64,000 nucleotides of DNA, from positions 868,001-932,000 of the forward strand of contig BPKC01000001.1 of NCBI GenBank assembly GCA_026004935.1, in the 5' to 3' direction. This DNA comes from Rhodothalassiaceae bacterium (GTDB lineage: Bacteria > Pseudomonadota > Alphaproteobacteria > Sphingomonadales > Rhodothalassiaceae). This document shows positions 1 through 64,000 of this stretch, one piece after another. A program made the translations under genes and the position numbers. A model generated the notes under the pieces. The model ran no database searches, was not told the DNA's origin, and worked only from the letters and a program-made list of their open reading frames with translations. How positions within the stretch are numbered: position 1 is the first letter of the stretch; each line of letters opens with the position of its first letter.

Positions 1-90
1 GCGCTGCGTCACGCCGAAGCCGGGCTCGGCCACGGCACCGTGCCGGTCGATCCGATGTGGATGGTCCCGCCCGCCGGCGGCACCGGCTAG
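1..90 (+). CDS. 3' end of an upstream gene (partial)
   Basis: The first reading frame is open from base 1 to a TAG at 88-90 and encodes a 29-residue tail ending in PPAGGTG. It lies 110 bases upstream of ispG on the same strand. In many proteobacteria the gene before ispG is rodZ or another helix-turn-helix/DUF4115 membrane protein, so this could be its C-terminus. That rests on gene order only; the visible residues are too few and too low in complexity to identify a family. Confidence 0.45.
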
Positions 91-200
91 CGCCCGGCTC
101 CCGTCTCGGCGGGCGCCCCCTTGTGTTTTGCCGCGTTCTCGCCCATTTTGCCGGCGAAGGCGAGACACCGTGCCGGGCACGGCTGACGAGGGCCGGATTG

Positions 201-1358
201 ATGAGCGTCAGACCCTATCGCGACATCCATCGCCGCAAATCCCGCCAGATCATGGTGGGCTCGGTGCCGGTCGGGGGGGACGCCCCGATCTCGGTGCAGT
301 CGATGACCAACACGCTCACCTCCGACGTGCGGGCGACCATCGACCAGATCCGCCGGCTCGAGGAGGCCGGGGTGGACATCGTGCGCGTCTCCTGTCCGGA
401 CGAGGAGTCGACGGCGGCGCTGAAGACCATCGTCCGCGAGGCGAAGGTGCCGATCGTCGCCGACATCCACTTCCACTACAAGCGCGCGCTCGAGGCGGCG
501 GATGCGGGGGCGGCGTGTCTCAGGATCAACCCCGGCAACATCGGCTCGGCCGAACGCGTGAAAGAGGTAGTGCGCGCGGCCAAGGCCAACGGCTGCGCGA
601 TCCGCATCGGCGTGAACGCCGGCAGCCTCGAGCGGCATCTGCTCGAGAAATACGGCGAGCCCTGCCCGGAGGCGATGATCGAATCCGCGCTGGATCACAT
701 CCGCCTGCTGGAGGACAACGACTTCTTCGAGATCAAGATCTCCTGCAAGGCCTCGGACGTGTTCCTGGCGGTCGCGGCCTACCAGGGCCTGGCGGAGGCC
801 TGCGACTACCCGCTCCATCTCGGCATCACCGAGGCGGGGGGGCTGAGAGACGGCACCGTGAAATCCGCGATCGGGATCGGCTCGCTGCTGTGGGCCGGCA
901 TCGGCGATACCATCCGCGTGTCGCTGTCCGCCGATCCGGTGGAGGAGGTCAAGGTCGGCTTCTCGATCCTGAAGGCGCTGGGCCTGAGGCACCGCGGCGT
1001 GCGGATCGTCTCCTGCCCGTCCTGCGCCCGCCAGGGCTTCAACGTCATCAGGACCGTCGAGATCCTGGAGGAGCGGCTGGCGCACATCGCGACACCCATG
1101 TCGCTGTCGATCATCGGCTGCGTGGTGAACGGGCCGGGCGAGGCGCGCGAGACGGACATCGGCCTCACCGGCGGGGGCAACGGCATCCACAAGGTCTACA
1201 TTTCCGGCGTGCCGGACCACAATGTGCCGAGCGAGGAGATGATCGACCACATCGTCGCCCTCGTCGAGCGCAAGGTGGCCGAGATCGAGGCGGCGAACGC
1301 CGCAAAGGCGCAGGAAGAGACCGCCGCGGGCCCCGTGGCCGAGTCGCCGGCGGCCTGA
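201..1358 (+). CDS. ispG: 4-hydroxy-3-methylbut-2-enyl-diphosphate synthase (IspG/GcpE)
   Basis: A 385-residue [4Fe-4S] enzyme of the non-mevalonate isoprenoid pathway that reduces MEcPP to HMBPP in the cytoplasm. The protein starts [16 protein letters not shown]. It shows the N-terminal barrel motif [13 protein letters not shown], then the C-terminal cluster-binding motifs SCPSCARQG and [10 protein letters not shown], giving the expected cysteines. The frame is open upstream to an ATG at 57, but family members start at the ATG at 201, which has a GAGGG ribosome site about nine bases upstream. The last 25 or so residues are an Ala/Glu-rich tail outside the conserved fold. Length is normal for the bacterial form without the plant insertion. 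Confidence 0.97.
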
Positions 1359-1436
1359 GCGGACGCGTCCGCCGTCGGGTGGCGGGGGCGGCGCCCGGGA
1401 GCCTTGAAGGCTGCGTCGTGAAGCGGTGTTTCCATC

Positions 1437-3299
1437 ATGGCCCGCCCGCCTGAACCGCCCTTCCTGCTGTTCGAGGACCACGGCGCAGCGGACCGGCCCT
1501 ATCGCGGCCGGCTGTATGCGGGCGCGGCGCGCATCCTGCAGGCCCGCCGCTTCGACGAGGTGGGGCCGCTGCTGGACGAGCTCGACGCCGCGCGCCGGGC
1601 CGGTTTCCATGTGGCGGGGTTTCTCGCCTACGAGGCGGCCGGCGCCTTCGAGCCGCGGCTTGCCCGCGTGCTGCGGGAGCCGGGACCGGGCGAGCCGCCC
1701 CTCGCCTTTTTCGGCATCTTCCGCAGCGTCCGCCATCTCGACCGCACCGCCCGCGACGCGCTCGTGCCTTTGGGCCGGGAGGGGCCGCAAGAGGTGGGGC
1801 TCCGGCCGGCATGCTCGCGCGAGGTCTTCACACGGGCGGTGGAAGCCGCGCGCGAGGCGATCGCGGCGGGCGAAATCTATCAGCTCAATCTCACATTCGC
1901 CGTGCGGCTCGAGGGGATCGGCGAGCCGTTCGCCTTCTATGACCGGCTGTGCGCGATGCAGCCGGTGGCGCACGCGGCGTATCTCGATCTCGGAGAGCGG
2001 CAGATCCTGTCGCTGTCGCCGGAGCTGTTCGTCGCCGCCGAGGGCGAACGGATGGTGACGCGGCCGATGAAGGGCACGGCGGCCCGGCACCGGGACCCGC
2101 GGGCGGACCGCGCCGCCGCCCGCGCGCTCGCAGCCGATGCGAAGAACCGGGCCGAGAACCTCATGATCGTGGACCTGCTGCGCAACGACCTCTCGCGCCT
2201 TGCGCTGCCCGGAAGCGTCGCGGTGGAGCGGCTGTTCGCGGTCGAGGCCTATGCGAGCGTCTGGCAGATGACCTCGACGATTGCGGCCCGCACTGCGGGG
2301 CCGGTGATGCTGAAGGATCTCTTTGGGGCGCTGTTTCCCTGCGGGTCGGTGACGGGCGCGCCGAAGATCCGGGCGATGGAGTGGATCGCCCGCCTCGAGC
2401 GCCATCGCCGCGGCGTCTACACCGGGGCCATCGGCTGGGCGGAGCCCCTGTCCGGCGAGGGAGGCCGGCCGCCGCGGCTCAGCTTCAATGTCGCGATCCG
2501 CACCGCGGTTGCGGACGGCGGGGGCGGTGCCGTGCTTCCCGTCGGCGCCGGGATCGTCTGGGACAGCAGGGCCGGGGCCGAATACGAGGAATGCCTGCTC
2601 AAGGCCCGCTTCGCCCTCGAGGCGGCCGCCGCGCCGCTTGCGCTGATCGAAACCATGCGCTTCGAGCCGGGCCGCGGATTTCCCCTCGCCCGCCGCCACA
2701 TCTGCCGCCTGCTCGCCTCCGCGCGCGCCTTGGGGTTTCTCGCCCGCCGCGACGAGATCGAGGCCGCGCTCGCGGAATGGGAGACCACGCAAGGGGGCCA
2801 CGCCGATGCGCCGATGCGGGTGCGCCTGAGACTCTGGCGCGACGGGCGGATCGCGGTGGAAAGCCGACCGCTGGACGGGCGCGCCGAACCCCTCAGGGTT
2901 CTGCCGGTTGCCGGCGGCCGGGACCCGCGGGATCCCTTCTGCCGGCACAAGGTGTCGGACCGGGCGGTGCTCGACGAGGCCCGAGAGCGGGCGCGGCGGG
3001 CGGGGGCGGACGAGGTCCTCTTCGTCGGCCGCGGCGGCGAGCTGCGCGAGGGCAGCTACACCAGCGTCTTCATCCGGATGCCGGACAGCGACCTGCTGCT
3101 GACCCCGCCGCTGTCCGCGGGAATCCTGCCCGGCGTGCTGCGTGCGGAGCTTCTCGCCACCGGCCGGGCCCGGGTGGCGCGGCTCGGGCTTGCGGATCTC
3201 GCCCGCGCCCGCGACGTCTTCATGGGCAATGCTCTGCGCGGCCTGATGCGGGCCGAGGTCATCGGCGCCGATTGCCACAATATCGCCGTGAATTATTAA
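1437..3299 (+). CDS. pabB: Fused aminodeoxychorismate synthase component I / aminodeoxychorismate lyase (PabB-PabC)
   Basis: A 620-residue fusion that makes p-aminobenzoate for folate. Residues about 1-390 are a chorismate-binding PabB domain, with NRAENLMIVDLLRNDLSR, then SVWQMTSTI and the signature PCGSVTGAPKIRAMEWI. Residues about 400-620 are a class IV PLP-aminotransferase domain (PabC, 4-amino-4-deoxychorismate lyase), with RRHICRLLASARALGF and the late GELREGSYTSVF segment. Component II (PabA) is not in the window. The start at 1437 lacks a strong ribosome site, but the first residues match the family. It follows ispG by 78 bases and may be co-transcribed with it. Confidence 0.93.
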   Translation: MARPPEPPFLLFEDHGAADRPYRGRLYAGAARILQARRFDEVGPLLDELDAARRAGFHVAGFLAYEAAGAFEPRLARVLREPGPGEPPLAFFGIFRSVRHLDRTARDALVPLGREGPQEVGLRPACSREVFTRAVEAAREAIAAGEIYQLNLTFAVRLEGIGEPFAFYDRLCAMQPVAHAAYLDLGERQILSLSPELFVAAEGERMVTRPMKGTAARHRDPRADRAAARALAADAKNRAENLMIVDLLRNDLSRLALPGSVAVERLFAVEAYASVWQMTSTIAARTAGPVMLKDLFGALFPCGSVTGAPKIRAMEWIARLERHRRGVYTGAIGWAEPLSGEGGRPPRLSFNVAIRTAVADGGGGAVLPVGAGIVWDSRAGAEYEECLLKARFALEAAAAPLALIETMRFEPGRGFPLARRHICRLLASARALGFLARRDEIEAALAEWETTQGGHADAPMRVRLRLWRDGRIAVESRPLDGRAEPLRVLPVAGGRDPRDPFCRHKVSDRAVLDEARERARRAGADEVLFVGRGGELREGSYTSVFIRMPDSDLLLTPPLSAGILPGVLRAELLATGRARVARLGLADLARARDVFMGNALRGLMRAEVIGADCHNIAVNY

Positions 3300-3388
3300 A
3301 GATATGTTCAGCGATTTCGGCTATCCCCGGATCATGGTCGCGATTCCGACATCGGGATCGCCAGCATGACCGGCAAGGAGAAGAGGCC

Positions 3389-3568
3389 ATGTCCCCGCAG
3401 GCCGAAAAACGCGAGCTGGGCGCCGGCCGGATGGCGCTCGCCCGCCAGCTGATCCGCCATCTCGGCTTCGAGGCTGCCGCGGAGACCTGCCGCCAGAACG
3501 GCTGGCAGGACATCCTGGAGGAGATCGAGCGGCGCCGCGCCGCCGTCTCGCCCGGTACGGCGGGCTGA
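3389..3568 (+). CDS. Small conserved-looking hypothetical protein (59 aa)
   Basis: A 59-residue charged protein beginning MSPQAEKRELGAGRMALARQ. It has one predicted amphipathic helical core (ARQLIRHLGFEAAAETCRQ) and a helical C-terminus with EEIERRR. A strong AAGGAGAAGAGG ribosome site stands directly upstream of the ATG, so translation is likely. It lies 89 bases after the pabB fusion on the same strand. It has one cysteine, no membrane segment and no signal peptide. I do not recognise the family. Codon use (G/C in nearly all third positions) agrees with neighbouring genes. Confidence 0.6.
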   Translation: MSPQAEKRELGAGRMALARQLIRHLGFEAAAETCRQNGWQDILEEIERRRAAVSPGTAG

Positions 3569-4387
3569 GCGCCGCACCGCCGCCCGGGCCTGATCGGGTA
3601 CGCCGACATCACGCTCGGCTGCGGCAGCCGCCCGGCGTTCCCGCCGGCTTGCCGCGGTGCCGATGGCGCCGGGTGCCGGAACCTTCGGCAAAGCGCAGCA
3701 ACCCCGCAGCGGGAGAATCGGCCGCCGCCGGTCTTGCGCCGCTTGCCGCTGCGCCGGTGCACTGCCGGCACCACAAAGCGATCCCGCACCATCGTTTAAC
3801 GCCATGGCCGGCCGACATAAGATCCTGAAAAGCCGTATATTTTAAGCTTCAACCAATTCTTCGTGATACGGCTGCGTGCCCGCGGGCGCCCGCTCGTGAA
3901 ATTTTCCCTTGGCAAAGCGGGGGCCGCGTGGAATATGGTGCGCCGCGCTCGTGCCCCGGCACGACGGAGGAGAGAGAAGGCGGCCGAGGCTCCGCCCTTG
4001 CCTGTCGGGCAGGTGATGCCGTAGAAGCCTTCCTCTCAACCGAGAGCGCACGGGCCATCGGCGGCACGTCGCGGGACCGGTCCTTCGGGATCGCCACTGC
4101 TGCCGGTCCATGGAAGAAGGAAAGGGGAGGCTGCTCCGGCAAGAGCGGGGCCTGCGGCGATGGCGGGCGGAGACCGCATCGGCGGGCGCGAACCCGTTCC
4201 GGACCGGATCCGGCAGGCGCAAGCAGTCCTGACGGTGCGGCGTTGACGGCCCCTTTCCGTTCCGGGATCGCACGTGCCGGTCATCGGCCCGGTCATGGAT
4301 CCGTCGTCTCGCCCGGCGGGGCGCGATGGCACGAACGGGCCCGGGAAGGGTCGACAAAGCATGAGGGAAGAGTCAGTGGGACGGACA
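3569..4387. other. Long gap / probable leader before the TonB operon
   Basis: No convincing gene was seen in these 819 bases. The open frames that cross it have no ribosome site and biased shadow-like composition. Around 3789-3875 lies an A+T-rich island, unusual in this window, holding a promoter-like sequence and an 8-bp inverted repeat, AGCCGTAT at 3831-3838 with ATACGGCT at 3866-3873. If the promoter is real, the TonB operon mRNA would carry an untranslated leader of about 500 bases. Confidence 0.5.
3812..3841 (+). promoter_or_regulatory. Candidate sigma-70 promoter for the TonB operon
   Basis: CCGACA at 3812-3817 and TATATT at 3836-3841 are separated by 18 bases in the only A+T-rich stretch of the gap. 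The -10 box fits well and the -35 box is moderate (four of six). It points toward the DUF3450 gene about 545 bases downstream. The distance is long, so a closer promoter may exist. Confidence 0.3.
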
Positions 4388-5218
4388 ATGCAGCGAACAC
4401 TCAAGACACTCGCCTGCACGGGCCTGATCGCTGCGACGGCATGGTCGTTCGCCGCGACCGTGCGCGCGCAGGAGGCCGAGCAGACGCCGCCGCCCGCGCC
4501 GCCTGTGATCGAGCCCGGTCCGAAGCTTGATCAGGTGTTCTCGGAGGCGCTTCAGGTGATCAAGACGGCGCAGGCCTCCCAGGAGCAGATCGACAAGATT
4601 GCCTCCGAGACCGACCGCCTGTTCCGCGAGTATTCGACGAAGCTCAAGGAGATCGAAAGCCTGCAGGCCTACAACGCCCAGCAGGAGCGGGTGATCCGCG
4701 ATCAGCAGGCCAAGATGGCGGAGATCCAGAAGTCCATCGACGGGGTCGTCGCGGTGCGCCGGGGCATCACGCCGCTCATGCTCGAGATGCTGGAGGGGCT
4801 CGAGAAATTCGTGGAGCTCGACGTTCCCTTCAAGATCGAGGATCGCAAGGCGCGCCTCGAGAGGCTCAAGGACTACATGGACGATTCGGACATCTCCGCG
4901 CCGGAGAAGTTCCGCCTCGTGCTCGAGGCCTATCAGACGGAGGTCGAGTACGGCCGCACGATCGAGGCCTATGAGGGCACGGTCAACATCGATGGCACCG
5001 ACCGCGTCGTGAACTTCCTGCGCATCGGTCGCGTGGTGCTCGCCTATCAGACGCCGGACGGCGAGGAGCAGGGCTTCTGGAACCCCCACACGCGTCAGTG
5101 GGAGCCGCTGCCCGACAGCTATTCGACGCAGATTCGTGACGCCCTGCGCTACGCCCAGAAGCAGGCGGCGCCCAATCTCTACATCCTTCCTGTGACGGGT
5201 CCGGAGCAAGCGAAATGA
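4388..5218 (+). CDS. DUF3450 periplasmic protein of a TonB2-type system
   Basis: A 276-residue exported protein with a Sec signal peptide (MQRTLKTLACTGLIAATAWS, cleavage near AQEAEQ). A long coiled-coil follows (about residues 40-115: repeated Glu/Gln/Lys heptads such as AQQERVIRDQQAKMAEIQ), then a compact C-terminal domain. The layout matches DUF3450, which in Vibrio TonB2 clusters precedes the TtpC-type ExbB. It overlaps the next gene by ATGA. An in-frame ATG at 4361 would add nine residues before the signal peptide; 4388 gives a more typical signal. It may help gate or assemble the motor complex at the inner-membrane periplasmic face, which is inferred from context. Confidence 0.82.
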   Translation: MQRTLKTLACTGLIAATAWSFAATVRAQEAEQTPPPAPPVIEPGPKLDQVFSEALQVIKTAQASQEQIDKIASETDRLFREYSTKLKEIESLQAYNAQQERVIRDQQAKMAEIQKSIDGVVAVRRGITPLMLEMLEGLEKFVELDVPFKIEDRKARLERLKDYMDDSDISAPEKFRLVLEAYQTEVEYGRTIEAYEGTVNIDGTDRVVNFLRIGRVVLAYQTPDGEEQGFWNPHTRQWEPLPDSYSTQIRDALRYAQKQAAPNLYILPVTGPEQAK

Positions 5219-6654
5219 CCATGAAGAAGACCATGATCTCACTCGGCCTGTTCGCGGCCGCCCTGATCGCGAGCCCGGCGCTCGCCCAGGAGTCGGGCGG
5301 ACAGGCGGACAGGCCCCAGACCGAGACCGCCAAGCCCGCGGATCTCGACGCGCTCTTGCAGCTCGTCGAGCAGGGGCAGCTCACGGAAAACAGGCTGCAC
5401 CGTCAGCGCGAGGCCGAGTTCAAGGCGCGGCGCGACCAGCAGGCCAGGCTGCTCAGGGAGGCCGAGGCCGAGCGGGACCGCGAGGCCGCGCGTGCGACCC
5501 AGCTCGAGCGCCAGATCCAGCAGAACGAGGAGCGCCTGCGCGATCTGCAGCGCACGCTGCAGGAGCGTCTGGGCGAGCTCAAGGAGATGTTCGGCGTGAT
5601 CCAGCAGGTTGCCGGCGATGTCCGCGGCCAGGTGGAAAGCTCGCTGATCTCCGTGGAGACGGGCCGCGATGCCCGCGTGCCGGCTCTGGACAATCTGATC
5701 CAGAAGGCGTCCAGCTCCTCCTCGCTGCCGTCGATCGACGAGATCCGCGTGCTGTGGACCGAGATGATGCGCGAGATGGTGAAATCGCGCGAGGTCGCGA
5801 AGTTCCCGCACACGGTGATCACGGCGGCCGGTGACAAGAAGACCGTGGATCTGGTGCGCGTCGGCAACTTCAATCTCGTCTCGGACGACCAGGGGGTCTA
5901 CTACAAGTACGACTCCGAAAACGACAAGGTCGTCGAGCTGCCGAAGCAGCCGTCCTCGCGATTCACGGCCACCGCCGCGGCGCTGGCGGAGGCCCAGCCG
6001 GGCGAGGTCGTCGGTTTCGGCATCGACCCGACCCGCGGTCAGCTGCTGTCGATGTTCGTGCAGGCTCCGTCGCTGCGCGAGCGCATCGACCAGGGTGGCG
6101 TCATCGGCTACGTCACGATCGCGCTCGGCATCTTCGGCGTGCTGCTTGCGATCTACAAGATGATCGCGCTCGCCATCGTGAACGCGAAGGTGCGCGCGCA
6201 GATGAAGGCCGAGACCGCGAGCGACGGCAATCCGCTCGGACGCGTGCTCAAGGTCTACGAGGAGAACCGCAACGTCGACGTCGAGACGCTGGAGCTCAAG
6301 CTTGACGAGGCGATTCTGCGCGAGACGCCGGCGCTCGAGCGCGGGCTCACCATGATCAAGCTGATCTCGGCGGTGGCACCTCTGCTCGGTCTGCTCGGCA
6401 CCGTGACCGGCATGATCGCGACCTTCCAGGCGATCACGCTGTTCGGCACCGGCGATCCGAAGCTGATGGCGAACGGCATCTCCCAGGCGCTGGTGACCAC
6501 CGTGATCGGTCTCGTGGTCGCCATCCCGACGCTGCTGCTGCACAGCTTCGTCTCGGGCATGGCGCAGCGGGTGATCCATGTTCTGGAAGAGCAGAGCGCG
6601 GGTCTCGTCGCGCTGCATGCGGAAAAGGAGCATGGCGGTGCAAGTGCTGCTTGA
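5215..6654 (+). CDS. TtpC-like MotA/TolQ/ExbB proton channel protein with large periplasmic domain
   Basis: A 479-residue protein: signal peptide at 1-24, a long coiled-coil region rich in Arg/Glu/Gln (about 30-130), a periplasmic domain to about residue 295, and then three membrane segments of the ExbB/TolQ channel fold (VIGYVTIALGIFGVLLAIYK; LISAVAPLLGLLGTVTGMIA; LVTTVIGLVVAIPTLLLHSF). The LGLLGTVTGMI motif is the proton-channel signature. The pairing of an extended coiled-coil ectodomain with an ExbB-like C-terminus is that of TtpC, the extra subunit of Vibrio TonB2 systems. The start codon overlaps the preceding stop, and the next exbB starts inside its 3' end. Confidence 0.9.
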   Translation: MTMKKTMISLGLFAAALIASPALAQESGGQADRPQTETAKPADLDALLQLVEQGQLTENRLHRQREAEFKARRDQQARLLREAEAERDREAARATQLERQIQQNEERLRDLQRTLQERLGELKEMFGVIQQVAGDVRGQVESSLISVETGRDARVPALDNLIQKASSSSSLPSIDEIRVLWTEMMREMVKSREVAKFPHTVITAAGDKKTVDLVRVGNFNLVSDDQGVYYKYDSENDKVVELPKQPSSRFTATAAALAEAQPGEVVGFGIDPTRGQLLSMFVQAPSLRERIDQGGVIGYVTIALGIFGVLLAIYKMIALAIVNAKVRAQMKAETASDGNPLGRVLKVYEENRNVDVETLELKLDEAILRETPALERGLTMIKLISAVAPLLGLLGTVTGMIATFQAITLFGTGDPKLMANGISQALVTTVIGLVVAIPTLLLHSFVSGMAQRVIHVLEEQSAGLVALHAEKEHGGASAA

Positions 6655-7165
6655 TGCCTACAACGCCATCCTGATCTTTCTCGAGAAGGGCGGTCCCGTC
6701 CTCTACGGGGTGATGATCGTCACCTTCTGGATGTGGATGCTGATCATCGAGCGGCTGTGGTACTTCTTCGCGGGTGCCAAGGCCGACATCCAGAAGGTTG
6801 TGGCGGCCTGGGAATCGCGGCCGGAGCGCCGGTCCTGGTACGCCCACAAGATCCGCCAGGCGATGATCGCTCAGGTGTCGGAGAACCTGAACGCCAATGT
6901 CGAGATGATCAAGACGCTGGTCGCCACTTGCCCGCTGGTCGGGCTGCTCGGCACGGTGACGGGCATGGTGACGGTCTTCGACGTGATGGCGGTGCTGGGC
7001 AGCGGCAACGCGCGCGCCATGGCCGACGGCGTCTCCAAGGCGACCATCCCGACGATGGCCGGCATGGTGGCGGCGCTGTCCGGCGTGTTCGTGAGCAGCT
7101 GGATCGAGCGGCGCGCGCGCCGGGAGACCGAGCGGCTCGCCGATTCGCTGACGATGGACCACTGA
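6632..7165 (+). CDS. exbB: ExbB/TolQ proton channel subunit
   Basis: A 177-residue inner-membrane protein with three membrane segments: one near the N-terminus (VLYGVMIVTFWMWMLIIERL), then CPLVGLLGTVTGMVTVFDVM, then ATIPTMAGMVAALSGVFVSS. It has the GLLGTVTGM channel motif. Being short, it resembles ExbB2 of TonB2 systems rather than the longer classical ExbB. The ATG at 6632 follows AAAAGGAG and lies within the last 23 bases of the upstream gene, so translation is probably coupled. With the ExbD proteins it would couple the proton gradient to TonB. Confidence 0.93.
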   Translation: MAVQVLLDAYNAILIFLEKGGPVLYGVMIVTFWMWMLIIERLWYFFAGAKADIQKVVAAWESRPERRSWYAHKIRQAMIAQVSENLNANVEMIKTLVATCPLVGLLGTVTGMVTVFDVMAVLGSGNARAMADGVSKATIPTMAGMVAALSGVFVSSWIERRARRETERLADSLTMDH

Positions 7166-7303
7166 TGCCGGCGGGGCCGGGCGCGACAGGCGTCCGGCCC
7201 CGGCCATCGGTGGCGGGGGCCGGCATCCGCGTAGTGCCCGCCGTCCAGGAAAAGCGGCGGTTCCGGGCGGCCCGGCCCGGCAGACAGATGGGTTGCGAGA
7301 TCG

Positions 7304-7711
7304 ATGCGCAAGTTCAGCAAACGCAAGGATGAAGCCGAGATCAACATGACGCCGATGCTCGACATCGTGTTCATCATGTTGATCTTCTTCATCGTCACCG
7401 CCTCCTTCACGAAGGAGATCGGACTCGAGATCAACAAGCCGCCGCCGTCCGAGGATCAGCCGAAGGACGACGAGAACAAGGCGCTGCTGATCCAGGTCGA
7501 CCGTGCGAACCGCATCTTCATCGATTTCCGGCTGGTCGACATCGGCTCCGTGCGGGCCAACATCGAGCGTTTCCATGCCGAGCATCCGAAGGGGCCGGTT
7601 GTCATCCAGGCCGCGCCCGACACCAAGGCGGGCATCGTGGTCAGCATCTACGACCAGGCCCGCCAGGCGGGCGTCTACAACGTCTCGATCGCGGAGCCGC
7701 GCGAGTACTGA
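7304..7711 (+). CDS. exbD: ExbD/TolR subunit, first of two tandem copies
   Basis: A 135-residue protein with a basic cytoplasmic N-terminus (MRKFSKRKDEAEIN), one membrane helix (TPMLDIVFIMLIFFIVTASF) carrying the conserved Asp needed for proton transfer, and a periplasmic TolR-like domain. It is separated from exbB by 138 bases, the largest gap in this operon before the second copy. A 66-nt stretch around the membrane helix (7336-7401) is identical to 7891-7956 in the second exbD, although the periplasmic domains differ. Confidence 0.94.
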   Translation: MRKFSKRKDEAEINMTPMLDIVFIMLIFFIVTASFTKEIGLEINKPPPSEDQPKDDENKALLIQVDRANRIFIDFRLVDIGSVRANIERFHAEHPKGPVVIQAAPDTKAGIVVSIYDQARQAGVYNVSIAEPREY

Positions 7712-7861
7712 TGAACGCCGGTCGGCGGACGCCGGCGGCGGATTGTCGGAAGCCGCACGGGCTCCTATATTGAGAACGGGGAGAGGCCAGCATCAGCGGG
7801 CGATGTCGATCCGGACCAGCGGTGCCAGGATTCGTCGGCGCGTGTGAGGGAAGATCGCGGA

Positions 7862-8260
7862 ATGCGTGAAAAGCAGCAGGAAGAGGAACTCGAGATCAAC
7901 ATGACGCCGATGCTCGACATCGTGTTCATCATGTTGATCTTCTTCATCGTCACCGCAACCTTCATGAAGGAGGCGGGGGTCACGGTGGAAAAGCCCGAGG
8001 CGCTCACGGGCGAACGGCAGGATCAGGCCAGCATCATCGTCGCGGTCACGGACAAGGACGAGGTCTGGGTCAACAAGCAGGTCGTCGACATCAAGGCGTT
8101 GCGGCCGCTGATCGAAAAGCTGCACGCGGAAAACCCCAAGGGCACCGTGGTGATCGAGGCGGACAGGGATGCGCGCGCCGGGCTCATGATCCAGGTGGCC
8201 GATGCCATCCAGGCCGCGGGTGTGGGCACGGTCGCGGTCTCGACCGAGGAGAGGCGGTAG
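7862..8260 (+). CDS. exbD: ExbD/TolR subunit, second tandem copy
   Basis: A 132-residue ExbD paralogue. After MREKQQEEELEIN comes the same membrane helix as the first copy, then a distinct periplasmic domain beginning KEAGVTVEKPEALTGERQDQ. The ATG at 7862 has GAGGGA about ten bases upstream; a GTG at 7844 is an alternative. It lies two bases before tonB. Two ExbD genes in one operon suggest a heteromeric ExbD pair in one motor, or two interchangeable subunits. This is inference. Confidence 0.94.
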   Translation: MREKQQEEELEINMTPMLDIVFIMLIFFIVTATFMKEAGVTVEKPEALTGERQDQASIIVAVTDKDEVWVNKQVVDIKALRPLIEKLHAENPKGTVVIEADRDARAGLMIQVADAIQAAGVGTVAVSTEERR

Positions 8261-8262
8261 TC

Positions 8263-8886
8263 ATGACCAGATATGTCCCGGCAGTGCTGATCGCGGCGGG
8301 CGTCACCGCGCTGCTGTTCTTCTTCATGCAGGCGCTGGTCGCCAATCCCGAGGTGAAGCTGTCAAACATCAAGCCCGTGGTGTTCACGGACGTGATCCAG
8401 GTCGAGAGGCCCGAGACCGTGCATCGCGAGACGCCGGAGGTGCAGAAGCCCGACATGCCCGAGGCGCCCCCGCCGGATCTCAACATCCCGAAGGCATCGG
8501 TCAGCGGCGCGCGGCAGTCCATCAGCTTCTCGCGGGTCAGCCTTGACGCAGGGATCGATATCGGCCGGGTCGACATAGGCGGTGCCACGGAAGGCGACTA
8601 TCTGCCCCTGGTCCGCATCCAGCCGGAGTACCCGCCCCGGGCGGCCGAGCGCGGGATCGAGGGCTATGTGATCGTGGAGCTGACGGTCACCCCCGACGGC
8701 ACCACGAAGGACATCAAGGTCATCGAGGCCGATCCGCCGGGCTATTTCGAGCGCGCGGCCATCCGGGCGGCGGAGAAGTTCCGCTACAAGCCGCGGGTGG
8801 TGAACGGCCAGCCCGTCGAGGTGCAGGGCGTGCGCTACATGTTCACGTTCCAGCTTGACGACAGCGATGGGCGGCGCCGGCGCTAG
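8263..8886 (+). CDS. tonB: TonB family energy transducer
   Basis: A 207-residue TonB: short cytoplasmic start, one signal-anchor helix (VLIAAGVTALLFFFMQALV), a Pro/Glu-rich periplasmic linker (about residues 45-80; PEVQKPDMPEAPPPDLNIPK), and a C-terminal TonB domain (YPPRAAERGIEGYVIVELTV, then FRYKPRVVNGQPVEVQGV). The linker is short, as in TonB2 proteins. It presumably energises one or more outer-membrane TonB-dependent receptors, none of which is encoded in this window. Confidence 0.94.
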   Translation: MTRYVPAVLIAAGVTALLFFFMQALVANPEVKLSNIKPVVFTDVIQVERPETVHRETPEVQKPDMPEAPPPDLNIPKASVSGARQSISFSRVSLDAGIDIGRVDIGGATEGDYLPLVRIQPEYPPRAAERGIEGYVIVELTVTPDGTTKDIKVIEADPPGYFERAAIRAAEKFRYKPRVVNGQPVEVQGVRYMFTFQLDDSDGRRRR

Positions 8887-8999
8887 CGTGCGGCATTCGA
8901 CAGTTCCGGCCCCAATGAAGGAAAGCCCGCGCCCGGCCGGCCCCAGATCATGACGGCGTCATGCGGCGGTGCGCCGCGGTGCGGGAGGAGGAGCACGAA

Positions 9000-10394
9000 A
9001 TGACATCTATGGGATGGGCAGGACGGGCGGTCACCGGTCTTGCGGCGGGCGCGCTGATGCTGTGTGCGGCCCCCGCGCTGCAGCCCGCCGGAAAAGCCGC
9101 GGGCGGCGCATCCGCACTGGTCGTCGAGCTTTTCGCCGGGGCGGCGCTTGCGCAAAGCGATCAAGCCAAGCCGGCGCGCAAGACGAAGCGGGTCGACGCC
9201 ATCCGGCAGCAGTACATGTCGGAGTTCGACAAGATCAACAAGCTGCTGGATGAGAAGAAGAATGCGGAAGCTCTGGCCCGGCTCAAGGAGCTCGCGCAGG
9301 AGAAGCTGAACGATTACGAGAAGGCGATCGTCTATCAGTTCATCGGTCAGCTGCTGGCGCAGGATGGCAAGTACAAGGAGGCGATCCCCTATTTCGAGGA
9401 GATCCCGACGCTCGAGCGCGCGCCGGACGCCCAGATCGACACCGCGCTGAACATCCTCTCCCAGCTCTATCTGGCGACTGACGAGTACAAGAAGGCCATC
9501 GAGACCAAGCAGAAGTGGATGGCGCGACAGGAGGTGCTGTCGCCCAGCGACTACATATTCCTGGCCCAGGCCTATTACGGCCTCGAGGACTACAAGAACG
9601 TCGCGAAATATGCGGAACAGGGCATCAAGATGGCGCGCGAGACGGGCAGACCCGTCGAGGAGCGCTGGTGGCTGCTGCTGCGCGCGGCGTACTGGGAGCT
9701 GAAGGATTTCCAGAACGTCAAGCGCGTCATGGAAATCCTCGCCCTCAACTACGACAAGCCCGAATACTGGCGCAATCTGGCGGGCGTCTATGGCGAGCTC
9801 GGGATGGACGACAAGGCGCTGGCCGTCATGGAGATCGCCTATCGCCGCGGATTCCTCGATGAACGCGAGCGGTATCTCATCAATCTCGCGCAGATGTACA
9901 TCGCCCGCGGCGCCCCCATCAAGGCCGCCTGGCTGATCGAGCGCGGGATGAAGGAAGGAAAGATCGAGAAGACGGCCGACAACTACGAGCTTCTCGGCCA
10001 AGCCTATCTCAACGCGATGGAGATGGACAAGGCCGAGCGGCCGCTCCGGCTGGCGGCCCAGATGAAGAACAAGGGCGAGCTGTGGATGCGCCTCGGCCAG
10101 GTCCTCGTCCAGCGCGAGAAATGGAACGAGGCGATCGAGGCGCTGCAGAAGGCGATCGATGCCGGCGACCTCGACAAGCCGCAGTACGCCTATCTGCTGC
10201 TGGGCACCGCCTATTTCAACATCGACGAATTCGACAAGGCGAAGGAGGCCTTCCGCGCGGTGCTCAAGATGAAGGACGAGGATGCGCAGCAGAGCGCCCG
10301 CAAATGGCTCGGCTACATCGACAGCGAGCTGAAGCGTCGCCGCCAGCTCACCGAATTCTACGACAAGAGCGGCAAGCGCCGGAAGCGCAGCTGA
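9000..10394 (+). CDS. Exported TPR-repeat protein of the TonB operon
   Basis: A 464-residue periplasmic or lipid-anchored-like protein: a hydrophobic N-terminus (about 1-50, with a cysteine in ALMLCAAPAL) and then repeated TPR helices across the rest (for example DYEKAIVYQFIGQLLAQDGK, EYKKAIETKQ, WNEAIEALQKAIDAG, EFDKAKEAFRAVLKMKDEDA). A strong GGGAGGAGGA ribosome site precedes the ATG at 9000, so the upstream in-frame ATG at 8961 is less likely. A TPR gene follows tonB2 in Vibrio TonB2 clusters too, supporting a scaffold role in the same complex. A clear terminator hairpin follows. Confidence 0.88.
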   Translation: MTSMGWAGRAVTGLAAGALMLCAAPALQPAGKAAGGASALVVELFAGAALAQSDQAKPARKTKRVDAIRQQYMSEFDKINKLLDEKKNAEALARLKELAQEKLNDYEKAIVYQFIGQLLAQDGKYKEAIPYFEEIPTLERAPDAQIDTALNILSQLYLATDEYKKAIETKQKWMARQEVLSPSDYIFLAQAYYGLEDYKNVAKYAEQGIKMARETGRPVEERWWLLLRAAYWELKDFQNVKRVMEILALNYDKPEYWRNLAGVYGELGMDDKALAVMEIAYRRGFLDERERYLINLAQMYIARGAPIKAAWLIERGMKEGKIEKTADNYELLGQAYLNAMEMDKAERPLRLAAQMKNKGELWMRLGQVLVQREKWNEAIEALQKAIDAGDLDKPQYAYLLLGTAYFNIDEFDKAKEAFRAVLKMKDEDAQQSARKWLGYIDSELKRRRQLTEFYDKSGKRRKRS

Positions 10395-10422
10395 GCGCGC
10401 CTCAAGGACATTCCTGACGACG

Positions 10423-10448
10423 GGCCCCGGGAGGCATCTCCCGGGGCC
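10423..10448 (+). terminator. Strong hairpin terminator after the TonB operon
   Basis: A perfect 11-bp stem, GGCCCCGGGAG paired with CTCCCGGGGCC, closes a GCAT tetraloop 29 bases after the TPR gene stop. The downstream run is only weakly T-rich (TTCCCGTT), so termination may be intrinsic but imperfect. It separates the TonB operon from the amidohydrolase. Confidence 0.7.
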
Positions 10449-10565
10449 TTCCCGTTGCCGGCCGCCCCCTTGCGATCGGCCTTCGAAGGTGGTCTTCTGC
10501 GCACGGATGACGCCCTGACGGCCGGACCCTCCCGGCCTGGCGGCTTTGCGGAAAGGAGGTCTGCG

Positions 10566-11909
10566 ATGACGGCGGCGACGAGAGCGGCGGCGGTGGCGCT
10601 CGCCGCAGCGATGGCGGTGGCGCAGGTTGCGGGGGCGGCGCGGGCGCAGGCTCCTCATGCAGAGATCGGCGAAGACTACGCCCATCTTGAGCAGCTCTAC
10701 CGTCACCTCCACAGCCATCCCGAGCTCAGCTACCAGGAGGCCGAAACCGCGAAGCGCATCGCCGCCGAGCTCAGGGCGCTGGGCTTTGCCGTCACCGAAG
10801 GTGTCGGCGGCCATGGCGTCGTCGCGATCATGGAAAACGGCGACGGGCCGACGGTGATGCTGCGCACCGATCTCGATGCCCTGCCGGTGGCGGAGCAGAC
10901 GGGCCTGCCCTATGCGTCGCGCGTGAAGGCGGTGGAGCAGACGGGCCAGGAGGTCCCGGTGATGCACGCCTGCGGGCATGACGTGCACATGACGGTGCTC
11001 GTCGGCACCGCCCGCTGGCTGGCGGCGCACCGCGACCGCTGGTCCGGCCGGCTGATGCTGATCGGGCAACCGGCGGAGGAGCGCGGAGCGGGCGCGCGCA
11101 AGATGCTGGAGGACGGCCTGTTCACGCGCTTTCCCAAGCCGGACTATGCGCTCGCCCTGCATGTGAACGCGGCGCTGCCCGCGGGCACGGTGGCCTATGT
11201 GCCGGGATACGCGCTCGCCAACGTCGACTCGGTCGACATCACCGTGCACGGCATCGGCGGCCATGGCGCCTATCCGCAGGCGACGAAGGATCCGATCGTG
11301 CTGGCTTCCGAAATCGTGCTGGCGCTGCAGACCATCGCCAGCCGCGAGATCGACCCGCAGGATCCCGTGGTGGTCACGGTGGGATCCATCCACGGCGGCG
11401 CCAAGCACAACATCATTCCGGACCGCGTGGATCTGCAGCTGACCGTGCGCAGCTACTCCGACGAGACCCGGCACAAGGTGCTGGAGGCGATCCGGCGCAT
11501 CGCCGTCAACATGGGCCGGGTCGCGGGCCTGCCCGACGATCTGCTTCCCGAGGTGAAGATCCACGAGGAGGAATACACCCCGGCCACCTACAACGACCCG
11601 GAGCTTACCGAGCGGCTGGCCGCGGCGCTCGCGGCGCGCTTCGGCTCCGAACGCGTGATCCGCGCGAAGCCGGTGATGGGCGGCGAGGATTTTTCGCGCT
11701 ACGGCAGGGCGGGGGTGAAGGCGGTGATGCTGTGGCTGGGTGCGGTCGACCCCGACAAGTGGAGACTCGCCCAGGAGGGCAAGCTTTCCCTGCCGTCGCT
11801 GCACTCGCCCTTCTTCGCCCCGCTGCCGCGGCCCACGATCACGACGGGGGTGGAGACGATGGTAACCTCGGTGCTCGCTCTGATGGGCAGGAGAGACGGC
11901 GCGGGCTGA
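10566..11909 (+). CDS. Exported M20-family amidohydrolase (peptidase/deacylase)
   Basis: A 447-residue zinc hydrolase of the M20 amidohydrolase group (hippurate, IAA-amino acid and N-acyl amino acid hydrolases). A signal peptide (about 1-27, AAAMAVAQVAGAARAQA) sends it to the periplasm. Metal-site motifs are visible: LRTDLDALPV, HACGHDVHM, GQPAEERGAGA and the late VMGGEDFSRYG. An optimal GAAAGGAGGT site precedes the ATG at 10566. Substrate cannot be read from sequence. Its position just after a TonB system could mean that it processes an imported amide or peptide conjugate, which is inference. Confidence 0.87.
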   Translation: MTAATRAAAVALAAAMAVAQVAGAARAQAPHAEIGEDYAHLEQLYRHLHSHPELSYQEAETAKRIAAELRALGFAVTEGVGGHGVVAIMENGDGPTVMLRTDLDALPVAEQTGLPYASRVKAVEQTGQEVPVMHACGHDVHMTVLVGTARWLAAHRDRWSGRLMLIGQPAEERGAGARKMLEDGLFTRFPKPDYALALHVNAALPAGTVAYVPGYALANVDSVDITVHGIGGHGAYPQATKDPIVLASEIVLALQTIASREIDPQDPVVVTVGSIHGGAKHNIIPDRVDLQLTVRSYSDETRHKVLEAIRRIAVNMGRVAGLPDDLLPEVKIHEEEYTPATYNDPELTERLAAALAARFGSERVIRAKPVMGGEDFSRYGRAGVKAVMLWLGAVDPDKWRLAQEGKLSLPSLHSPFFAPLPRPTITTGVETMVTSVLALMGRRDGAG

Positions 11910-11915
11910 TCCGCA

Positions 11916-12740
11916 TCATCCCTCCGCCCCCTCGTCGAGCGGGCGGCCGTGCCGGCCCGCGCCTTCGCCGAAGCGCGCGGCCCCGGCCAGCGCCTCGCCG
12001 CCTTGGAGCGTAAGAAGGCCCAGTCTCGTCTCCTCCGCAAGCGCCGCGGCCTCCGTCAGCCCCCATTGGCGGATCGCGGAAAGCCGGTCGTGCTCAAGAC
12101 AGGTGCGGGGGTGGCGGGCGAGCTCGTGAGCGAGCCGGACCGCCTCATCGAGGGCCGTCCCGCGCGGGACGAGGCGGTTCGCAAGGCCGATCGCGAATGC
12201 CTCGCGCGCATCGACCGGCCGGCCGGTCAGGATCATGTCCATCGCGCGCGCGTGGCCGATGAGCCGCGGCAGGCGGACGCTGCCGCCGTCGATGAGCGGC
12301 ACCCCGAAACGCCGGCAGAAGACGCCGAAGACGGCACCCTCGGCGGCCACCCGGAGATCGCACCACAGCGCAAGCTCCAGCCCGCCCGCGACCGCGTAGC
12401 CCTCGATCGCCGCAATCACCGGCTTGCCCAGCAGCAGACGCGTCGGGCCCATGGGTGCGAAATCGCCTTCCGTCTTCACCCGCTCGTCGAGCGGTTCGGC
12501 GGCGAGGGCCTTCAAGTCCGCCCCCGCGCAGAAGTGGCCGCCGGTGCCCGTCAGCACGGCGACGGCGAGACTGTCGTCGGTGTCAAAACTCTTGAAGCAG
12601 GCGTGCAGAGCGCGCGCGGTGGCGAGATCGACCGCGTTGCGCCGGTCGGGCCGGTCGATCGTCACCACCATCACCGGGCCGTCCCGCATCACGGTGAGGC
12701 CGGGCGAAATCGCGCCCGGTCCTTGCGGCATCTCCGTCAT
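11916..12740 (-). CDS. Enoyl-CoA hydratase/isomerase family (crotonase) protein
   Basis: A 274-residue cytoplasmic crotonase-fold enzyme. It shows the CoA/oxyanion-hole segment GTGGHFCAGADLKALA, the second oxyanion element AIEGYAVAGGLELALWCD, and the region FCRRFGVPLIDGGSVRLPRL, where hydratases carry a catalytic Glu; here the aligned position reads Asp in LIDGGS. That resembles the 'crotonase/enoyl-CoA hydratase-related' subgroup, so a true hydratase role is not assured. It converges on the amidohydrolase, leaving six bases between stops. Confidence 0.88.
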   Translation of the reverse strand: MTEMPQGPGAISPGLTVMRDGPVMVVTIDRPDRRNAVDLATARALHACFKSFDTDDSLAVAVLTGTGGHFCAGADLKALAAEPLDERVKTEGDFAPMGPTRLLLGKPVIAAIEGYAVAGGLELALWCDLRVAAEGAVFGVFCRRFGVPLIDGGSVRLPRLIGHARAMDMILTGRPVDAREAFAIGLANRLVPRGTALDEAVRLAHELARHPRTCLEHDRLSAIRQWGLTEAAALAEETRLGLLTLQGGEALAGAARFGEGAGRHGRPLDEGAEG

Positions 12741-12920
12741 CTCCCATCCCTTCCGCCGTCGGCGCCGACATCTGCGCCGCGCCGCGCGCGGCCTTGAAAA
12801 CCTTGCGCGCCCTGCCGCCGTTCGTGTTGGTGCATCGCGCGGGCAGCCCGGTTTCGCTTCCCAGCCCGCGCGGGCCGGTGTAGGATGTCACGAGAAGGCA
12901 GAGAAGAGAAAGGTGTCGCG

Positions 12921-13271
12921 ATGAACGCTGGCGATCTGCAGGTGGTGTTTCGCGGTCTCGATCATTCGGACGCGCTGGAGGCGGCTGTGCGCAAGGAGGC
13001 CGAGAAGCTCTTCCGGCTTCACGACCGCTTCACCAGCGGCACGGTGACGATCGAGGCGCTGCACCGGCAGAACCGCTGGGGGGTGCGCTATGCTGTGACG
13101 ATCTCGCTGCATTCGCCCGCGCTGGGCGATGTGGTCGTCTCGCACGAAAGCGGGGAAGGATCTGCCAAGCCCGATCCCTATCTCGCCGTGCGCGAGGCCT
13201 TCGAGGCGGCGCTGCGCCAGGTGCGTGACCGGCGCGAGAAGCTGATTCACAAGAGCAGGGCGGCCGGCTGA
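12921..13271 (+). CDS. HPF/RaiA (sigma-54 modulation) family ribosome-associated protein, short form
   Basis: A 116-residue protein with the RaiA/HPF beta-alpha-beta fold. Visible parts are LQVVFRGLDHSDALEAAVRK at the start, the central beta strands (GTVTIEALH, RYAVTISLHSP), and the C-terminal helix AFEAALRQVRDRREKLIHK with basic residues that contact 16S rRNA in the family. It lacks the C-terminal dimerisation domain of long HPF. The ATG at 12921 is preceded by AGAGAAAGG. It should bind stalled ribosomes in stationary phase. The DUF3775 gene follows at 69 bases. Confidence 0.78.
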   Translation: MNAGDLQVVFRGLDHSDALEAAVRKEAEKLFRLHDRFTSGTVTIEALHRQNRWGVRYAVTISLHSPALGDVVVSHESGEGSAKPDPYLAVREAFEAALRQVRDRREKLIHKSRAAG

Positions 13272-13340
13272 GGCGGGCCCGCAAAGCGCGCTGGACCGCC
13301 GTGGGCGTGACGGCGCAGGCGGCAAAGGGGGTGGAGAGAG

Positions 13341-13763
13341 ATGGTGACCCGGCAGATCGAGGAAGAGCGCCGCGACGACGAGGACTATCCGCTCAATGTT
13401 TCGGTCGCGACCGTTTCCTACATCATCGAACGCATCCATGAGGCGATCGGCGAGCTCGCGCTGGAGGACTCGGGTCTCGAGGATGAAGAAGAGGATGGGG
13501 CCCTGCCCCGCGGGGCGGAGACCGAACTGGCCGAGGTTGCGGAATTCATCGACAATCTGAGCGAGGAGGAGCGCATCGATCTCGTCGTGCTGATGTGGAT
13601 CGGGCGCGGCAGCTACGAGGTCGACGAGCTGGAGCAGGCGCGCGCGGACGCCGCCCGCGAGGCGACGCAGAAGACCTCCGACTATCTGCTCTCCACGCCG
13701 CTCGTCGCCGACTATCTCGCCGACGGGCTCGAGGCCTTGGGCTACGCACCCGAGGAATACTGA
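13341..13763 (+). CDS. DUF3775 domain protein
   Basis: A 140-residue acidic cytoplasmic protein, known in alphaproteobacteria but without assigned function. It has an N-terminal segment YPLNVSVATVSYIIERIHEA, an acidic linker (DSGLEDEEEDG), and the conserved C-terminal block FIDNLSEEERIDLVVLMWIG followed by SYEVDELEQARADA and SDYLLSTPLVADYLADGLEA. No membrane segment or signal is present. The ribosome site GGAGAGAG precedes the ATG. Confidence 0.75.
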   Translation: MVTRQIEEERRDDEDYPLNVSVATVSYIIERIHEAIGELALEDSGLEDEEEDGALPRGAETELAEVAEFIDNLSEEERIDLVVLMWIGRGSYEVDELEQARADAAREATQKTSDYLLSTPLVADYLADGLEALGYAPEEY

Positions 13764-13782
13764 CCGCGTTCCGGCCGCCGTC

Positions 13783-14664
13783 TCACGAGGACAGCTGATA
13801 GCGGCGGTAGCTGCGCGCCGCCACCGCGAGCATCGCCAGCGCGAACAGGGCGAGCAGCGGCAGGCAGCGCCAGAGCTCCTCGTATTCGAGGTCGAAGAAG
13901 CCCACGCGGGCGATGGTCACCGCCCAGTCGACGGGGTTGATGAGGCTCAGGTGCAGCATCCAGATCGGCATCGCCGAGCGGGCGATCATCATCGTGCTGG
14001 TGAACACCAGCGGCAGCAGCAGAAAATTCATCGTCCCGATCACCGCGTCATGCCGGCGCAGGATCAGCGCGAGCGCGTTCGACAGCGAGCCGAAGGCGAT
14101 GCCGGTCAGAAACACCGCCGCGAACACGAGCAGCATGCCCGTCGCCCCCCCGGCGACATGGGCGCCCGCGAACCAGCCCACCGCAAGGATCACCAGCGAC
14201 TGCACGACCACGACGATGCCGGCCCGCAGCACGTAGCTCGCAAGGAGCACCGCCGCCGGCACCGGCGCGGTGCGCAGACGGTCGAGATAGCCGCGCTCCT
14301 CGTCCATCAGCAGACTCATGCCCGCGAAGGCCGAGCCGAAAAGCGCCGTCATCACCATGAGCCCCGGCGTGAGGAACGCCATGTAGTTCTGGGTCGGAAA
14401 CCCGGCCATGCGGGTGACGCCCGAAAACAGCGAGCCGAAGAGCAGGAGCCACACCAGCGGCTGGATGATGTTGAGGACCACGAAGGTCGGCATGCGCATG
14501 TCGTGCAGCAGCAGCCGCGCGACCAGCGCGCCGAGCGCCCGCAGCAGGGCGGGGCGCGCCGGCGGCTCGAGCGGGTCCCCGACACCGCGCATGGAAGCCG
14601 GCCGCGCGCCGGGCTCCCGCCCGTCGTCCCGCGCCGGGGCGACTTCCGGTTCCATGAATCTCAT
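13783..14664 (-). CDS. ABC-2 type transporter permease
   Basis: A 293-residue inner-membrane permease with six membrane segments, starting at MRFMEPEVAPARDDGREPGA. After a soluble N-terminus it shows FVVLNIIQPLVWLLLFGSLF, MAFLTPGLMVMTALFGSAFA, VVVVQSLVILAVGWFAGAHV and the ABC-2 signature region FGSLSNALALILRRHDAVIG, with LINPVDWAV near the end. It belongs to the DrrB/NodJ group. The start overlaps the ATPase stop by ATGA. With the ATPase it should export a drug, lipid or polysaccharide-like compound. Confidence 0.92.
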   Translation of the reverse strand: MRFMEPEVAPARDDGREPGARPASMRGVGDPLEPPARPALLRALGALVARLLLHDMRMPTFVVLNIIQPLVWLLLFGSLFSGVTRMAGFPTQNYMAFLTPGLMVMTALFGSAFAGMSLLMDEERGYLDRLRTAPVPAAVLLASYVLRAGIVVVVQSLVILAVGWFAGAHVAGGATGMLLVFAAVFLTGIAFGSLSNALALILRRHDAVIGTMNFLLLPLVFTSTMMIARSAMPIWMLHLSLINPVDWAVTIARVGFFDLEYEELWRCLPLLALFALAMLAVAARSYRRYQLSS

Positions 14665-15647
14665 GATGCGAGCTCCTTCGGCACGGCATGGGCTTCGGCA
14701 TCCGCCTCGGCCATGGTGCGGCCGGTGAGGGCCAGATAGACCTCGTCCAGCGTCGGCTTGCGCAGCTCCGCGCGGGTCACCTGCATGCCCGAAAGCGCCG
14801 CGAGCAGCGCCGGCAGGGCTTCGGCACCGTCCGCGACGGTCACGTGAAGCCGGTCGCGGTGGACGCGCAGTTCCCTGACGAGGACATGGGTCTTGAGCCG
14901 GGCCGAGGCCGCATGCGCCTCCTGCGGCGAGGCGAAGCGCAGAATCAGCACATCGCCGCGGATGCCCGCCTTGAGTGCCGCCGGCGTGTCCTCGGCGACG
15001 AGCCGGCCGCGGTCTATGATGCCGAGGCGGTCGCTCAGGCGGTCCGCCTCCTCGAGATAATGGGTGGTGAGCAGCACCGCGACCCCGTCCTCGTCCGCGA
15101 TCTGCCGCAGACGCCGATGGAGATTGGCCCGCGATTCGGGGTCGAGCCCGGTGGTCGGCTCGTCCAGAAACAGCACGCGCGGCCGGTGAAGGAGCCCGAG
15201 AGCCAGATCCAGCCGCCGGCGCATGCCGCCCGACCATTCCCGGGTCACGCGATCGGCCGCCTCCTCAAGCTCGACGAGGGCGAGAAGCTCCGCGATGCGG
15301 CGGGCCAGCGCGTGTCCGCCGATCCCTCTCAGCCGGCCCTGGACCCAGAGATTCTCGCGGCCCGTGAGATTGAGATCCACCCCCGTGCCCTGGCCGACAT
15401 AGCCGATGACGCGCCGCACCCGGGCGGCATCACCGGTCACGTGCCAGCCTGCGACGAGGGCGCGTCCGCCCGTCGGCCGGGTGAGGGTGGCGAGAATGCG
15501 CACGGTCGTCGTCTTGCCCGCGCCGTTCGGACCGAGCAGGCCGTAGATCTCGCCCGCCGCGACGGAAAAGCTGACACCGTCCAGCGCCACGACGCCGTTC
15601 GCATAGACCTTGCGCAGGTCCTCCACCGCAACGAGCCGCTCACGCAT
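14661..15647 (-). CDS. ABC transporter ATP-binding protein, DrrA type
   Basis: A 328-residue ATPase. Walker A is GLLGPNGAGKTTTVRIL, the signature is EWSGGMRRRLDLALGL, Walker B is RVLFLDEPTTGLDPESR, and the switch His is in LLTTHYLEEADRLSD. The extra C-terminal domain of about 80 residues, ending ELRKPTLDEVYLALTG, is typical of DrrA (daunorubicin resistance) ATPases. It overlaps the permease by 4 bp and the phzF-like gene by 8 bp, forming a three-gene operon on the minus strand. Confidence 0.95.
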   Translation of the reverse strand: MRERLVAVEDLRKVYANGVVALDGVSFSVAAGEIYGLLGPNGAGKTTTVRILATLTRPTGGRALVAGWHVTGDAARVRRVIGYVGQGTGVDLNLTGRENLWVQGRLRGIGGHALARRIAELLALVELEEAADRVTREWSGGMRRRLDLALGLLHRPRVLFLDEPTTGLDPESRANLHRRLRQIADEDGVAVLLTTHYLEEADRLSDRLGIIDRGRLVAEDTPAALKAGIRGDVLILRFASPQEAHAASARLKTHVLVRELRVHRDRLHVTVADGAEALPALLAALSGMQVTRAELRKPTLDEVYLALTGRTMAEADAEAHAVPKELAS

Positions 15648-16464
15648 CGGCGGGCCATTCGTCCGGGATCTGCATCTCGCCGGCGATGACCTCGACGCAG
15701 TGGCCGGCGATATGGATGCGGTCGCCCTGCATCCTGAGCCACAGCTCGCCCCCGCGGGCGCTGAGCTGGCGGGCGTAGAGCGCCTCCTTCTTGAGTCGCG
15801 TCGCCCAGTAGGGGCCCAGCATGCAATGGGCCGAGCCCGTCACCGGATCCTCGTCGATCCCGAAGGCGGGATAGAAGCAGCGCGAGACGAAGTCGCAGTC
15901 CCGCCCCGGGGCGGTCGCCACGAAACCCTTCAGGCCGAATTGCCGCAGCCGGGCGAAGTCGGGCTTCAGCGCGCGGATCGTTTCCTCGTCCTCGAAGACG
16001 AGAAGCTGGTCGCGGCCGCCGCTCCAGTACTCGCGCGGGTGCGCGCCCATGATGTCCGGCAGCTCCGCAGGCATCTCCGCCGCCCGGGGCACGCGCAGCG
16101 GAAAATCGAGCGCGAGCCGGTCGTCATCGCGCGTGACGATGAGAAGGCCGGAGCGGGTCTGAAAGCGCACCGCCTCGCCCCGCCCCTTCAGATTGCTGAG
16201 GATCGCATAGCCGGCGGCCAGCGTCGCATGGCCGCACAGATCCACCTCCACCTCGGGCGTGAACCAGCGCAGATGAAAGTCCACGGACCGGTCGTCGTGG
16301 TCGGCCGGCACGAAGAAGGCGGTCTCGGAGAGATTGTTCTCGCGCGCGATGGCCTGAAGCAGCGGGTCCGGCAGCCAGGAATCGAGCGGACAGACGGCCG
16401 CCGGATTGCCCCCGAAGGGCTCCCGGGTGAAAGCGTTGATCCGCAAGAAAGGTATCCGGTTCAT
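15640..16464 (-). CDS. PhzF family isomerase/epimerase
   Basis: A 274-residue protein with the two-lobed diaminopimelate-epimerase-like fold of PhzF. It starts INAFTREPFGGNPAAVCPLD, has ENNLSETAFFV with the catalytic Glu, then DLCGHATLAAGYA, and the second-lobe motif GIDEDPVTGSAHCMLG. No phenazine genes are nearby, so phenazine synthesis is unlikely; members act on small carboxylates or amino acids of unknown identity. It is first in the operon with the DrrA/B-like exporter, so it might modify the exported compound (inference). Confidence 0.92.
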   Translation of the reverse strand: MNRIPFLRINAFTREPFGGNPAAVCPLDSWLPDPLLQAIARENNLSETAFFVPADHDDRSVDFHLRWFTPEVEVDLCGHATLAAGYAILSNLKGRGEAVRFQTRSGLLIVTRDDDRLALDFPLRVPRAAEMPAELPDIMGAHPREYWSGGRDQLLVFEDEETIRALKPDFARLRQFGLKGFVATAPGRDCDFVSRCFYPAFGIDEDPVTGSAHCMLGPYWATRLKKEALYARQLSARGGELWLRMQGDRIHIAGHCVEVIAGEMQIPDEWPADA

Positions 16465-16601
16465 GACCCTCGACCGCTCCGCCTTCCCCGCTTAGACCGG
16501 AAATCCGCGCGCGTCAAAACCCCATTCCGGCGAGACGGCGGAGCACCCGCGTGCGCCCGGGCGAGCCGGGGGCGGCGGGCACGCGGCCCCGTGCCGCCGC
16601 C

Positions 16602-17612
16602 TCACCGGCCGGTCTCCGCACCGCCCAGCGGCAGCACCGCCCCGCTTTCCGGCGGGCCGACCACCGGTTCGTGGGGTTCGAGACCCAGGGGATCGACGTG
16701 GATCAGGATCTCGGCGTGGGGGAATTCCTCGCTCAGCGCCGCCTCCACCTCGGTGGCGACGAGATGCGCGTCGCGGACCGTCATCTCGGGATCGACCTCG
16801 AGATGGAGCTGGATGAAATCCTGGCTGCCCGATGACCGCGTCTTGATCTCGTGCACGCCCTTTACCGCCGTGTTGCCCATGGCGATCTCGAAGATCCGCT
16901 CGCGCGCGGCCTCGGGAAACTCCCGGTCCATCAGGATGTCCACCGCCTCGCGGCCGATGCCGAAGGCGGCCTTCGCGATCCAGCCGGCGATGCCGAGGCC
17001 GAAGAGGCCGTCGATCCATGGGGCATCAAAGATGCGGATGAGCACGGCGGCCGCGATCACCGAAAGATTGAGCAGGAGATCGCCGGCATAATGCAGGCGG
17101 TCCGCATCGATGGCCAGAGAGCCCGTGCGCGCGATCACCCGGCGCTGGAAGGCGACGAGCGCACCGGACAGCAGGATGGCCGCGACGCTCACGCCGATGA
17201 TCCAGGCGTCATGGGTGATCGGGCTGGGCGAGACGATCTCGCGCACCGATTCCACGGCGAGATAGAGCGCGGAGGCCGTCATCAGCAGCGCCTGGATCAG
17301 CGAGGCGATGCCTTCGGCCTTGCCGTGGCCGAAGCGGTGGTCGGCATCCGGCGGAGCGAGCGCCACGCGCACGCCGAAGAAGATGATCGCCGAGGCGAGG
17401 AAGTCGAGGGCCGAATCGAGGAGCGAGCCCAGCATCGCCGCCGAGTCCGAAAGCGTCCAGGCTGCGGCCTTCGCCAGCGACAGGCTGCCCGCCACCACCA
17501 GGGAGGCGACGGTGGCAAGCCGCATCAGCCGCCCGCGCTCCGGATGGCCGCGGCCCGTGGCGGTCATCGGGGCGGGCGGCGCCGGGGAGTTGTCGTCGGC
17601 TGCGTGCGTCAT
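16602..17612 (-). CDS. Cation diffusion facilitator (FieF/CzcD-like) metal exporter
   Basis: A 336-residue inner-membrane transporter for Zn, Fe, Cd or Co efflux. It has six membrane helices. Metal-site residues appear as DSALD in helix 2 (SLLDSALDFLASAIIFFGVR) and HYAGD in helix 5 (DADRLHYAGDLLLNLSVIAA). A C-terminal cytoplasmic ferredoxin-like domain (about 225-310) carries HEIKTRSSGSQDFIQLHLEV and HAEILIHVDP. The D-x3-D / H-x3-D pairing is the FieF/YiiP arrangement. The gene sits 137 bases upstream of phzF and 30 bases after pdxH on the same strand. Confidence 0.93.
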   Translation of the reverse strand: MTHAADDNSPAPPAPMTATGRGHPERGRLMRLATVASLVVAGSLSLAKAAAWTLSDSAAMLGSLLDSALDFLASAIIFFGVRVALAPPDADHRFGHGKAEGIASLIQALLMTASALYLAVESVREIVSPSPITHDAWIIGVSVAAILLSGALVAFQRRVIARTGSLAIDADRLHYAGDLLLNLSVIAAAVLIRIFDAPWIDGLFGLGIAGWIAKAAFGIGREAVDILMDREFPEAARERIFEIAMGNTAVKGVHEIKTRSSGSQDFIQLHLEVDPEMTVRDAHLVATEVEAALSEEFPHAEILIHVDPLGLEPHEPVVGPPESGAVLPLGGAETGR

Positions 17613-17643
17613 CCGCCGCCGCCTTCCTGCTGGCCTCGGCCGG

Positions 17644-18222
17644 TCATGGATAGAGCCAGGTCATCGTCCAGCCGCCCGCCTCGTCCCGGCGGAACAGCCG
17701 CCGCTCGTGCCAGCGGAAGGGCTGCTCCTCCCAGAACTCGATGGCCTCCGGTTCGACCCTGAAGCCGGACCAGAAGGGCGGCCGAGGCACGGGGCCGTCC
17801 GCGAAGCGCCGCGTGATCTCCTCGAGCCGCCGCTCGAAATCGGCGCGCCCGCCGGGCATCTCGGCCGACTGCCGCGAGGCCCAGGCGCCGAGCTGACTGC
17901 CGCGCGGGCGCGTGGCGAAATAGGCGTCGGCCTCCTCATCAAGAACCTGCGTCGCCAGGCCGTCTATGCGCACCTGGCGGGCCAGCGACTTCCAGTAGAA
18001 CAGCAGCGACACCCGCGGGTTCGCCGCGATCTCGCGGGCCTTGCGGCTCGCGAGATTGGTGTAGAAGACGAAGCCGCGCTCATCCCAGTGCTTGCACAGC
18101 ACCATGCGCACGCCGATGCCCTCCGGCCCGCCCGTCGCCAGCGCCATGGCGTTCGGATTGTCGGGCTCGGCCAGCTCCGCCTGCCGGTACCACTCGGCGA
18201 ACAGCGAGAAGGGCTCGTCCAT
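17644..18222 (-). CDS. pdxH: Pyridoxamine 5'-phosphate oxidase
   Basis: A 192-residue FMN enzyme for the last step of vitamin B6 synthesis and salvage (PNP or PMP to PLP). It shows NAMALATGGPEGIGVRMVLC, FVFYTNLASRKAREIAANPR, FYWKSLARQVRIDGLATQVL and the C-terminal family block ending RLFRRDEAGGWTMTWLYP. The start at 18222 (MDEPFSLFAEW) has a GGGAGAG site; an upstream in-frame ATG would add 40 unconserved residues. It is divergent from the DnaJ-like gene, a neighbourhood common in alphaproteobacteria. Confidence 0.96.
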   Translation of the reverse strand: MDEPFSLFAEWYRQAELAEPDNPNAMALATGGPEGIGVRMVLCKHWDERGFVFYTNLASRKAREIAANPRVSLLFYWKSLARQVRIDGLATQVLDEEADAYFATRPRGSQLGAWASRQSAEMPGGRADFERRLEEITRRFADGPVPRPPFWSGFRVEPEAIEFWEEQPFRWHERRLFRRDEAGGWTMTWLYP

Positions 18223-18340
18223 CGCGTCTCTCCCGTCGGGGCCCGATCGGCTTGCATCGCGGGCCGGGCTCGGCGTATCGCTTTTCGGGCGAGGCGCAAG
18301 CCGCGTCAAGGCTTGCGTCAGCGGCATCACGAGAGCAGGC

Positions 18341-19240
18341 ATGCGGGATCCCTACGAAGTGCTCGGCGTGTCCGAGACCGCCAGCGCCGACGACATCAAG
18401 GCGGCCTATCGCCGGCTGGCGAAGCGCTGGCATCCGGACAGCAACCCGGGCGATACCACGGCCGCCGAGCGCTTCAAGGAGATCTCCGCCGCCTACGCCG
18501 TGCTCTCCGATCCCGCCCGACGCGCGGCCTTCGATGCCGAACGGCGCATGGGCTACCGCCGCGAGGCGACGGCGGGCGGCGCGGGCGGGCGCTTCTCCCA
18601 CGTTTTCGAGCAGGCGAGCTCGGCGCGCGACATCTTCGAGGAGATCTTCGGCCGCCGTCCCGATCCGGCCGACGGGCCGCCCCGCGCGGCGGGTAGCGGG
18701 CGGCGCTATCGCCTCGAGATCGACTTCATCGAGGCCTGTCTCGGCGCGAGCAAGCGGGTGGAGCTCGCCGACGGGCGCAAGGTCACCATCCGGATCCCGC
18801 CGGGCGTGACCAGCGGCCAGCGCATCCGCGTGCGCCGGCGCAAGAAGGGGCTGGCGGCGCTGGCCCGTCAGGTGGATGCGGTGATCGAGATCACCGTCAA
18901 ACCCCACCCGTGGTTCCGCCGCGCCGGCCGCGACATCCTCGCGCGCCTGCCGCTCGGGCTGGACGAGGCGGTGCTCGGAGCGAAGGTGAAGGTGCCGACG
19001 CTGGAAGGCTGGGCGACGCTGAACGTCCCGCCCGGCACCGACGGCGGGCGCAAGCTGCGTCTCAAGGGCAAGGGCGTGCCCGACGCCGAAGGCGGGGCGC
19101 GCGGCGATCTCATTTTCGAGGTCGAGCTGCGCCTCGGGCAGGCGGCCCGCGACGCCGCGTTCCGGGACGATGTGGCCGCCTGGGCCGCGCGCGCGCGGCC
19201 CGCACCGCCCGAGCGCTTCAGCGACGAGGACGGCCGATGA
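18341..19240 (+). CDS. DnaJ-like (CbpA-type) J-domain co-chaperone
   Basis: A 299-residue protein: an N-terminal J-domain (1-70) with HPD at residues 31-33 (RLAKRWHPDSNPGD), a short linker, then DnaJ C-terminal substrate-binding domains (YRLEIDFIEACLGASKRVEL; RIPPGVTSGQRIRVR; LPLGLDEAVLGAKVKVPTLE; LRLKGKGVPDAEGGARGDLI). It lacks the Cys-rich zinc finger of classical DnaJ and has almost no Gly/Phe region, as in CbpA or type II J-proteins. The ATG at 18341 is reached only 118 bases after the divergent pdxH start. Confidence 0.92.
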   Translation: MRDPYEVLGVSETASADDIKAAYRRLAKRWHPDSNPGDTTAAERFKEISAAYAVLSDPARRAAFDAERRMGYRREATAGGAGGRFSHVFEQASSARDIFEEIFGRRPDPADGPPRAAGSGRRYRLEIDFIEACLGASKRVELADGRKVTIRIPPGVTSGQRIRVRRRKKGLAALARQVDAVIEITVKPHPWFRRAGRDILARLPLGLDEAVLGAKVKVPTLEGWATLNVPPGTDGGRKLRLKGKGVPDAEGGARGDLIFEVELRLGQAARDAAFRDDVAAWAARARPAPPERFSDEDGR

Positions 19241-19256
19241 GGCCGGAGGCGTGAGC

Positions 19257-20153
19257 ATGCGCGGCGGGCGGCGGGCCGGCTCGTCTCCCGGGCGCCGTCA
19301 GCGCCGTCTTTTGCGCGACGGCCGGGAGGTGGCGGCCGAGGCGGTCCGGCGGATGTTCGCCACCCACGGCTTCGAGCACGCCGGCAACCTGGCCTTCCTC
19401 GGGCTGCTCGCCCTCTTTCCCTTCCTCATCGTGCTGGTGACGCTCGCGGGACTGATGGGCCAGACCGATGCCGGCGGCGAGGCGCTGCGGCTCCTGCTCC
19501 AGCTGATGCCCGAGCGCATCGCCCAGACTCTCTCGCGTCCCGTTGCGAGCGCCGTGCAGCATGCGGACGAGGCGATTCTGACGGGGGCGATCCTGTTTGC
19601 GCTGTGGGTGGCGGTGGACGCGGTGGAGGCCGCGCGGTTGACGGTGATCGAGGCGTTCGACGCCTGGCCGCACGCGATGCCCTGGTGGAAGCGGATCCTC
19701 GTGGATCTCCTGCTCGTGCTGCTGGCGGCGGTGGCGCTTGTGACCGTGATGTCGATCCTGGTGGCGCTGCCGATCGTCGTCGAGGAGGGCGCGGCGCTGC
19801 TGCATCTGGGCGCGGATTTCCCGGCGCTGGCCCGCCGGCTGCAGCTCGTGGCGGCGCCTCTGGTCCTGGGTGCGAGCATCCATCTCGCCTACCGTCTGTT
19901 CACCCCGCGCCTGCCCGTGCGGCGGGCCTTCCTGCCCGGCACGCTGTTTACGCTCGTCGCCGTGTGGGTGGCGGCGCGGCTGTTCTCTCACTTCCTCGCA
20001 CGGGCGCCGCGCTATGACGTGATCTACGGCTCGCTTGCCGGGATCATGCTCACCCAGATCTTCTTCTTCACGCTCGCGGCAAGCTTCATCTTCGGCGCCC
20101 ATCTCAACGCCGCCGTCACCCGCCACCGCGCACGCTTCACCCCGCGCGATTGA
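19257..20153 (+). CDS. YihY/BrkB family inner-membrane protein
   Basis: A 298-residue membrane protein with about six helices. It opens with a basic N-terminus (MRGGRRAGSSPGRRQRRLL), then the family motif HGFEHAGNLAFLGLLALFPF, and further helices such as LLLVLLAAVALVTVMSILVA. The C-terminal region APRYDVIYGSLAGIMLTQIF is the most conserved YihY element. A GGAGG site at 19245-19249 is seven bases from this ATG but only one base from an in-frame GTG at 19251, which favours 19257. The biochemical role of the family is unsettled. Confidence 0.9.
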   Translation: MRGGRRAGSSPGRRQRRLLRDGREVAAEAVRRMFATHGFEHAGNLAFLGLLALFPFLIVLVTLAGLMGQTDAGGEALRLLLQLMPERIAQTLSRPVASAVQHADEAILTGAILFALWVAVDAVEAARLTVIEAFDAWPHAMPWWKRILVDLLLVLLAAVALVTVMSILVALPIVVEEGAALLHLGADFPALARRLQLVAAPLVLGASIHLAYRLFTPRLPVRRAFLPGTLFTLVAVWVAARLFSHFLARAPRYDVIYGSLAGIMLTQIFFFTLAASFIFGAHLNAAVTRHRARFTPRD

Positions 20154-20252
20154 CGAAACCGCCGCCGGCAGTAGGATAGCGCGCCGATGACCGCCGGGGT
20201 GCGCCAGGATCGGCGCATCATCCGGGAAAAGGGAAAGACGGGGAAACACGCC

Positions 20253-21068
20253 ATGGCAGACGGGATCATGCGGGGCCGGCGCGGCCTCATCATGGGGGTG
20301 GCGAACGACCGCTCGCTCGCCTGGGGCATCGCGAGAGCCGTGCACGAGGCGGGCGCCGAGCTCGCCTTCACCTATCAGGGCGAAGCGCTGGAGCGGCGCG
20401 TGCGCCCGCTGGCCGAGCGGGTCGGGGCCGAGCTCGTGCTGCCCTGCGACGTGACCGACGAGGTCAGCATGGCCGCCGTCTTCGACCGGCTTGCCGACGC
20501 CTGGGGCAGCCTCGACTTCGTGGTGCATGCGATCGGGTTCTCCGACAAGAACGAGCTGCGCGGCCGCTACATCGACACGACCAGGGGCAACTTCCTGAAG
20601 ACGATGGAGATCTCCTGCTACTCCTTCACCGAGGTCGCGCGCCGCGCCGAGCCCTTGCTCAACCCCGGCGGGGCCCTGCTCACGCTCACCTACTACGGTG
20701 CGGAGAAGGTGATGCCGCACTACAATGTCATGGGGCTGGCGAAGGCGGCGCTGGAGGCGAGCGTGCGGTATCTGGCGAACGACCTGGGGCCGAAGAACGT
20801 CCGGGTGAACGCGATCTCGGCCGGGCCGATCCGCACGCTGGCGGCCTCCGGCATCGGGGATTTCCGCTACATCCTGAAGTGGAACGAATACAACGCGCCC
20901 CTCAGGCGCAACGTGACCATCGAGGATGTGGGGTCGGCCGCGCTCTTCCTGCTGTCGCCGATGGCGGCCGGCGTGACGGGCGAGATCCTCTACGTGGACG
21001 CCGGCTACCACATCATCGGCATGAAGCAGGTGGACGCGCCGGACCTCTCGCTCGCGCGGGACGACTAG
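20253..21068 (+). CDS. fabI: Enoyl-[acyl-carrier-protein] reductase (NADH), FabI
   Basis: A 271-residue short-chain-dehydrogenase-like enzyme completing each round of fatty acid elongation. It has the FabI NAD motif [40 protein letters not shown], and the Y-x6-K active site [20 protein letters not shown]. It ends with the family block [20 protein letters not shown]. The start at 20253 ([11 protein letters not shown]) suits the family. It is the first gene of a tightly packed operon with aroC, hemH and others. Confidence 0.96.
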
Positions 21069-21102
21069 GCGCGCACCCGCGAGGCGGAAGGCGGGGCGGG
21101 CG

Positions 21103-22244
21103 ATGTCCTGGAACAGCTTCGGCCATCTCCTGCGGCTGACGAGCTGGGGCGAATCCCACGGGCCCGCCATCGGCGGCGTGCTGGACGGCGTGCCCCCCGG
21201 CATCGCGCTCGCCGAGTCCGACATCCAGCCCTTTCTCGACCGCCGCCGGCCGGGGCGGAGCCGCCACACCACCCAGCGCCGGGAGGAGGATCGCATCGAG
21301 CTCTTGTCCGGCGTGTTCGAGGGGCGCACCACCGGCACGGCGATCGCCTTCCTCATCCGCAACACCGACCAGCGATCGAAGGACTACGCCGCGATCGCGG
21401 ACCGCTACCGGCCCGGCCACGCGGACTACACCTATGACGTCAAATACGGCCTGCGCGACCCGCGCGGCGGCGGCCGGTCGTCGGCGCGCGAGACGGCGGT
21501 GCGGGTCGCCGCCGGCGCGATCGCCCGCCGGATCCTCGAGCATCTCCTCGATGGCGGCGTGCGCATCCATGGCGCCGTCGTGGAGCTCGGCGGGCTGGCG
21601 GTGCCGGAGGACGCGCGCGATCTCGCCCGCGCCGCAGACGACCCCCTCTTCTGTCCGGATCCCGCCACCCGCGCGCGCTGGGAGGAGATGCTGGACGCCG
21701 CGCGCAAGGCAGGCGATTCGCTCGGGCGCCGTCGTGGAGGCGGTGGCCGAAGGCGTGCCGGCGGGGCTCGGCGCGCCGGTCTACGCCAAGCTCGATCAGG
21801 ACCTCGCGGCGGCGATGATGTCGATCAACGCCGCGAAGGGCGTGGAGATCGGCGCCGGATTCCGCGCCGCGCGGCTCAAGGGCAGCGAGAACGCGGACGA
21901 GATGGCGCCCGCAGGGCAGACCGGCATCCGCTTCCTTTCCAACCACGCCGGCGGGATCCTGGGCGGGATCTCGACCGGCGCACCGGTGGTGGTGCGGGTC
22001 GCCTTCAAGCCGACGAGCTCGATCCGGGTGCCGCGGCGCACGGTGACCCGCGCCGGCGAGCCCGCCGAGATCGTGACGAGGGGCCGCCACGACCCCTGCG
22101 TCGGCATCCGCGCGGTGCCGGTGGTGGAGGCCATGCTGGCGCTCGTGCTGGCCGATCACCTGCTGCTCGACCGCGCCCAGTGCGGCCGCGCCCGCCCGCC
22201 CGGGATCTCGCCGCTGCCGGGAGCACGAGGGGGAGGGGACGTGA
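21103..22244 (+). pseudogene. aroC: Chorismate synthase, frameshifted as read (probable sequence error)
   Basis: Chorismate synthase makes chorismate from EPSP. The N-terminal two thirds read in one frame from [20 protein letters not shown] through [20 protein letters not shown] and [20 protein letters not shown]. At about 21723-21727 the product jumps by +1: the frame of AGDSLG continues as [20 protein letters not shown]. Removing one G from the GGG restores it. The 3' part holds [20 protein letters not shown] and [20 protein letters not shown]. No stop appears in that frame before hemH; a second +1 change near 22180-22240 would end the gene at TGA 22242-22244, overlapping the hemH GTG as GTGA. 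This is an essential-type gene, so error is likelier than decay. Confidence 0.85.
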
Positions 22245-23233
22245 TCGGCGTCGTCCTCGTCAATCTCGGCACGCCGGATGCGCCGACGCCGGCGGCGGTG
22301 CGGCGCTACCTGCGGGAATTCCTCTCCGACCGGCGGGTGGTGGAGCTGCCGGCCGCGCTCTGGCGGCCGCTGCTCTTCGGCGTCATCGCGCCGCTCAGAT
22401 CCCGGCGCGTCGCCCGCCTCTACCAGGCGATCTGGGATGCGGAACACGATGACAGCCCGCTCAGGCTCATCACCCGTCATCAGGCCGAGCGGCTGCAGGA
22501 CCGGCTCACCGCCATGCTGGGGCGCGGGCGCGTGCGGGTGGCGCACGCCATGCGCTACGGCACGCCCGGGCATCCCCGAGGTCCTGGAGCCGGCTGCTCG
22601 CCGAGGGCGTCGAGCGGCTGCTGTTCGCACCGCTCTACCCCCAGTATGCGGGCGCGACCACCGGCAGCGCGCTCGATGCGCTGGCGCGCTGGATGAGGGG
22701 GCGCCGCCGCCTGCCGGCGCTGCGCACGCTTGCGCCCTATTGCGCCGAGCCCGCCTATGTCGCGGCGCGTGGCCGAAAGCGTCCGCGAGGGGCTGGCGGA
22801 GGCGGGAGAGGGCGCGCATGTCCTCTGCTCCTTTCACGGCCTGCCCGCAGGCCCAGGTGGCCGCCGGCGATCCCTACGCCGCCCACTGCGAGGCGACGGC
22901 GGCGGCCCTGCGCGCCGCACTCGGCCTGGCCGGCGGAGCGCTTCCATCTTGCCTACCAGTCGCGGTTCGGCCCGGCGCGCTGGCTCGAACCCGCAACGGA
23001 TGCCACCGCCCTGCGGCTTGCGCGCGAGGGTGCCGAAAGCCTCGTCGTCGTCGCACCGGGCTTTGCCGCCGACTGCCTGGAGACGCTGGAGGAGCTCGAC
23101 GGCGAGCTGCGGCGCCGCTTTCTCGAGGCCGGCGGGCCGGCGCTTCGTGCGCGTGTCCTGCCTCAACGCCGGTCCGCGCCACATCGATCTTCTCCAGCAC
23201 CTCATCTTGCGGGAGCTTTCGGGCTGGCTGTAG
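22241..23233 (+). pseudogene. hemH: Ferrochelatase, six frameshifts as read (probable sequence errors)
   Basis: Ferrochelatase inserts iron into protoporphyrin IX. The GTG start gives [20 protein letters not shown] after a GAGGGGGAGGGG site. Homologous segments then appear in successive frames: [60 protein letters not shown] with SFHGLPA, QVAAGDPYAAHCEATAAALR, ERFHLAYQSRFGPARWLEPA, and finally VRVSCLNAGPRHIDLLQHLI to the stop. Each change (near 22575, 22592, 22765, 22852, 22937 and 23140) is a +1 step, as if one extra base had been inserted. The reassembled protein has normal ferrochelatase length and motifs, including the SFHGLP active-site region. Confidence 0.85.
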
Positions 23234-23282
23234 TCTGCCGCCCGCGGCGCGGAACGTGCCGCGGCGGGAAGGAGGAACGGCC

Positions 23283-24312
23283 ATGGCCAGGAAGGCGCAG
23301 CGCGGGCCGATCGGGCGCTTGCTCACGCGTCTCGTGCAGCTCGTGATCGGTCTCGTCATCCTCGCGGTCTCGATCGGATACGTGTGGCTCTACACGCCCT
23401 CCATTCCGCGCGCGGCGCTCGAGCGGATGTATGCCGGGCCGGCCTCCCGGTTTCTCGACCTGCCGAGCGGCACCCGCATCCATTACCGGGACGAGGGCCC
23501 GCGCGATGCGCCGCTCACGCTCGTGCTGCTCCATGGCACCGCGAGCTCGCTGCACACCTGGGAGGGCTGGGTGGCGGCGCTGAAATCCCGCTACCGCGTC
23601 GTCACCATGGACCTTCCGGGCCACGGGCTCACGGGCCGCACGGCCGAAGACCGCTACGACCGGCAGGGCATGGTGGCGGCGATCGCGGCGGTGGTCGGAC
23701 CATCTGGGGCTCGAGCGCTTCGTCATCGGCGGCAACTCCATGGGCGGCGAGATGGCGATGGCCTATGCGCTCGCCCGTCCGGAGCGCATCGAGGGCCTCG
23801 TTCTCGTCGACTCGGCGGGGCTTTCCCTCGATCTGTCGCACCGCAAGGTGCCCATCGGCTTCCGGCTCGCCAGCATCGGCTGGCTGAGGCCGCTCATCGT
23901 CCGCATCACGCCGCGCGCGCTCATCCGGCGCAGCATCGAGGCGGTCTACGCGGATCCCGCGCGCGTCACCCCCGAGCTCGTCGACCGCTACTGGCGGCTG
24001 CTCAGGATGGACGGATCGCGCGAGGCGCTGATGAAGCGCTTTGCGGCGCTGACCGGGGAACCGCCCCTGCCGGTCGAGCGCATCACGCAGCCGGCGCTCG
24101 TGCTGTGGGGGCGCGAGGACCATCTGATCCCGCTTGCGGTCGGCGAGGAGCTGGCGCGCCGGCTGCCGCAGGCCGAGCTCGTGGTGCTCGACGGGCTCGG
24201 CCACGTGCCGCAGGAGGAGGATCCGGCCCGCTCGCTCGAGCCCGTGCGGGCCTTCCTCGGCCGGCTGGAGGAGATGAAGCGCGCGGCGCCGGCCGCCGGG
24301 GTCGAGACATGA
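23283..24312 (+). pseudogene. Alpha/beta hydrolase with N-terminal membrane anchor, one frameshift as read
   Basis: After a basic start and an anchor helix (LVQLVIGLVILAVSIGYVWL) the protein shows a lid-type alpha/beta hydrolase fold: LVLLHGTASSLHTWEGWVAA, then YRVVTMDLPGHGLTGRTAED. At about 23697-23703 the frame steps +1; deleting one G in GTCGGACCAT restores VVDHLGLERFVIGGNSMGGE, with the nucleophile Ser in GNSMGG. The rest contains LVLWGREDHLIP (acid residue) and LDGLGHVPQEE (His). A GGAAGGAGG site precedes the ATG. Its stop overlaps the nitrilase ATG by ATGA. The natural substrate is unknown. Confidence 0.85.
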
Positions 24313-25289
24313 AGGAGCCGCTTGCGCTGCCCTTCGATCCGGCCCGTCTGCCCCGGGCGGTGACCGTCGCCCTCGTCGAGGCCGCGCCCGTCTATTTCGA
24401 TGCCGAGGCGGCCCTGTCGCGTGCGCGCAGCCTCGTCACGCGCGCGGCTGCGGCGGGGGCCGCGCTCATCGCCTTCCCGGAGACCTGGTGGGGCGGCTAT
24501 CCCGTCTGGGTCGACACGGCGCCCGGTGCTGCGCTGTGGGAGGAGCCGGGGATGAAGCAGCTGCACCGGCTGATGCTCGCATCCGCGCTCGCCATGAACT
24601 CGCCGGAGCTCGCCGCCCTCGGGGAACTGGCGGCGGAGGCCGGCATCGACATCGCGCTCGGGGCCAACGAGCGCCACGGCCGCAGCCTGCTCAACAGCAT
24701 CTTCCTCATCGGCCGGGACGGGAGCCTGCGCGTGCGCCGCAAGCTGGTGCCGACCCATGGCGAGCGCCTGGTCTGGGCGCCCGGTCACGGCCAGGACTTC
24801 GCGCCGCTTGCCACGGGCTATGGCGGCGTGAGCGCCGCGATCTGCTGGGAGCACTGGATGCCGGAGCTGCGCGCGGTGCTGCACCGCGGCGGGGCGCTGC
24901 TGCATGTCGCCGCCTGGCCCGTCCTGCGCGAGCCCTATCGGCTCGCCAGCCGCCATTTCGCCTTCGAGGGGCGCCGCTTCGTGCTCGCCGCCGCCTGCCG
25001 GCTCGAAAAGGACGAGCTTCTCGGCGCCCTGCCGGCGGACGCGGATGCGGCGCGCGCCCTGCTGGAGGCCGTCCCGGCGGGCGGCGACGGGCTGGTTCTT
25101 GAGGGAGGCGCCGCGGTGTTCGGGCCGGACGGGCGCGAGATCGAACCGCGCGCGGCTGCCGACGACGGGCTTCATCTCTTCACCCTCTCGCCGGCCGAGG
25201 CGCTGGAGGCGGCGGCCAATCTCGATGTCGCGGGCCACTACGCCCGGCCGGATCTCATCACCGTGGCGGTGCGGGAGCCGGGCGCATGA
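24309..25289 (+). CDS. Nitrilase (carbon-nitrogen hydrolase, nitrilase branch)
   Basis: A 326-residue intact cytoplasmic hydrolase. The catalytic triad is visible: Glu58 in IAFPETWWGGYPVWV, Lys145 in RRKLVPTHGERLVWAPGHG, and the nucleophile Cys179 in SAAICWEHWMPELR. The C-W-E-H motif and the PTHGERLVW block are those of true nitrilases (arylacetonitrilase or cyanide-degrading types) rather than amidases or cyclic-imide hydrolases, so hydrolysis of a nitrile to an acid is expected. It overlaps the genes on both sides by ATGA. Confidence 0.92.
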   Translation: MKEPLALPFDPARLPRAVTVALVEAAPVYFDAEAALSRARSLVTRAAAAGAALIAFPETWWGGYPVWVDTAPGAALWEEPGMKQLHRLMLASALAMNSPELAALGELAAEAGIDIALGANERHGRSLLNSIFLIGRDGSLRVRRKLVPTHGERLVWAPGHGQDFAPLATGYGGVSAAICWEHWMPELRAVLHRGGALLHVAAWPVLREPYRLASRHFAFEGRRFVLAAACRLEKDELLGALPADADAARALLEAVPAGGDGLVLEGGAAVFGPDGREIEPRAAADDGLHLFTLSPAEALEAAANLDVAGHYARPDLITVAVREPGA

Positions 25290-26138
25290 GAATCGCCGGC
25301 CGCCAGCTGCCCGCTCTTCTCGCGCTCCTCGCTCTTCTCGCGCCGGTCATGCCTGCGCGCGCGGACGGGCCCGCACCGGAGATCACGCTCGCCGGCCCGC
25401 TCGCCCAGGGCGGGCTCGTCATCGGCCGGGCGCCGGGCTGCACGGCCGTGCGGCTCGACGGCCGCCCGATCAGGATCGATGCGGATGGCCGCTTCGTCCT
25501 CGGCTTCGGACGGGATGCGCCCCCTGACCATGTGCTTGAAGCCGAATGCGGCGGGAAGCCCGTGAGCCGGCCGCTCGTGGTCGCACCGCGGTCGTTTCCG
25601 GTCGAACGTGTCGACGGCCTGCCCGAGCGCATGGTCACGCTGCCGCCCGAGGACCTCGCCCGGCGCGAGCGGGAGATGGCGGCGATCGCCGCGGCACGGG
25701 CCGCGCGCTCGGATCTCGCCGACGTCTTCGCCGGGTTCATCCGCCCGGCCGAGGGACGCATCTCCGGCGTCTACGGCGCCCAGCGGATCCTGAACGGCCG
25801 CCCGCGCACGCCGCACTACGGGCTCGACATCGCCGCCCCCGAGGGCACGCCCGTCGTCGCGCCGGCCGGCGGAATCGTGCGGCTCGTCGACGACTTCCTG
25901 CTGGAGGGCCGCATCATCGTCATCGACCACGGCATGGGGGTGACATCGACGCTCTTTCACCTGAAGGACATCTGTGGTGGGCGAGGGCGAGCGGGTGCGC
26001 CGCGGCCAGCTCATCGGCCACGTGGGCCGCTCGGGGCGCGCGACCGGCCCGCATGTGGACTGGCGCATCAACTGGGGCGAGGTCAGGATCGATCCCGCGC
26101 TGGCGCTGACCCTGGCCGATGGGGACGGCGCGCGATGA
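25286..26138 (+). pseudogene. Exported M23 (LytM) peptidase-like protein, one frameshift as read
   Basis: A signal peptide (about 1-24, ending APVMPARADG) precedes an N-terminal beta domain and a C-terminal LytM domain. The first metal motif is HYGLDIAAPEGTPVVAPAGG (H-x3-D). At about 25973 the frame steps +1; removing the T in ATCTGTGG gives DIVVGEGERVRRGQLIGHVG followed by GRATGPHVDWRINWGEVRID. The usual H-x-H of M23 enzymes reads H-V-D here, a variant seen in some proteobacterial relatives. It is probably a murein hydrolase or an activator of one in the periplasm. The stop overlaps the next ATG by ATGA. Confidence 0.83.
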
Positions 26139-26832
26139 GGGCCCGCCGCCTTCACCCGGCATGGCTCGTCGCGGCGGCACCGGCGCTGTTCGCGGCCACG
26201 GCCCGGCCGGCTGCCGCCAAAGACGCCTGGGAGCTGTCGGGCAGCGTCCATGTGGCAAGCGACGAGCGCGACCGGGGCCTGTCGCTGACCGGGAAGGATC
26301 CGGGAGGCGGCGGCGAGCTGTTCCTCGACCACCGCGCCGGCTGGTTCCTCGGTCTCACGATCCGGCGCGTCGATCTGCCGAGCGGCGAGGAGGCGGAGAT
26401 CGCCGGCGTTCTGGGACGCACGGGTGCCGCCGGCGCCTATGACTGGGCGGTGAATCTCTCGTTCACCGGTCTTGCCGGCGGCCGCGGCCGCGTCTTCGCC
26501 GAGGCCGGGCCGAGGTCTCGCGCGACTTCGGCCTCGCCATCGCCTATGCGCGGCTCGCCGCGGCGCCGGACGGGCGCTGGCTGGAGCGCGACGGATTCGT
26601 GGGCGATGCGAGCTTCGGTCTCGAGGCGCCGGTGCCCCATGCGCCGCGGCTTGCGCTGTTCGCGGAGATCGGCGTCGAATGGCCCGCCGAGACCCGTGCC
26701 CGCGGCCACTGGCGGCTCGGCGGGCGCCTCAGGGCCGGGCCGCTGCTGCTGAGTGTGGCCTATGAGGACACGACGAGCGCGCTCCGCATCGGTCGCGCCG
26801 GGGTGCTGGCCCGGCTGTCACTGCCCTTCTGA
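26135..26832 (+). pseudogene. Predicted outer-membrane beta-barrel (Gcw_chp/TIGR02001-like), one frameshift as read
   Basis: A signal peptide (MRARRLHPAWLVAAAPALFA) is followed by alternating polar/hydrophobic strands. The start of the mature part, SGSVHVASDERDRGLSLTGK with DPGGGGELFLDH, matches the pattern of the TIGR02001 (Gcw_chp) outer-membrane family. At about 26507 the frame changes by one missing base: restoring GGGG gives FAEAGAEVSRDFGLAIAYAR, and the second frame runs to the stop with a terminal Phe (LARLSLPF), as in many outer-membrane proteins. It overlaps the convergent IMPase gene by 15 bases. Function is unknown. Confidence 0.65.
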
Positions 26833-27703
26833 GCGGGGAGCCGCCCCTCTTGCGCGGGCGGTGGCGCCGTCCTGCTTCCTGCCGGCAAGCCGCTGCGCGA
26901 TCTCGTCCGCAAGCAGGGCGTTGCTCGCCCAGATCGGCCCGGGGATCATCCGGCCGTCTTCGAGCGGGATCGCCCGGCCGCCGCCCGCGCCGACGGCACC
27001 GCCCGCCTCCTCGACGAAGAGCAGACCGGGCGCCAGATCCCAGGGCGCCTTCGGCGTGAGGCTGACGAGCAGATCCGCCTCGCCCGCCGCCACCTGCAGC
27101 ATCCGCAGCACGAAGGAGTTGCGCTGGAGATGGGTGAGCTCGGGCCAGGGCCTGCGCCAGCCGCGCGGGTTCGCGAGCCGGCCGCGGTCGCCGAAGACGC
27201 GCGCGCCCGCAAGCCGGCCGCGGCCGCTCACGCGAAGCGGCGTGTCGTCGCGGAAGGCGCCCTTTGCGCGCTGCGCCCACCACAGCCGGCCGGCCGCGGG
27301 CTCCGCCACCGCGGCCAGCAGCGGCCGCCCGCTGCACGACCAGGGCGGCGGCCACGCACCAGTCGGGCCCGCCCGCGAGATAGGCGCGGGTGCCGTCTAT
27401 CGGATCGACGAGCCAGGTCGGCGCATCGCCACCGGCCGGGACATGCTCCGACTCCTCGGACCACCAGCCGTAGCCGGGCCGCGCCGCCCGCAGCCGCTCG
27501 GCGAGCAGCCGGTCGACGGCGAGATCCGCCTCGCTCACCGGCGTGCGGTTCGCCTTGCGCCAGGCCCGCGGGCCCGTCGCCTGAAGCTCTTCGGCAAGCC
27601 GCCCGCCGGCGGCCACCGCCTCCTTCAGCAGGGCGAGATCGGCGGCCGGGTCTGCGGGCAGGGCGGGCGACCCGGAAGGCCGGTCGGGGGCGCGGGCCGT
27701 CAT
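26818..27703 (-). pseudogene. Inositol-monophosphatase/CysQ-like phosphatase, one frameshift as read
   Basis: A Mg-dependent phosphatase of the IMPase superfamily, either inositol-1-phosphatase or 3'(2'),5'-bisphosphate nucleotidase. The 5' part shows WWSEESEHVPAG (Glu of the metal site) and TWLVDPIDGTRAYLAG (DPIDGT). At about 27332-27340 the frame shifts; dropping one base restores ALVVQGRPLLAAVAEPAAGR. The 3' part holds SLTPKAPWDLAPGLLFVEEA, the second metal motif WD-x-A. It begins four bases after the pmbA stop, and that pmbA-phosphatase pairing is common in alphaproteobacteria. Confidence 0.83.
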
Positions 27704-27707
27704 GTCC

Positions 27708-29114
27708 TCACGCCCCTTCGGCGCGGCCGGCGACCGTCATCTCCGGGATGAGCAGCGTCGGCGAGTCGATGCCGTAACGAAATTCCAGATCATCGGCCGG
27801 CACCAGGGTGCGGAACATGTCCTTCATGTGGCCCGCGATCGTGATCTCGTGCACGGGCCAGGCGATCTCGCCGTCCTCGAACCAGAAGCCGGCCGCCCCG
27901 CGGCTGTAGTCGCCGGTCACGAGATTGACGCCCTGGCCGATGAGCTCGGTGACGACAAGCCCGCGGCCGGCCTCGCGCATCAGCTCCGTCGGCGTGCGCG
28001 TGCCCGGCGCGAGATAGAAATTGGCCGGTGCGGGGCTCGGCGGCTCGGCGAGGCTGCGGCAGGCATGGCCCGTCGTCTGCCGCCCGAGCTCGCGGGACGT
28101 GGCCGAATCGAGCAGCCAGGTGAGCAGCCGGCCGCCGCGCACGATCTCGCGCCGGCGGGTCGCGACCCCTTCGGCATCGAAGGCGCGCGAGCGCAGCCCG
28201 CGCGGGCGCAGCGGATCGTCGATCACCGCGACATCGGGCGCGAACACCGGCTCGCCCAGCGCATCCTTGAGGAAGGATGTGCCGCGTGCGATCCGCTCGC
28301 CATTGATGGCGGCGGCGAGATGGCCGACGAGCGTGCGCGCGACCCGCGGCTCGAAGAGCACCGGATGCCGCCCCGTCGGCGCCGAGCGCGCGCCGAGCCG
28401 GGCGAGGGTGCGCCGGCGCGCGCGCGTGCCCACGACCTCCGGGCTTTCCAGATCGCCGAGATGGCGGCTCGCATGCGAGGCGTAATCGCGCACGCCCGCA
28501 TCCCCGGCCCCGGCCATGACGCTGGCCCAGAGCCCGTAGCTCGTGGATTCGCCGGCCGCGAAGAAGCCGTCGGTCGTGGCATGCCAGCGCCTTGCGCGCG
28601 CGGCGCTTGCGCCCGCCCCGCCCGAATTGGTGATCCGGGGATCGGCGCGCGCGGCCTCCTCCGCCGCTCGCGCCAGCTCTTCCAGCACCGACGGGCCGGG
28701 ATCGGCGCCGTCGGCGAGCGCGAGGCGCTCTTCGCCGGCCGAAGGATCGGCATGCAGAAGATCCGGCGGCGCCAGCCCGGCATGGGGATCGGGCGGGCTG
28801 ACCCGGGCCATGGCGACCGCCCGCGCGGCAAGCTCCCTCAGCGCCGCCATCCGCCGCGAGGCGGTCGAGACATGAGCCTGCCGGCCGTCGATGAAGACCC
28901 TGAGTCCGATCGCGAAGCTGTCGTCGCGCTCCAGCGATTCCAGACCGCCGAGGCGCACCCGCGCTTCCAGCGCGCGGCCCGCAACGAGCACCGCCTCCGC
29001 CGCATCCGCCCCGGCGCGCCGGGCCGCATCGAGCACCGCCTCGAGCAGAAGCGAGGCCTCGGCCTCGGCGATCGCGGCCGCATGCTGCGGGGGCGTGATG
29101 ATGCCGGGCTGCAT
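27708..29114 (-). CDS. pmbA: TldE/PmbA family metallopeptidase subunit
   Basis: A 468-residue PmbA (TldE). With TldD it forms a cytoplasmic protease that degrades unfolded peptides and matures some modified peptides. It has the N-terminal helical region AEASLLLEAVLDAARRAGAD, the central domain, and the conserved C-terminal blocks TTGHACRSLAEPPSPAPANF, ELIGQGVNLVTGDYSRGAAG and WPVHEITIAGHMKDMFRTLV. PmbA lacks the H-E-x3-D zinc site of TldD, as expected. The ATG at 29114 follows AGGA; an earlier in-frame start would add 25 poorly conserved residues. No tldD is in the window. Confidence 0.94.
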   Translation of the reverse strand: MQPGIITPPQHAAAIAEAEASLLLEAVLDAARRAGADAAEAVLVAGRALEARVRLGGLESLERDDSFAIGLRVFIDGRQAHVSTASRRMAALRELAARAVAMARVSPPDPHAGLAPPDLLHADPSAGEERLALADGADPGPSVLEELARAAEEAARADPRITNSGGAGASAARARRWHATTDGFFAAGESTSYGLWASVMAGAGDAGVRDYASHASRHLGDLESPEVVGTRARRRTLARLGARSAPTGRHPVLFEPRVARTLVGHLAAAINGERIARGTSFLKDALGEPVFAPDVAVIDDPLRPRGLRSRAFDAEGVATRRREIVRGGRLLTWLLDSATSRELGRQTTGHACRSLAEPPSPAPANFYLAPGTRTPTELMREAGRGLVVTELIGQGVNLVTGDYSRGAAGFWFEDGEIAWPVHEITIAGHMKDMFRTLVPADDLEFRYGIDSPTLLIPEMTVAGRAEGA

Positions 29115-29222
29115 GGCGTCCTGATTTCCTTCCTTGCCGCGCGCCGGCGCGGGCCGCCCTGATGTCGTCGCTCCTGCCGCAAAAGGCAAGTGGCGGCGCC
29201 GTGCCGGCCGGGATGGGTGCTC

Positions 29223-29699
29223 TCAGCCGATCGCCGCCAGGGTAGCCTTGAGCCGGGCGAGGCGGGCCGCAAGCCGCGCGATGGCAAGCTCCTCGCCGGG
29301 CAGGGCCCGGCCGGCCGCCTCGAGCTTGAGCTCGGCTTCGGTCAGCGCGACGGCAAGGCGGCTCGCCTGCGCGCGGCGGACCTCCGCGGCGGCCCAGTCC
29401 GGCCCATGGCCTTGCGCCTGCGCGCCCGTTGCCCCGGCGGCGGGTGCCGCGCGCTCAAGCGCCGCGATCTCGCGCTCCCACTCGTCGAGCCGGGCCGGCA
29501 GCGCGGCAAGAAAGGCCCGCGCCTCGTCCGCGCTCGCGAAGGCGAAGACGGGCTCGGGCGCGACCAACCGCATCGGCGGCGGCGCGGGCGGCGCGCTTGC
29601 CGGCGCCGGCCCCGCGAGCGGCGGCCATTGCCCGCCCGCGCACGCGGCCACCGCGAGCGGGAACACCAGGGCCGAAAATTTCCCCGGGCTGCGCGTCAC
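29223..29699 (-). CDS. Predicted lipoprotein with coiled-coil C-terminus
   Basis: A 158-residue protein with a lipoprotein signal: MTRSPGKFSALVFPLAVAAC, giving a lipobox LAVAAC with Cys20. A Pro/Ala-rich spacer (about 23-50) follows, then two helical, coiled-coil-like segments rich in Ala, Arg, Leu and Glu (DEARAFLAALPARLDEWERE and AVALTEAELKLEAAGRALPG). No family was recognised. It is upstream of pmbA on the same strand and may share its transcript. Confidence 0.68.
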   Translation of the reverse strand: MTRSPGKFSALVFPLAVAACAGGQWPPLAGPAPASAPPAPPPMRLVAPEPVFAFASADEARAFLAALPARLDEWEREIAALERAAPAAGATGAQAQGHGPDWAAAEVRRAQASRLAVALTEAELKLEAAGRALPGEELAIARLAARLARLKATLAAIG

Positions 29700-29764
29700 G
29701 CGAGGTCTCCCTTGCCGTCCGGCATCCGCGCCAGGCGCGGGATGCCCGCGCCGGTGAAAGGGGC

Positions 29765-29793
29765 TTGATCCCCGGCCGCCCCCCTACTATGTT
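29765..29793 (+). promoter_or_regulatory. Promoter of tRNA-Arg
   Basis: TTGATC (29765-29770) and TATGTT (29788-29793) are spaced by 17 bases and followed by a C/G-only discriminator, CCGCGCGCG. The same -10 and discriminator, at the same spacing, precede the tRNA-Ala gene. A G+C-rich discriminator is typical of stable-RNA promoters under stringent control. Confidence 0.6.
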
Positions 29794-29839
29794 CCGCGCG
29801 CGTCCGGCAACCGTGCCAGCCAGGCCGCCGGATGCCTGC

Positions 29840-29916
29840 GCGCTCGTAGCTCAGCTGGATAGAGCACCAGACTACGAATCTGGGGGTCGGGGGTTCGAAT
29901 CCTCCCGAGCGCGCCA
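29840..29916 (+). tRNA. tRNA-Arg (anticodon ACG)
   Basis: A 77-nt cloverleaf with encoded CCA. The acceptor GCGCTCG (29840-29846) pairs with CGAGCGC (29906-29912), discriminator G, CCA at 29914-29916. The anticodon stem CCAGA/TCTGG encloses CTACGAA, giving anticodon ACG, which is normally edited to ICG and reads CGU, CGC and CGA. The T arm contains GGTTCGAAT. Followed by a pyrimidine-rich stretch. Confidence 0.97.
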
Positions 29917-30037
29917 TTTCCCTCCTTTCTTCCTCCTCCTGCAGGACGCGCGGGCGGGCGGGCGCGCAGGCCGGGTGCGCATCGTCGCGTGCGGGCCGAT
30001 CTGCTGCGGCCCGGGGTGTCCCCGGCGCGGCGGGGGC

Positions 30038-30066
30038 TTGTCAGCCGCAGGCGGGATGACTATGTT
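30038..30066 (+). promoter_or_regulatory. Promoter of tRNA-Ala
   Basis: TTGTCA (30038-30043) and TATGTT (30061-30066) are spaced by 17 bases. The 17-nt string ACTATGTTCCGCGCGCG at 30059-30075 is identical to 29786-29802 upstream of tRNA-Arg, so the two tRNA genes carry matching promoters. Confidence 0.6.
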
Positions 30067-30120
30067 CCGCGCGCGATTCGCCGAGGGCCGGGTTCACGGC
30101 TTTTGGCGGATGCGACCCGC

Positions 30121-30196
30121 GGGGCCGTAGCTCAGTTGGGAGAGCGCAGCAATCGCACTGCTGAGGTCAGGGGTTCGATTCCCCTCGGCTCCACCA
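30121..30196 (+). tRNA. tRNA-Ala (anticodon CGC)
   Basis: A 76-nt cloverleaf with encoded CCA. The acceptor GGGGCCG (30121-30127) pairs with CGGCTCC (30186-30192), including one G-U pair; discriminator A, CCA at 30194-30196. The anticodon stem CAGCA/TGCTG encloses ATCGCAC, giving anticodon CGC, which reads GCG, a common codon in this genome. The 263 bases to the next gene hold nothing I could support. Confidence 0.97.
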
Positions 30197-30459
30197 ACCC
30201 TCCTCGATTTGATGCTGATCCCTTCACCGCCCGGGTGATGCGCAGCCCGGGGCAGGGTGTCGCCTGCCGGTAACCGATGTACTTGGCCGCCGGGACCGGC
30301 GCGCCGGAGGCGGGACCCGTCACCGGGAGCAGGCGGCCTCCGCCTCGTGCCGATGTGATGAGGGCCTTCGCGGCATCGGGTGCGGCCTTTCTCGCGCTTT
30401 TGGGCGATGGGGCGTCCCAGCGGTCCGGCTTTTCCCGGCCATGGCCGCAGGACGGCGGC

Positions 30460-32635
30460 TCAAGGTGATCTGATCGCCACGGGTGCCACGAAGACGACCG
30501 GCTTGAGCTGCGCGGCGCGGGCTCTGGTGACCTCCATTTCCTCCGCCTCGAGGGAATCCAGCAGACCGCTGTGCATGATCGTCCGGAAGGATTTGCGCTC
30601 GCCCGGGGCAAGCTCCGCCTCGCAATACGTGTCGCCCGCCGCAAGGACATCGCCATCGGGATCCAGCAGTCCGAGGAAGCAGAGCCCGCTCGTGAGCTGC
30701 TCGGCGGTCGCGTTCACGAGGTCGAAGCTGACGTAGATGTAGACGCCATAGCCCCAGGAAAACCGGGTCTGGAGATTTTCGACGCGCGGCACCGCCGTCC
30801 ACTTCTGCGCGATGCGGGCCTTCCAGCGCATGCCGTAACGCAGATCGCCTTCCGCCGGCAGCTTCCTGTCCATGGAAAAGCTTATGGGGATCCTGGCTCC
30901 GGGCGGGGCTACGATCGGATTGATCCCGGGGATCGAGGAGACCGCCATGGAACGGCCGACCGGCACGTCCCCCTTGAGAAACATCAGCTCCAGGTGGATG
31001 TCGGTCAGCGCGGTCGAGCCGCGATTCTCGAGGATGGCATACGCGAACTGGCCGTCGCGTGAAAGCCCGGAAAGCCGGAGATCGCGATCCCCGCCGCCCG
31101 CCTCCTTTTTCGCTTCGGCCGTCTTGGCGCAGGCATCGCGCGCCTCTTCGAGCGCCTGCCGGATGCAGGCGTCCGCCCTGGCGCGGGCTTGCGCGATCTG
31201 CGCCTCGAGCGCCCGGTATCTGGCGTAACCTTCGCGCCAGCGGTCCGCGAGGTAGCGTCTCTTGTCCGCGTTGTCGGAGCCCTCGTCGTAGAGATCGACG
31301 AGTTCATTGAGCTTGCGGGCGAGGGTGGCGCGCTCGACCTCGAGGCTGCTCTCGTCGATTTCTGCGCATTTTTCCGCAACGCGCCGGCGCATGGCATCGT
31401 CGACGCACCGGTCGCCCGCCGCGGGAAGGGTGCGGCGGCCGGAGCCGGTGACGATCCGGTCCGGCAGGCGGCTCATGGCGATGGCGGGAGGCGTCCGCGG
31501 CTCTTCGCCGGTGCCGGCCTTCCGCCCGGCGTCTTCCGCCGCATCAGCCGGTTTCTCCAGCTCCGCGAGTTGCCGGGCGAAGAGATCCTGCGTCCGCACG
31601 CAGGCGTTCGCTTCCAGACAGCTGCGATACATCGTCATCAGGCTGTTGTAGCGTGCGAGAGGGTTCCCGGTGGCGGGAGCCGGCACCGGCACGTCGGGCG
31701 GGGACGGGACCGTGCGCATGTGCTCGGCCTGCGCGTTGAGCGCCGCCGCAAGATCGCGGCAGGGGGGGGCATGCGTCCGGCACCGTCATGAGCGGGTAGC
31801 CGGCGCGCGATGCGATGAGCGTATAGGTGCGCGGGTTGATGTCGGAGATCGCCTCCGGTATCCCTGCGCGGTCGATTGCGGTCTCGAATGCCGTCATGCG
31901 GTCGGGCCCGGGCGAGGCGGAATCGGGGACGCGCGCGTTCAGGTTCTGCCGATACAGCCGCATGACGTTTTCAGCCCAGGCCACGACCGCCTTCTTCGCC
32001 CGGGCCAGTTCGGCCGGCGTGTAGCAGAACAGATCCAGTTTTTCGGTGCTCCCCGGAGCCGGCACGAGCACGCGGGTCCCCGCCGCCTTCAACTGCGACG
32101 GCCGCGACCAGAACTCGGCGGGATCGAGATCGCGGCTGAGGAGAATGCCTTTGACGCCCGCGTAATAGGAGGCGACCCGGCCGTATTTCTGCCAGACCTT
32201 CGCTGGTCCATGCGGGTCCTGTGCCAGCGCTTCGGCTTCAGCCCGGGCCCGCCGCGTCAGTTCCGCGAACATCTCGTCCTTGTCGGGGTCCCAGGCCCCC
32301 TCCGGCAGGAAGGAATGGGCGGGGCCCGGTTGCAGCGGTTCGTCGGCCTTGGCGAAGGCCTCCCATGTCTGGGCTTCCATCGCCGCCACGAACAGAATGT
32401 CGAGACGCCCGCGGATGCATGTGCCGAGCGCCTCGGTATGGAAGCGGGCCACGGTCTGGGTGCGGGAGAGGTGGACCGCCCATTCCGCCTTTTCCGGCGT
32501 GACGGTGACATCCACTGCCCCCTGCGCCGCAACGCGCCCCGGGGTGGCGGTCACGAAGACGAGGATCGGAAGCAGGAGCGCGGAAGGAAAGCGAAATCGC
32601 CGCCCCTCCGGGCGGAAATGCGGGCCCGCGCGCAT
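30460..32635 (-). pseudogene. Large exported protein of unknown function, frameshifted in a C8 tract
   Basis: From the ATG at 32635 (GGGGGAGGG site) a signal peptide (PSALLLPILVFVTATPGRVA) leads into a soluble region of some 290 residues. The coding strand then has eight C (31762-31769 on the plus strand). Read with seven C, TVPDACPPCRDLAAALNAQA joins to EHMRTVPSPPDVPVPAPATG, and the protein continues to about 724 residues. The second half has Cys-rich helices, a coiled coil (ARYRALEAQIAQARARADAC), and two C-terminal beta domains resembling FxLYD repeats (LRLSGLSRDGQFAYAILENR; LAPGERKSFRTIM). I do not recognise the family. The tract could be a slippage switch or an assembly error. Confidence 0.6.
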
Positions 32636-32781
32636 GATGAACCCTCCCCCTGTTGCCGGACCGGGATGCGCACATCGGCCCGCAATGGGGCCCGGAGCGC
32701 AGCCCATCGCCTGACCGTCATGCCACGGTCGGGCGACGGATGCGGTCAAGCGGACCCGCCGGGTGATCCCGAAGGCGGACG

Positions 32782-34026
32782 TCACGCAGGGCTGCGGACC
32801 GCATCCTTGAGGGTGACGGCCGGATCGCCGGCGCGGGCGGGATCAAGGCGCAAGCCCGATGCGATCAGCTTCTTCGCCTGCATGAAGTCGCGCGCGGTGA
32901 CGATGCTGTCGAGGGCGAGCAGCCTGTCGTCCGCGTCGAGATGCAGGACGGAGAAGGCGCCGTCCTCCGGCCGGCCGCGCAGGATCCGCCGCACCGCGCC
33001 CGCCGCCAGCCCCACGCTCTGCAGCCGCACGCCGAACTGCTCCGTCCAGAACCAGGGCACGGGGTCGTAGGCCGCCTCCCCGTCGCCGGCGATGACGCGG
33101 GCGGCGACCTCGGCGCTCTCGGTCGCGTTCTGGATGGACTCGAGGCGGAGCGAGCCCCAGCGGCTGGTCTTGAGCCGCGCGACGTCGCCCACGGCCAGAA
33201 CGTCCGGAGCATCGGTCCGCAGCCGCGCGTCCACCGGCACGCCGTCGTCCGCCGCGATGCCGGCCTGCCGGGCCAGATCGTCCGCCGGCTCGGCGCCGAT
33301 GCCGACGAGGGCGAGCTCAGCCTCGAGCCGCGTGCCGTCGCCGAGCTCCGCCGCAACGCCGCGCGCATCACAGACAACACGGACGAGCCGGGCGCCCAGG
33401 TGGATCGTCACGCCGGCCTCGGCATGGCGGCGGGCGAAGAAATCGCTGGCGGGCGGGCTGGCAAGACGGGGCATCAGCATGTCCGCCGCCTCGATCACGG
33501 TGACGGCAAGCCCCAGCTCGCGCGCGGCAGACGCGACCTCGAGCCCGATGTAGCCGCCGCCGATCACCAGCAGGCTGCCGGCCTCGGCGAGCCGGGTCTT
33601 CAGCCGCCGGGCGTCCGCAAGGGTGCGCAGGTCGAGCAGCCGCTCGGCGCCGCCGTGCTCCAGCGCAACCAGCTCCTCAGGCAGGCGCCTGGGCCTGGCG
33701 CCGGTGGCGAGCACGAGCGTGCCATAGGTGATCTCCTCGCCGTCGGCGAGCCGGATGCGATGCGCCGCCGGCGCGATCGCCACGACGGTCCGGCCGAGAA
33801 TGAGGTCGATCCCTCGCTCCGCATAGAAACCGGCCGGGCGCAGTGCGAGCCGCTCCTCGGCCAGCGCGCCCTTGAGGAAGGCCTTCGAGAGCGGCGGACG
33901 GTCGTAGGGCGGGACCTCCTCGGCGCCGATGAGCAGGACGGGGCGCGTCGAGCCGAGCCGGCGCAAGGCGGCGGCGCAGTGAAACCCCGCATGTCCCGCC
34001 CCGACGATCACGACTCGCTCGTCCAT
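32782..34026 (-). CDS. FAD-dependent ferredoxin/rhodocoxin reductase-type oxidoreductase
   Basis: A 414-residue flavoprotein of the BphA4/rhodocoxin/putidaredoxin reductase group, which passes electrons from NAD(P)H to a small ferredoxin. It has the FAD Rossmann motif RVVIVGAGHAGFHCAAALRR, PPYDRPPLSKAFLKG (FAD-contacting, very conserved), the NAD(P) motif GSLLVIGGGYIGLEVASAAR, and APDVLAVGDVARLKTSRWGS. A C-terminal reductase domain follows. The ATG at 34026 has a GGGAGGGG site. No ferredoxin or P450 is adjacent, so its partner is elsewhere. It is divergent from a cytochrome c gene. Confidence 0.92.
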   Translation of the reverse strand: MDERVVIVGAGHAGFHCAAALRRLGSTRPVLLIGAEEVPPYDRPPLSKAFLKGALAEERLALRPAGFYAERGIDLILGRTVVAIAPAAHRIRLADGEEITYGTLVLATGARPRRLPEELVALEHGGAERLLDLRTLADARRLKTRLAEAGSLLVIGGGYIGLEVASAARELGLAVTVIEAADMLMPRLASPPASDFFARRHAEAGVTIHLGARLVRVVCDARGVAAELGDGTRLEAELALVGIGAEPADDLARQAGIAADDGVPVDARLRTDAPDVLAVGDVARLKTSRWGSLRLESIQNATESAEVAARVIAGDGEAAYDPVPWFWTEQFGVRLQSVGLAAGAVRRILRGRPEDGAFSVLHLDADDRLLALDSIVTARDFMQAKKLIASGLRLDPARAGDPAVTLKDAVRSPA

Positions 34027-34245
34027 TACGATGACCCCTCCCGTCTGCCGCCGTCCGGGTGCGCATTCCGCATTGCCGGCGGCCGGCACCGGCTCACGGG
34101 CTCGTTAGCGGCAAGGCCGGCTCAGCGCAATCATCTTGCGCAGGCGGCGCAAGGCTCCGGGCGCCCTTGTCAGACGCGGGCCGTGCCCGTAAGCAACGGG
34201 GGCGGCCGGGAATGGGCGGGGCAAGACAAGATGGGATGCACGGCG

Positions 34246-34635
34246 ATGACGAGGACGGTTCTTTTCGGCGCGCTCGGTTTCATGCTGATGGCCTCGGCGG
34301 CGGTCGCGGACGACGGGTCCGCGGGTGATCCGGCAAAGGGCGCGAAGATCTTCCGCATGTGCGTCGCCTGCCACACGATCGAGAAGGGCGCGCCGAACCG
34401 CATCGGCCCGAACCTGCACGGCGTCGTGGGGCGCCCGATCGCGAGCGTGCCCGGCTTCAACTACTCGCCCGCCCTCAAGAAGATCGAAGGCGTGTGGGAC
34501 GAGGAGAAGCTGGAAGCCTGGCTTGCGAATCCGCGCCAGTTCGCCCCCGGCAACCGCATGGCCTTCGCGGGCGTGCGCCGGCCCGAGGACCGCAAGGACC
34601 TCATCGCCTACCTGAAATCCATGAGCGAGGACTGA
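34246..34635 (+). CDS. Class I c-type cytochrome (cytochrome c2-like)
   Basis: A 129-residue exported electron carrier: signal peptide about 1-21 (MTRTVLFGALGFMLMASAAV), heme site FRMCVACHTIEK (C-x2-C-H), then RIGPNLHGVVGRPI, FNYSPALKKI, and the axial Met in APGNRMAFAGVRRPEDRKDL. It matches mitochondrial-like cytochrome c2/c552 of alphaproteobacteria. An in-frame ATG at 34231 would add five residues; neither start has a strong ribosome site. Confidence 0.93.
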   Translation: MTRTVLFGALGFMLMASAAVADDGSAGDPAKGAKIFRMCVACHTIEKGAPNRIGPNLHGVVGRPIASVPGFNYSPALKKIEGVWDEEKLEAWLANPRQFAPGNRMAFAGVRRPEDRKDLIAYLKSMSED

Positions 34636-34842
34636 GCGCCACCGGCGCCGATCCCCGCTCCCGGATCCCTGCTGCGATCGGTGCCTGCGGGCGCCACGGT
34701 GGCGGCTGCCCGTCCGGCCCGCCGTTCATCTCGTGTTGAGCGGCGGTTCAGGACGCGTTCAGCCAGAGGCCGGCAGATTCAGCCGTGACGGCCGGGCGGC
34801 CCGGCTGCGGCCGCCGGGAATCGCAGAGGAAAGGAGCAGGCG

Positions 34843-35343
34843 ATGGCTGAACGCAGGATGCACCGTGCGCCCCTCGTCCTTGCCGCGGCCGCGCTCATGG
34901 GCGCGGCGGCTGCGCGCCCGGCGGATGCCGGCGGGGCGGTTGGCTTCGGCTACGGCTATCACGGGCCGGGTGCCCATGTCGGCGCCCATGTGGGCTACCA
35001 TCATCGCCACCACCACCACCACCATGGCCGGTTCCATTATCGCCACCATCACCATGGGCATGGTGCGGCCTACACCCTGCTCGGGGTCGGTCTGGGCCTC
35101 ATCGCCTACGACATCGCCCGCAAGAGCGCACGAGCGGAGCGGATCGCCGAGCGGGAAGTGCGCTACCTGTCGCCTCCCCCGCCCGTGCCCCCTTCCGACC
35201 GGGATGGCGGCTGCCTGCAGATCCGCGAATATCAGACGACGATCACCGTCGGCGGTGAAGAGAAGGAGGCCTACGGGGACGCCTGCCTCATGCCCGACGG
35301 GTCCTGGCGGCTCGGCGCGCCGAAGCTCGTGCCGGAGCCGTGA
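34843..35343 (+). CDS. Exported His-rich protein of unknown function
   Basis: A 166-residue protein with a signal peptide (about 1-29, LVLAAAALMGAAAARPADAG), a Gly/His/Tyr-rich region (30-75) with runs of up to six His (YHHRHHHHHHGRFHY, then RHHHHGHG), one hydrophobic helix (AAYTLLGVGLGLIAYDIA), and a C-terminal domain with two cysteines (GGCLQIREYQTTITVGGEEK and AYGDACLMPDGSW). The C-terminal part resembles the small surface-antigen/glycine-zipper-like periplasmic proteins. The His cluster suggests metal binding or storage. AAAGGAG precedes the ATG. The role is not known. Confidence 0.75.
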   Translation: MAERRMHRAPLVLAAAALMGAAAARPADAGGAVGFGYGYHGPGAHVGAHVGYHHRHHHHHHGRFHYRHHHHGHGAAYTLLGVGLGLIAYDIARKSARAERIAEREVRYLSPPPPVPPSDRDGGCLQIREYQTTITVGGEEKEAYGDACLMPDGSWRLGAPKLVPEP

Positions 35344-35484
35344 CTGGTCGCCGGTGATCGGTGGCCGGTCAGGGCGCCGGTCTCGCGCGCCCGGTTTCTG
35401 AACGCGCGCATCCGGCGCAGCGGGCGGTCCAATCCTTGACCCGCCACGCGCGCCGGCGCGACCGACGGCTCCAGACGGTTTCCT

Positions 35485-35753
35485 CGTCACCCGCCGGCTC
35501 GAGCGGCGGGTCCGTGTCTTTCGTCCTCATCCGCCGCCGCCAACCCCTGATCGTCATCCGCCGACCTGATCGATGGATCAAGCAGAAGATGTGGCCAACC
35601 GCCGGCGCCGGCGATGTCTCCACCGCCCGATGGGTTCGCCGTTCAAGCCGGCGAACGACGCGTTTGAGAAGCTGTTGCTCCTGGGCGCTCACTCACCCTC
35701 GTCAGCGGCCGGCTCCCCTTCCACGTCACCCGCCGGCTCGAGCGGCGGGTCCA
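35485..35753. repeat. Palindromic element cluster 1 (degenerate)
   Basis: The gap 35344-35823 between convergent genes holds two single type-A palindromes (35485-35514 and 35724-35753, CTCGAG-type centre) and one worn doublet at 35552-35660. The doublet pairs a decayed A copy at its left end with a type-B copy (TTCGCCGTTCAAGCCGGCGA) at its right. Overall length is 109, the same as intact elements elsewhere. Orientation matches cluster 2. No gene was seen in the gap. Confidence 0.75.
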
Positions 35754-35823
35754 GCGGCTACGCAGGCGCTTTCGCGCCGGGGGACCGTTGCGGGCGGCGA
35801 TTCCGGCGGCCGCGCCCGCGGGC

Positions 35824-36612
35824 TCAGTCGATGATGTCGATCCAGCCCTTCTTGATCGCCTTCGCCACCGCATGGCTGCGCGAGGAGGCGCCGAGCTTGG
35901 CGATGGCGTTGCGGACGTGGAAGCGCGCGGTCTCGGGCGAGCGGTCGATGATGATGCCGATCTCGCTGTCGGTCTTGCCGCAGGCGACCCAGGCGAGGCA
36001 CTCGCGCTCGCGTTCGGTGAGCGGGCAGTCGTCGACGAGACGCCGGCCCTGTGCCTCCACCACCTCCTCGACGCGGTTCAGGAAGGCGTGGGCGGCGACG
36101 AAAAGATCGCTCTCATAGGGCTTCACCCAGCGGCGCATCTCGGCGAGCGGCTCCTCGCTCACCCAGCTGACGAAGCCCGTGCGGCCGCCCGGCTGATGCA
36201 CGGGGACGATGATCCCCGAGCGCACGCCCACCTCCTTCAGCACGCTGATGGTCTGCTGGCCGATGGCGGTGAACGGCCGCTCCAGCCAGCCGGGATCGAC
36301 ACCGAGATTTTCCTCGTCCAGCCCCCAGGTGAAGGGCCAGCGCCTGAGCCGGCAGGGGGTGACCAGAGGACAGGCGAGATTGTAGCCGCTCTCCACCCAG
36401 CGGCGGATGAACTCGGGGCTCCAGCCGAGCTCGACACCGAGGATCTCGCCGTTCTCGTCGACCGGCAGCACCGAATGCTGCACGTCCAGGTCGAAGGCGA
36501 CGCGCGAGAAGGGCAGCGCGCGGGTGTAATGGGCGAGAACGAGGCAGAGGTCCCGCAGATTGCGGGCCCCGGGGAGCTCCTGGAGAAGCTTCTGCGTCGG
36601 ATCGGCAAGCAT
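35824..36612 (-). CDS. LuxR-type regulator with autoinducer-binding domain
   Basis: A 262-residue transcription factor. Residues about 15-170 look like an autoinducer-binding domain ([60 protein letters not shown]). Residues about 195-260 are a LuxR helix-turn-helix ([58 protein letters not shown]). No acyl-homoserine-lactone synthase gene is in the window, so it may be a LuxR solo. The start at 36612 ([12 protein letters not shown]) has only a weak ribosome site. It is downstream of recA on the same strand, with lux-box-like palindromes in between. Confidence 0.87.
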
Positions 36613-36729
36613 GGTGGGGACCGTCTTCTCTTTCCTGCGCTGTCTGTTCCGGGGCAGGCGGACCGGCCGCAGGGCTTGCGCACCACCCCGCACAAGGGTT
36701 CGCGCGTGACGCCCGCGCCGACAACGCGG

Positions 36730-36747
36730 CCTGCCAACCTTGGCAGG
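36730..36747. promoter_or_regulatory. Lux-box-like operator candidate
   Basis: CCTGCCAA and TTGGCAGG form a perfect 8-bp inverted repeat around a CC centre. It fits the las/rhl-type consensus NCT-N12-AGN and lies about 120 bases upstream of the LuxR-type start codon, a suitable place for autoregulation. Binding is inferred. Confidence 0.45.
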
Positions 36748-36799
36748 ATACGACAAGAGAATGATTCCTCCACGCCGTCAGCCGCAAGAATCGATCAAA

Positions 36800-36819
36800 A
36801 CCTGTCGAAATCGGGAGGA
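36800..36819. promoter_or_regulatory. Second, weaker lux-box-like site
   Basis: ACCTGTCGAAATCGGGAGGA keeps the left half of the Vibrio lux box (ACCTGT) and the terminal AGG, and fits CCT-N12-AGG, but its dyad symmetry is poor. It lies 53 bases from the stronger palindrome. Confidence 0.25.
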
Positions 36820-37101
36820 TCAAACCCCGGAATTCCGGGAGTTGACGCAACGTCACCCGGGCCGCCGGAACGGATGATCCGGCAGCGCGAGTCGCGCCGG
36901 TGATTCGGCGGCAGGGCTTCAATGAAGTGGGCTCGCGAAGCTGCGGCGTCCGGAGCGGCATGGGCCGACGCGCGCGCCGCGGGTGGCGCGCCATCCCGGC
37001 AGCCGATCGCAGCGGCCGGCAGCACGGGACCCCGTGCACCCGCAGGCCGAAGGTGAAGGGGCCGCAAAGGGGCGCGCTGCGGCAGGGTCCGTGCGAGGGG
37101 T

Positions 37102-38178
<1,077 letters not shown>

Positions 38179-38250
38179 GCCCCGTCCTCCTTATTCCATG
38201 AAGCCCGGGCGCGCGCAACGGCAAGCTGCGTGGCCCGCGGGTCGGGAAGG

Positions 38251-38279
38251 AATGTATCCGGTTTGTTCTCTTTTGGCAA
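38251..38279 (-). promoter_or_regulatory. recA promoter with candidate LexA site
   Basis: On the minus strand TTGCCA (38279-38274) and TACATT (38256-38251) are spaced by exactly 17 bases. Within the spacer and reaching toward the -10 box, GAAC-N7-ATAC resembles the alphaproteobacterial LexA site GAAC-N7-GAAC with two mismatches in the second half-site. The position between -35 and -10 suits SOS repression, but the imperfect half-site leaves this uncertain. Confidence 0.55.
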
Positions 38280-38462
38280 GCGGTATTCGCTTGATGTTCT
38301 TCGCCCGGGCCAAGCGCGGCCGTGCGGAGCCATGGGGTGTCCGCGCCGCCGTCACCTTGACTTCACGCGGGCGAGCCGCGACATGGCAGGAGAATGCCGC
38401 CTTGGGCGCGGCCCCGGAACGGGGGCGGCCAGCCGCCGCCCGCAGACAACCGGATGATCGCG

Positions 38463-41129
38463 ATGCCGACGAGCAACGAGATCCGCAAGACCTTTCTGGA
38501 GTTCTTCCGCGAGCGCGGCCACGAGGTCGTCCCCTCCGCCTCGCTCGTGCCGGCGAGCGACCCGACCCTGCTGTTCACCAATGCCGGCATGGTGCCGTTC
38601 AAGAACGTCTTCCTGGGGCTCGAGAAGCGCCCCTATGTGCGCGCGGCCTCCGCGCAGAAATGCGTGCGCGCGGGCGGCAAGCACAACGACCTCGACAATG
38701 TCGGCTACACCGCGCGCCACCACACCTTCTTCGAGATGCTCGGGAACTTCTCCTTCGGCGACTATTTCAAGGAGGGCGCGATCCGGTACGCGTGGGAGCT
38801 GGTCCACGGCGTCTTCGGCCTGCCGAAGGAGCGGCTGTGGGTGACGGTCTACCACGAGGACGACGAGGCGCATGATCTCTGGCGGCGCATCTCCGGCCTG
38901 CCGGAGGGGCGGATCGTGCGGATCGCGACATCCGACAATTTCTGGTCGATGGGCGATACCGGCCCCTGCGGGCCCTGCTCGGAGATCTTCTACGACCACG
39001 GCCCAGATGTTCCGGGCGGCCCGCCCGGCAGTCCGGAGGCCGACGGCGACCGCTATGTCGAGATCTGGAATCTCGTCTTCATGCAGTACGACCAGCAGGC
39101 CGACGGCACCCGTCTGCCGCTGCCGAAGCCCTCGATCGACACCGGCATGGGGCTGGAGCGCATCGCCGCGGTCCTCCAGGGCGTGCACGACAACTATGAC
39201 ATCGACATCTTCCGCCGCCTCATCGCCGCCAGCGTCGAGCTGACGGGCGTGCCGGCCGAAGGCCGCCACCGGCCCTCGCACCGGGTGATCGCGGATCATC
39301 TGCGCGCCGTCTCCTTCCTGATCGCCGACGGCGTGATGCCCGCGAACGAGGGACGCGGCTACGTCCTGCGCCGGATCATGAGGCGGGCCATGCGCCACGC
39401 CCACATGCTGGGCGCGAAGGAGGCGCTGATGCATCGCCTCGTGCCCGTGCTGGTCGACGAGATGGGCGCCGCCTATCCGGAGCTCCGCCGCGCCCAGCCC
39501 TTGATCCAGGAAATCCTCAAGCTCGAGGAGGAGCGCTTCCGCAGCATGCTGGAGCGCGGTCTGCAGCTGCTCGAGGAGGAGGTGGCGAAGCTGCCGCCGG
39601 GAGCGCCGCTGCCCGGCGAGGTCGCCTTCCGCCTCTACGACACCTACGGCTTTCCGCTGGATCTCACGGAAGACGCCCTGCGCGCGGAAGGCCGAGGAGT
39701 GGACCGCGCAGGCTTCGAGAAGGCGATGGCCGAACAGCGGGCGCGGGCGCGCGCCGCCTGGGCCGGCTCGGGCGAGAAGGCGCTGGACCGGCTGTGGTTC
39801 GAGATCAAGGAGCGGGTCGGCGGCACGGAGTTCATCGGCTATGTCGCCGAAGAGGGCGAGGGCGAGGTGCGCGCGCTGGTCAGCGGAGAGGCGGAGGTGG
39901 CCGCGCTCGAAGAGGGCGAGGAGGGCTTCGTCATCCTCAGCCAGACGCCGTTCTATGCCGAATCCGGCGGACAGGTGGGCGATTCGGGGTGGATGCGGGG
40001 CGAAGGTGTGGAAGCCGAGGTGCGTGACACCCGGAAGGTCCTCGACAATCTCTGGCTTCACAAGGTGCGGGTGAAGAAGGGCCGGATCACCACGGGGCGC
40101 GTGCTGCATCTCGAGGTCGATCACGCGCGCCGCACCAAGATCCGCGCCAATCATTCCGCGACCCATCTGCTGCATGCGGCGCTGCGCCGGCTGCTGGGCG
40201 AGCATGTGACGCAGAAGGGCTCGCTTGTCGCGCCTGACCGGCTGCGCTTCGACTTCGCGCATCCGAAGGCGCTGAGCCGTGAGCAGATCGTCGCCGTCGA
40301 GCGGCTGGTGAACGCGATGATCCGCCAGAACCGCGCCGTCGAGACGCGGCTGATGACCTATGAGGAGGCCGTGGAGGCCGGCGCCATGGCCCTCTTTGGC
40401 GAAAAATACGGTGACGAGGTGCGCGTGCTCGCCATGGGCTGGGACGAGGAGGCGGACCGGCCGTTCTCGGTCGAGCTGTGCGGCGGCACCCATGTGAAGC
40501 GCACCGGCGACATCGGCTTCTTCAAGATCGTCTCCGAAACCGCGGTCGCCGCCGGCGTGCGCCGCATCGAGGCGCTCACCGGCGATGCCGCGGTCGTCTT
40601 CGCCGAGGAGCTGGAGGATCGCCTGCAGGCCCTGAGCGAGGTTCTCAGGGCCCCCGCCGATGCCCTTGCCGAGCGCGCGACGCAGCTTGTCGAGGAAAAC
40701 CGGCGGCTCGAGCGGGCGCTTGCCGACACCCGCAAGAAGCTCGCGCTTGCCGGTTCCGCGGGCCGCGGCGGCGGGCCGGAGCCGAAGGCGGTGGCCGGCG
40801 TCGCCTTCCTCGGCCAGGTGCTGGAGGGCGTGCCGCCGAAGGAGCTGCGCGGGCTTGCCGACGAGGCGAAGAGGAGGCTCGGCTCGGGCGTCGCGGCCTT
40901 CGTGAGCGTGAACGACGGCAAGGCGGCCGTCCTCGTGGGCGTGACGAAGGACCTTGCGGGCCGCATCGATGCGGTGGAGCTGGTGCGCGCCGGGGTTGCG
41001 GCTGTCGGGGGGTCGGGCGGCGGCGGCCGGCCCGATCTCGCCCAGGGCGGCGGGCCGGACGGCGGGAAGGCGGCGCAGGCGCTCGCCGCCATCGAGGCCG
41101 CGCTCGCCGCGAAGGCGAAGGCCGCCTGA
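38463..41129 (+). CDS. alaS: Alanyl-tRNA synthetase
   Basis: An 888-residue class II synthetase that charges tRNA-Ala and edits mischarged Ser/Gly. It has the N-terminal motif [20 protein letters not shown], motif 2 region [20 protein letters not shown], and the catalytic Asp/Gly-rich [20 protein letters not shown]. The editing zinc site is [14 protein letters not shown] (H-x3-H) with [12 protein letters not shown] (C-x3-H). A C-terminal coiled coil and DHHA1 domain follow, with the Gly-rich [16 protein letters not shown]. The start at 38463 ([11 protein letters not shown]) fits the family; an ATG nine bases upstream is possible. A recA-alaS pair is typical of alphaproteobacteria. Confidence 0.97.
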
Positions 41130-41161
41130 GCCCCCGCGTGCGGGCGGAGAAGGAGCGGACC

Positions 41162-41725
41162 ATGGCGGGCGGGCAACGGGTTCCGGACGGGCTGGCCGAG
41201 GCGATCTTCGCCGGCGGCTGCTTCTGGTGCGTGGAGGCGGTGTTCAAGGATCTCAAGGGCGTGCACGCCGTCATCCCGGGCTATACCGGCGGCCACAAGC
41301 CGAACCCCACCTATCAGGAGGTCTGCACCGGCACCACCGGCCATGCGGAGGCGGTGCGCATCCTCTATGATCCGCGCGAGATCAGCTACCGCCAGCTGCT
41401 CGAGGTCTTCTTCACCACCCATGACCCCACGCAGCTCAACCGCCAGGGCCCGGACATCGGCACGCAGTACCGCTCGGCCGTGTTCGTGCGCACGCCCGAA
41501 GAGCGCGCGCTCGCGGATGAGATGAAGAAGCGGGCGGCGGAGTGGTGGGACGGGCCCGTCGTCACGGAGATCGCCGATGCGGGGCCCTTCTGGCCGGCGG
41601 AGGACTACCACCGCGACTATTTCGCCCGCCATCCCGACCAGCCCTATTGCGCCGGCGTCGTCGCGCCCAAGGTGGCCAAGGCCCGCAGCCGCTGGGCGCA
41701 TCTGCTCAAATCCGCGGACGCTTGA
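41162..41725 (+). CDS. msrA: Peptide-methionine (S)-S-oxide reductase
   Basis: A 187-residue repair enzyme that reduces methionine-S-sulfoxide in oxidised proteins. The active-site motif is AIFAGGCFWCVEAVFKDLKG, followed by GYTGGHKPNPTYQEVCTGTT, GHAEAVRILYDP, FFTTHDPTQLNRQGPDIGTQ and YRSAVFVRTPEER. The recycling region near the C-terminus has one Cys (PYCAGVVAPKVAK). It follows alaS by 32 bases with a GGAGAAGGAG site, so the two are probably co-transcribed. Confidence 0.96.
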   Translation: MAGGQRVPDGLAEAIFAGGCFWCVEAVFKDLKGVHAVIPGYTGGHKPNPTYQEVCTGTTGHAEAVRILYDPREISYRQLLEVFFTTHDPTQLNRQGPDIGTQYRSAVFVRTPEERALADEMKKRAAEWWDGPVVTEIADAGPFWPAEDYHRDYFARHPDQPYCAGVVAPKVAKARSRWAHLLKSADA

Positions 41726-41888
41726 CCGGCGCGCCATTCCTTCGCGGCCCCTCCGGGACCGGCGACCATCCGGCACCCGTCCATCGACCCCCGATCGCGC
41801 ATCCCGCACGAGGGGGCGGGCGGCATCTCCGACTTGCCCCTTCCTGTCGCCGGCCGGCTCTCCGGGCTTCGCCACCGGCCGGCTCTCT

Positions 41889-42590
41889 CTTCGTCACCCG
41901 ACGGCACTTCTCTCTTCGTCACCCGACGGCACTTCTCTCTTCGTCACCCGCCGGCGTGACCGGCGGGTCCAGCCGCCGGGGACACCGGCACCGGCGCCCG
42001 TGCCGTCGACATGCCACATGGGTTCGCCGGTCAAGCCGGCGAACGACGATTCAGTCATCAGTCGTCAGTCATCTGTGATCAGGGACCGGCATGGCGGGCG
42101 TCACCCGCCGTTGCCCACGCTCCGCATCGTCACCCGCCGGCGTCATTTTTCCTCACCCGCCTCCTCTCTACATTCGTCACCCGCAGGCTCGACCGGCGGG
42201 TCCACCGCGCAGCGGAGACGGCCGCAAGCGCTGGGTCCGTCCTCCGTGGCGGCTGGATTCGCCGCTTTCGCGGCGAATGACGAAAGAAGAGAACGTCACC
42301 CGCCGGCTTGACCGGCGGGTCCACCGCGCAGCGGAGACGGCCGCAAGCGCTGGGTCCGTCCTCCGTGGCGGCTGGATTCGCCGCTTTCGCGGCGAATGAC
42401 GAAAGAAGAGAACGTCACCCGCAGGCTCGACCGGCGGGTCCAGCGAACGGCGGAGCCGACTACAGGCGTGGGAGCTGTTGTCACCGCCGGCCGGGTTCGC
42501 CGCTTTCGCGGCGAATGACGAGGAGAACGAGAGTCACCCGCCGTTACGCACACTCCAGATCGTCACCCGCCGGCTCGACCGGCGGGTCCA
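41889..42590. repeat. Palindromic element cluster 2, with 119-bp tandem duplication
   Basis: The 975-base gap between convergent msrA and the zinc-protein gene is mostly repeats. A 25-bp unit (CTTCGTCACCCGACGGCACT plus TCTCT) is tandem at 41889-41913 and 41914-41938 and runs into the first palindrome. Composite doublets lie at 41942-42048 (A with B) and at 42175-42282, 42294-42401 and 42413-42520 (A with C). A lone A is at 42561-42590. Units 42175-42293 and 42294-42412 are tandem copies, both 119 bp, nearly identical. All are in the opposite orientation to clusters 3-5. Bases 41726-41888 hold nothing supported. Confidence 0.88.
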
Positions 42591-42700
42591 GCAGGAAGGC
42601 GCAACGATCTCATGCGGGCGGGATGTCTCGGCCTGAGGCCGGGTCCGCCGGTTGAGCAGGCGGATGATGCGACCGGGGATGGCCGGCGCGGGCGGCGCCT

Positions 42701-42901
42701 TCAGGCCGCCTCGTCGGCCGCCGTGTCGGCGGGGCCGCCTTTGAGGATGAACAGGCGGTCGCAGTAGGGGCACTCGACCCGGCCCTCGTCGCCCATGTTG
42801 AGGAACACCCGCGGGTGGCCGACGGCGCCCTCGCCGCCGTCGCAGGCGACGACCCTGCTCTCCACCCTGATCACCTCCGGCGGCTCGGGGATCCTGTTCA
42901 T
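42701..42901 (-). CDS. Small CHCC-type zinc-finger protein
   Basis: A 66-residue protein with the zf-CHCC pattern: Cys in VESRVVACDGGEGAVGHPRV, His in GHPRVFLN, and Cys-x2-Cys in VECPYCDRLFILKGG. The same fold occurs in the NDUFS6/B13 kDa subunit of mitochondrial complex I and in many small alphaproteobacterial proteins. A role with respiratory complex I is possible but is not shown by context. It is convergent with msrA across repeat cluster 2. Confidence 0.85.
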   Translation of the reverse strand: MNRIPEPPEVIRVESRVVACDGGEGAVGHPRVFLNMGDEGRVECPYCDRLFILKGGPADTAADEAA

Positions 42902-43064
42902 GGACGCTCTCCCTGCGTCGTGCCATCCCGGCGCTCTCGACGGCGCCGCGGCGATGGTTAGGCGAGACGTGGCGCTTTTTCAAGCGCACCCGGACGGGCC
43001 GCGCGATTGACCGCGGTGCGGGCCGGGTGATAGCCGGAACGGGCGGCAAGCGAGGGAGCAGAGC

Positions 43065-44024
43065 ATGAGCGGGCCGGCCATCCGCGCCACGAATCTCGTC
43101 AAGCGCTACGCCGGCGGCGTGGAGGCCCTGAAGGGCATCGATCTCGTCGTCCCGCAGGGTGCGATGTTCGGCCTTCTGGGGCCGAACGGCGCCGGCAAGT
43201 CCACCTTCATCAACATTCTCGCGGGGCTCGTCACGAAGACCGCGGGCCGCGTCGAGATCTGGGGCTTCGACATCGACGAGAACCCGCGCAACGCCCGCGT
43301 ATCCATCGGCGTGGTGCCGCAGGAGATCGTCTTCGACGCCTTCTTCACCCCGCGCGAGATGCTGGAGGTGCAGGCCGGACTCTACGGCGTGCCGAAGCAT
43401 GCCCGCCGCACCGAGGAGCTGCTCAAGGCCGTGCATCTGTGGGACAAGCGCGACGCCTATTCGCGCACGCTCTCCGGCGGCATGAAGCGCCGGCTGCTGG
43501 TGGCCAAGGCCATGGTGCACAGCCCGCCGGTGCTGGTGCTGGACGAGCCGACCGCCGGTGTCGACATCGAACTCAGGCAGCAGCTCTGGGAATTCGTGCG
43601 GCGCCTCAACCGCGAGGGCGTGACCATCGTGCTCACCACCCATTACCTCGAGGAGGCCGAGGAGCTGTGCGACACCATCGCCATCATCAACCATGGCGAG
43701 GTGATCTGCTGCGAGCCGACGCCGCAGCTGCTCGCGCGCATCGACGAGAAGGAGATCGTGCTCGACCTCAACAGGCCGGTCACGGAGATCCCCGAGGCCT
43801 TCCGCCGCTTCCGCGTGCGCCAGCCGCGGGCGAACCGTCTGGTCATCCAGCTCTCGCGCTCGGAGGCCGATCTCAACGCCGTGATCGCGGCGATCCAGTC
43901 GGCGGGGCTGTCGATCGCGGATCTGTCGACGAGCGAAACCGATCTCGAGGACATCTTCCTGCAGCTGACGCGTGCGAGCGACGACGCCGCGGGCCGCGCC
44001 CGCGCGGGCCGGGGGACCGCGTGA
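43065..44024 (+). CDS. ABC transporter ATP-binding protein (YadG-like), no permease adjacent
   Basis: A 319-residue ATPase. Walker A is GLLGPNGAGKSTFINILAGL, signature YSRTLSGGMKRRLLVAKAMV, Walker B PVLVLDEPTAGVDIELRQQL, and switch LTTHYLEEAEELCD. A C-terminal extension of about 85 residues ends TSETDLEDIFLQLTRASDDA, as in ABC-2 exporters of the YadG/CcmA group. The usual ABC-2 permease is absent: nadB starts at the base after its stop, and the gene upstream is on the other strand. Confidence 0.93.
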   Translation: MSGPAIRATNLVKRYAGGVEALKGIDLVVPQGAMFGLLGPNGAGKSTFINILAGLVTKTAGRVEIWGFDIDENPRNARVSIGVVPQEIVFDAFFTPREMLEVQAGLYGVPKHARRTEELLKAVHLWDKRDAYSRTLSGGMKRRLLVAKAMVHSPPVLVLDEPTAGVDIELRQQLWEFVRRLNREGVTIVLTTHYLEEAEELCDTIAIINHGEVICCEPTPQLLARIDEKEIVLDLNRPVTEIPEAFRRFRVRQPRANRLVIQLSRSEADLNAVIAAIQSAGLSIADLSTSETDLEDIFLQLTRASDDAAGRARAGRGTA

Positions 44025-45683
44025 ATGGCGGCCGGGCCCATCCGCTGCGACGTCCTCGTCATCGGCTCGGGCGCGGCGGGTCTGACCTGCGCCCTGAACC
44101 TGCCCGGGACGCTCGATGTCGTCGTCACCTCGAAGACGGCGCCCGATGACGGCTCCACCGCCTGGGCGCAGGGGGGGATCGCCGCGGTGCTCGCCGAAGG
44201 CGACAGCATCGAGGCGCACATCCGCGACACCCTCGAGGCGGGGGCCGGGCTGTGCCACGAGGATGTCGTGCGGCTCGTCGTCGAGCGCGGGCCGGCGGTC
44301 ATCGCCCGGCTGATCGCGCTCGGCGTGCCGTTCACGCGCATGGTGCCGGGCGAGGAGGTCTCGCCCTATCATCTCACCCGCGAGGGCGGGCATTCCCGGC
44401 GCCGCGTGATCCATGTGGAGGACGCGACGGGCCGTGCGCTGGAGGACACGCTCCTTGCCCGGGTGCGCGAACGGGGAAACATCCGGCTCCTCGACCATCT
44501 GATGGCCGTCGACCTCATCCGCGAGCGGCATCTGGCCCGGGGCGACGGGGAGATCGCGGACTGGCCGGTCCGCGCGGATCTGCCCGTGCCGGCGCGCACG
44601 GAGCGCGGACGCATTCACGGCGCCTATCTCTACGACCGGCGGGCGGAGCGCGTGATCCCGGTCGCCGCGCGCGTTACCGTGCTTGCGACCGGCGGGGCGA
44701 GCCGGGTCTATCTCTACAGCTCGAACCCGGACGGCGCGACGGGAGACGGCATCGCCATGGCCTGGCGCGCGGGCGCGCGCGTCGCCAACATGGAGTTCAA
44801 CCAGTTCCACCCCACCTGCCTCTATCATCCCCGCGCCAAGACCTTCCTGATCTCGGAGGCGCTGCGCGGGGAGGGCGCGGTGCTGAGGCTGCCAGACGGC
44901 ACGCGCTTCATGCCCCGCTTCGATCCGCGGGCGGAGCTCGCACCCCGCGACATCGTCGCGCGCGCGATCGACCACGAGATGAAGCGCCTCGGCCTCGACC
45001 ACGTGCTGCTCGACATCACCCACAAGGATCCCGACTTCGTGATCGGCCATTTCCCGAACATCTACCGCCGCTGCCTGGAGCTCGGGATCGACATCACGAA
45101 GGAGCCCATCCCGGTGGTGCCGGCCGCGCACTACACCTGCGGCGGCATCGTCACGGACACCGCCGCCCACACGGACCTGCCGGGGCTCTATGCCATCGGC
45201 GAATGCGCCTTCACCGGCCTGCACGGGGCGAACCGCATGGCCTCGAACTCGCTGCTCGAATGCCTCGTCTTCGGGGAGCTGGCGGCGGCCGACATCACCG
45301 AGCGGATCGCTGACGTGCCGCCCGCCGGCGAGCCCCGGCCCTGGGACGAAAGCCGGGTGACGGATTCGGACGAGGAGATCGTCGTGCGCCACAACTGGGC
45401 GGAGCTGAGGCGCTTCATGTGGGACTACGTCGGCATCGTGCGCACCAACAAGCGCCTTGAGCGCGCCGCCCACCGCGCCGAGTTGCTCAGCGCCGAGATC
45501 CGCGAATACTACGGCCATTTCCGGGTGACGCCGGATCTGCTCGAGCTGCGCAACCTCGTCGAGGTCGCCTCGCTGATCATCCGTTCGGCGCGCGCGCGCA
45601 AGGAATCGCGGGGCCTGCATTACACGCTCGACTACCTGCAGCCCCTGCCCGAGGCGCAAGACACCGTCCTCGTGCCGGACTGA
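44025..45683 (+). CDS. nadB: L-aspartate oxidase
   Basis: A 552-residue FAD enzyme that oxidises aspartate to iminoaspartate, the first step of NAD synthesis. It has the FAD motif [112 protein letters not shown] and [21 protein letters not shown] helical C-terminal domain closes the protein. The ATG follows the ABC gene stop with no gap (TGAATG). nadA and nadC are not in the window. Confidence 0.96.
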
Positions 45684-45785
45684 CGCCGGCCGCCGCCGCG
45701 CTCCATTCCTCTTCGGCGGTGTCGCCGCCGGACCCGGCCGCGGTTCGGTGCATCTCCCGGGCGGGTGACCGGTCCCTCGGGCCGC

Positions 45786-46379
45786 TGGACCCGCCGGTCA
45801 AGCCGGCGGGTGACGAGGAAGAAAGAGCGCCCGCGCGTGGCGACGTAAGCACTCATTCCGGATGATGACTGAGAGGGCGCATCGGCGGATGGTGCTCTCC
45901 TCCCGCGTCGTTCGCCGGCTTGACCGGCGAACCCATGAGGCGGTGACCTCGGCGCGGGCGCCGGTGCTGATGCCTCCGGCGGCTGGACCCGCCGGTCAAG
46001 CCGGCGGGTGACGAAGAGAGAGTGGCGGCGGGTGGCGATGGAAGCACTAACTCGGCGGTGATGATCGGGGAATCGCCTTGGCGGGTGGCGAGAAGATAGT
46101 GCCGGCGGGTGACGCTCTCTTCTTTCGTCATTCGCCGCGAAAGCGGCGAATCCAGCCGCCGCGTGCCACAATAGCTGCGCCGGGATCGCCCGCCCTCCCG
46201 CCGGACCCGCCGGTCAAGCCGGCGGGTGATGACGAGAAAATGGCGCCGGCGAGTGACGCCCCCCCCCTTTGCGTCGTTCGCCGGCTTGACCGGCGAACCC
46301 ATGAGGCGGTGACCTCGGCGCGGGCGCCGGTGCTGGTGCCTCCGGCGACTGGACCCGCCGGTCAAGCCGGCGGGTGACG
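45786..46379. repeat. Palindromic element cluster 3
   Basis: The 885-base gap between convergent nadB and hisE carries a lone A (45786-45815) and three composite doublets: B-A 45906-46013, C-A 46126-46229, and B-A 46272-46379. The two B-A doublets are near-identical over their full 108 bases including the linker. A partial A just before 46115 is joined to the C palindrome by the 11-nt connector CTCTCTTCTTT. A run of nine C (46259-46267) precedes the third doublet. Bases 46380-46568 hold nothing supported. Confidence 0.88.
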
Positions 46380-46568
46380 AGGAAGAAAGAACGCCGGCCG
46401 GGGATGAGGAAGAAAGAGCGCCGCCTGTTGCGAAGAGAGGGGACGGCTGGTGACGAAGGGAGGAATGCCGGGCCGCGACGCGCCCCTTCTCACGGATCCC
46501 GGGCTGCATGACGCTCTCGTCCCCGGCCCGGATTCACGCCCGCGGGGTCGCGGCTCTCCTTCACGGCT

Positions 46569-46907
46569 TCAGAATTTCTCGGCGCCGCGGGCGCGCTTTT
46601 CGGCAAGGCCGCTCACGCCCTCGCGGCGGGCCAGCTCTTCCAGCACCTCCTGCCAGCCGACGCCGAGGGACTCGAGCAGAACGAGGAGGTGGAAGACGGT
46701 ATCGGCGGCCTCGGCGATCTGCGCCGAGCGGTCCTCTCCGAGCGCCGCCGCGACCAGCTCCACGGCCTCCTCGCCGAACTTGCGCACCGTGCGCGCCGGC
46801 CCGGCGGCGAGCAGCCCGGCGACGTAGCTTTCGGCCGGGTCCGCCTCCCGCCGGCTGCGGATGACGGCCACGAGGCGGGTGATGATGTCGTCTTCCCTGT
46901 CGGTCAT
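46569..46907 (-). CDS. hisE: Phosphoribosyl-ATP diphosphatase
   Basis: A 112-residue MazG-like helical enzyme for the second step of histidine synthesis. It shows [36 protein letters not shown] with the metal-binding E-E-x-x-E pattern, and [20 protein letters not shown]. The start at 46907 overlaps the hisF stop by ATGA; an ATG nine bases upstream is an alternative. It is the last gene of the his operon. hisI is not in the window. Confidence 0.95.
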
Positions 46908-47668
46908 GCCGGCCATCTTACCGCAATCCGGGCCGCCGCCATAGCCTCCTTGACGGCCGCGATGCGGATTTCGCCGAAATGGAAGATCGAGGCGGCGAGC
47001 ACCGCCGAGGCGCCTCCCTCGCGCACGGCCTCGATCAGGTGATCGATGCCGCCGGCCCCGCCGGATGCGATCACCGGCACGCTCACCCGGCGCGTCACCT
47101 CCTGAAGCAGGGCGATGTCGAAGCCGTCGCGGGTGCCGTCGCGGTCCATGGAGGTGAGCAGGATCTCGCCCGCCCCGCGCGCCACCAGCGCTTCCGCCAG
47201 CGCCGCCGCCTCCCATTCGCTTGCCCGCCGGCCACCGTGGGTGTAGACCCGCCAGCCGGTCCCCTCGCGCCGGGCATCGATGGCGGCGACGATGCACTGG
47301 CTGCCGAAGCGGTTCGCCATCTCGGCCACGACGTCCGGGTCCTCGACCGCGGCGGTGTTGACCGCCACCTTGTCGGCCCCCGCCAGCAGCAGGCGGCGGA
47401 CGTCCTCGGCGCTGCGTACCCCGCCGCCGACGGTGAGCGGCATGAAGCAGACGTCGGCCGTGCGCGCCACCACGTCGAGCATCGTCTCGCGGCCCTCGTG
47501 GCTGGCGGAGATGTCGAGAAAGCAGAGTTCGTCCGCGCCTTCGGCGTCATACAGGCGCGCCTGTTCCACCGGGTCGCCGGCATCGCGCAGGTTCTGAAAG
47601 CGCACGCCCTTGACGACGCGGCCATGGTCGACGTCGAGGCAGGGGATGATGCGCACCGCAAGCGTCAC
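46904..47668 (-). CDS. hisF: Imidazole glycerol phosphate synthase, cyclase subunit HisF
   Basis: A 254-residue beta/alpha barrel that takes ammonia from HisH and closes the imidazole ring. It has the catalytic Asp in [18 protein letters not shown], the family blocks [20 protein letters not shown] and [34 protein letters not shown], and the second catalytic Asp in [20 protein letters not shown]. Overlaps hisA and hisE by four bases each. Confidence 0.97.
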
Positions 47669-48441
47669 GGCCGCGCCTCCCTTCTCCTCGTCTCCCCCGC
47701 CGGCGCCGCGGCGAGGGCAAGCGCGGCCTCAAGATCCAGCCGGCCGTCGTAGAGCGCACGGCCCGCGATCACCCCGACGATCCGCCCCCGCGCCCGGCCG
47801 GCGGCCTCCTTGAGCGCGGCGAGATCGGCGAGATCCCTGAGCCCGCCGGATGCGATGACCGGCAGATCCACCGCCTCGGCCATGGAGACGACGGCGGCGA
47901 TGTTCACGCCCGCCCCGGTGCCGTCGCGCGCGATGTCCGTGTAGACGATGCCGCCCATCCCCCATCGGCCGGCCCGGCGTGCGAGATCGAGGGCGCCGAC
48001 CCCGGTGCCGCGCTCCCAGCCGGCGACCTTCACCTCGCCGTCGCGCGCATCGATCCCGATCCACACCCGCCCGGGAAAGCGGCGCGCGGCCTCCGCCGCC
48101 CCGGCCGGATCGTCCACCGCCATGGTGGAGACGATCACGCGGGCGACCCCCGCATCCAGCCAGCGGGCGACATCCCGGACGCTGCGGATGCCGCCGCCGA
48201 GCTCGACGGGCACCGGCACGGCGGCCAGAATGGCCTCCACGGCCGTCCGGTTGCGGCCGCTGCCATCGCGCGCGCCGTCGAGATCGACGACATGGATCAT
48301 CCGCGCGCCGGCATCCGCAAAGCGCCGGGCGACGGCGACCGGATCGTCGCCGTAGACCGTCTTGCGGTCGAAGACGCCCTCGGTCAGGCGCACCACCTCG
48401 CCGTCCTTGAGATCGATCGCGGGGATGACGTCGAAGCGCAT
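47665..48441 (-). CDS. hisA: ProFAR isomerase HisA
   Basis: A 258-residue beta/alpha barrel that performs the Amadori rearrangement of ProFAR. It shows [20 protein letters not shown] (catalytic Asp), [40 protein letters not shown], and [20 protein letters not shown] (second Asp). The start at 48441 overlaps the GNAT gene stop by one base, and its stop overlaps hisF by ATGA. Confidence 0.97.
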
Positions 48442-49022
48442 CAGATGATCTTCCGGCCGTGCGGGCCCGCATCCAGCGTCTTGGTGTAGAAATAGCCGGC
48501 ATGAAAGCGGCCGTCGATCAGGGCGTAGTGGGGCTTTTCCGCCCAGCGCCGGTAGCCGAGGCGCTCGACGAGCTCGATCGCGCGCGAGCGGTCGGCCCGG
48601 ATCGACAGGTCGAGGACGATGAGCTGCTGGCGGCGCGCCAGCTCCTCGGCCTTCTCCAGCAGCGCTCTCGCCAGCCCGTGGCCGCGGGCGAAGGGGGCGA
48701 CGAAGAAGGTCTCGATCGTGCCCTGGTGCGCGCCCGCCTCGTGGATGGTGCCGGGCAGCACGAGCTGGACGGCGCCGGCGATCCGGCCCTTGAAGCGGCC
48801 GATGACGAGCTGCCGGCGCGGGGCGCTCAGCACGCCCTTCCAGAAGGCCCGCAGCTTGTCGACGGGCGGCGGCGTCAGCCAGGCGATGTCCTCGCCGTCG
48901 GCCACCGCAGCCCGCGTCGCCTCGGCGAGCGCGTCGAGCTCCTCGTCCTCCAGTGCGTCCACCGCCTCCACCGAGATCATCGGCGGCCCGGGATCGTCGC
49001 GTCGCTCGGCGGCTGTCGTCAC
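48441..49022 (-). CDS. GNAT family N-acetyltransferase inside the his operon
   Basis: A 193-residue acetyl-CoA-dependent acetyltransferase. It shows the beta strands RQLVIGRFKGRIAGAVQLVL, the acetyl-CoA motif TFFVAPFARGHGLARALLEK, and the C-terminal AIELVERLGYRRWAEKPHYA. It lies between hisH and hisA. The GTG at 49022 overlaps the hisH stop by GTGA, the same pattern as the hisB/hisH pair, so it is preferred; an internal ATG at 48980 would shorten it by 14 residues. The substrate is unknown, and its place suggests a link to histidine metabolism or operon regulation (inference). Confidence 0.9.
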   Translation of the reverse strand: MTTAAERRDDPGPPMISVEAVDALEDEELDALAEATRAAVADGEDIAWLTPPPVDKLRAFWKGVLSAPRRQLVIGRFKGRIAGAVQLVLPGTIHEAGAHQGTIETFFVAPFARGHGLARALLEKAEELARRQQLIVLDLSIRADRSRAIELVERLGYRRWAEKPHYALIDGRFHAGYFYTKTLDAGPHGRKII

Positions 49023-49672
49023 GGCTGCCACTCCAGGAAATTGCGCAGGATTCGGATGCCCGCCTGCTGGCTTTTCTCGGGATGAAACTGCACGCCCGCG
49101 ACGCGCCCGCGCCCGATCGCGGCGGCGAAGGTCCGCCCATGGGTGCAGGTGGCGAGAAGCGGGGCCTCCTCCACCAGATCCATGGCGTAGGAATGGACGA
49201 AATAGACCCAGGGGGCGTCGGTGAAGCCGCGAAAGAGCGGATGCGCGCGTCCCGCCGGCGTCAGCGCGAGGCGGTTCCAGCCCATGTGCGGAACGCGGAC
49301 GTCCGGCAGGCGCGGCTCGAGCGCGCGGACCTCGCCGCGGAACCAGCCGAATCCCTCGTTCAGCCCGTGCTCGCGGCCCACTTCCGCCATGAGCTGCATG
49401 CCGACGCAGATGCCGAGGAGCGGCCGCCCGCTTTCGGCGAAGGCCTGAAGCGCCTCCCACATGCCGGGAAGGCGGCGGAGGGCCTGACGGCAGGCGGCGA
49501 AGGCGCCTACTCCCGGCAGCACCGCGCGATCGGCCGCGGCCAGGTCTTCGGCGCGGTCGCTGCGTGCGACGACGACCCTGCGCCCCGCTTCCCCGGCGGC
49601 GCGCATGAGCGCGCGCTCCACCGAACGCAGGTTTCCCGACCCGTAATCGACGATGACGACGCGTTCGCTCAC
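49019..49672 (-). CDS. hisH: Imidazole glycerol phosphate synthase, glutaminase subunit HisH
   Basis: A 217-residue class I glutamine amidotransferase that feeds ammonia to HisF. It starts [20 protein letters not shown] at a GTG that overlaps hisB as GTGA. The nucleophile Cys is in [20 protein letters not shown], then [21 protein letters not shown], and the His/Glu pair in [20 protein letters not shown]. Confidence 0.96.
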
Positions 49673-50283
49673 GGCCGCCCGGTCTCCGGCTGCCCGCCCA
49701 ACACGCCCTTGGTCGACGGCACCTCGCCGCCCGCGCGCGGGTCCGTCTCCGCGGCCGCACGCAGCGCGCGCGCCACGGCCTTGAAGCAGGATTCCGCGAT
49801 ATGGTGGTTGTTCGCGCCGTAGAGGTTTTCCACGTGCAGCGTGATCTGCGCCCGCGTTGCCAGCGAGCGGAAGAAGTGCTCGATCATCTCGGTGTCGAGA
49901 TCGCCCAGTCTCGGCTGCGAAAACCGCGCCCGCCAGACGAGATACGGGCGGCCGGATACGTCGACCACCGCGCGGGTCAGCGCCTCGTCCATCGCGATGT
50001 AGGCATGGGCGAAGCGGCGGATGCCGGCGCGCGCGCCCAGCGCCTCGTCGAGCGCGGTGCCGATCGCAAGCCCCACGTCCTCCACGGTGTGGTGGCAGTC
50101 GACCCCGGTGTCGCCAGCGGCCTCGACCGCAAGATCGAGCCCGCCGTGGCGGGCGAGCTGCTCCAGCATGTGGTCGAGAAAGCCGATGCCGGTGCGGATC
50201 TCCGCCCGGCCAGTGCCGTCGAGATCGAGCGACACGGCGACCCGGGTCTCCTTCGTCTCCCGTCGGCACTGACCCTTGCGCAT
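49669..50283 (-). CDS. hisB: Imidazoleglycerol-phosphate dehydratase
   Basis: A 204-residue monofunctional HisB, without the N-terminal phosphatase of enteric bacteria. Metal-binding His motifs are [40 protein letters not shown] and [20 protein letters not shown]. The ATG at 50283 starts [19 protein letters not shown]. It is the first gene of the his operon, and a promoter-like sequence lies 66-94 bases upstream. It is divergent from hslVU. Confidence 0.97.
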
Positions 50284-50348
50284 CGCGCCCGCCCCTGTCT
50301 TCCGGCCCACCCGCGACGATGGCGGCGTGGGTGCTGCGGCCCGGGCCG

Positions 50349-50377
50349 GCTATATCACCCGCGCCGGCCGCGGCCAA
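50349..50377 (-). promoter_or_regulatory. Candidate his operon promoter
   Basis: On the minus strand TTGGCC (50377-50372) and TATAGC (50354-50349) are 17 bases apart and would give a leader of about 55 bases before hisB. No His-rich leader peptide or attenuator hairpin was seen in that leader. Confidence 0.42.
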
Positions 50378-50406
50378 GCCCGCCCGCGCCCCCGTCCGCG
50401 CCGTCC

Positions 50407-50435
50407 TTGCCGGCGACGGGTCGCGGGCCTATATG
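50407..50435 (+). promoter_or_regulatory. Candidate hslVU promoter, heat-shock-like
   Basis: TTGCCG (50407-50412) and TATATG (50430-50435) are 17 bases apart. Read with flanks, CTTG followed 18 bases later by CCTATAT also resembles alphaproteobacterial RpoH (sigma-32) promoters, which would suit a heat-shock protease. It gives a leader of about 60 bases to the GTG start of hslV. Confidence 0.42.
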
Positions 50436-50502
50436 CCGCACGGGCCCGGCGCGCGCCCCGGCATGCGCCGGGATGCGGCCGCAAGATGAAAGAGACGTCA
50501 CG

Positions 50503-51063
50503 GTGCAGCAGCATTCCGGCTTCCCCCACTGGCACGGTACGACGATCCTGTGTCTGAAGAAGGACAACCGCGTCGTCATGGCCGGCGACGGCCAGGTGTC
50601 CATGGGCCAGACCGTCGTGAAGGCGAAGGCGCGCAAGGTCCGCCGGCTGGCGGAGGGGCGCGTGCTGGCCGGCTTCGCGGGGGCGACGGCGGATGCCTTC
50701 ACGCTGCTCGAACGCCTCGAATCCAAGCTCGAGCGCTTTCCGGCCCAGCTCGCGCGGGCCTGCGTGGAGCTCGCCAAGGACTGGCGCACCGACCGCTATC
50801 TGCGGCGGCTGGAGGCGCTGCTCGCCGTCACGGACGGGCGGGTGAACCTGCTGGTCTCCGGCAACGGCGACGTGCTCGAGCCCGATGACGGGATCATCGG
50901 CATCGGCTCGGGCGGAGCCTATGCGCTGGCGGCCGCCCGGGCGCTCATCGATCAGGATCTTTCGGCAGAGGAGATCGCCCGCCGCGCGCTCGCCATCGCC
51001 GCCGACATCTGCGTCTACACCAATCACGAGATCGTCATCGAAACCCTGGAGGTGCCCGAGTGA
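50503..51063 (+). CDS. hslV: HslV peptidase subunit of the HslUV protease
   Basis: A 186-residue proteasome-like peptidase. A short propeptide ([12 protein letters not shown]) precedes the catalytic Thr in [20 protein letters not shown]. Further blocks are [40 protein letters not shown] and [20 protein letters not shown]. The GTG at 50503 has GAAAGAG upstream; an ATG at 50473 has no site and would give a longer unusual propeptide. It overlaps hslU by ATGA. Confidence 0.95.
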
Positions 51064-52421
51064 TGCCCGACGCCGAGCCCGCGGTCGCGACGCGGCCGGA
51101 CGAGCCCGCCATGTTCACGCCGCGCGAGATCGTCCACGAGCTGGACCGCTTCATCGTCGGCCAGCAGGCGGCCAAGCGCGCGGTGGCGATCGCGCTGCGC
51201 AACCGCTGGCGCCGCCGGCAGGTGCCGCCGCCGCTCAAGGACGAGATCCTGCCGAAGAACATCCTGATGGTGGGGCCCACCGGCGTCGGCAAGACCGAAA
51301 TCTCGCGCCGGCTCGCGAAGCTTGCGGGCGCGCCCTTCATCAAGGTCGAGGCGACGAGCTTCACCGAGGTCGGCTATGTCGGGCGGGACGTGGAGCAGAT
51401 CGTCCGCGATCTCGTCGAGGTCGGCCGCCAGATGCTGCGCGAGCGCCGCCGCAGGGAGGTCCGCGCCCGCGCCGAGGATGCCGCAAGCCGCCGGCTGGTG
51501 GAGGCCCTCGTCGGCCGCACGGCGAGCGACGAGACCAGGGCGGCGTTCGCGGCGCGGCTCGCCCGCGGCGAGCTCGACGACAAGGAAGTGGAGATCGAGC
51601 TGCGCGAAAACCCGTCGGCGGGCCTGCCGCTATTCGACATCCCGGGCATGCCCGGTGCCCAGGTCGGCATGATCAATCTCGGCGAGGTCATGGGCCGGCT
51701 GATGGGGGGCGGCCGGCCGGTGCGCCGGCGCATGACGGTCGCGGCCGCGCGCGAGGCGCTGATCGCCGAGGAATCCGACCGCCTGATCGACGAGGAGGCA
51801 TTGAACCGCGAGGCGCTCCGGCTCGTCGAGGAGGAGGGGATCGTCTTCATCGACGAGATCGACAAGGTCTGCGCGCGCGAAGGCGCCCGGGGCGCGGATG
51901 TCAGCCGCGAGGGCGTCCAGCGCGACCTGCTGCCCCTCATCGAGGGCACGACGGTCGCGACGCGATACGGCATGGTGCGCACGGACCACATCCTTTTCAT
52001 CGCATCCGGCGCCTTCCACCTCGCCAAGCCGGCGGATCTGCTGCCGGAGCTGCAGGGCCGGCTGCCGATCCGGGTGGAGCTGAAGCCGCTCACGGAGGAG
52101 GATTTCCGGCGGATCCTGACCGAGCCCGAGACCTCGCTCCTGCGCCAGTACGAGGCGCTGCTCGCGACCGAGGGGGTGCGGCTCGACTTCCGGCCGGACG
52201 GGGTGGCCGAGATCGCGCGCATCGCCACCGAACTCAACCAGTCGGTGGAGAACATCGGCGCACGCCGGCTGCACACCGTGCTCGAGAAGCTGCTCGAGGA
52301 GATCAGCTTCGAGGCGCCCGACATGCGCGGCGGCAGCACGGTCGCCGTGGACGCGGCCTATGTCCGCGACCGGCTCGCCCCGCTTCTTCAGCCCGGCGAC
52401 GTCGCCCGCTACATCCTCTAG
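51060..52421 (+). CDS. hslU: HslU ATPase/unfoldase subunit
   Basis: A 453-residue AAA+ ATPase that unfolds substrates for HslV. It has the family start [20 protein letters not shown], Walker [21 protein letters not shown], pore-loop region [20 protein letters not shown], the intermediate domain (about 110-235), Walker [21 protein letters not shown], sensor regions [20 protein letters not shown] and [20 protein letters not shown], and the C-terminal tail [18 protein letters not shown] that docks in HslV. Confidence 0.97.
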
Positions 52422-52510
52422 CTCCTGCGCCGTTCCGGCCTTCCGCCCGCCGCGCCCGTCGGCCTGCCGGCTCGAAGATGCGCAGCCGCGGTTTGACGCC
52501 TTCCCCAATG

Positions 52511-53028
52511 CGTCGTTCGCCGGCTTGACCGGCGAACCCATGAGGCGGTGACACCAGCACCAGCGCCGGTCATCGGCCCGGCCGGCGGCTGGACCCGCCG
52601 GTCAAGCCGGCAGGTGACGCAGAGAGAGTGGCGGCGGGTGACGAGAAAGGGGGGGGGCGCTGGGCGATAATTCGGAGCGTAGAGCAGCCGCCGGCGAGTG
52701 GGAGTGCGCGCCGGCGGGTGACGCTCCCTTTCTCTCGTCATTCGCCGCGAAAGCGGCGAATCCAGCCGCCGCTCGGGCCGCTCCCGGCGCATGGGGTCTT
52801 CTCCGATCCCCTCTGGATCCGCCGGCCAAGCCGGCGGATGAGGAATGAAGAGGAAGCCGGCGGGTGGCGGTGGCCGCTCCGATCACTGATTACTGATGAC
52901 GGATGACCGATAACTGACATGTCGTTCGCCGGCTCGACCGGCGAACCCATGAGGCGGTGACGGGGGCACCGGCACCGGGAATGAAAATCGCTTCTTGCCG
53001 GACCCGCAGATCAAGCCCGCGGGTGACG
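52511..53028. repeat. Palindromic element cluster 4
   Basis: The 639-base gap between convergent hslU and the YqjE-like gene holds three composite doublets: B-A 52511-52619, C-A 52736-52842 (the A copy is a GGATCC variant), and B-A 52920-53028 (a worn A copy). A partial A ending at 52723 is linked to the C palindrome by a 12-nt CTCCCTTTCTCT connector. A nine-G run lies at 52649-52657. The 52880-52920 stretch has short near-repeats of the ACTGAT type. No gene was seen. Confidence 0.85.
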
Positions 53029-53060
53029 ACGGGAAAGCATGGACCCGCCACCCCGCGTCC

Positions 53061-53510
53061 TCAGCGCCGGCCGCGGGCGAGGCCGAGCGCAAGGCCGACG
53101 GCGGCCGCGGTGACGAGCCCGGTCTTCGGATGCCGGCGTGCCGCCTCGGCCAGCGGGGCGAGCGCGAGAATCGCGGGAAGCAGGGTCTCCGGCCGGCTGC
53201 CCACCGCCTCGGCAAGCACGCGGGTGAGAAGCTCGTCTTCGCCGCCACCGGGCTTCGGCGAAGCCGCCGGCGCACGCGCGCCCGCCCGGCGGCGCGCAAG
53301 CAGCATCACCGCGCATCCCAGCAGCAGATGAACGCCCGCCACCAGCAGCCACACCCAGTGGCCCGCCCAGAAGGCTCGCAGCCACCACGCAAGCGCCGCC
53401 CAGCCCGCAAGCCAGGCGATCGCCAGCAGAAACACTCCGGCAAGCACGGCAATGCCCCGGCGCGCGGCGTCCGCAGCCCAGGCGGCCGCCCTGGTTTCCA
53501 GTCCGTGCAT
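53061..53510 (-). CDS. YqjE/phage-holin-III-like membrane protein
   Basis: A 149-residue protein: an amphipathic N-terminus, two adjacent membrane helices (GIAVLAGVFLLAIAWLAGWA and AGHWVWLLVAGVHLLLGCAV), a basic loop, and a C-terminal soluble segment with a weak hydrophobic stretch (TGLVTAAAVGLALGLARGRR). The pattern and its position after a DUF883/YqjD-like gene match the yqjD-yqjE pair of enterobacteria. It is probably an envelope-stress or stationary-phase inner-membrane protein. Exact function is unknown. Confidence 0.65.
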   Translation of the reverse strand: MHGLETRAAAWAADAARRGIAVLAGVFLLAIAWLAGWAALAWWLRAFWAGHWVWLLVAGVHLLLGCAVMLLARRRAGARAPAASPKPGGGEDELLTRVLAEAVGSRPETLLPAILALAPLAEAARRHPKTGLVTAAAVGLALGLARGRR

Positions 53511-53561
53511 GGCCCGCCCCTTCCTGCGGCCGCAGACCTTTCCGGCTTGCGGCGTCCGCCG

Positions 53562-53843
53562 TCAGCGCCGGCTCAGCAGCGCGCCGACGAGAAAGCCGAG
53601 GCCGACTGCGATCGCGAGCGCGGTGAGCGGATTGTCCTCGACCGCGTCCTCCACCTGATCCAGGGCCTGGCGCGAACGCGCCCGCGCATCCGCCAGCCGG
53701 CGGCGCGCCTCCTCCTTGAGCTCGGCACCGCGCGCCTCGACCTCGTCTCCCAGCGCCGCGACGAGCCGCGCGACATCCGCCTTGAGCGCGCCCAGATCCT
53801 TCTGCAGCGCCGCGATCTCGTCCTGATAGCTCTTGTCCGCCAT
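53562..53843 (-). CDS. DUF883 (YqjD/ElaB-like) membrane-anchored protein
   Basis: A 93-residue protein: a long soluble helix rich in Glu, Arg and Ala (ARLVAALGDEVEARGAELKE and RQALDQVEDAVEDNPLTALA), then one C-terminal membrane anchor (AIAVGLGFLVGALLSRR). In E. coli, YqjD and ElaB bind ribosomes at the membrane in stationary phase. The ATG at 53843 has GGGAG at seven bases; the ATG six bases upstream leaves only one base of spacing. It is divergent from the FNR-type gene. Confidence 0.85.
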   Translation of the reverse strand: MADKSYQDEIAALQKDLGALKADVARLVAALGDEVEARGAELKEEARRRLADARARSRQALDQVEDAVEDNPLTALAIAVGLGFLVGALLSRR

Positions 53844-54065
53844 CGTCATGCTCCCTTTCCTGGGCCGTCATCCTAAAGATCCCGCCCGCATGCGGGACCG
53901 GATCCGTCCAGACCAACGGCCCGGCCCGGGCTTTGTTCCGCCGCCGGCGCGCCGCCGGAACCAGCGCCGTCGCCGTCCCGGTTGCGCTTGCACGCGGAGC
54001 GGGCGCAGGCTAGAGACGGTGCGTGCGGCCCCAGGTGGCCGGCGGCGGCGGACGAGGAGACGGTC

Positions 54066-54833
54066 ATGGCCGATGGGGGAAACGGTGCCGCGAAGGCGGA
54101 TGCCCCCCGCCGCGCGGAGTCCGCGGGTGACGGCATCGGCCGGGTGATGTGTCTCGCCTGCCCGGCTCGCGACAGCTTCCTGTGCTCCGGCTTCGAAGAT
54201 GACGAGCTGCGGCATCTGGCCGCGCGCGCGACCCGCTTCACGCTGCCGAAGGGCCGCACGCTGATCCTCGAGGGCGATCCCGCGACCGACGTCTACAACG
54301 TCATCGAGGGCGACGTGATGCTGTCGCGGGTGGCCTCCGACGGTCGGCGCCAGATCCTGGGCTTTCTCGGCCAGGGGGATTTCATCGGACTCACGCTTGC
54401 GCCCGAATATCAGTTCACGGCGGAAGCTCTGTCGGATTCGCGCCTGTGCCGCTTCGACCGCCGCGCCATCGACGAGCTGATGGAGCGCTTCCCCAATGTC
54501 GCGCGCCAGGTCCAGCGGATGGGCGCGGCGATGGTGGACCATCTGCTCGAGATGATCTTCGCGCTGGGGCGCAAGACGGCCGAGGAGCGCGTCGCCAGCT
54601 TTCTCTACTACGAGGCCCAGCGCCAGGGCTGCTGTCTCGATCCCGCGAAGGAGCTGAAGCTCGCCATGACCCGCGCCGAGATGGCGGATTATCTGGGGCT
54701 CACGCTCGAGACCGTGAGCCGCGTCGTCTCGCGCCTGCGCAAGCAGGGGGTCGTGGAAACCCGCGGCATGGGCCGAATTCTCATCCGCGATCTCGACGCG
54801 CTGCGCCGGCGCGCGGACGCCGCGGCGGCCTGA
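54066..54833 (+). CDS. Crp/Fnr family oxygen-responsive regulator (FnrL/FnrN type)
   Basis: A 255-residue regulator. Near the N-terminus Cys29, Cys32 and Cys40 form C-x2-C-x7-C (VMCLACPARDSFLCSGF), the [4Fe-4S] ligand spacing of alphaproteobacterial FnrN/FnrL, and a further Cys lies in SRLCRFDRRAID. The cyclic-nucleotide-fold domain includes GRTLILEGDPATDVYNVIEG and QILGFLGQGDFIGLTL. The helix-turn-helix is MTRAEMADYLGLTLETVSRV with VSRLRKQGVVETRG; the E-x2-S-R recognition signature predicts TTGAT-N4-ATCAA targets. No such site was seen in its own 216-base upstream gap. Confidence 0.92.
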   Translation: MADGGNGAAKADAPRRAESAGDGIGRVMCLACPARDSFLCSGFEDDELRHLAARATRFTLPKGRTLILEGDPATDVYNVIEGDVMLSRVASDGRRQILGFLGQGDFIGLTLAPEYQFTAEALSDSRLCRFDRRAIDELMERFPNVARQVQRMGAAMVDHLLEMIFALGRKTAEERVASFLYYEAQRQGCCLDPAKELKLAMTRAEMADYLGLTLETVSRVVSRLRKQGVVETRGMGRILIRDLDALRRRADAAAA

Positions 54834-54875
54834 GAGCGGCAGGCGGCGGGCGGTCCCTCCGGTTCCGCTCTTCTC

Positions 54876-55538
54876 CTACAGATGCGGGCCGTGCACCAGC
54901 CCCATCCATGCGGCGGCGATCAGACCCAGCGATATCGCGAGCTGCACCGCCAGCACCCGTGGGCCGATCGCCTGCAGCACGGGTGCCAGCGTCTCGGCGG
55001 ACGCCTGCTCCGGCCCGCGGTGATGGAAGAGGGCGAGCAGCCGGTCGTGCATCACGTCGCTTGCAAGCGTCAGGAACAGCACGGCGCCGAAGATCGCGAT
55101 CTTCGCCGCAAGCCAGCCGGGCACCGCCGCCTCCTGGCCGATCGCGCCGAGCACCGCCCAGCCGAGGAGCAGGGCGCCCACCACCGCGAGGAAGACGCGG
55201 CCCACCATGCGGCTGGCGCGGGCCGCGCTGTCGCCGGTTTCCGGCGGGCGCAGCCACAGCACCACGACCCAGACGATGCCGACGAGCCAAGCACCCAGCG
55301 CGCCGAGCCCGGACAGGGTGATGAGGCCGAGGTCGCTCGCAAGCTGCAGCCCCGCCGGCAGCATCAGCACGAAGGCGGTGCGCGCGATGCGCTCGAGCAG
55401 AAGCGCGGTGCCGACCATCGCGGGCGCGGCCGCGGCGGACCGCGCCGTCCGCGCGAGCACGATCGCGCCTGCAAGCCCGGTCCCGAACCAGATCGCGAAG
55501 AGGACGACATGAACGAGGATCTGCCAGGTGATCGTCAT
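54876..55538 (-). CDS. Multi-pass membrane protein of unknown function
   Basis: A 220-residue protein with about six hydrophobic helices, including LVHVVLFAIWFGTGLAGAIV, LGAWLVGIVWVVVLWL, VFLAVVGALLLGWAVLGAIG, AKIAIFGAVLFLTLASDVMH and VLAVQLAISLGLIAAAWMGL. His residues occur near helix ends (HVV, DVMHDRLLALFHHRG), as in some heme-binding or CopD-like proteins, but I see no diagnostic motif. It converges on the Fnr-type gene with 42 bases between stops. Confidence 0.72.
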   Translation of the reverse strand: MTITWQILVHVVLFAIWFGTGLAGAIVLARTARSAAAAPAMVGTALLLERIARTAFVLMLPAGLQLASDLGLITLSGLGALGAWLVGIVWVVVLWLRPPETGDSAARASRMVGRVFLAVVGALLLGWAVLGAIGQEAAVPGWLAAKIAIFGAVLFLTLASDVMHDRLLALFHHRGPEQASAETLAPVLQAIGPRVLAVQLAISLGLIAAAWMGLVHGPHL

Positions 55539-55740
55539 CGCGTGCCTTTCCGAGCCTGCCTTTTCGCGCCCGTCCGCCCCGGCCGTGCGGCCGCGGGCCG
55601 CGGAGCCGCCGCCAATCTTCCCGAAGCGGGCGGGCGAGACAAGTCTTTTCGGACCACCGCCGCTTCCCCGCCGCCCGCTTTTGCGCTATGGATCCGCAAG
55701 CGACGGGAGGCGGCTGGGCCGTGCTGCAAGGGGCCGATCC

Positions 55741-56016
55741 ATGAAGTCGGTGCGGCTGCGGATCACGGGGCATGTGCAGGGGGTCTTCTACCGGGCCTGG
55801 GCGGAGGCCGAGGCGCGCCGGCGTGGGCTGCACGGCTTCGTGCGCAACCGGCGCGACGGCTCGGTGGAGATGCTGCTGGTCGGCCCGCCGGAAAAGGTGG
55901 ACGAGATGATCGCGGCCGCCCATGTCGGCCCGCCCGCGGCACGGGTGGAGGGCGTGACCGTCGAACCCGCCCACGGCGTCGTGCCGGCCCGATTCGAGAT
56001 CAAGCCCACCGTCTAG
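55741..56016 (+). CDS. acyP: Acylphosphatase
   Basis: A 91-residue ferredoxin-fold enzyme that hydrolyses acyl phosphates. The active-site Arg and phosphate loop are in RLRITGHVQGVFYRAWAEAE, the catalytic Asn in LHGFVRNRRDGSVEMLLVGP, and the C-terminal strand is RFEIKPTV. Length and motifs are standard. It stands alone, divergent from the membrane protein gene and convergent with the HMG-CoA lyase gene across repeat cluster 5. Confidence 0.95.
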   Translation: MKSVRLRITGHVQGVFYRAWAEAEARRRGLHGFVRNRRDGSVEMLLVGPPEKVDEMIAAAHVGPPAARVEGVTVEPAHGVVPARFEIKPTV

Positions 56017-56130
56017 TGCCGCCGGAGCGGGCCGGCCGCCGGCTTTCCCGCTCCCTCCGCCGCAGCGCGCCGCACACCCGACGAGGATGCGGAAACGGCA
56101 CCGGCGCAGGGCATCGGCCCCGCCGGCGGC

Positions 56131-56647
56131 TGGACCCGCCGGTCGAGCCGGCGGGTGACGAAGTAAGGGTAGGATCCACCGGTCGCGCCGGCGGGTGACG
56201 CTCTCTTTTTTCGTCATTCGCCGCGAAAGCGGCGAATCCAGCCGCCGTGCGTGACGGCTTCGGCATCGGGGATGGGCCCTGCCGCCTGCTGGACCCGCCG
56301 GTCGAGCCGGCGGGTGACGAGAAAGAACTGCCAGCTGGTGAAGGGAAGCGACCGTGCCCGGCAGGCTTGTCGGTTTGCGCGGATTAAGAATGTGCGACGG
56401 CGGGTGACGCACTCCCAAGCGCGTCGTTCGCCGGCCTGACCGGCGAATCCATGAGGCGGTGACACCAGCACCGGCGCCGGCCATCCGCCTGCCAGCGGCT
56501 GGACCGCCGGTCGAGCCGGCGGGTGACGCTCTCTTTTTTCGTCATTCGCCGCGAAAGCGGCGAATCCAGCCGCCGTGCGTGACGGCTTCGGCATCGGGGA
56601 TGGGCCCTGCTGCCTGCTGGACCCGCCGGTCGAGCCGGCGGGTGACG
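56131..56647. repeat. Palindromic element cluster 5
   Basis: The 757-base gap between convergent acyP and the HMG-CoA lyase gene is an array: A (56131-56160), a variant A (56172-56200), C-A doublet 56212-56319, B-A doublet 56422-56528, and C-A doublet 56540-56647. Both C palindromes are preceded by the connector CTCTCTTTTTT after TGACG. The two C-A doublets are identical over about 108 bases except for one linker base. A copies here have a self-complementary TCGAG centre. Bases 56648-56773 hold decayed fragments only. Confidence 0.88.
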
Positions 56648-56773
56648 AAGTGAATGTGGGACTCGCCGCTCGAGCCGGCGGAAAGTGAGGATAGGGGATG
56701 CCTGGGAATCTGAAGAGGTGACCGGCTGCGTGCGTGCCCGCTCGGCCCGGTCCCGTGACCGGTCAGGCCCCGA

Positions 56774-57724
56774 TCACCGTTGACCGGCGGCGGCCCGCCG
56801 GCCGTAGACAGGGCCGGCGCCGGCGCGCGACACCGCGCCGGGCAGCGGATGCCCGAGCACATCCGCCATCCAGCGCGCCGCCGCGATCAGCTTCTCGAGG
56901 TCGAGGCCGGTGCGAATCGCGGAACGCTCGAAGAGATAGACGATGTCCTCGGTGGCCGTGTTGCCGGTCGCCTTCGGCGCAAACGGACAGCCGCCCAGCC
57001 CGCCGAGGCTGGCATCCACGACGCGGGCGCCCGCCCGCCAGGCGGCCCAGGCGTTGGCGACGCCGGTATGGCGGGTGTCGTGGAAATGCGCGCGCAGCGG
57101 GATCCCGGGCACCGCCTCTGCGGCGCGGGCGAAGACCTCCTCGACATCCGTCGGCACCGCGACACCGATCGTGTCCGCGATCCCGATCTCGCGCGGCTCC
57201 GCTTCCGCCAGCCGCCGCACGATCTCGATGACGCGCGCGTGCGGCACCGGCCCGTCGAAGGGATCGCCGAAGCAGACCGAGACGGTGACCTGCGCCGACA
57301 GGCCCTCGGCCTTCGCGCGCCGCACGAGCCGATTGGCCACCTCAACCGATTGCGCCCAGCCCATGCCCTGGTTGCGTTCGCCGAAGCCGTCCGAGGCGAC
57401 CGCCACGCAGCCGATCTCGTCCACCCCGCGCCCGTTCGCGTCGCGGCAGGCGAGCGCACGCTCGAGCCCGCGGTCGTTGAGGACGAGACCGATCCAGGTG
57501 ACGTCACGCCGGTCGGGCAGGCCGGCGACGACGGCCTCGGCGTCCGCCATCTGCGGCACCCGCTTCGGATGGACGAAGCTTGCGACCTCGATGCGGCGCG
57601 CACCCGCCTCGACGAGCCGGGCGATCATCTCGAGCTTGGTCGCGGTCGGCACCACCTCCGGCTCGTTCTGCAGGCCGTCGCGCGGGCCGACTTCGACGAT
57701 CTCGACCTGTGCCTGCCGGGTCAT
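56774..57724 (-). CDS. mvaB: Hydroxymethylglutaryl-CoA lyase
   Basis: A 316-residue TIM-barrel lyase that splits HMG-CoA into acetyl-CoA and acetoacetate at the end of leucine breakdown. It starts with VEIVEVGPRDGLQNEPEVVP (catalytic Arg and metal Asp), then EVASFVHPKRVPQMADAEAV, LRAHFHDTRHTGVANAWAAW (metal His), and the signature GGLGGCPFAPKATGNTATED with the active-site Cys. No other leucine-degradation gene is adjacent. Confidence 0.94.
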   Translation of the reverse strand: MTRQAQVEIVEVGPRDGLQNEPEVVPTATKLEMIARLVEAGARRIEVASFVHPKRVPQMADAEAVVAGLPDRRDVTWIGLVLNDRGLERALACRDANGRGVDEIGCVAVASDGFGERNQGMGWAQSVEVANRLVRRAKAEGLSAQVTVSVCFGDPFDGPVPHARVIEIVRRLAEAEPREIGIADTIGVAVPTDVEEVFARAAEAVPGIPLRAHFHDTRHTGVANAWAAWRAGARVVDASLGGLGGCPFAPKATGNTATEDIVYLFERSAIRTGLDLEKLIAAARWMADVLGHPLPGAVSRAGAGPVYGRRAAAGQR

Positions 57725-57855
57725 GGTTCCGCCTTCCCCTGCAGCTGCCGCGCATCCCCGCCACGTCCCGATTGCCGGGCCGGCCCGGGTCGTGCTAGCG
57801 GCGCGCGGGCGGCGACATGCGCCCGCAGCCGCCGCGGCGGAAGACAGGCGTTAGC

Positions 57856-59112
57856 ATGGAAGAGGTCGCGCGGTCCATGACGGCACTCCTGCCGGAGCTC
57901 GGGCGCGGCGTCGTGCTCGCCGTGTTCGCGGCGGTCTACGTCGGCATGGCGCTGGGCCGCTGGCCGGGGCTCAAGGTCGACCGCAGCGCGATCGCGCTGA
58001 TCGGCGCCGTGCTGGTCGTCGTCTTCGGCGGGCTGCCGGCCGAGCGGCTGACTGCGGCCATCGACTGGGACACGCTCGTCGTCCTCTTCGGGCTGATGCT
58101 GGTCTCGGCGCAGTTCGCGCTCTCGGGCGCCTGGGATGCGCTCGCCTTCCGGATCGCGTATCTGAAGCTCTCGGAGCCGGCCCTTCTTGCGGTGATGATG
58201 ACGGCGGTCGCGGTGCTGTCCGCCGTGCTTCTCAACGACGTCGTCGCCTACGTCGTCCCGCCGGTCCTGATCGCGGCCATGGCGCGCCGGGGTCTCGATC
58301 CGCGCCCCTTCCTCATCGGCCTCATGATGGCGGCCAACATCGGCTCGGCGGCCTCTCCCATCGGCAATCCGCAGAACATCCTGCTGGCCAGCGCGGGGGA
58401 CCTCGGCTTTGCGGCGTTCCTTGAGGCGAACGCCCTGCCGGCCGCGCTCGCACTGGCCATCGCCTGGATCGTCATCGTTCAGGCCTGGCGGGGGCGCTGG
58501 CGGGCGCAGACGCCCGTTGCGGGCGGGCGCGAGGCCGCCTTCCACCGGCGTCATGCCGCCAAGGGGCTCGTCGCGCTCGTGCTGCTGCTCCTTGCGCTCG
58601 CCAGTCCGCTGCCGCGCCCGGCGGCGGTGATGCTGGCGGCGGCCTTCGTGCTGATCAGCCGCGACATCGCGAGCCGCGAGCTGTTCGCGCTCGTCGACTG
58701 GCCGCTGCTGATCCTCTTCGCGAGCCTTTTTCTCGTCACCGACGCCTTCGCGGCCCTGCCCGTCGCACGCGGGCTCGCGGCCGCGATCGCCGAACATCCG
58801 GCCGGCGCGGGCGGCGGGGCGGGGCTTGCCGCGCTGCTCGTGGTCGGCAGCAACACGGTCGGAAACGTGCCGCTGGTCACCCTGCTGCTGGCGCTGATTC
58901 CGCCGCCGTCCGCCGACTGGCTCACGACCGTGGCGCTTTATGCGACGCTGGCCGGGAATCTCCTCGTCACCGGCTCCATCGCCAACATCATCGTGATCGA
59001 GCGGGCGAAGGCGGCCGGCGTCGTCATCGGCTGGGGCATGCATGCGCGTGTCGGCGTGCCGGCGACCCTGGTTGCGCTCGCCGTGGCCGTGGTCATCGCG
59101 GCGGTACGCTGA
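57856..59112 (+). CDS. SLC13/ArsB-NhaD superfamily anion permease
   Basis: A 418-residue inner-membrane transporter with about eleven helices. The ion-transporter signature is MMAANIGSAASPIGNPQNIL, and the pseudo-symmetric second half has LLVVGSNTVGNVPLVTLLLA. Other helices include VVLAVFAAVYVGMALGRWPG and LLILFASLFLVTDAFAALPV. It lacks the arsenite-pump ATPase partner. The substrate could be a dicarboxylate, sulfate or other oxyanion. The ATG at 57856 is used; a second in-frame ATG lies eight codons later. Confidence 0.88.
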   Translation: MEEVARSMTALLPELGRGVVLAVFAAVYVGMALGRWPGLKVDRSAIALIGAVLVVVFGGLPAERLTAAIDWDTLVVLFGLMLVSAQFALSGAWDALAFRIAYLKLSEPALLAVMMTAVAVLSAVLLNDVVAYVVPPVLIAAMARRGLDPRPFLIGLMMAANIGSAASPIGNPQNILLASAGDLGFAAFLEANALPAALALAIAWIVIVQAWRGRWRAQTPVAGGREAAFHRRHAAKGLVALVLLLLALASPLPRPAAVMLAAAFVLISRDIASRELFALVDWPLLILFASLFLVTDAFAALPVARGLAAAIAEHPAGAGGGAGLAALLVVGSNTVGNVPLVTLLLALIPPPSADWLTTVALYATLAGNLLVTGSIANIIVIERAKAAGVVIGWGMHARVGVPATLVALAVAVVIAAVR

Positions 59113-59138
59113 CGCCCCGCTCCCGGGCTTCGCGCCCG

Positions 59139-59492
59139 TCAGCCCACCTCGTTCTCCACCATGAAGCTTTCGCCGCAGCCGCAAAGCGCCGTGGCGTTGG
59201 GATTGTCGAAGACGAAGCCGGTCTCGAAGCGGTCCTCGCGCCAGTCCATCACCGTGCCCTTGAGGTAGGGCAGAGAGGCACGGTCGATGAACAGCGTCAC
59301 CCCCTTGTCGGTGACCGCCACGTCATCGGGACGGGGCGCGTCCACATACTGGATGTCGTACATGAAGCCGGAGCAGCCGGCGACCTTCGTCGTCAGCCGG
59401 ATGCCGGCGGCCGGCGGGTCGCGGCGCGCGAGCAGGGCGCGCACGCGTTCGGCCGCGCGTTCCGTGATCGTGAAGACCTGCTCGTCGGTCAT
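59139..59492 (-). CDS. sufA: Iron-sulfur cluster assembly A-type carrier (SufA/ErpA-like)
   Basis: A 117-residue A-type carrier. The three ligand cysteines are visible: KVAGCSGFMYDIQYVD and ATALCGCGESFMVENE. It is the last gene of the suf operon, 28 bases after the SufT-like gene. The family accepts Fe-S clusters from the SufBCD scaffold and hands them to target proteins. Called sufA from operon position; sequence alone would not separate it from erpA. Confidence 0.93.
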   Translation of the reverse strand: MTDEQVFTITERAAERVRALLARRDPPAAGIRLTTKVAGCSGFMYDIQYVDAPRPDDVAVTDKGVTLFIDRASLPYLKGTVMDWREDRFETGFVFDNPNATALCGCGESFMVENEVG

Positions 59493-59520
59493 GGCGTCCT
59501 CTCCATCTGCGCACGCAGGG

Positions 59521-60057
59521 CTACAAAAGCCCGAGCTCCAGCCGCGCCTCGTCGCTCATCCGCGACATGTCCCAGGGCGGATCCCACACGAGATGGACCT
59601 CCACATCGCGCACGCCTTCCACCCCGAGCAGCCGCGCCTCGACCTCGTAGGGCATGGACTCCGCGACGGGGCAATGCGGCGTCGTCAGCGTCATGATGAC
59701 CTTGACGTCGCCCTCGTCGCTGACCGTGACATCGTAGACGAGCCCGAGGTCGTAGATGTTGACGGGGATCTCGGGATCGTAGATCTGCCGCAGGGCCGCG
59801 ATGATTCGTTCCTTCAGCTCGTCGGCCGTGGGCAGCACGTCGGCGGCGGGAAGCTCCGCCTTCCCTTCCGCTGTGGGAGCCTGTTCGGATGCCTCGGTCC
59901 GCGCCGGCGCCGGCTGCGGCGCGCCCGCCTGCGTGGCCGCGAGCGCATCCTCCTCGGTCTCGCCCTTCAGGAACCGCTCGAGGAATCCCTCTTCCGTCTT
60001 GTGCGACCAGACGGGGCGTTCCGGCTTCTTCTTCCTGCCCGAGAACATGGCTCTCAC
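59521..60057 (-). CDS. sufT: SUF-associated DUF59/MIP18 protein (SufT-like)
   Basis: A 178-residue protein: a basic N-terminus (MFSGRKKKPERPVWSHKTEE), a low-complexity Ala/Pro linker (about 45-75), and a C-terminal MIP18 (DUF59) domain with LRQIYDPEIPVNIYDLGLVY, TLTTPHCPVAESMPYEVEAR and HLVWDPPWDMSRMSDEARLE. The Cys in TPHCP is the conserved one. It is an Fe-S maturation factor. The GTG at 60057 overlaps sufS as GTGA; an ATG nine bases later is possible. Confidence 0.93.
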   Translation of the reverse strand: MRAMFSGRKKKPERPVWSHKTEEGFLERFLKGETEEDALAATQAGAPQPAPARTEASEQAPTAEGKAELPAADVLPTADELKERIIAALRQIYDPEIPVNIYDLGLVYDVTVSDEGDVKVIMTLTTPHCPVAESMPYEVEARLLGVEGVRDVEVHLVWDPPWDMSRMSDEARLELGLL

Positions 60058-61313
60058 CCGAAAATCTTCCGCACCTTGCGCAGGCCCTCGACGAGCTGCG
60101 CGATGTCCTCATCCGTATTGTAGAGGGCGAGCGAGGCCCGCACCGTGCCCGGCACGCCGAAGCGCGCCATCGCCGGCTGGGCGCAGTGATGCCCGGCCCG
60201 TACCGCCACCCCCTCACGGTCGAGAATGGTCGCGATGTCGTGCGGATGCGCGCCCTCCATGACGAAGGAGGTGAGCGGCGCCTTCGCGTCCGCCTCGCCG
60301 ATGATCCTGAGCCCCGGGATCTGCCTGAGTGCGCGTTCCATTTCGGCATGCAGGCGGTGCTCGTGGGTGGCGGCTGCGGCACGGTCGACGCCGGCCAGCC
60401 AGTCGAGCGCGGCGCCGAAGCCGATCACGCCGGCGATGTTGGGCGTGCCCGCCTCGAACTTGTGGGGCAGATCCGCCCAGGTGGTGCCGGCGAAGCTCAC
60501 CTCGTCGATCATGTCGCCGCCGCCCTGCCAGGGCGGCATCGCCTCCAGCAGCGCGCGCCGGCCGTAGAGCACGCCCACCCCCGTCGGCCCGAACAGCTTG
60601 TGGGCGGAGAAGGCGTAGAAGTCCACATCGAGCGCGGCGACGTCGACGTCCATGTGCGGGACCGCCTGCGCGCCGTCCACCAGCACCTTCGCGCCCGCCT
60701 CATGGGCCAGCGCCGCAAGCTCGGCCACCGGCAGGGTGCTGCCGATCGCGTTCGAGACATGGGTGAAGGCGGCGATCTTCACCCGCCCGTCGGCGAGCTT
60801 CGCCCTGAAATCGGCGACGTCGAGCGCACCCGCATCGTCCACGCGCGCCACCCGGATCTCGAGCCCGTATTCCTGGGCCGCGAGCTGCCAGGGCACGATG
60901 TTGGAGTGGTGCTCGATCTCGGTGAGCAGGATGGCGTCACCCCGTTTCATGAAGGCGCGGGCGAAGCAGCGGGCGACGAGATTGATGCTCTCGGTGGTGC
61001 CGCGGGTGAAGACGATCTCCTCGCGGTGCGATGCGTTGAGCAGGCTGCGCACCCGGTCGCGCACGGCCTCGAAGGCCTCGGTCGCGCGCGCCGACAGCTC
61101 GTAGATGCCGCGATGGATGTTGGCGTATTCGGCCTCGTAGAAGCGGGTGATCCGCGCGATCACGGCCGCCGGCTTCTGCGCCGAGGCCGCCGAATCGAGG
61201 AAGGCGAGCCGCCGGCCGTGGGGGCTGGCCTCGGCGAAGATGGGAAACGCCCGGCGCACGGCCTCGACATCGAAGCCGCGGGTGTCGACCCGTGGCAGGC
61301 TGAGCTCGTTCAT
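60054..61313 (-). CDS. sufS: Cysteine desulfurase SufS
   Basis: A 419-residue class V PLP enzyme that supplies sulfur for Fe-S clusters. It shows the N-terminal FPIFAEASPHGRRLAFLDSA, VFTRGTTESINLVARCFARA, the PLP Lys in YAFSAHKLFGPTGVGVLYGR, and the catalytic Cys in AVRAGHHCAQPAMARFGVPG. This RxGHHCAxP form is the SufS (group II) type. It overlaps sufD by ATGA and sufT by GTGA. Confidence 0.96.
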   Translation of the reverse strand: MNELSLPRVDTRGFDVEAVRRAFPIFAEASPHGRRLAFLDSAASAQKPAAVIARITRFYEAEYANIHRGIYELSARATEAFEAVRDRVRSLLNASHREEIVFTRGTTESINLVARCFARAFMKRGDAILLTEIEHHSNIVPWQLAAQEYGLEIRVARVDDAGALDVADFRAKLADGRVKIAAFTHVSNAIGSTLPVAELAALAHEAGAKVLVDGAQAVPHMDVDVAALDVDFYAFSAHKLFGPTGVGVLYGRRALLEAMPPWQGGGDMIDEVSFAGTTWADLPHKFEAGTPNIAGVIGFGAALDWLAGVDRAAAATHEHRLHAEMERALRQIPGLRIIGEADAKAPLTSFVMEGAHPHDIATILDREGVAVRAGHHCAQPAMARFGVPGTVRASLALYNTDEDIAQLVEGLRKVRKIFG

Positions 61314-62614
61314 CGCCCACCCCTCCCGTCCGCCGCCTCGCTGAGCCGCGCGAGCGCCGCCTCCACCACCCGCGCCGATGCGCCGGCGAAGGGATCCTCG
61401 GCCGGCCAGGCCGCGAGCACGTCGGCGACGAAGGCGTGGATCAGCATGCGCCGGGCCTCGCGCGGCGGAAGGCCCCGCGCGAGGAGATAGAAGAACGCGA
61501 GAGGATCCAGCTCGCCCACCGTTGCGCCATGGGCGCAGGCGATCTCGTCGGCGAAGATCTCGAGCTCGGGCTTGAGATCGATCTCGCCGCCGCGGGCGAG
61601 CAGCAGGCCCTTCGCATCCTGGCGCGCGTCGGTGCCGTCGGCTCCGTGCGCGACGTGGACGAGCCCCTGCCAGGCCGCCCGGTCCGCCGCCCCGGCCAGT
61701 GCCCGCAGGCTCTGGCGCGAGACGGTGCGCCCGGCCGCATGCTCGAGCCGGGTGAAGATGTCCGCATGGCCGCCGTCATGCGGCAGGGCCGCAAGAGACA
61801 GCGTCGCCCGCGCGTCCTCGCCCGCCAGCCGCCAGCGGTGCTCGCCGCGGGCAAAGCCGGTGCCGCCCGTCACATGAAGGAGCTCCAGACTCGCCGCCGC
61901 GCCGAGGCTGGCATCGATGCGCAGAAAATGGTGGGCGTCCGCCGCCACCTGCTGGACGACGAGCACGCGCGCCTGCGCGCCCCTGCCCAGCTCGAGCCGC
62001 AGCCGCTCGCTGGCCGCGCGCGAGCGGCCCTCCGCCGCCAGCAGGATGAAAGCCTCGGCCCCGTCCGCGATGCGGACCCGGCTTAGGCCGTGCGCCGCAA
62101 AGTCCCGGGCCGTGGAATGAAGGGCGAGGCGGCGGGGCGAGCCGGCCGCGACCGCGGCGTCGATCCCGTGGGTCGCGAACGCCCGCGCCAGCAGCCAGAC
62201 GGCGTCATCGTCGCCTTCCGCGCCCGCCGGGGGAAGCGTGCCGGCGGGATCATGGATCGTGCCGCAGATCTCCTCATCCGGGCGTGCGACGCAGTGGCCG
62301 TCGAGAAAGCGCAGCGCCGGCACCGCATCGCCCGCCTCCGGTTCCACAGCGTGCAGGCTGCGGGCGAGCCCGGGCAGGAAATCCGCAGGAGCGAGATCCT
62401 TCAGATCCGCGTAGCGCCAGGCTTCGACCTTCGGGCCCGGCAGTCCCGCCTCCGCCGCCGCATGGAAGAGGCGGCGGCGCAGCGCGCGCTCGTCCTCCGG
62501 CACGGGCGCGCGGGCGAACCATTCGTCGGCCGCGCGCGCGGCCCCGAGATCCGCGACACCGGCCGCGGCGCGGTTCGCGGGTGCCGTCGTCGCACCCTCA
62601 GGCAACGGCCGCAT
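61310..62614 (-). CDS. sufD: SufD subunit of the SufBCD scaffold
   Basis: A 434-residue beta-helix protein. It has the N-terminal helical region with AWRYADLKDLAP (a SufD hallmark), a right-handed beta-helix core, and the C-terminal HGATVGELDPLAFFYLLARG followed by LPPREARRMLIHAFVADVLA. The His in AHGATVG is conserved in cluster assembly. The start at 62614 overlaps the sufC 3' end by 17 bases. Confidence 0.95.
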   Translation of the reverse strand: MRPLPEGATTAPANRAAAGVADLGAARAADEWFARAPVPEDERALRRRLFHAAAEAGLPGPKVEAWRYADLKDLAPADFLPGLARSLHAVEPEAGDAVPALRFLDGHCVARPDEEICGTIHDPAGTLPPAGAEGDDDAVWLLARAFATHGIDAAVAAGSPRRLALHSTARDFAAHGLSRVRIADGAEAFILLAAEGRSRAASERLRLELGRGAQARVLVVQQVAADAHHFLRIDASLGAAASLELLHVTGGTGFARGEHRWRLAGEDARATLSLAALPHDGGHADIFTRLEHAAGRTVSRQSLRALAGAADRAAWQGLVHVAHGADGTDARQDAKGLLLARGGEIDLKPELEIFADEIACAHGATVGELDPLAFFYLLARGLPPREARRMLIHAFVADVLAAWPAEDPFAGASARVVEAALARLSEAADGRGGR

Positions 62615-63344
62615 AGCCCTTCTCCTCCAGTTCGCGCGCGAGCTCCGGGCCGCCGGAGCGCAGGATCCGGCCGTCCTGGAGGACATGGACGACGTCGGGC
62701 GCCACATGGTCCAGCAGGCGCTGGTAATGGGTGATGAGCAGGATGCCGCGCCCGGACCCGCGCATGGCGTTGATGCCGGCGGCGACCGTCTTGAGCGCGT
62801 CGATGTCGAGCCCCGAGTCCGTCTCGTCCAGGATCATGAGCCGGGGCTCCAGGAGCAGCATCTGCAGCACCTCGTTGCGCTTCTTCTCGCCGCCCGAGAA
62901 CCCGACGTTCACGGCCCGCTTCAGCATCTCCATGTCGATGCCCAGAAGCTTCGCCTTCTCGCGCACCAGCTTGAGGAAGGATGCGGCGTCCAGCTCCGGC
63001 TCGCCGCGCGCCTTGCGCTGGGCGTTCACGGCCGTGCGCAGGAAATTGAGATTGCTCACCCCCGGAATCTCGACCGGATACTGGAAGCCGAGAAAGACGC
63101 CGGCGGCCGCCCGCTCATGCGGCTCCATCGCCAGCAGATCGCGGCCATCATAAAGCACCCGGCCACCCGTCACCTCGTAGCCCGGCCGGCCCATGAGCGC
63201 GGCCGCCAGCGTCGACTTGCCCGCGCCGTTGGGGCCCATCACGGCATGCACCTCGCCCGGGTCGATGACGAGATCGAGGCCCTTGATGATCTCGGTCTCG
63301 CCGACCGTGACGTGAAGGTCGCGGATCTCGAGCAGATGGGTCAT
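62598..63344 (-). CDS. sufC: SufC ATPase of the SufBCD scaffold
   Basis: A 248-residue soluble ABC ATPase. It has Walker A VHAVMGPNGAGKSTLAAALM, the SufC-specific VFLGFQYPVEIPGVSNLNFL, signature NVGFSGGEKKRNEVLQMLLL, Walker B RLMILDETDSGLDIDALKTV and the switch His in LLITHYQRLLDHV. The ATG at 63344 is 35 bases after the sufB stop. Confidence 0.97.
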   Translation of the reverse strand: MTHLLEIRDLHVTVGETEIIKGLDLVIDPGEVHAVMGPNGAGKSTLAAALMGRPGYEVTGGRVLYDGRDLLAMEPHERAAAGVFLGFQYPVEIPGVSNLNFLRTAVNAQRKARGEPELDAASFLKLVREKAKLLGIDMEMLKRAVNVGFSGGEKKRNEVLQMLLLEPRLMILDETDSGLDIDALKTVAAGINAMRGSGRGILLITHYQRLLDHVAPDVVHVLQDGRILRSGGPELARELEEKGYAAVA

Positions 63345-63379
63345 CTCTCGTCCTGCCTTTCCCGTGCCGTCGTCTCGGC

Positions 63380-64000
63380 TCAGCCGACCGCGCCCTCGAG
63401 CGAGATGCCGAGCAGCTTCTGGGCCTCGACCGCGAATTCCATCGGCAGATGCTGCATCACCTCGCGCGCGAAGCCGTTTACGACGAGCGCCACCGCCGCC
63501 TCCGGATCGAGCCCGCGGGCCATGCAGTAGAAGAGCTGGTCCTCGGAAATGCGCGAGGTGGTCGCCTCGTGCTCCACCTGCGCCGTCGGGTTGCGGACCT
63601 CGATGTAGGGTGTGGTGTGGGCGCCGGCGTGTGGCGAGAGGATGAGGCTGTCGCACTGCGTGTAGTTGCGCGCGCCCTCCGCGCCCGCCAGCACGCGCAC
63701 GAGCCCGCGGTAGGTGTTCTGCGAATGGCCGGCGGAGATTCCCTTCGAGATGATCCGCGAGCGGGTGTTGCGGCCGATGTGGATCATCTTGGTGCCGGTG
63801 TCCGCCTGCTGGCGGTTGTTGGTGACAGCGACCGAGTAGAACTCGCCCACCGATTCGTCGCCCTTCAGGATGCAGCTCGGATACTTCCAGGTGATGGCCG
63901 AGCCCGTCTCCACCTGGGTCCATGAGATCTTGGCCCGCGGGCCCGCGCACAACCCGCGCTTGGTGACGAAGTTGTAAATGCCGCCGCGGCCTTCCGCATC
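63380..64000 (-). CDS. sufB: SufB subunit of the SufBCD scaffold (partial, 5' part outside window)
   Basis: The last 206 residues of SufB are visible; the frame is open through base 64000, so the start lies beyond the window. It begins [20 protein letters not shown], which carries the conserved Cys region, then [40 protein letters not shown], the SufB block [12 protein letters not shown], and [20 protein letters not shown] near the C-terminus. Together with SufC and SufD it builds Fe-S clusters. Confidence 0.97.

Follow-up and report, generated by a model that had tools for sequence, protein, structure and literature searches.

A TtpC-type Ton system with two types of ExbD in a Rhodothalassiaceae bacterium

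Why should one Ton motor be encoded with two different ExbDs? In the ExbBD complex of E. coli the two ExbDs of each ring are identical, and genetics cannot separate the roles of the subunits. The window analysed here, a 64,000-nucleotide stretch of a Rhodothalassiaceae genome, holds a Ton cluster in which the two positions would be products of different genes, each of them open to separate mutation, tagging and crosslinking. Separate genes would open to direct test the need for both proton-carrying Asp residues, the face by which the ExbD dimer holds TonB, and the presumed mixed nature of the ring. The cluster also provides an alphaproteobacterial setting for studying TtpB, TtpC and TtpD within what is apparently the only Ton motor of the cell.

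Gene content and order of the cluster

Open reading frames and Pfam matches above the family cut-offs place seven genes (ttpB, ttpC, exbB, exbD1, exbD2, tonB and ttpD) at positions 4388–10394 on the plus strand (Table 1). This bears out the original prediction, both in the order DUF3450, TtpC-like ExbB, ExbB, ExbD, ExbD, TonB and TPR protein and in the likeness of gene content and order to the Vibrio TonB2 cluster with one ExbD added. TtpB and TtpC overlap by 4 nt, TtpC and ExbB by 23 nt, and ExbD2 is separated from TonB by 2 nt; gaps of 138 and 150 nt precede ExbD1 and ExbD2, respectively. The arrangement is far from chance, because the same gene order was found again at many loci of the class and the phylum. 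For ExbD2, the ATG at 7862 is a more likely start than the GTG at 7844. The ttpD frame is open from 8961, and the ATG at 9000 precedes a stretch that resembles a signal peptide.

Table 1. Genes of the Ton cluster and its downstream neighbour, in window positions
Gene	Position	Strand	Evidence and remarks
ttpB	4388..5218	+	PF11932 3.3e-85
ttpC	5215..6654	+	PF01618 9.5e-31 at residues 345-458
exbB	6632..7165	+	PF01618 6.4e-22; 177 aa
exbD1	7304..7711	+	PF02472 7e-30; 135 aa; D1 type
exbD2	7862..8260	+	PF02472 3.3e-29 (reading from 7844); D2 type
tonB	8263..8886	+	PF03544 3.6e-22; 207 aa
ttpD	9000..10394	+	TPR models over cut-off
M20 amidohydrolase (neighbour outside the system)	10557..11909	+	TIGR01891 300.6 bits, cut-off 153.75

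Judged from its sequences, the cluster is a TtpC (TonB2)-type Ton system with two ExbDs. A DUF3450 protein (TtpB; 285.7 bits, cut-off 32.6) comes first, a periplasmic N-terminal domain is fused to an ExbB channel beside a separate ExbB, ExbD and TonB lie downstream, and a TPR protein (TtpD) comes last; the single ExbD of Vibrio, a typical trait of such systems and not a condition of membership, is replaced by two. Models for Tol-Pal components stay below their cut-offs (TolQ, cut-off 221: TtpC 66.3 bits, ExbB 39.5 bits; TolR, cut-off 127.3: 56.7 and 65.7 bits for the two ExbDs), and the Tol-Pal set of this genome sits elsewhere.

The N-terminus of TtpB reads like a signal peptide, and its AlphaFold2 model (mean pLDDT 80.0, pTM 0.50) is predicted to contain a 100-residue helix (residues 45–144), a pair of shorter helices and a part with five strands. 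No known fold was found for this model (best Foldseek E-value 0.19), and matches of TtpB to PDB sequences were weak and coiled-coil-like. TtpC joins a DUF3450-like periplasmic domain to a MotA/ExbB channel domain (106.6 bits, cut-off 22.9). Its residues 41–246 match PF11932 at 3e-4, below the family cut-off, profile-profile comparison of the N-terminal domain with TtpB gave 97.9% (reversed control, 7.9%), and the elements of the TtpC model (mean pLDDT 81.5, pTM 0.46) follow the same order as in TtpB; on these profile matches the N-terminus of TtpC is itself a DUF3450-like domain. The separate ExbB (78.1 bits, cut-off 22.9) has counterparts in 142 of the 143 TtpC-holding loci that we fetched, and TtpC and ExbB differ in residue at the TM3 position where the TolQ of this genome has Glu. 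TtpC and ExbB are distinct, co-occurring channel subunits. ExbD1 and ExbD2 score 104.2 and 102.0 bits (cut-off 25.4). TonB (79.0 bits for TonB_C, cut-off 24.6) has its C-terminal domain at residues 120–196 and, as read from the sequence, a single N-terminal hydrophobic segment without His, followed by a short linker. Several Pfam TPR models match TtpD.

Ton motors and receptors in the genome

The genome contains three ExbD-family genes, two in the cluster and one beside TolQ, TolB, Pal and YbgF. Its six MotA_ExbB matches are TtpC, ExbB, TolQ, one MotA, one MotA/PomA-like protein and one weak match; of three TonB_C matches, the two outside the cluster are short proteins without a linker. Tol-Pal and the MotA-like proteins apart, the genome yielded no further ExbB-ExbD-TonB set; its receptor-plug matches number 27 at E ≤ 1e-3 and 24 at 1e-6. 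From these two observations the cluster very probably encodes the general Ton motor of the cell, and probably its only motor that pulls nutrients across the outer membrane, a plug match by itself being no proof that a receptor is driven by this motor.

As originally predicted, no receptor gene is adjacent: none could be recognised in 19.5 kb of sequence around the cluster, and 0 of the 27 plug matches fall inside the window. The accompanying idea of a specific, still open cargo does not fit the sole Ton-type motor found in a genome with 24–27 plug matches. Deducing such a cargo from the neighbours was ruled out on the same absence of receptors and on the lack of conservation of the M20 amidohydrolase gene. 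The latter does lie downstream and its start resembles a signal peptide, in agreement with the predicted exported enzyme. It was found next to none of the other fetched clusters (E ≤ 1e-20; many of these stretches end early), which speaks against a link to the motor, and is an incidental neighbour.

Two types of ExbD

Among the 143 fetched TtpC loci, 14 were not counted as complete (cut, or no TonB recognised); L206, L207, L208, L250, L251, L253 and L254, left out in this way for want of a recognised TonB, have one ExbD each. The 88 complete clusters in class Alphaproteobacteria comprise 54 with two ExbDs, 31 with one, two with none and one with three; all 41 complete clusters outside the class have a single ExbD. 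The survey of copy number proposed with the original prediction thus found that two ExbDs recur, as the commonest state in the class (54/88), and that the second copy is not the exceptional extra for which it had been taken. Before counting we dropped L233, whose second ExbD reads as a broken frame, and L252 and the first ExbD of L121, both missed by the motif pattern; L141, with three ExbDs, was left out of the pairs, and L166, where the contig ends after D1, out of the singles.

Scoring with family-held-out models assigned one D1-type and one D2-type ExbD to every scored pair (54/54, from 13 families), including those of three families in which the gene order is swapped. The lone ExbDs of the class were all of the D2 type (35/35). 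ExbD1 and ExbD2 represent two ancient paralogue types, of which each pair retains one copy apiece; this pair rule is what is new here. A tidy equation of D2 with the single ExbD is contradicted by 5 of 44 singles outside the class and 3 of 68 among named loci that score D1-like, L307 by 19 bits. In an 81-row tree, for which family f5 was labelled as swapped, the cut locus L166 was labelled D1 and one long-branch row was removed, the D1 type forms one side of a branch with support 94, under the 95 mark; with one branch per group, support was 58 for single ExbDs and 47 for D2. The full 209-row tree gave no clean groups (10 changes for D1, 8 for D2), and an 82-row subset labelled by gene position still required 5 changes for D1. 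A recent duplication was ruled out by the held-out scoring together with the trees.

Both ExbDs of the window look intact, TM Asp included. In the strand 3–helix 2 loop of ExbD1 the conserved Asp is replaced by Ala; ExbD2, of the same type as the lone ExbDs of the class, keeps this Asp as well. The TM Asp is present in every aligned row (55 D1 and 54 D2; the row filter required Asp, yet two rows that it missed carry Asp too), so both ExbDs could be active in principle. Identity between D1 and D2 of the same locus is 90% in the TM segment, which alone says little because this segment is conserved in all ExbDs here, and 28% in the periplasmic part. The loop Asp occurs in 6/55 D1, 52/54 D2 and 78/79 single ExbDs. 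Mean divergence is 0.39 in the last strand, 0.36 in the linker and 0.32 in strands 1–2, all higher than in the contact loop taken whole (0.31). The linker of D1 is longer and rich in Pro, its last strand is altered, and periplasmic evolution is faster in D1 (mean distance 1.28) than in D2 (0.93). Redundancy for the sake of dosage, with which the intactness of both copies would agree, is very improbable, given the old split, the 28% periplasmic identity and the presence of one of each type in 54/54 pairs even where the order is swapped.

Once the co-evolution that both share with ExbB and TtpC is accounted for, distance-based analysis revealed none between D1 and D2 (partial r −0.00 over 54 loci, 473 of 1000 permutations as high; −0.05 over 52 loci), and co-evolution was accordingly rejected as support for a D1–D2 interface. 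Over the 52 loci, the larger partial correlations were TtpC–TtpD (0.47), TtpC–ExbB (0.45) and TonB–ExbB (0.41), followed by D2–TtpC (0.32) and D1–TtpD (0.28); with 21 tests on related loci, these values are a hint only.

A possible heterodimeric motor and its known relatives

The one-of-each pairing, kept in many relatives, suggests that the motor is asymmetric by design. We give slightly better than even chances to a general Ton motor of the TtpC type in which an ExbD1:ExbD2 heterodimer sits inside a mixed TtpC/ExbB ring. A mixed ring is suggested by the joint occurrence of TtpC and ExbB in nearly all loci and by their difference at the TM3 site. Each ExbD helix would carry a proton-binding Asp, and proton passage would turn or rock the dimer, whose periplasmic domains would take hold of a single TonB close to the membrane anchor and pull it, so that TonB opens whichever loaded receptor has been engaged. 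TtpB and the N-terminal domain of TtpC, both of which have a helix some 100 residues long, may make a periplasmic stalk that TtpD couples outward. In E. coli, as described in part of PMC10907165, one TonB peptide lies parallel to one ExbD chain and antiparallel to the other, and the strand 3–helix 2 loop is a contact between protomers. The two roles of that homodimer could here be split over two proteins, with the domain in its usual form in D2 and altered in D1, a division argued for by the low periplasmic identity and by the loss of the loop Asp in D1 at that contact. The predicted hetero-oligomeric motor fits with the one-of-each composition of all 54 scored pairs, and the test for co-evolution beyond shared history lends it no support. 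Counting against the heterodimer are also the contact loop, not the most diverged segment, and the motors with a single ExbD in 31/88 class clusters and 41/41 outside.

A different and rather unlikely arrangement is that separate D1 and D2 homodimers alternate in one ring according to the task, such as transport or receptor signalling, or according to the TonB or substrate. In Xanthomonas, exbD1 is needed for iron uptake and exbD2 is not, both being needed for pectate lyase activity (PMC3551730, in part), which shows that the functions of tandem ExbDs can differ; the absence of D1–D2 co-evolution would also fit. D1 looks exchangeable in some relatives: 13 further ExbD genes of the Kordiimonas-containing family, all D1-like, adjoin a further TonB, and the Emcibacter-containing family has a further D1-like ExbD downstream in three loci (L187, L188, L195). 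(Of the additional TonB-D1 modules in family f175 only 2/13 include a TtpD, and the idea that they generally do was dropped.) The window, however, has one TonB and one TtpC/ExbB set, the one-of-each rule and the D2-like singles (35/35) argue against swapping, and in Sphingobium SYK-6, with a Ton operon not of the TtpC type, neither exbD1 nor exbD2 could be disrupted according to part of PMC8599685. It is less probable still that D1 is a modulator in the ring, binding TonB or peptidoglycan poorly and tuning, gating or assembling the motor while D2 pulls. The loop Asp is absent from 49/55 D1 sequences, the linker, last strand and evolutionary rate of D1 are all altered, and D1 distances weakly track those of TtpD in the exploratory correlations; the TM Asp is nevertheless kept in every aligned D1, and such a role overlaps with the heterodimer. 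A stronger form of the heterodimeric motor can be offered tentatively, as doubtful: asymmetry would be encoded in the genes, with an unlike TtpC/ExbB ring and an obligate ExbD1:ExbD2 heterodimer, each ExbD providing one TonB-gripping face, and with ExbD doubled independently at least twice, in TtpC-type and in classical operons.

Two ExbDs per Ton operon are likewise found in Xanthomonas (tonB-exbB-exbD1-exbD2) and Sphingobium SYK-6 (tonB1-exbB1-exbD1-exbD2), the latter having, like the present genome, a total of three exbD-like genes: the operon pair and a tolR (PMC3551730 and PMC8599685, in the portions available). As described there, these operons are without TtpB, TtpC and TtpD; the window cluster has all three and differs in order and content. 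Tandem ExbDs of family f2, which belongs to the same taxonomic order, score about 20–41 bits against the D1 and D2 profiles (three pairs checked), below the TolR of this genome (44 and 50 bits), whereas the window ExbDs, themselves profile members, score 145–207 bits. These scores of three pairs, which are not a tree, may point to a separate doubling. No sphingomonad ExbD was present among the best 40 of 105 records in the plasmid collection.

With E. coli ExbBD-TonB the cluster shares the ExbD family and its TM Asp and, on modelling, the fold of the channel (comparison of the TtpC model with 6tyi chain A: E-value 1.2e-6, TM-score 0.71 by target length). The E. coli system has one kind of ExbB, one kind of ExbD, which forms a homodimer (PMC10907165, in part), and no TtpB, TtpC or TtpD. 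The closest counterpart is Vibrio TonB2 (TtpB2-TtpC2-ExbB2-ExbD2-TonB2-TtpD2), where, in the available part of PMC6957404, the same six kinds of protein follow one another in identical order from TtpB to TtpD, and where TonB-dependent uptake has been shown to need a TtpC-type system (PMC6957404 and PMC5524678, both in part). V. vulnificus has three Ton motors (PMC6957404, same part) and the present genome only one that we found; compared with Vibrio TonB2, its cluster has two ExbDs, of two types.

Cluster content and ExbD copy number

The cluster holds the seven genes originally predicted, in the predicted order ttpB (DUF3450), ttpC, exbB, exbD1, exbD2, tonB and ttpD (TPR), and sequence reading gives TtpB, TtpC and TtpD signal-peptide-like starts. 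Rhodothalassium salexigens is a member of the host's family. A pabB-like gene is found upstream of the cluster in 37 other loci from six families; no M20 amidohydrolase gene was found adjoining any other fetched locus (E <= 1e-20; many stretches end early). The exbD1–exbD2 gap contains a weak sigma-70-like match (9/12), one of two such matches in the region versus 0.5 expected.

DUF3450 scored above cut-off in 24 of 385 genomes of the class (own genome counted), in 57 of 398 genomes of the phylum (E <= 1e-20) and in 68 of 99 genomes of the order (E <= 1e-10). We fetched 150 stretches, a sample weighted to the host's own order, of which 143, the window's included, contain TtpC; ExbB is present in 142 of these, and in 129 of the 143 the gene series that starts at ExbB and ends at a recognised TonB is complete. 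The survey of ExbD copy number proposed with the original prediction gave, for complete clusters of the class, 54 with two ExbDs, 31 with one, two with none and one with three, while all 41 complete clusters outside the class have one. Copy number tracks family: within the host's order, the Kordiimonas-containing family has two ExbDs in 24/24 complete clusters and the Emcibacter-containing family one in 21/21. Among 80 named loci, some of them on contigs already sampled in the main survey, a single ExbD lies between ExbB and TonB in 69 and two lie there in six, while one locus (L303) has its ExbD after TonB and four were unreadable. By title, four of the six two-ExbD loci are gammaproteobacterial (L267, Chromatiales; L292, Halieaceae; L295, Woeseiaceae; and L315), so two ExbDs are not limited to Alphaproteobacteria.

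Clusters of the form TtpB-TtpC-ExbB-TonB-TtpD, without a recognisable ExbD between ExbB and TonB, occur at loci L178 and L199. The genome of the former (relative G747) also has a complete two-ExbD cluster; in that of the latter (G746), the three ExbDs that profiles of the two ExbD types (D1 and D2) detect elsewhere score 44–58 bits, approximately the TolR level. Locus L141 combines three ExbDs (D1, D1 and D2 by profile) with two TonBs.

Coordinates of features in the window and in fetched loci
Feature	Location	Coordinates
exbD1	window (+)	7304..7711
exbD2	window (+)	7862..8260
Weak sigma-70-like match	window	7743-7771
M20 amidohydrolase gene	window	10557..11909
TonB and D1-like ExbD module	L163	11588-13968
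TonB and D1-like ExbD module	L171	11116-13379
Cluster without recognisable ExbD	L178	5221-10287
Cluster without recognisable ExbD	L199	5273-10076
Three ExbDs and two TonBs	L141	7652-10374
TonB_C protein	L110 (own genome)	6983-7540
TonB_C protein	L111 (own genome)	7522-7971
CRISPR-like repeat array	L109 (own genome)	about 13.8-18.0 kb (about C1:2,506,800-2,511,000)

Pairing of the two ExbD types

In ExbD trees, subject to limits of row choice, labelling and branch support (94 for D1 in an 81-row tree), the D1 type stands apart from the D2 type and from single ExbDs, the sole ExbDs of one-ExbD clusters. When profile models were built without the scored protein's own family, all 54 scored pairs, drawn from 13 families, comprised one D1-like and one D2-like protein, with the thinnest margins (about 4 to 5 bits) for one f5 protein and one cut f124 protein. 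The same composition is seen in three families with swapped gene order (f5, f40 and f240), of which f40 and f240 were absent from every training set and f5, given its swapped label once the first tree had been built, contributed rows to the models for other families. Single ExbDs are D2-like in 35/35 cases within the class, in 39/44 outside it and in 65/68 among the named loci. The four gammaproteobacterial pairs point in the same direction, one being clearly one-of-each and three having a first protein near the border and a second that is clearly D2. The Kordiimonas-containing family has thirteen further downstream ExbDs and the Emcibacter-containing family three, all of them D1-like; the thirteen adjoin a further TonB (the two modules tabulated and those at 11 more loci), and TtpD follows this module in two of the 13.

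The proton-binding transmembrane Asp is kept in both types (55 D1, 54 D2 and 79 single rows); the row-picking pattern demanded this residue, which is also present in the two rows that escaped the pattern (L121 and L252). D1 and D2 of the same locus are 90% identical in the transmembrane segment and 28% in the periplasmic part (n = 54), the latter being the informative figure because the former segment is conserved in all ExbDs here. Mean D1–D2 divergence is 0.39 in the last strand, 0.36 in the linker, 0.32 in strands 1–2 and 0.31 in the strand3-helix2 loop, with segment boundaries set by ExbD homology. An Asp in this loop is present in 52/54 D2 proteins and 78/79 singles and in 6/55 D1 proteins.

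In E. coli ExbD, the strand3-helix2 loop is described as a protomer-protomer contact, and residues 130–134 recruit one TonB D-box peptide, which aligns parallel with one chain and antiparallel with its partner (PMC10907165). Solved structures of Ton and Tol motors mostly show the dimer's two Asp residues facing different ways (PMC12905483). Role asymmetry is thus already a known property of the homodimer, and here it may be encoded in the D1 and D2 genes, our main reading being an ExbD1:ExbD2 heterodimer inside a mixed TtpC/ExbB ring. Periplasmic D1 and D2 distances showed no correlation after accounting for ExbB and TtpC, a result that is compatible with a heterodimer and lends it no support. 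The clusters without a recognisable ExbD (L178 and L199) and the tandem ExbDs of Xanthomonas, which can do different jobs (PMC3551730), also weigh against this reading. Neither tandem ExbD gene of Sphingobium SYK-6 could be disrupted (PMC8599685), which suggests that both can be indispensable.

The N-domain of TtpC is homologous to TtpB (profile-profile 97.9%, reversed control 7.9%), and models of the two share one arrangement, which starts with a helix of about 100 residues and continues with two shorter helices, five strands and another helix. Fold and sequence searches of the PDB gave no convincing relative of TtpB. The TtpC channel matches ExbB and TolQ structures. The TM3 position occupied by Glu in the genome's own TolQ (alignment column 276) is, we assume, that of E. 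coli ExbB Glu176; in place of this Glu, TtpC mostly has Gln (55%), Ala or Met, and ExbB mostly Lys (62%), Arg or Gln. Thr five residues further on is conserved at 99% in both proteins, and in ExbB it is preceded by Pro (95%); the comparison covered 140 TtpC and 132 ExbB rows, 11 rows lacked the selection motif, and the motif itself includes the other channel Thr. Glu176 of E. coli ExbB is discussed in PMC8599685. From the TM3 residues, the homology of the TtpC N-domain to TtpB and the models, we infer a mixed TtpC/ExbB ring with a periplasmic stalk.

The Ton motor of the host genome

The host genome (2.91 Mb, completeness 100) encodes three ExbD-family genes, two in the window cluster and one within a Tol-Pal set that comprises TolQ (263.1 bits, cut-off 221), TolB (482.1, cut-off 343.15), Pal (142.9, cut-off 125.35), YbgF (123.7, cut-off 90.1) and TolR, slightly below its cut-off (121.6 against 127.3). 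Near the tol-pal genes lies a long CRISPR-like array of approximately 29-nt repeats, mostly 61 nt apart. The six MotA_ExbB matches are TtpC, ExbB, TolQ, a MotA above its cut-off (364.6 versus 303.8), a MotA/PomA-like protein below the cut-offs and one weak match. The remaining two TonB_C proteins are short and lack a linker, having signal-peptide-like starts and little beyond the TonB C-terminal domain.

Receptor-plug matches number 27 at E <= 1e-3 (two of them resembling fragments of one gene) and 24 at 1e-6, and none of the 27 falls inside the window. The cargo had been regarded as open; with a single Ton motor found against 27 (24) plug matches, it is not open in that sense, and the window motor is probably a general one for the receptors of the cell.

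Relation to known systems

Among the matches listed from the open-access literature, we found no paper announcing an ExbD1:ExbD2 heterodimer or a one-of-each rule. Tandem exbD genes have long been known from Xanthomonas (PMC3551730) and Sphingobium (PMC8599685), as well as from Flavobacterium psychrophilum, as cited in PMC3551730, and Myxococcus, as described in PMC11658791. TtpB, TtpC and TtpD are already known from Vibrio (PMC6957404, PMC5524678).

Follow-up and report, generated by a model that had tools for sequence, protein, structure and literature searches.

Codon conservation in a membrane helix, rather than recent gene conversion, probably accounts for 66 nucleotides shared by two tandem exbD genes

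On one strand of the window (the whole stretch of DNA analysed, 64,000 nucleotides) the gene order is DUF3450 protein, long ExbB, short ExbB, ExbD-A, ExbD-B, TonB and TPR protein.

4364..5218, + strand: TtpB-like DUF3450 protein (PF11932, E 3e-85)
5215..6654, + strand: TtpC-like long ExbB, with a DUF3450-like N-terminus and a MotA/TolQ/ExbB domain (PF01618, weak PF11932)
6632..7165, + strand: short ExbB, ExbB2-like (PF01618)
7304..7711, + strand: exbD-A, 135 aa (PF02472, E 7e-30), in the lineage A clade
7862..8260, + strand: exbD-B, 132 aa (PF02472, E 2.8e-29), 62-70% identity to same-family orthologues
8263..8886, + strand: TonB-like protein (PF03544 and TIGR01352)
8961..10394, + strand: TtpD-like TPR protein (TPR models), whose real start may be the ATG at 9000

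The frames of the long, ttpC-like exbB and the short exbB overlap by 23 nt (window 6632-6654), and for exbD-B the ATG at 7862 is a better fit than the GTG at 7844 of the open reading frame list. Both ExbD proteins match the whole PF02472 domain, with scores of 104.2 and 102.2 bits against a Pfam cut-off of 25.4, both have the single transmembrane helix with a conserved Asp that marks an ExbD, and the PMLD motif of both aligns with PFID of the solved ExbD 7ajq and 6tyi, Asp matching Asp. Judged by its six-component content (TtpB, TtpC, ExbB, ExbD, TonB, TtpD), the operon can be classed as TonB2/Ttp-type. Its part list (DUF3450 protein, TtpC-type ExbB, short ExbB, ExbD, TonB, TPR protein) is that of the Vibrio TonB2 system, TtpB2-TtpC2-ExbB2-ExbD2-TonB2-TtpD2 (PMC6957404); a requirement for siderophore-iron uptake belongs to the definition of that type. 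A difference is that the present operon has two tandem ExbD genes. Other proteobacteria, for example Xanthomonas with exbD1/exbD2, reportedly also carry several exbD genes in a TonB operon (PMC3551730).

The feature under study is a stretch common to the two exbD genes.

7336..7401, + strand: tract copy 1, in exbD-A, an exact match to 7891-7956, encoding the cytoplasmic edge and the transmembrane helix with the conserved Asp (GAC, 7361-7363)
7891..7956, + strand: tract copy 2, in exbD-B, an exact match to copy 1 (Asp GAC, 7916-7918)

The identity is exact over 66 nt at an offset of 555, and the match breaks at these coordinates in both directions. In both genes the tract translates as EINMTPMLDIVFIMLIFFIVT, followed by the two bases GC of the next Ala codon. 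The sequence-only reading, which had reported 66 identical nucleotides that include third codon positions and an unusual TTG, was exact on this point: all of the 18 degenerate codons agree between the copies, among them TTG, which accounts for about 2% of Leu codons in the region (17/763). It was borne out, too, in placing divergence immediately outside, where ungapped comparison of exbD-A with exbD-B gives differences that are nearly all non-synonymous. A genome-wide search with the first 30 nt of the tract, at up to 3 mismatches, matched at the two exbD sites only. Nearly all genomes have two antisense reading frames without a stop across the tract; this is a consequence of the sense codons, and an overlapping reading frame was rejected as a candidate.

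How surprising the identity is depends on the expectation chosen. Third-position GC of the source genome is 0.89, and its own codon usage already predicts agreement at 11.8 of the 18 codons; if each copy took its codons independently, at the frequencies used by the window's genes, all 18 would agree with P = 2.4e-4. Under a position-specific model, which combines the codon preferences of relatives with a per-genome GC tilt, 18 of 19 codons are identical here where 14.6 are expected (p = 0.027). The tract identity exceeds chance, but only mildly so once order-wide codon conservation is allowed for.

The tandem pair itself recurs in several families among the 60 relatives surveyed. In a tree built without the tract (104 columns), every genome that has the pair, with one exception, places its A copy in a single clade with support 0.98, a clade that also takes in a few third exbD copies. 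Phylogenetically, then, the exbD duplication is ancient, with A and B as old paralogue lineages, and since the tract-free tree groups the A copies, the identity is no leftover of a recent duplication. The helix sequence is near-invariant in A, B and single ExbD proteins alike, across Alpha- and Gammaproteobacteria, Myxococcota and an Arcobacter. Further copies occur here and there: several genomes of one family, f5 (L125, L131, L137, L147 and L148), encode a third ExbD-like protein, in which this helix motif recurs, some 3-4 kb downstream of the pair, and genome L129 (G012) has three exbD in tandem.

A tract that is identical while its surroundings differ had been read either as the mark of gene conversion or of constraint on the DNA or RNA itself. 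Conversion should leave the paralogues of one genome closer to each other than to paralogues of close relatives, and in congeners this is not seen. In congeneric pairs of similar third-position GC, the tracts of A and B differ at synonymous sites by a mean of 0.271 when both come from one genome and 0.284 when they come from two, effectively no difference, which counts against conversion as a general cause. At the level of the family a small difference appears in the tract (0.329 within, 0.377 across); the values outside are 0.571 and 0.588. Nor does each species have its own identical pair, as the conversion reading anticipated, only 3 of about 30 A/B pairs having at least 63 nt in common. 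On the other side, the idea that the tract might simply diverge at the synonymous rate of the rest of the gene does not hold: between genus-level orthologues the synonymous difference in the tract is 0.312 for A and 0.209 for B, against 0.469 and 0.509 outside. Slow change of the tract between orthologues, and not just between paralogues, matches the prediction from constraint, and it is this half of the original alternative that, statistically, stands.

Pertinent to what may be left for conversion are the summed counts of identical codons within genomes. Under the position-specific model the tract has 395 where 351 are expected; with a second model the tract has 392 where 327 are expected, and the remainder of the gene 457 where 486 are expected. 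As to the rare codon, at Leu15 the source genome is the only one of its family with TTG in copy A, the others having CTG; in copy B, TTG is found in 3 of 7 family genomes, the source genome included. Copy A of the source genome differs from copy B of a genome of another genus (L009/L119) at just 1 of 18 codons. As the main source of the tract identity, recent conversion is not supported. Episodic conversion may have occurred in some lineages, and the strongest individual candidate is a Kordiimonas assembly (L125, G027), with p = 0.002 uncorrected over 31 pairs. There, 53 nt are identical between 9846-9911 and 10327-10392, with the AT-ending codons GTA, ATT, TTG, ATT and GTT.

The constraint can be located more closely. 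In both paralogues, seventeen codons (3-19, the N to I of EINMTPMLDIVFIMLIFFI) show more synonymous conservation than the codon usage of the genomes would give. Order-wide, CTC8 is observed 46/78 times against 11 expected, CCG6 65 against 27, GTG11 59 against 25 and GAC9 66 against 35, codon usage having been derived from genes called by a simple scheme of our own. The mean information gain inside the block is 0.46 bits for A and 0.55 for B, compared with -0.07 and -0.05 for conserved residues outside, with p of about 1e-6 each, a significance that is overstated in so far as codon z-scores take related genomes as independent; the better argument is the drop of over-conservation to none at Val20, Ala22 and Val25, the block ending at Val20. 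Compared with 17-codon windows from 26 genes of ribosomal operons, it falls in the top 1.5-4%, which is unusual but not unique. The ExbB1 core also has a codon-conserved patch, around codons 391-407.

Several more ordinary sources of such a pattern were considered. Codon usage typical of high expression was rejected, as usage in ribosomal proteins (15 genomes) leaves CTC8 (24 against 4.5 expected), CCG6 (27 against 14) and GTG11 (22 against 9.9) unexplained; the block is conserved beyond genome codon usage, and part of it beyond high-expression usage and dipeptide context too. Dipeptide context accounts for Thr5 (ACG/ACA before Pro) and for little of Leu8 or the others. Genomes with a single exbD have 78 consensus codons where 31.5 are expected, even at a genome GC3 of 0.28-0.42, and since they keep the same codons, paralogy is not the cause; GC-biased conversion is ruled out on the same ground. 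In a broad, mostly gammaproteobacterial set the pattern is weaker and partly different (Thr5, Ile13, Phe17, Ile19).

Within the tract the RNA could fold on itself.

7337..7386, + strand: potential RNA hairpin, lower stem 7337-7349/7374-7386, upper stem 7351-7357/7363-7370, loop CUCGA, -23.5 kcal/mol; the same at +555 in copy 2

In the source genome its stability has a z of about -3 relative to synonymous sequences of equal third-position GC, and TTG betters the stem. Across relatives 87% of stem cells are paired, and the fourfold sites of Pro6, Val11 and Leu15 favour the pairing base (z 8.1 for 6p1-11p3, 6.7 for 6p3-10p3 and 4.8 for 2p3-15p3). Covariation for this hairpin in the relatives is no greater than in shuffled alignments (0.147 versus 0.148). 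Tested against a GC-matched null, tract stability (mean z -0.76, versus -0.2 to -0.7 elsewhere in exbD) is no greater than that of other operon windows, and against a column-shuffled null the difference for the tract, -1.2, is background-like beside an operon mean of -0.73 (sd 0.62). Third positions at Leu8 (in the loop), Phe17, Phe18 and Ile19 are conserved yet unpaired, the Glu1-Ile16 pair is disfavoured, and the upper stem is not kept in Gammaproteobacteria. No Rfam match was found in window 4000-11000. As a selected feature the hairpin was set aside, being striking in the source genome but without covariation and of background stability in relatives.

A better lead for RNA structure is the upstream exbB2. 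In a covariation-sensitive folding scan of the seven operon genes (406 windows; mean difference -0.73, sd 0.62) the top windows are exbB2 codons 9-38 (-4.0) and 57-82 (-3.2), and exbB2 codons 5-34 lead in the broad set as well; the covariation score of the proposed exbB2 stems is above at least 496 of 500 shuffles and above every slid control. The candidate coding hairpin at codons 9-38 (window 6656-6745) has its stem in the ME[KQR]GGDVLF region (L116-L155 orthologues), where in many genomes a K/R-codon first base A is found together with CTT, and C (Q/R) with CTG. Native sequences there fold some 4 kcal/mol better than column-shuffled ones, covariation is 0.219 versus 0.196 shuffled (4/500), and the source-genome copy pairs less well than most. 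For codons 55-84 (window 6794-6883) there are two alternative candidate hairpins, clade-dependent, a WEARxERTSW stem and a KSW..AMIS stem (L116-L155 orthologues), with covariation of 0.133 versus 0.074 and 0.126 versus 0.095 shuffled (0/500 each); this region stands out in the order and not in the broad set. Much further downstream, window 41884-42413 holds exact direct repeats of at least 40 nt (e.g. 42191 with 42310, and 41884 with 41909).

The probable explanation of the tract identity is that helix protein and helix codons are both held near-constant in the two paralogues throughout a bacterial order. Some of the counts above tell against it, namely the excess of within-genome identity over independent-codon models in the tract and not outside, and the small within-family excess in the tract. 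These same counts, with what by modelling looks like an order-wide match excess confined to the tract, are what a recent or ongoing conversion between the tandem genes, trimmed by selection to the helix, has in its favour, together with the match at all 18 degenerate codons and the Leu15 pattern, which looks as if A had received TTG from B; besides L125, three other genomes have low p values (L117 0.004, L139 0.007, L136 0.009, again uncorrected over 31 pairs). However, that TTG is the one synonymous site that separates conversion from a single C-to-T change in the source genome, the identity stops exactly at the end of protein conservation, orthologues in another genus are almost as similar, and congeners are without the within/cross difference, so that conversion as the maker of the identity here is rated improbable. 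The codon bias of a GC-rich genome acting on an invariant protein, with nothing more, would provide much of the expected agreement, but is largely refuted by the low P for all 18 codons and by the persistence of the same codons in low-GC genomes (L154, GC3 0.28; L150, 0.35), and only slight credence is left for it. An assembly artefact can practically be dismissed, as the 2.9 Mb genome is estimated to be 100% complete in 2 contigs, the copies differ in their flanks and a tandem pair is present in most relatives.

A different type of alternative has selection acting on the nucleic acid as such. In one version a hairpin of RNA (or DNA), lying close to where each exbD segment of the mRNA begins, would tune translation or mRNA stability, for example; on its side are the 13-bp lower and 7-bp upper stems with their favourable energy, and the preference of Pro6, Val11 and Leu15 for pairing bases. 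Shuffled-level covariation, stability like that of other operon windows and conservation at unpaired third positions weigh against it, and it is considered unlikely. Also rather unlikely is the more general proposition that a further signal, at the level of the nucleotides, is written into the 17-codon block (an RNA hairpin, a binding site, or a position-specific tRNA or pausing programme) and has persisted in both paralogues for as long as the alphaproteobacterial order has existed, independently of conversion and of general codon usage. Translational selection makes no prediction for CTC at Leu8 versus CTG/TTG at Leu15, or for GTG11 versus no preference at Val20. A nucleotide signal stays a live alternative for the four- and six-fold sites Pro6, Leu8, Val11 and Leu15, at which codon choice is position-dependent and follows no simple optimal-codon rule, with translation of the critical helix favoured as the larger part of the constraint.

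Under the explanation by constraint on protein and codons, A and B would supply a TonB2/Ttp-type energy transducer with its two ExbD subunits, the tract encoding the pore helix with its proton-carrying Asp. The amino acids of the helix would be fixed because both helices must work in an ExbB-type pore, to judge from the E. coli ExbB-ExbD motor, a 5:2 complex in which two ExbD helices lie inside one ExbB pentamer pore with their Asp residues toward the ring (PMC6778125). Some 17 helix codons would be under synonymous purifying selection in both paralogues and in single-copy genomes, each gene independently keeping nearly the same DNA word. The high third-position GC would leave little room to differ, and the present pair would just happen to match everywhere, the shared TTG included. 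Selection would presumably act for the most part on translation, on how accurately or how fast the critical codons of the helix are read; the alternative is a signal in the nucleotides themselves. A parallel exists in mammalian ion-channel genes, where channel and transmembrane regions have optimal codons and higher synonymous conservation (PMC3485311); in exbD the codons of channel-forming transmembrane residues are likewise better conserved than those elsewhere, but unlike with a simple optimal-codon rule the tract prefers one Leu codon at position 8 and others at 15, and a Val codon at 11 with none at 20.

Two diverged tandem paralogues can share identical DNA without gene conversion, as a fixed protein with position-specific codon conservation can bring this about. 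In its codon block, this helix of a bacterial proton channel offers a compact case of synonymous selection that can be put to the test. With regard to the motor, the helix with one essential Asp is in common with E. coli ExbD, but the E. coli motor has two copies of one ExbD, while here there are two different ExbD with an identical helix. It is plausible that their periplasmic domains specialise, and by analogy with the E. coli complex the two could form a mixed pair in one pore. Paired ExbD genes whose products have the helix in common and differ in the periplasmic domain are suggestive of just such a mixed ExbD pair in one motor.

Follow-up and report, generated by a model that had tools for sequence, protein, structure and literature searches.

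The window, by which we mean the whole 64,000-nt stretch of DNA that was analysed, holds 15 head-to-head doublets of a short palindromic repeat, arranged in five clusters. The initial annotation had described the repeats as three palindromes, A, B and C. All three are present, but they are not separate kinds: placed in a common orientation they become a single REP motif, CGTC-R-YY-CGCCG-(loop)-CGGCG-RR-Y-CCA, with an unpaired CGTC tag at one end (as read from the position profiles of the doublets) and a CCA tail. Stem positions 2-3 are TT in B, whose loop is CTTGA; C has the same head with the loop GAAA, and A has CC (or TC) at these positions and the loop CTTGA. The stems are 9 bp in each, with a 5-nt loop in A and B and a 4-nt loop in C. 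We call B and C the T-ends and A the C-end. In a unit of about 109 bp, a T-end REP is then joined through some 48 nt of linker to an inverted C-end REP, so that the two motifs of a doublet are similar but differ. The window search tolerated 4-6 substitutions and accepted either of the YY pairs at both ends, so it carried no bias toward heterodimers. The doublets span 106-109 nt with partner starts 75-78 nt apart. This agrees with the annotated count of at least twelve doublets in five clusters, and every coordinate named at the time was correct.

A 109-nt doublet with a B head and a degenerate C-end (35552..35660, minus strand) lies between two unpaired A-type REPs on the plus strand (35485..35515 and 35724..35754). 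Further along the minus strand are a 107-nt B-A doublet (41942..42048), three 108-nt C-A doublets (42175..42282, 42294..42401 and 42413..42520) that form the units, starting with the first named, of a 119-bp tandem array at 42175-42541, and a 109-nt doublet with a decayed head and an A tail (42561..42669). The remaining doublets are on the plus strand. An unpaired A-type REP (45785..45815, minus strand) precedes the 45906-46379 cluster, which is made of a 108-nt B-A doublet (45906..46013), a 106-nt C-A doublet (46126..46231) and another 108-nt B-A doublet (46272..46379). These are followed by a 109-nt B-A doublet (52511..52619), a 108-nt doublet with a C head and a TC-type tail (52736..52843) and a 109-nt B-A doublet with a decayed tail (52920..53028). 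Two more unpaired A-type REPs on the minus strand (56130..56160 and 56170..56200) come before a 108-nt C-A doublet (56212..56319), a 107-nt B-A doublet (56422..56528) and a final 108-nt C-A doublet (56540..56647).

Smaller repeats accompany the doublets. Tandem Repeats Finder, together with counts of half-REPs, identified unstranded 25-nt tandem modules at 41884..41955, each a half-REP (CGTCACCCGNCGG plus a pyrimidine tract), and the final module runs into the first REP of the doublet at 41942. In the spacers of L001-L016, too, doublets are separated by modules of about 25 nt, in which CCGGCGGGTGACG is joined to a tract of pyrimidines or purines. The half-REPs (CCGGCGGGTGACG) always share the polarity of their array (108/224 upstream, 96/224 downstream, 0 reversed), and the gaps between doublets step with their number, gaps of 11-12, about 34-40 and 59-63 nt mostly holding 0, 0-1 and 2 half-REPs. 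Runs of heptamers (TGATNAC / TGATCAG-like) adjoin some B heads, at 42049-42088 and 52880-52919 in the window and at L225:962-1050 and L230:1398-1490 elsewhere, and there is a second B-element whose interior is built of such heptamers and is followed by a truncated A arm. We considered whether unpaired ends could enclose a gene as parts of an autonomous element and rejected this: the unpaired B heads are decayed doublets or the heptamer B-element, and none of the inner sequences inspected pointed to a gene-bearing element. Elsewhere in the window, an Rfam tmRNA match at 30121-30196, at the bare gathering score and with 304 model positions missing, proved to be a misassigned tRNA, which ARAGORN calls as tRNA-Ala (cgc).

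Over the whole source genome, strict patterns with a linker of 40-55 nt found at least 415 T-end/C-end doublets (187 + 228), as compared to C/C homodimers at 3 places (each read on both strands), no T/T homodimer, and no doublet in the reversed-pattern control. When the A-type arm was searched by itself with at most 2 mismatches, the two strands matched 599 and 624 times and the control 32 and 33 times; the majority of A copies enter both strand counts. In 57 stretches taken around REP matches in the same genome we allowed spans of 60-160 nt and obtained 247 doublets, of which 243 fall within 106-110 nt (109 nt in 122, 108 nt in 80, 107 nt in 25 and 110 nt in 14). These stretches were picked for holding REPs and do not sample the genome at random, and thus they measure geometry and not density. 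Random spacing of the partners is excluded, and the fixed geometry claimed for the window extends to these stretches. Orientation is uniform in 59 of their 60 multi-doublet clusters. The linkers had been described as variable in sequence and hardly in length. The length is indeed steady, mostly 48-49 nt in the sampled stretches, but the sequences are not arbitrary; they form 125 families at 88% identity, which are homologous and share many conserved positions. An exact doublet pattern run over 84,980 species, the source genome left out, matched no other genome, and the phage and plasmid collections gave no doublet match.

The covariance-model search that the initial annotation had proposed was carried out with a model built from diverse doublets and run on 301 genomes of the order. 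The doublet architecture is found in 148 of them and in 44 of the 78 genera, each relative having its own stem, other linkers and a species-specific typical length. Compensatory changes across species occur in 11 of 18 stem pairs, with a covariation score of 0.506 as compared to 0.166 when shuffled. Among 82 distinct doublets from 22 relatives the stems of the two ends differ in 79, mainly at positions 2 and 3, and nearly all of them carry the CTTGA loop at both ends. Helical phasing of the spacer was rejected, as the spans range from about 78 to 109 nt across species with no common phase. In the one congeneric genome, a fragmented draft, the sole doublet found lies at a contig end (L028, G001:C291:2-110), which suggests that arrays broke this assembly and that copies are under-counted there.

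The doublets have stable predicted folds; on the B/C-to-A strand the z-scores lie between about -2.9 and -7.3. The minimum-energy fold of B-A doublets is a single long hairpin of about 24 bp and that of C-A doublets is two separate hairpins; this holds for both strands, and DNA parameters give the same result. Given that the B loop is the reverse complement of the A loop, a transcript could in principle form a kissing loop or a three-part riboregulator, the GAAA loop of C being a GNRA tetraloop. The complementarity is real but trivial: both ends carry CTTGA in like orientation and are arranged inverted, and the same loop is class-wide, standing at both ends in most relatives. The GNRA loop is present on one strand only, and the orientation of clusters is not significantly tied to transcription (among codirectional gene pairs, 8 same and 13 opposite). 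The folds described above do not favour a kissing loop, and no covarying helix within the linker rises above column composition, for which reason we also rejected the linker as a third conserved helix. An RNA-level function of this kind is therefore extremely unlikely.

The genes flanking the 58 clusters are convergent in 35 cases, codirectional in 21 and divergent in 2, whereas the 57 gene pairs of the window are 10 convergent, 38 codirectional and 9 divergent. Convergent pairs are thus enriched (35/58 against 10/57, odds ratio 7.2, p=3e-6), with the reservation that the genes were called by a home-made and approximate codon-usage ORF caller and that the background is one 64-kb window. Such placement, together with the stable hairpins, could mean that the doublets persist because they serve the host between converging genes, either by binding topoisomerase or nucleoid proteins, as E. 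coli BIMEs are reported to bind gyrase and IHF (PMC2817692), or by protecting the 3' ends of transcripts. The enrichment, however, is predicted equally by insertion followed by selection against damage to genes and promoters, and the lack of a significant orientation bias between codirectional genes argues against a host function, as do the linkers with no covarying helix. The hairpins are not followed by a U-tract, and with 1 terminator-like site against 0.8 expected we rejected intrinsic terminators as an explanation. Additionally, the C palindrome, which has 177 exact or one-mismatch copies in the source genome, has none in 60 relatives. We regard maintenance for a host function as possible but rather unlikely.

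In 22 cluster pairs lying more than 2 kb apart and having linkers at least 90% alike, the doublets are 95% identical, while the first 10 flanking nucleotides agree at only 51% upstream and 48% downstream, as compared to 42-43% for random pairs. As distant copies are alike in the doublet and not in the flanks, the doublet itself appears to be the dispersed unit; their homology stops at its borders, as would be expected if the inverted doublet is the replicative unit, like in a REPIN. A single segmental duplication, the other outcome that the initial annotation had set against its claim, is excluded by the 125 linker families and by the distant flanks, which are not shared. Within arrays the situation is different, as neighbours often have linkers that are 90-100% alike and have flanks in common too. 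These shared flanks, the single orientation and the 119-bp tandem array indicate that arrays grew by local duplication. No target-site duplication was found and direct repeats in the flanks are at chance level, so the doublets do not qualify as MITEs (DDE insertion sequence).

Our preferred explanation, which we consider likely, is that the doublets, made of CGTC-tagged REPs, are non-autonomous mobile units that together form a REPIN-like population. It is drawn from what can be read in the DNA: the identity of the unit, its fixed geometry, the obligate T-end/C-end polarity, the uniformly oriented local arrays, the placement downstream of genes, for the most part between convergent ones, and a homology between dispersed copies that ends at the CGTC/GACG borders. 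Whole doublets would be copied to new intergenic sites by a trans-acting enzyme that recognises the folded ends, and this enzyme would either have been lost from the source genome or be of an unrecognised type. Arrays would then expand through local tandem duplication, and inserts would survive where genes and promoters stay intact. Among distant B-headed doublets the mean identity is 93% for heads and 92% for tails, but only 60% for linkers, as might be expected if recognition (or homogenising conversion) acts on the ends while the linker is largely carried along. Any role at chromosome level, for example in relieving supercoils between convergent genes, is hypothetical and would be a secondary one. 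Recombination or gene conversion between existing copies could account for part of the dispersal.

One candidate for the mobilising enzyme is the Y1 REP-associated tyrosine transposase (RAYT); if a RAYT that is or formerly was in the source genome moved the doublets, they would be strict-sense REPINs. The layout, the tandem clusters and the conserved ends match REPINs (PMC3116915), and Y1 genes are found in 54 of the 301 genomes of the order and in one relative from the family (G004). The test for a RAYT that had been suggested came out negative, however: a PF01797 search of the whole source genome gave 0 candidates, and the cognate RAYT of a REPIN is therefore missing; there is also no IS110 transposase in this genome. 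Across the 301 genomes the presence of Y1 shows no association with doublets (31/148 genomes with doublets and 23/153 without, p=0.23), and only 7 of the 42 doublet-richest genomes have Y1. Of 24 Y1 loci in relatives, not one lies within 700 bp of a CCA-tailed CGTC REP, whereas one of them, the Y1 gene at L260 (G042:C197, 1527-2295), has GTAG-type REPs on both sides; it is a classical RAYT locus and serves here as a positive control. The tag in the source genome is also CGTC and not GTAG. A Y1 transposase is thus a very unlikely mobiliser. Di Nocera et al. (2013, PMC3733652) likewise could link no transposase to CGTC REPs, which agrees with the absence of Y1 and the unlinked Y1 loci seen here.

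The second feature to be explained is that the ends are always different. The initial annotation read a specific three-part syntax into the repeats. This syntax is obligate heterodimerism, one REP with two end types, and is a known phenomenon in extreme form, as heterodimers were already reported for CGTC-2/CGTC-3 and for enterobacterial REPs. The ends differ at stem positions 2-3 in 245 of 247 doublets of the source genome, and the tail has C at position 3 in 247/247 and C or T at position 2. All 86 C-headed doublets follow this rule, with heads that are TT in 84/86. An apparent swap of B and C heads (1668987 and 1839218) was rejected, being a misclassified C head with a mutated loop. The authors who named the CGTC REPs saw no obvious explanation for the preference (PMC3733652), and three readings can be weighed: purging of inverted repeats, end labels for a recombinase, and polarity that is inherited while conversion acts within each pool of ends.

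A perfect 30-bp inverted repeat could be cut or deleted by SbcCD-type instability, so that homodimers are purged, a possibility raised in PMC3733652. Both the 245 differing doublets and the relatives are consistent with this, particularly as the differing positions and letters change between genomes. If purging were the cause, however, the rule should be relaxed in C-A doublets, where the loops already differ, yet all 86 keep the difference at stem positions 2-3. Moreover, the constant C at tail position 3, next to a position that varies, resembles an end label, families with homodimers only are reported by Di Nocera et al. (PMC3733652), and conversion inside each end pool could yield the identical pattern. 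Purging is thus a conceivable cause but a somewhat doubtful one. Alternatively, each CGTC doublet may be a miniature element whose left (T) and right (C) ends carry distinct addresses, to be read by an undescribed recombinase other than a RAYT. An enzyme that reads a label at stem positions 2-3 would explain both the absence of homodimers and the absolute polarity. As inherited polarity with conversion may also account for it, the end-label pattern is a lead and not a proof, and we hold the addressed ends to be unlikely.

CGTC REPs occur across the alphaproteobacteria, and both the link to a transposase and the cause of heterodimers are questions for the present population. With hundreds of copies, absolute polarity and exact dispersal borders, in a genome lacking Y1 and IS110, both become testable here: which enzyme moves CGTC REPs, and whether the ends act as labels or need only be different. 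The interest lies in the missing mobiliser and the rule of always different ends, as the family itself belongs to a known class.

The REP doublet (REPIN/BIME) layout had been recognised correctly, and the published family is that of the CGTC-tagged REPs (PMC3733652). Tested against this superfamily, the doublets show nearly all its defining features: the tag (CGTC, or TGTC/CCTC, relatives included), a stem of 8-9 bp with a loop of 4 or 5 nt, the CCA tail, head-to-head dimers and heterodimers, an intergenic position beside 3' ends, a mainly alphaproteobacterial distribution and no dedicated transposase. Stem positions 1-2 give a mixed picture: the A/T pairs said to be 'almost invariably' present there are seen in C heads and in many T-ends of relatives, while B heads have mostly G-T and C-ends A-C; a G is frequent as the first base of the stem, and positions 2-3 are CC in the C-end. 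Large polar clusters are also the rule here, whereas grouped CGTC elements were called rare outside Neisseriae and Wolbachia, and the C-A doublet, a hybrid dimer of a 4-nt-loop and a 5-nt-loop element, and the half-REP modules between doublets are further differences. dRS3 of Neisseria and RPE-4/RPE-6 of Rickettsia (CGTC-1/CGTC-4, PMC3733652) belong to the same superfamily, and C matches the loop length of CGTC-1, but their stems are different and no 109-nt T-end/C-end doublet with the present linker family is described for them.

In organisation the doublets resemble REPINs and BIMEs. Like the E. coli BIMEs of Y and Z palindromic units (PMC2817692), they have two kinds of REP alternating in opposite orientation in modular tandem arrays in intergenic DNA, though the E. 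coli elements are of the GTAG class and have a cognate RAYT (yafM) flanked by both REP types. In common with the REPINs of Pseudomonas fluorescens SBW25 (Bertels and Rainey 2011, PMC3116915), the unit that dispersed is an inverted REP pair of fixed spacing, the ends are conserved while the spacer is freer, and there are tandem clusters; the differences are a CGTC tag instead of the GTAG/GTGG type, no RAYT, and ends that are obligately different. Strict RAYT-linked REPIN membership fails on the RAYT, and the doublets are best described as a REPIN-like heterodimer population of the CGTC class.
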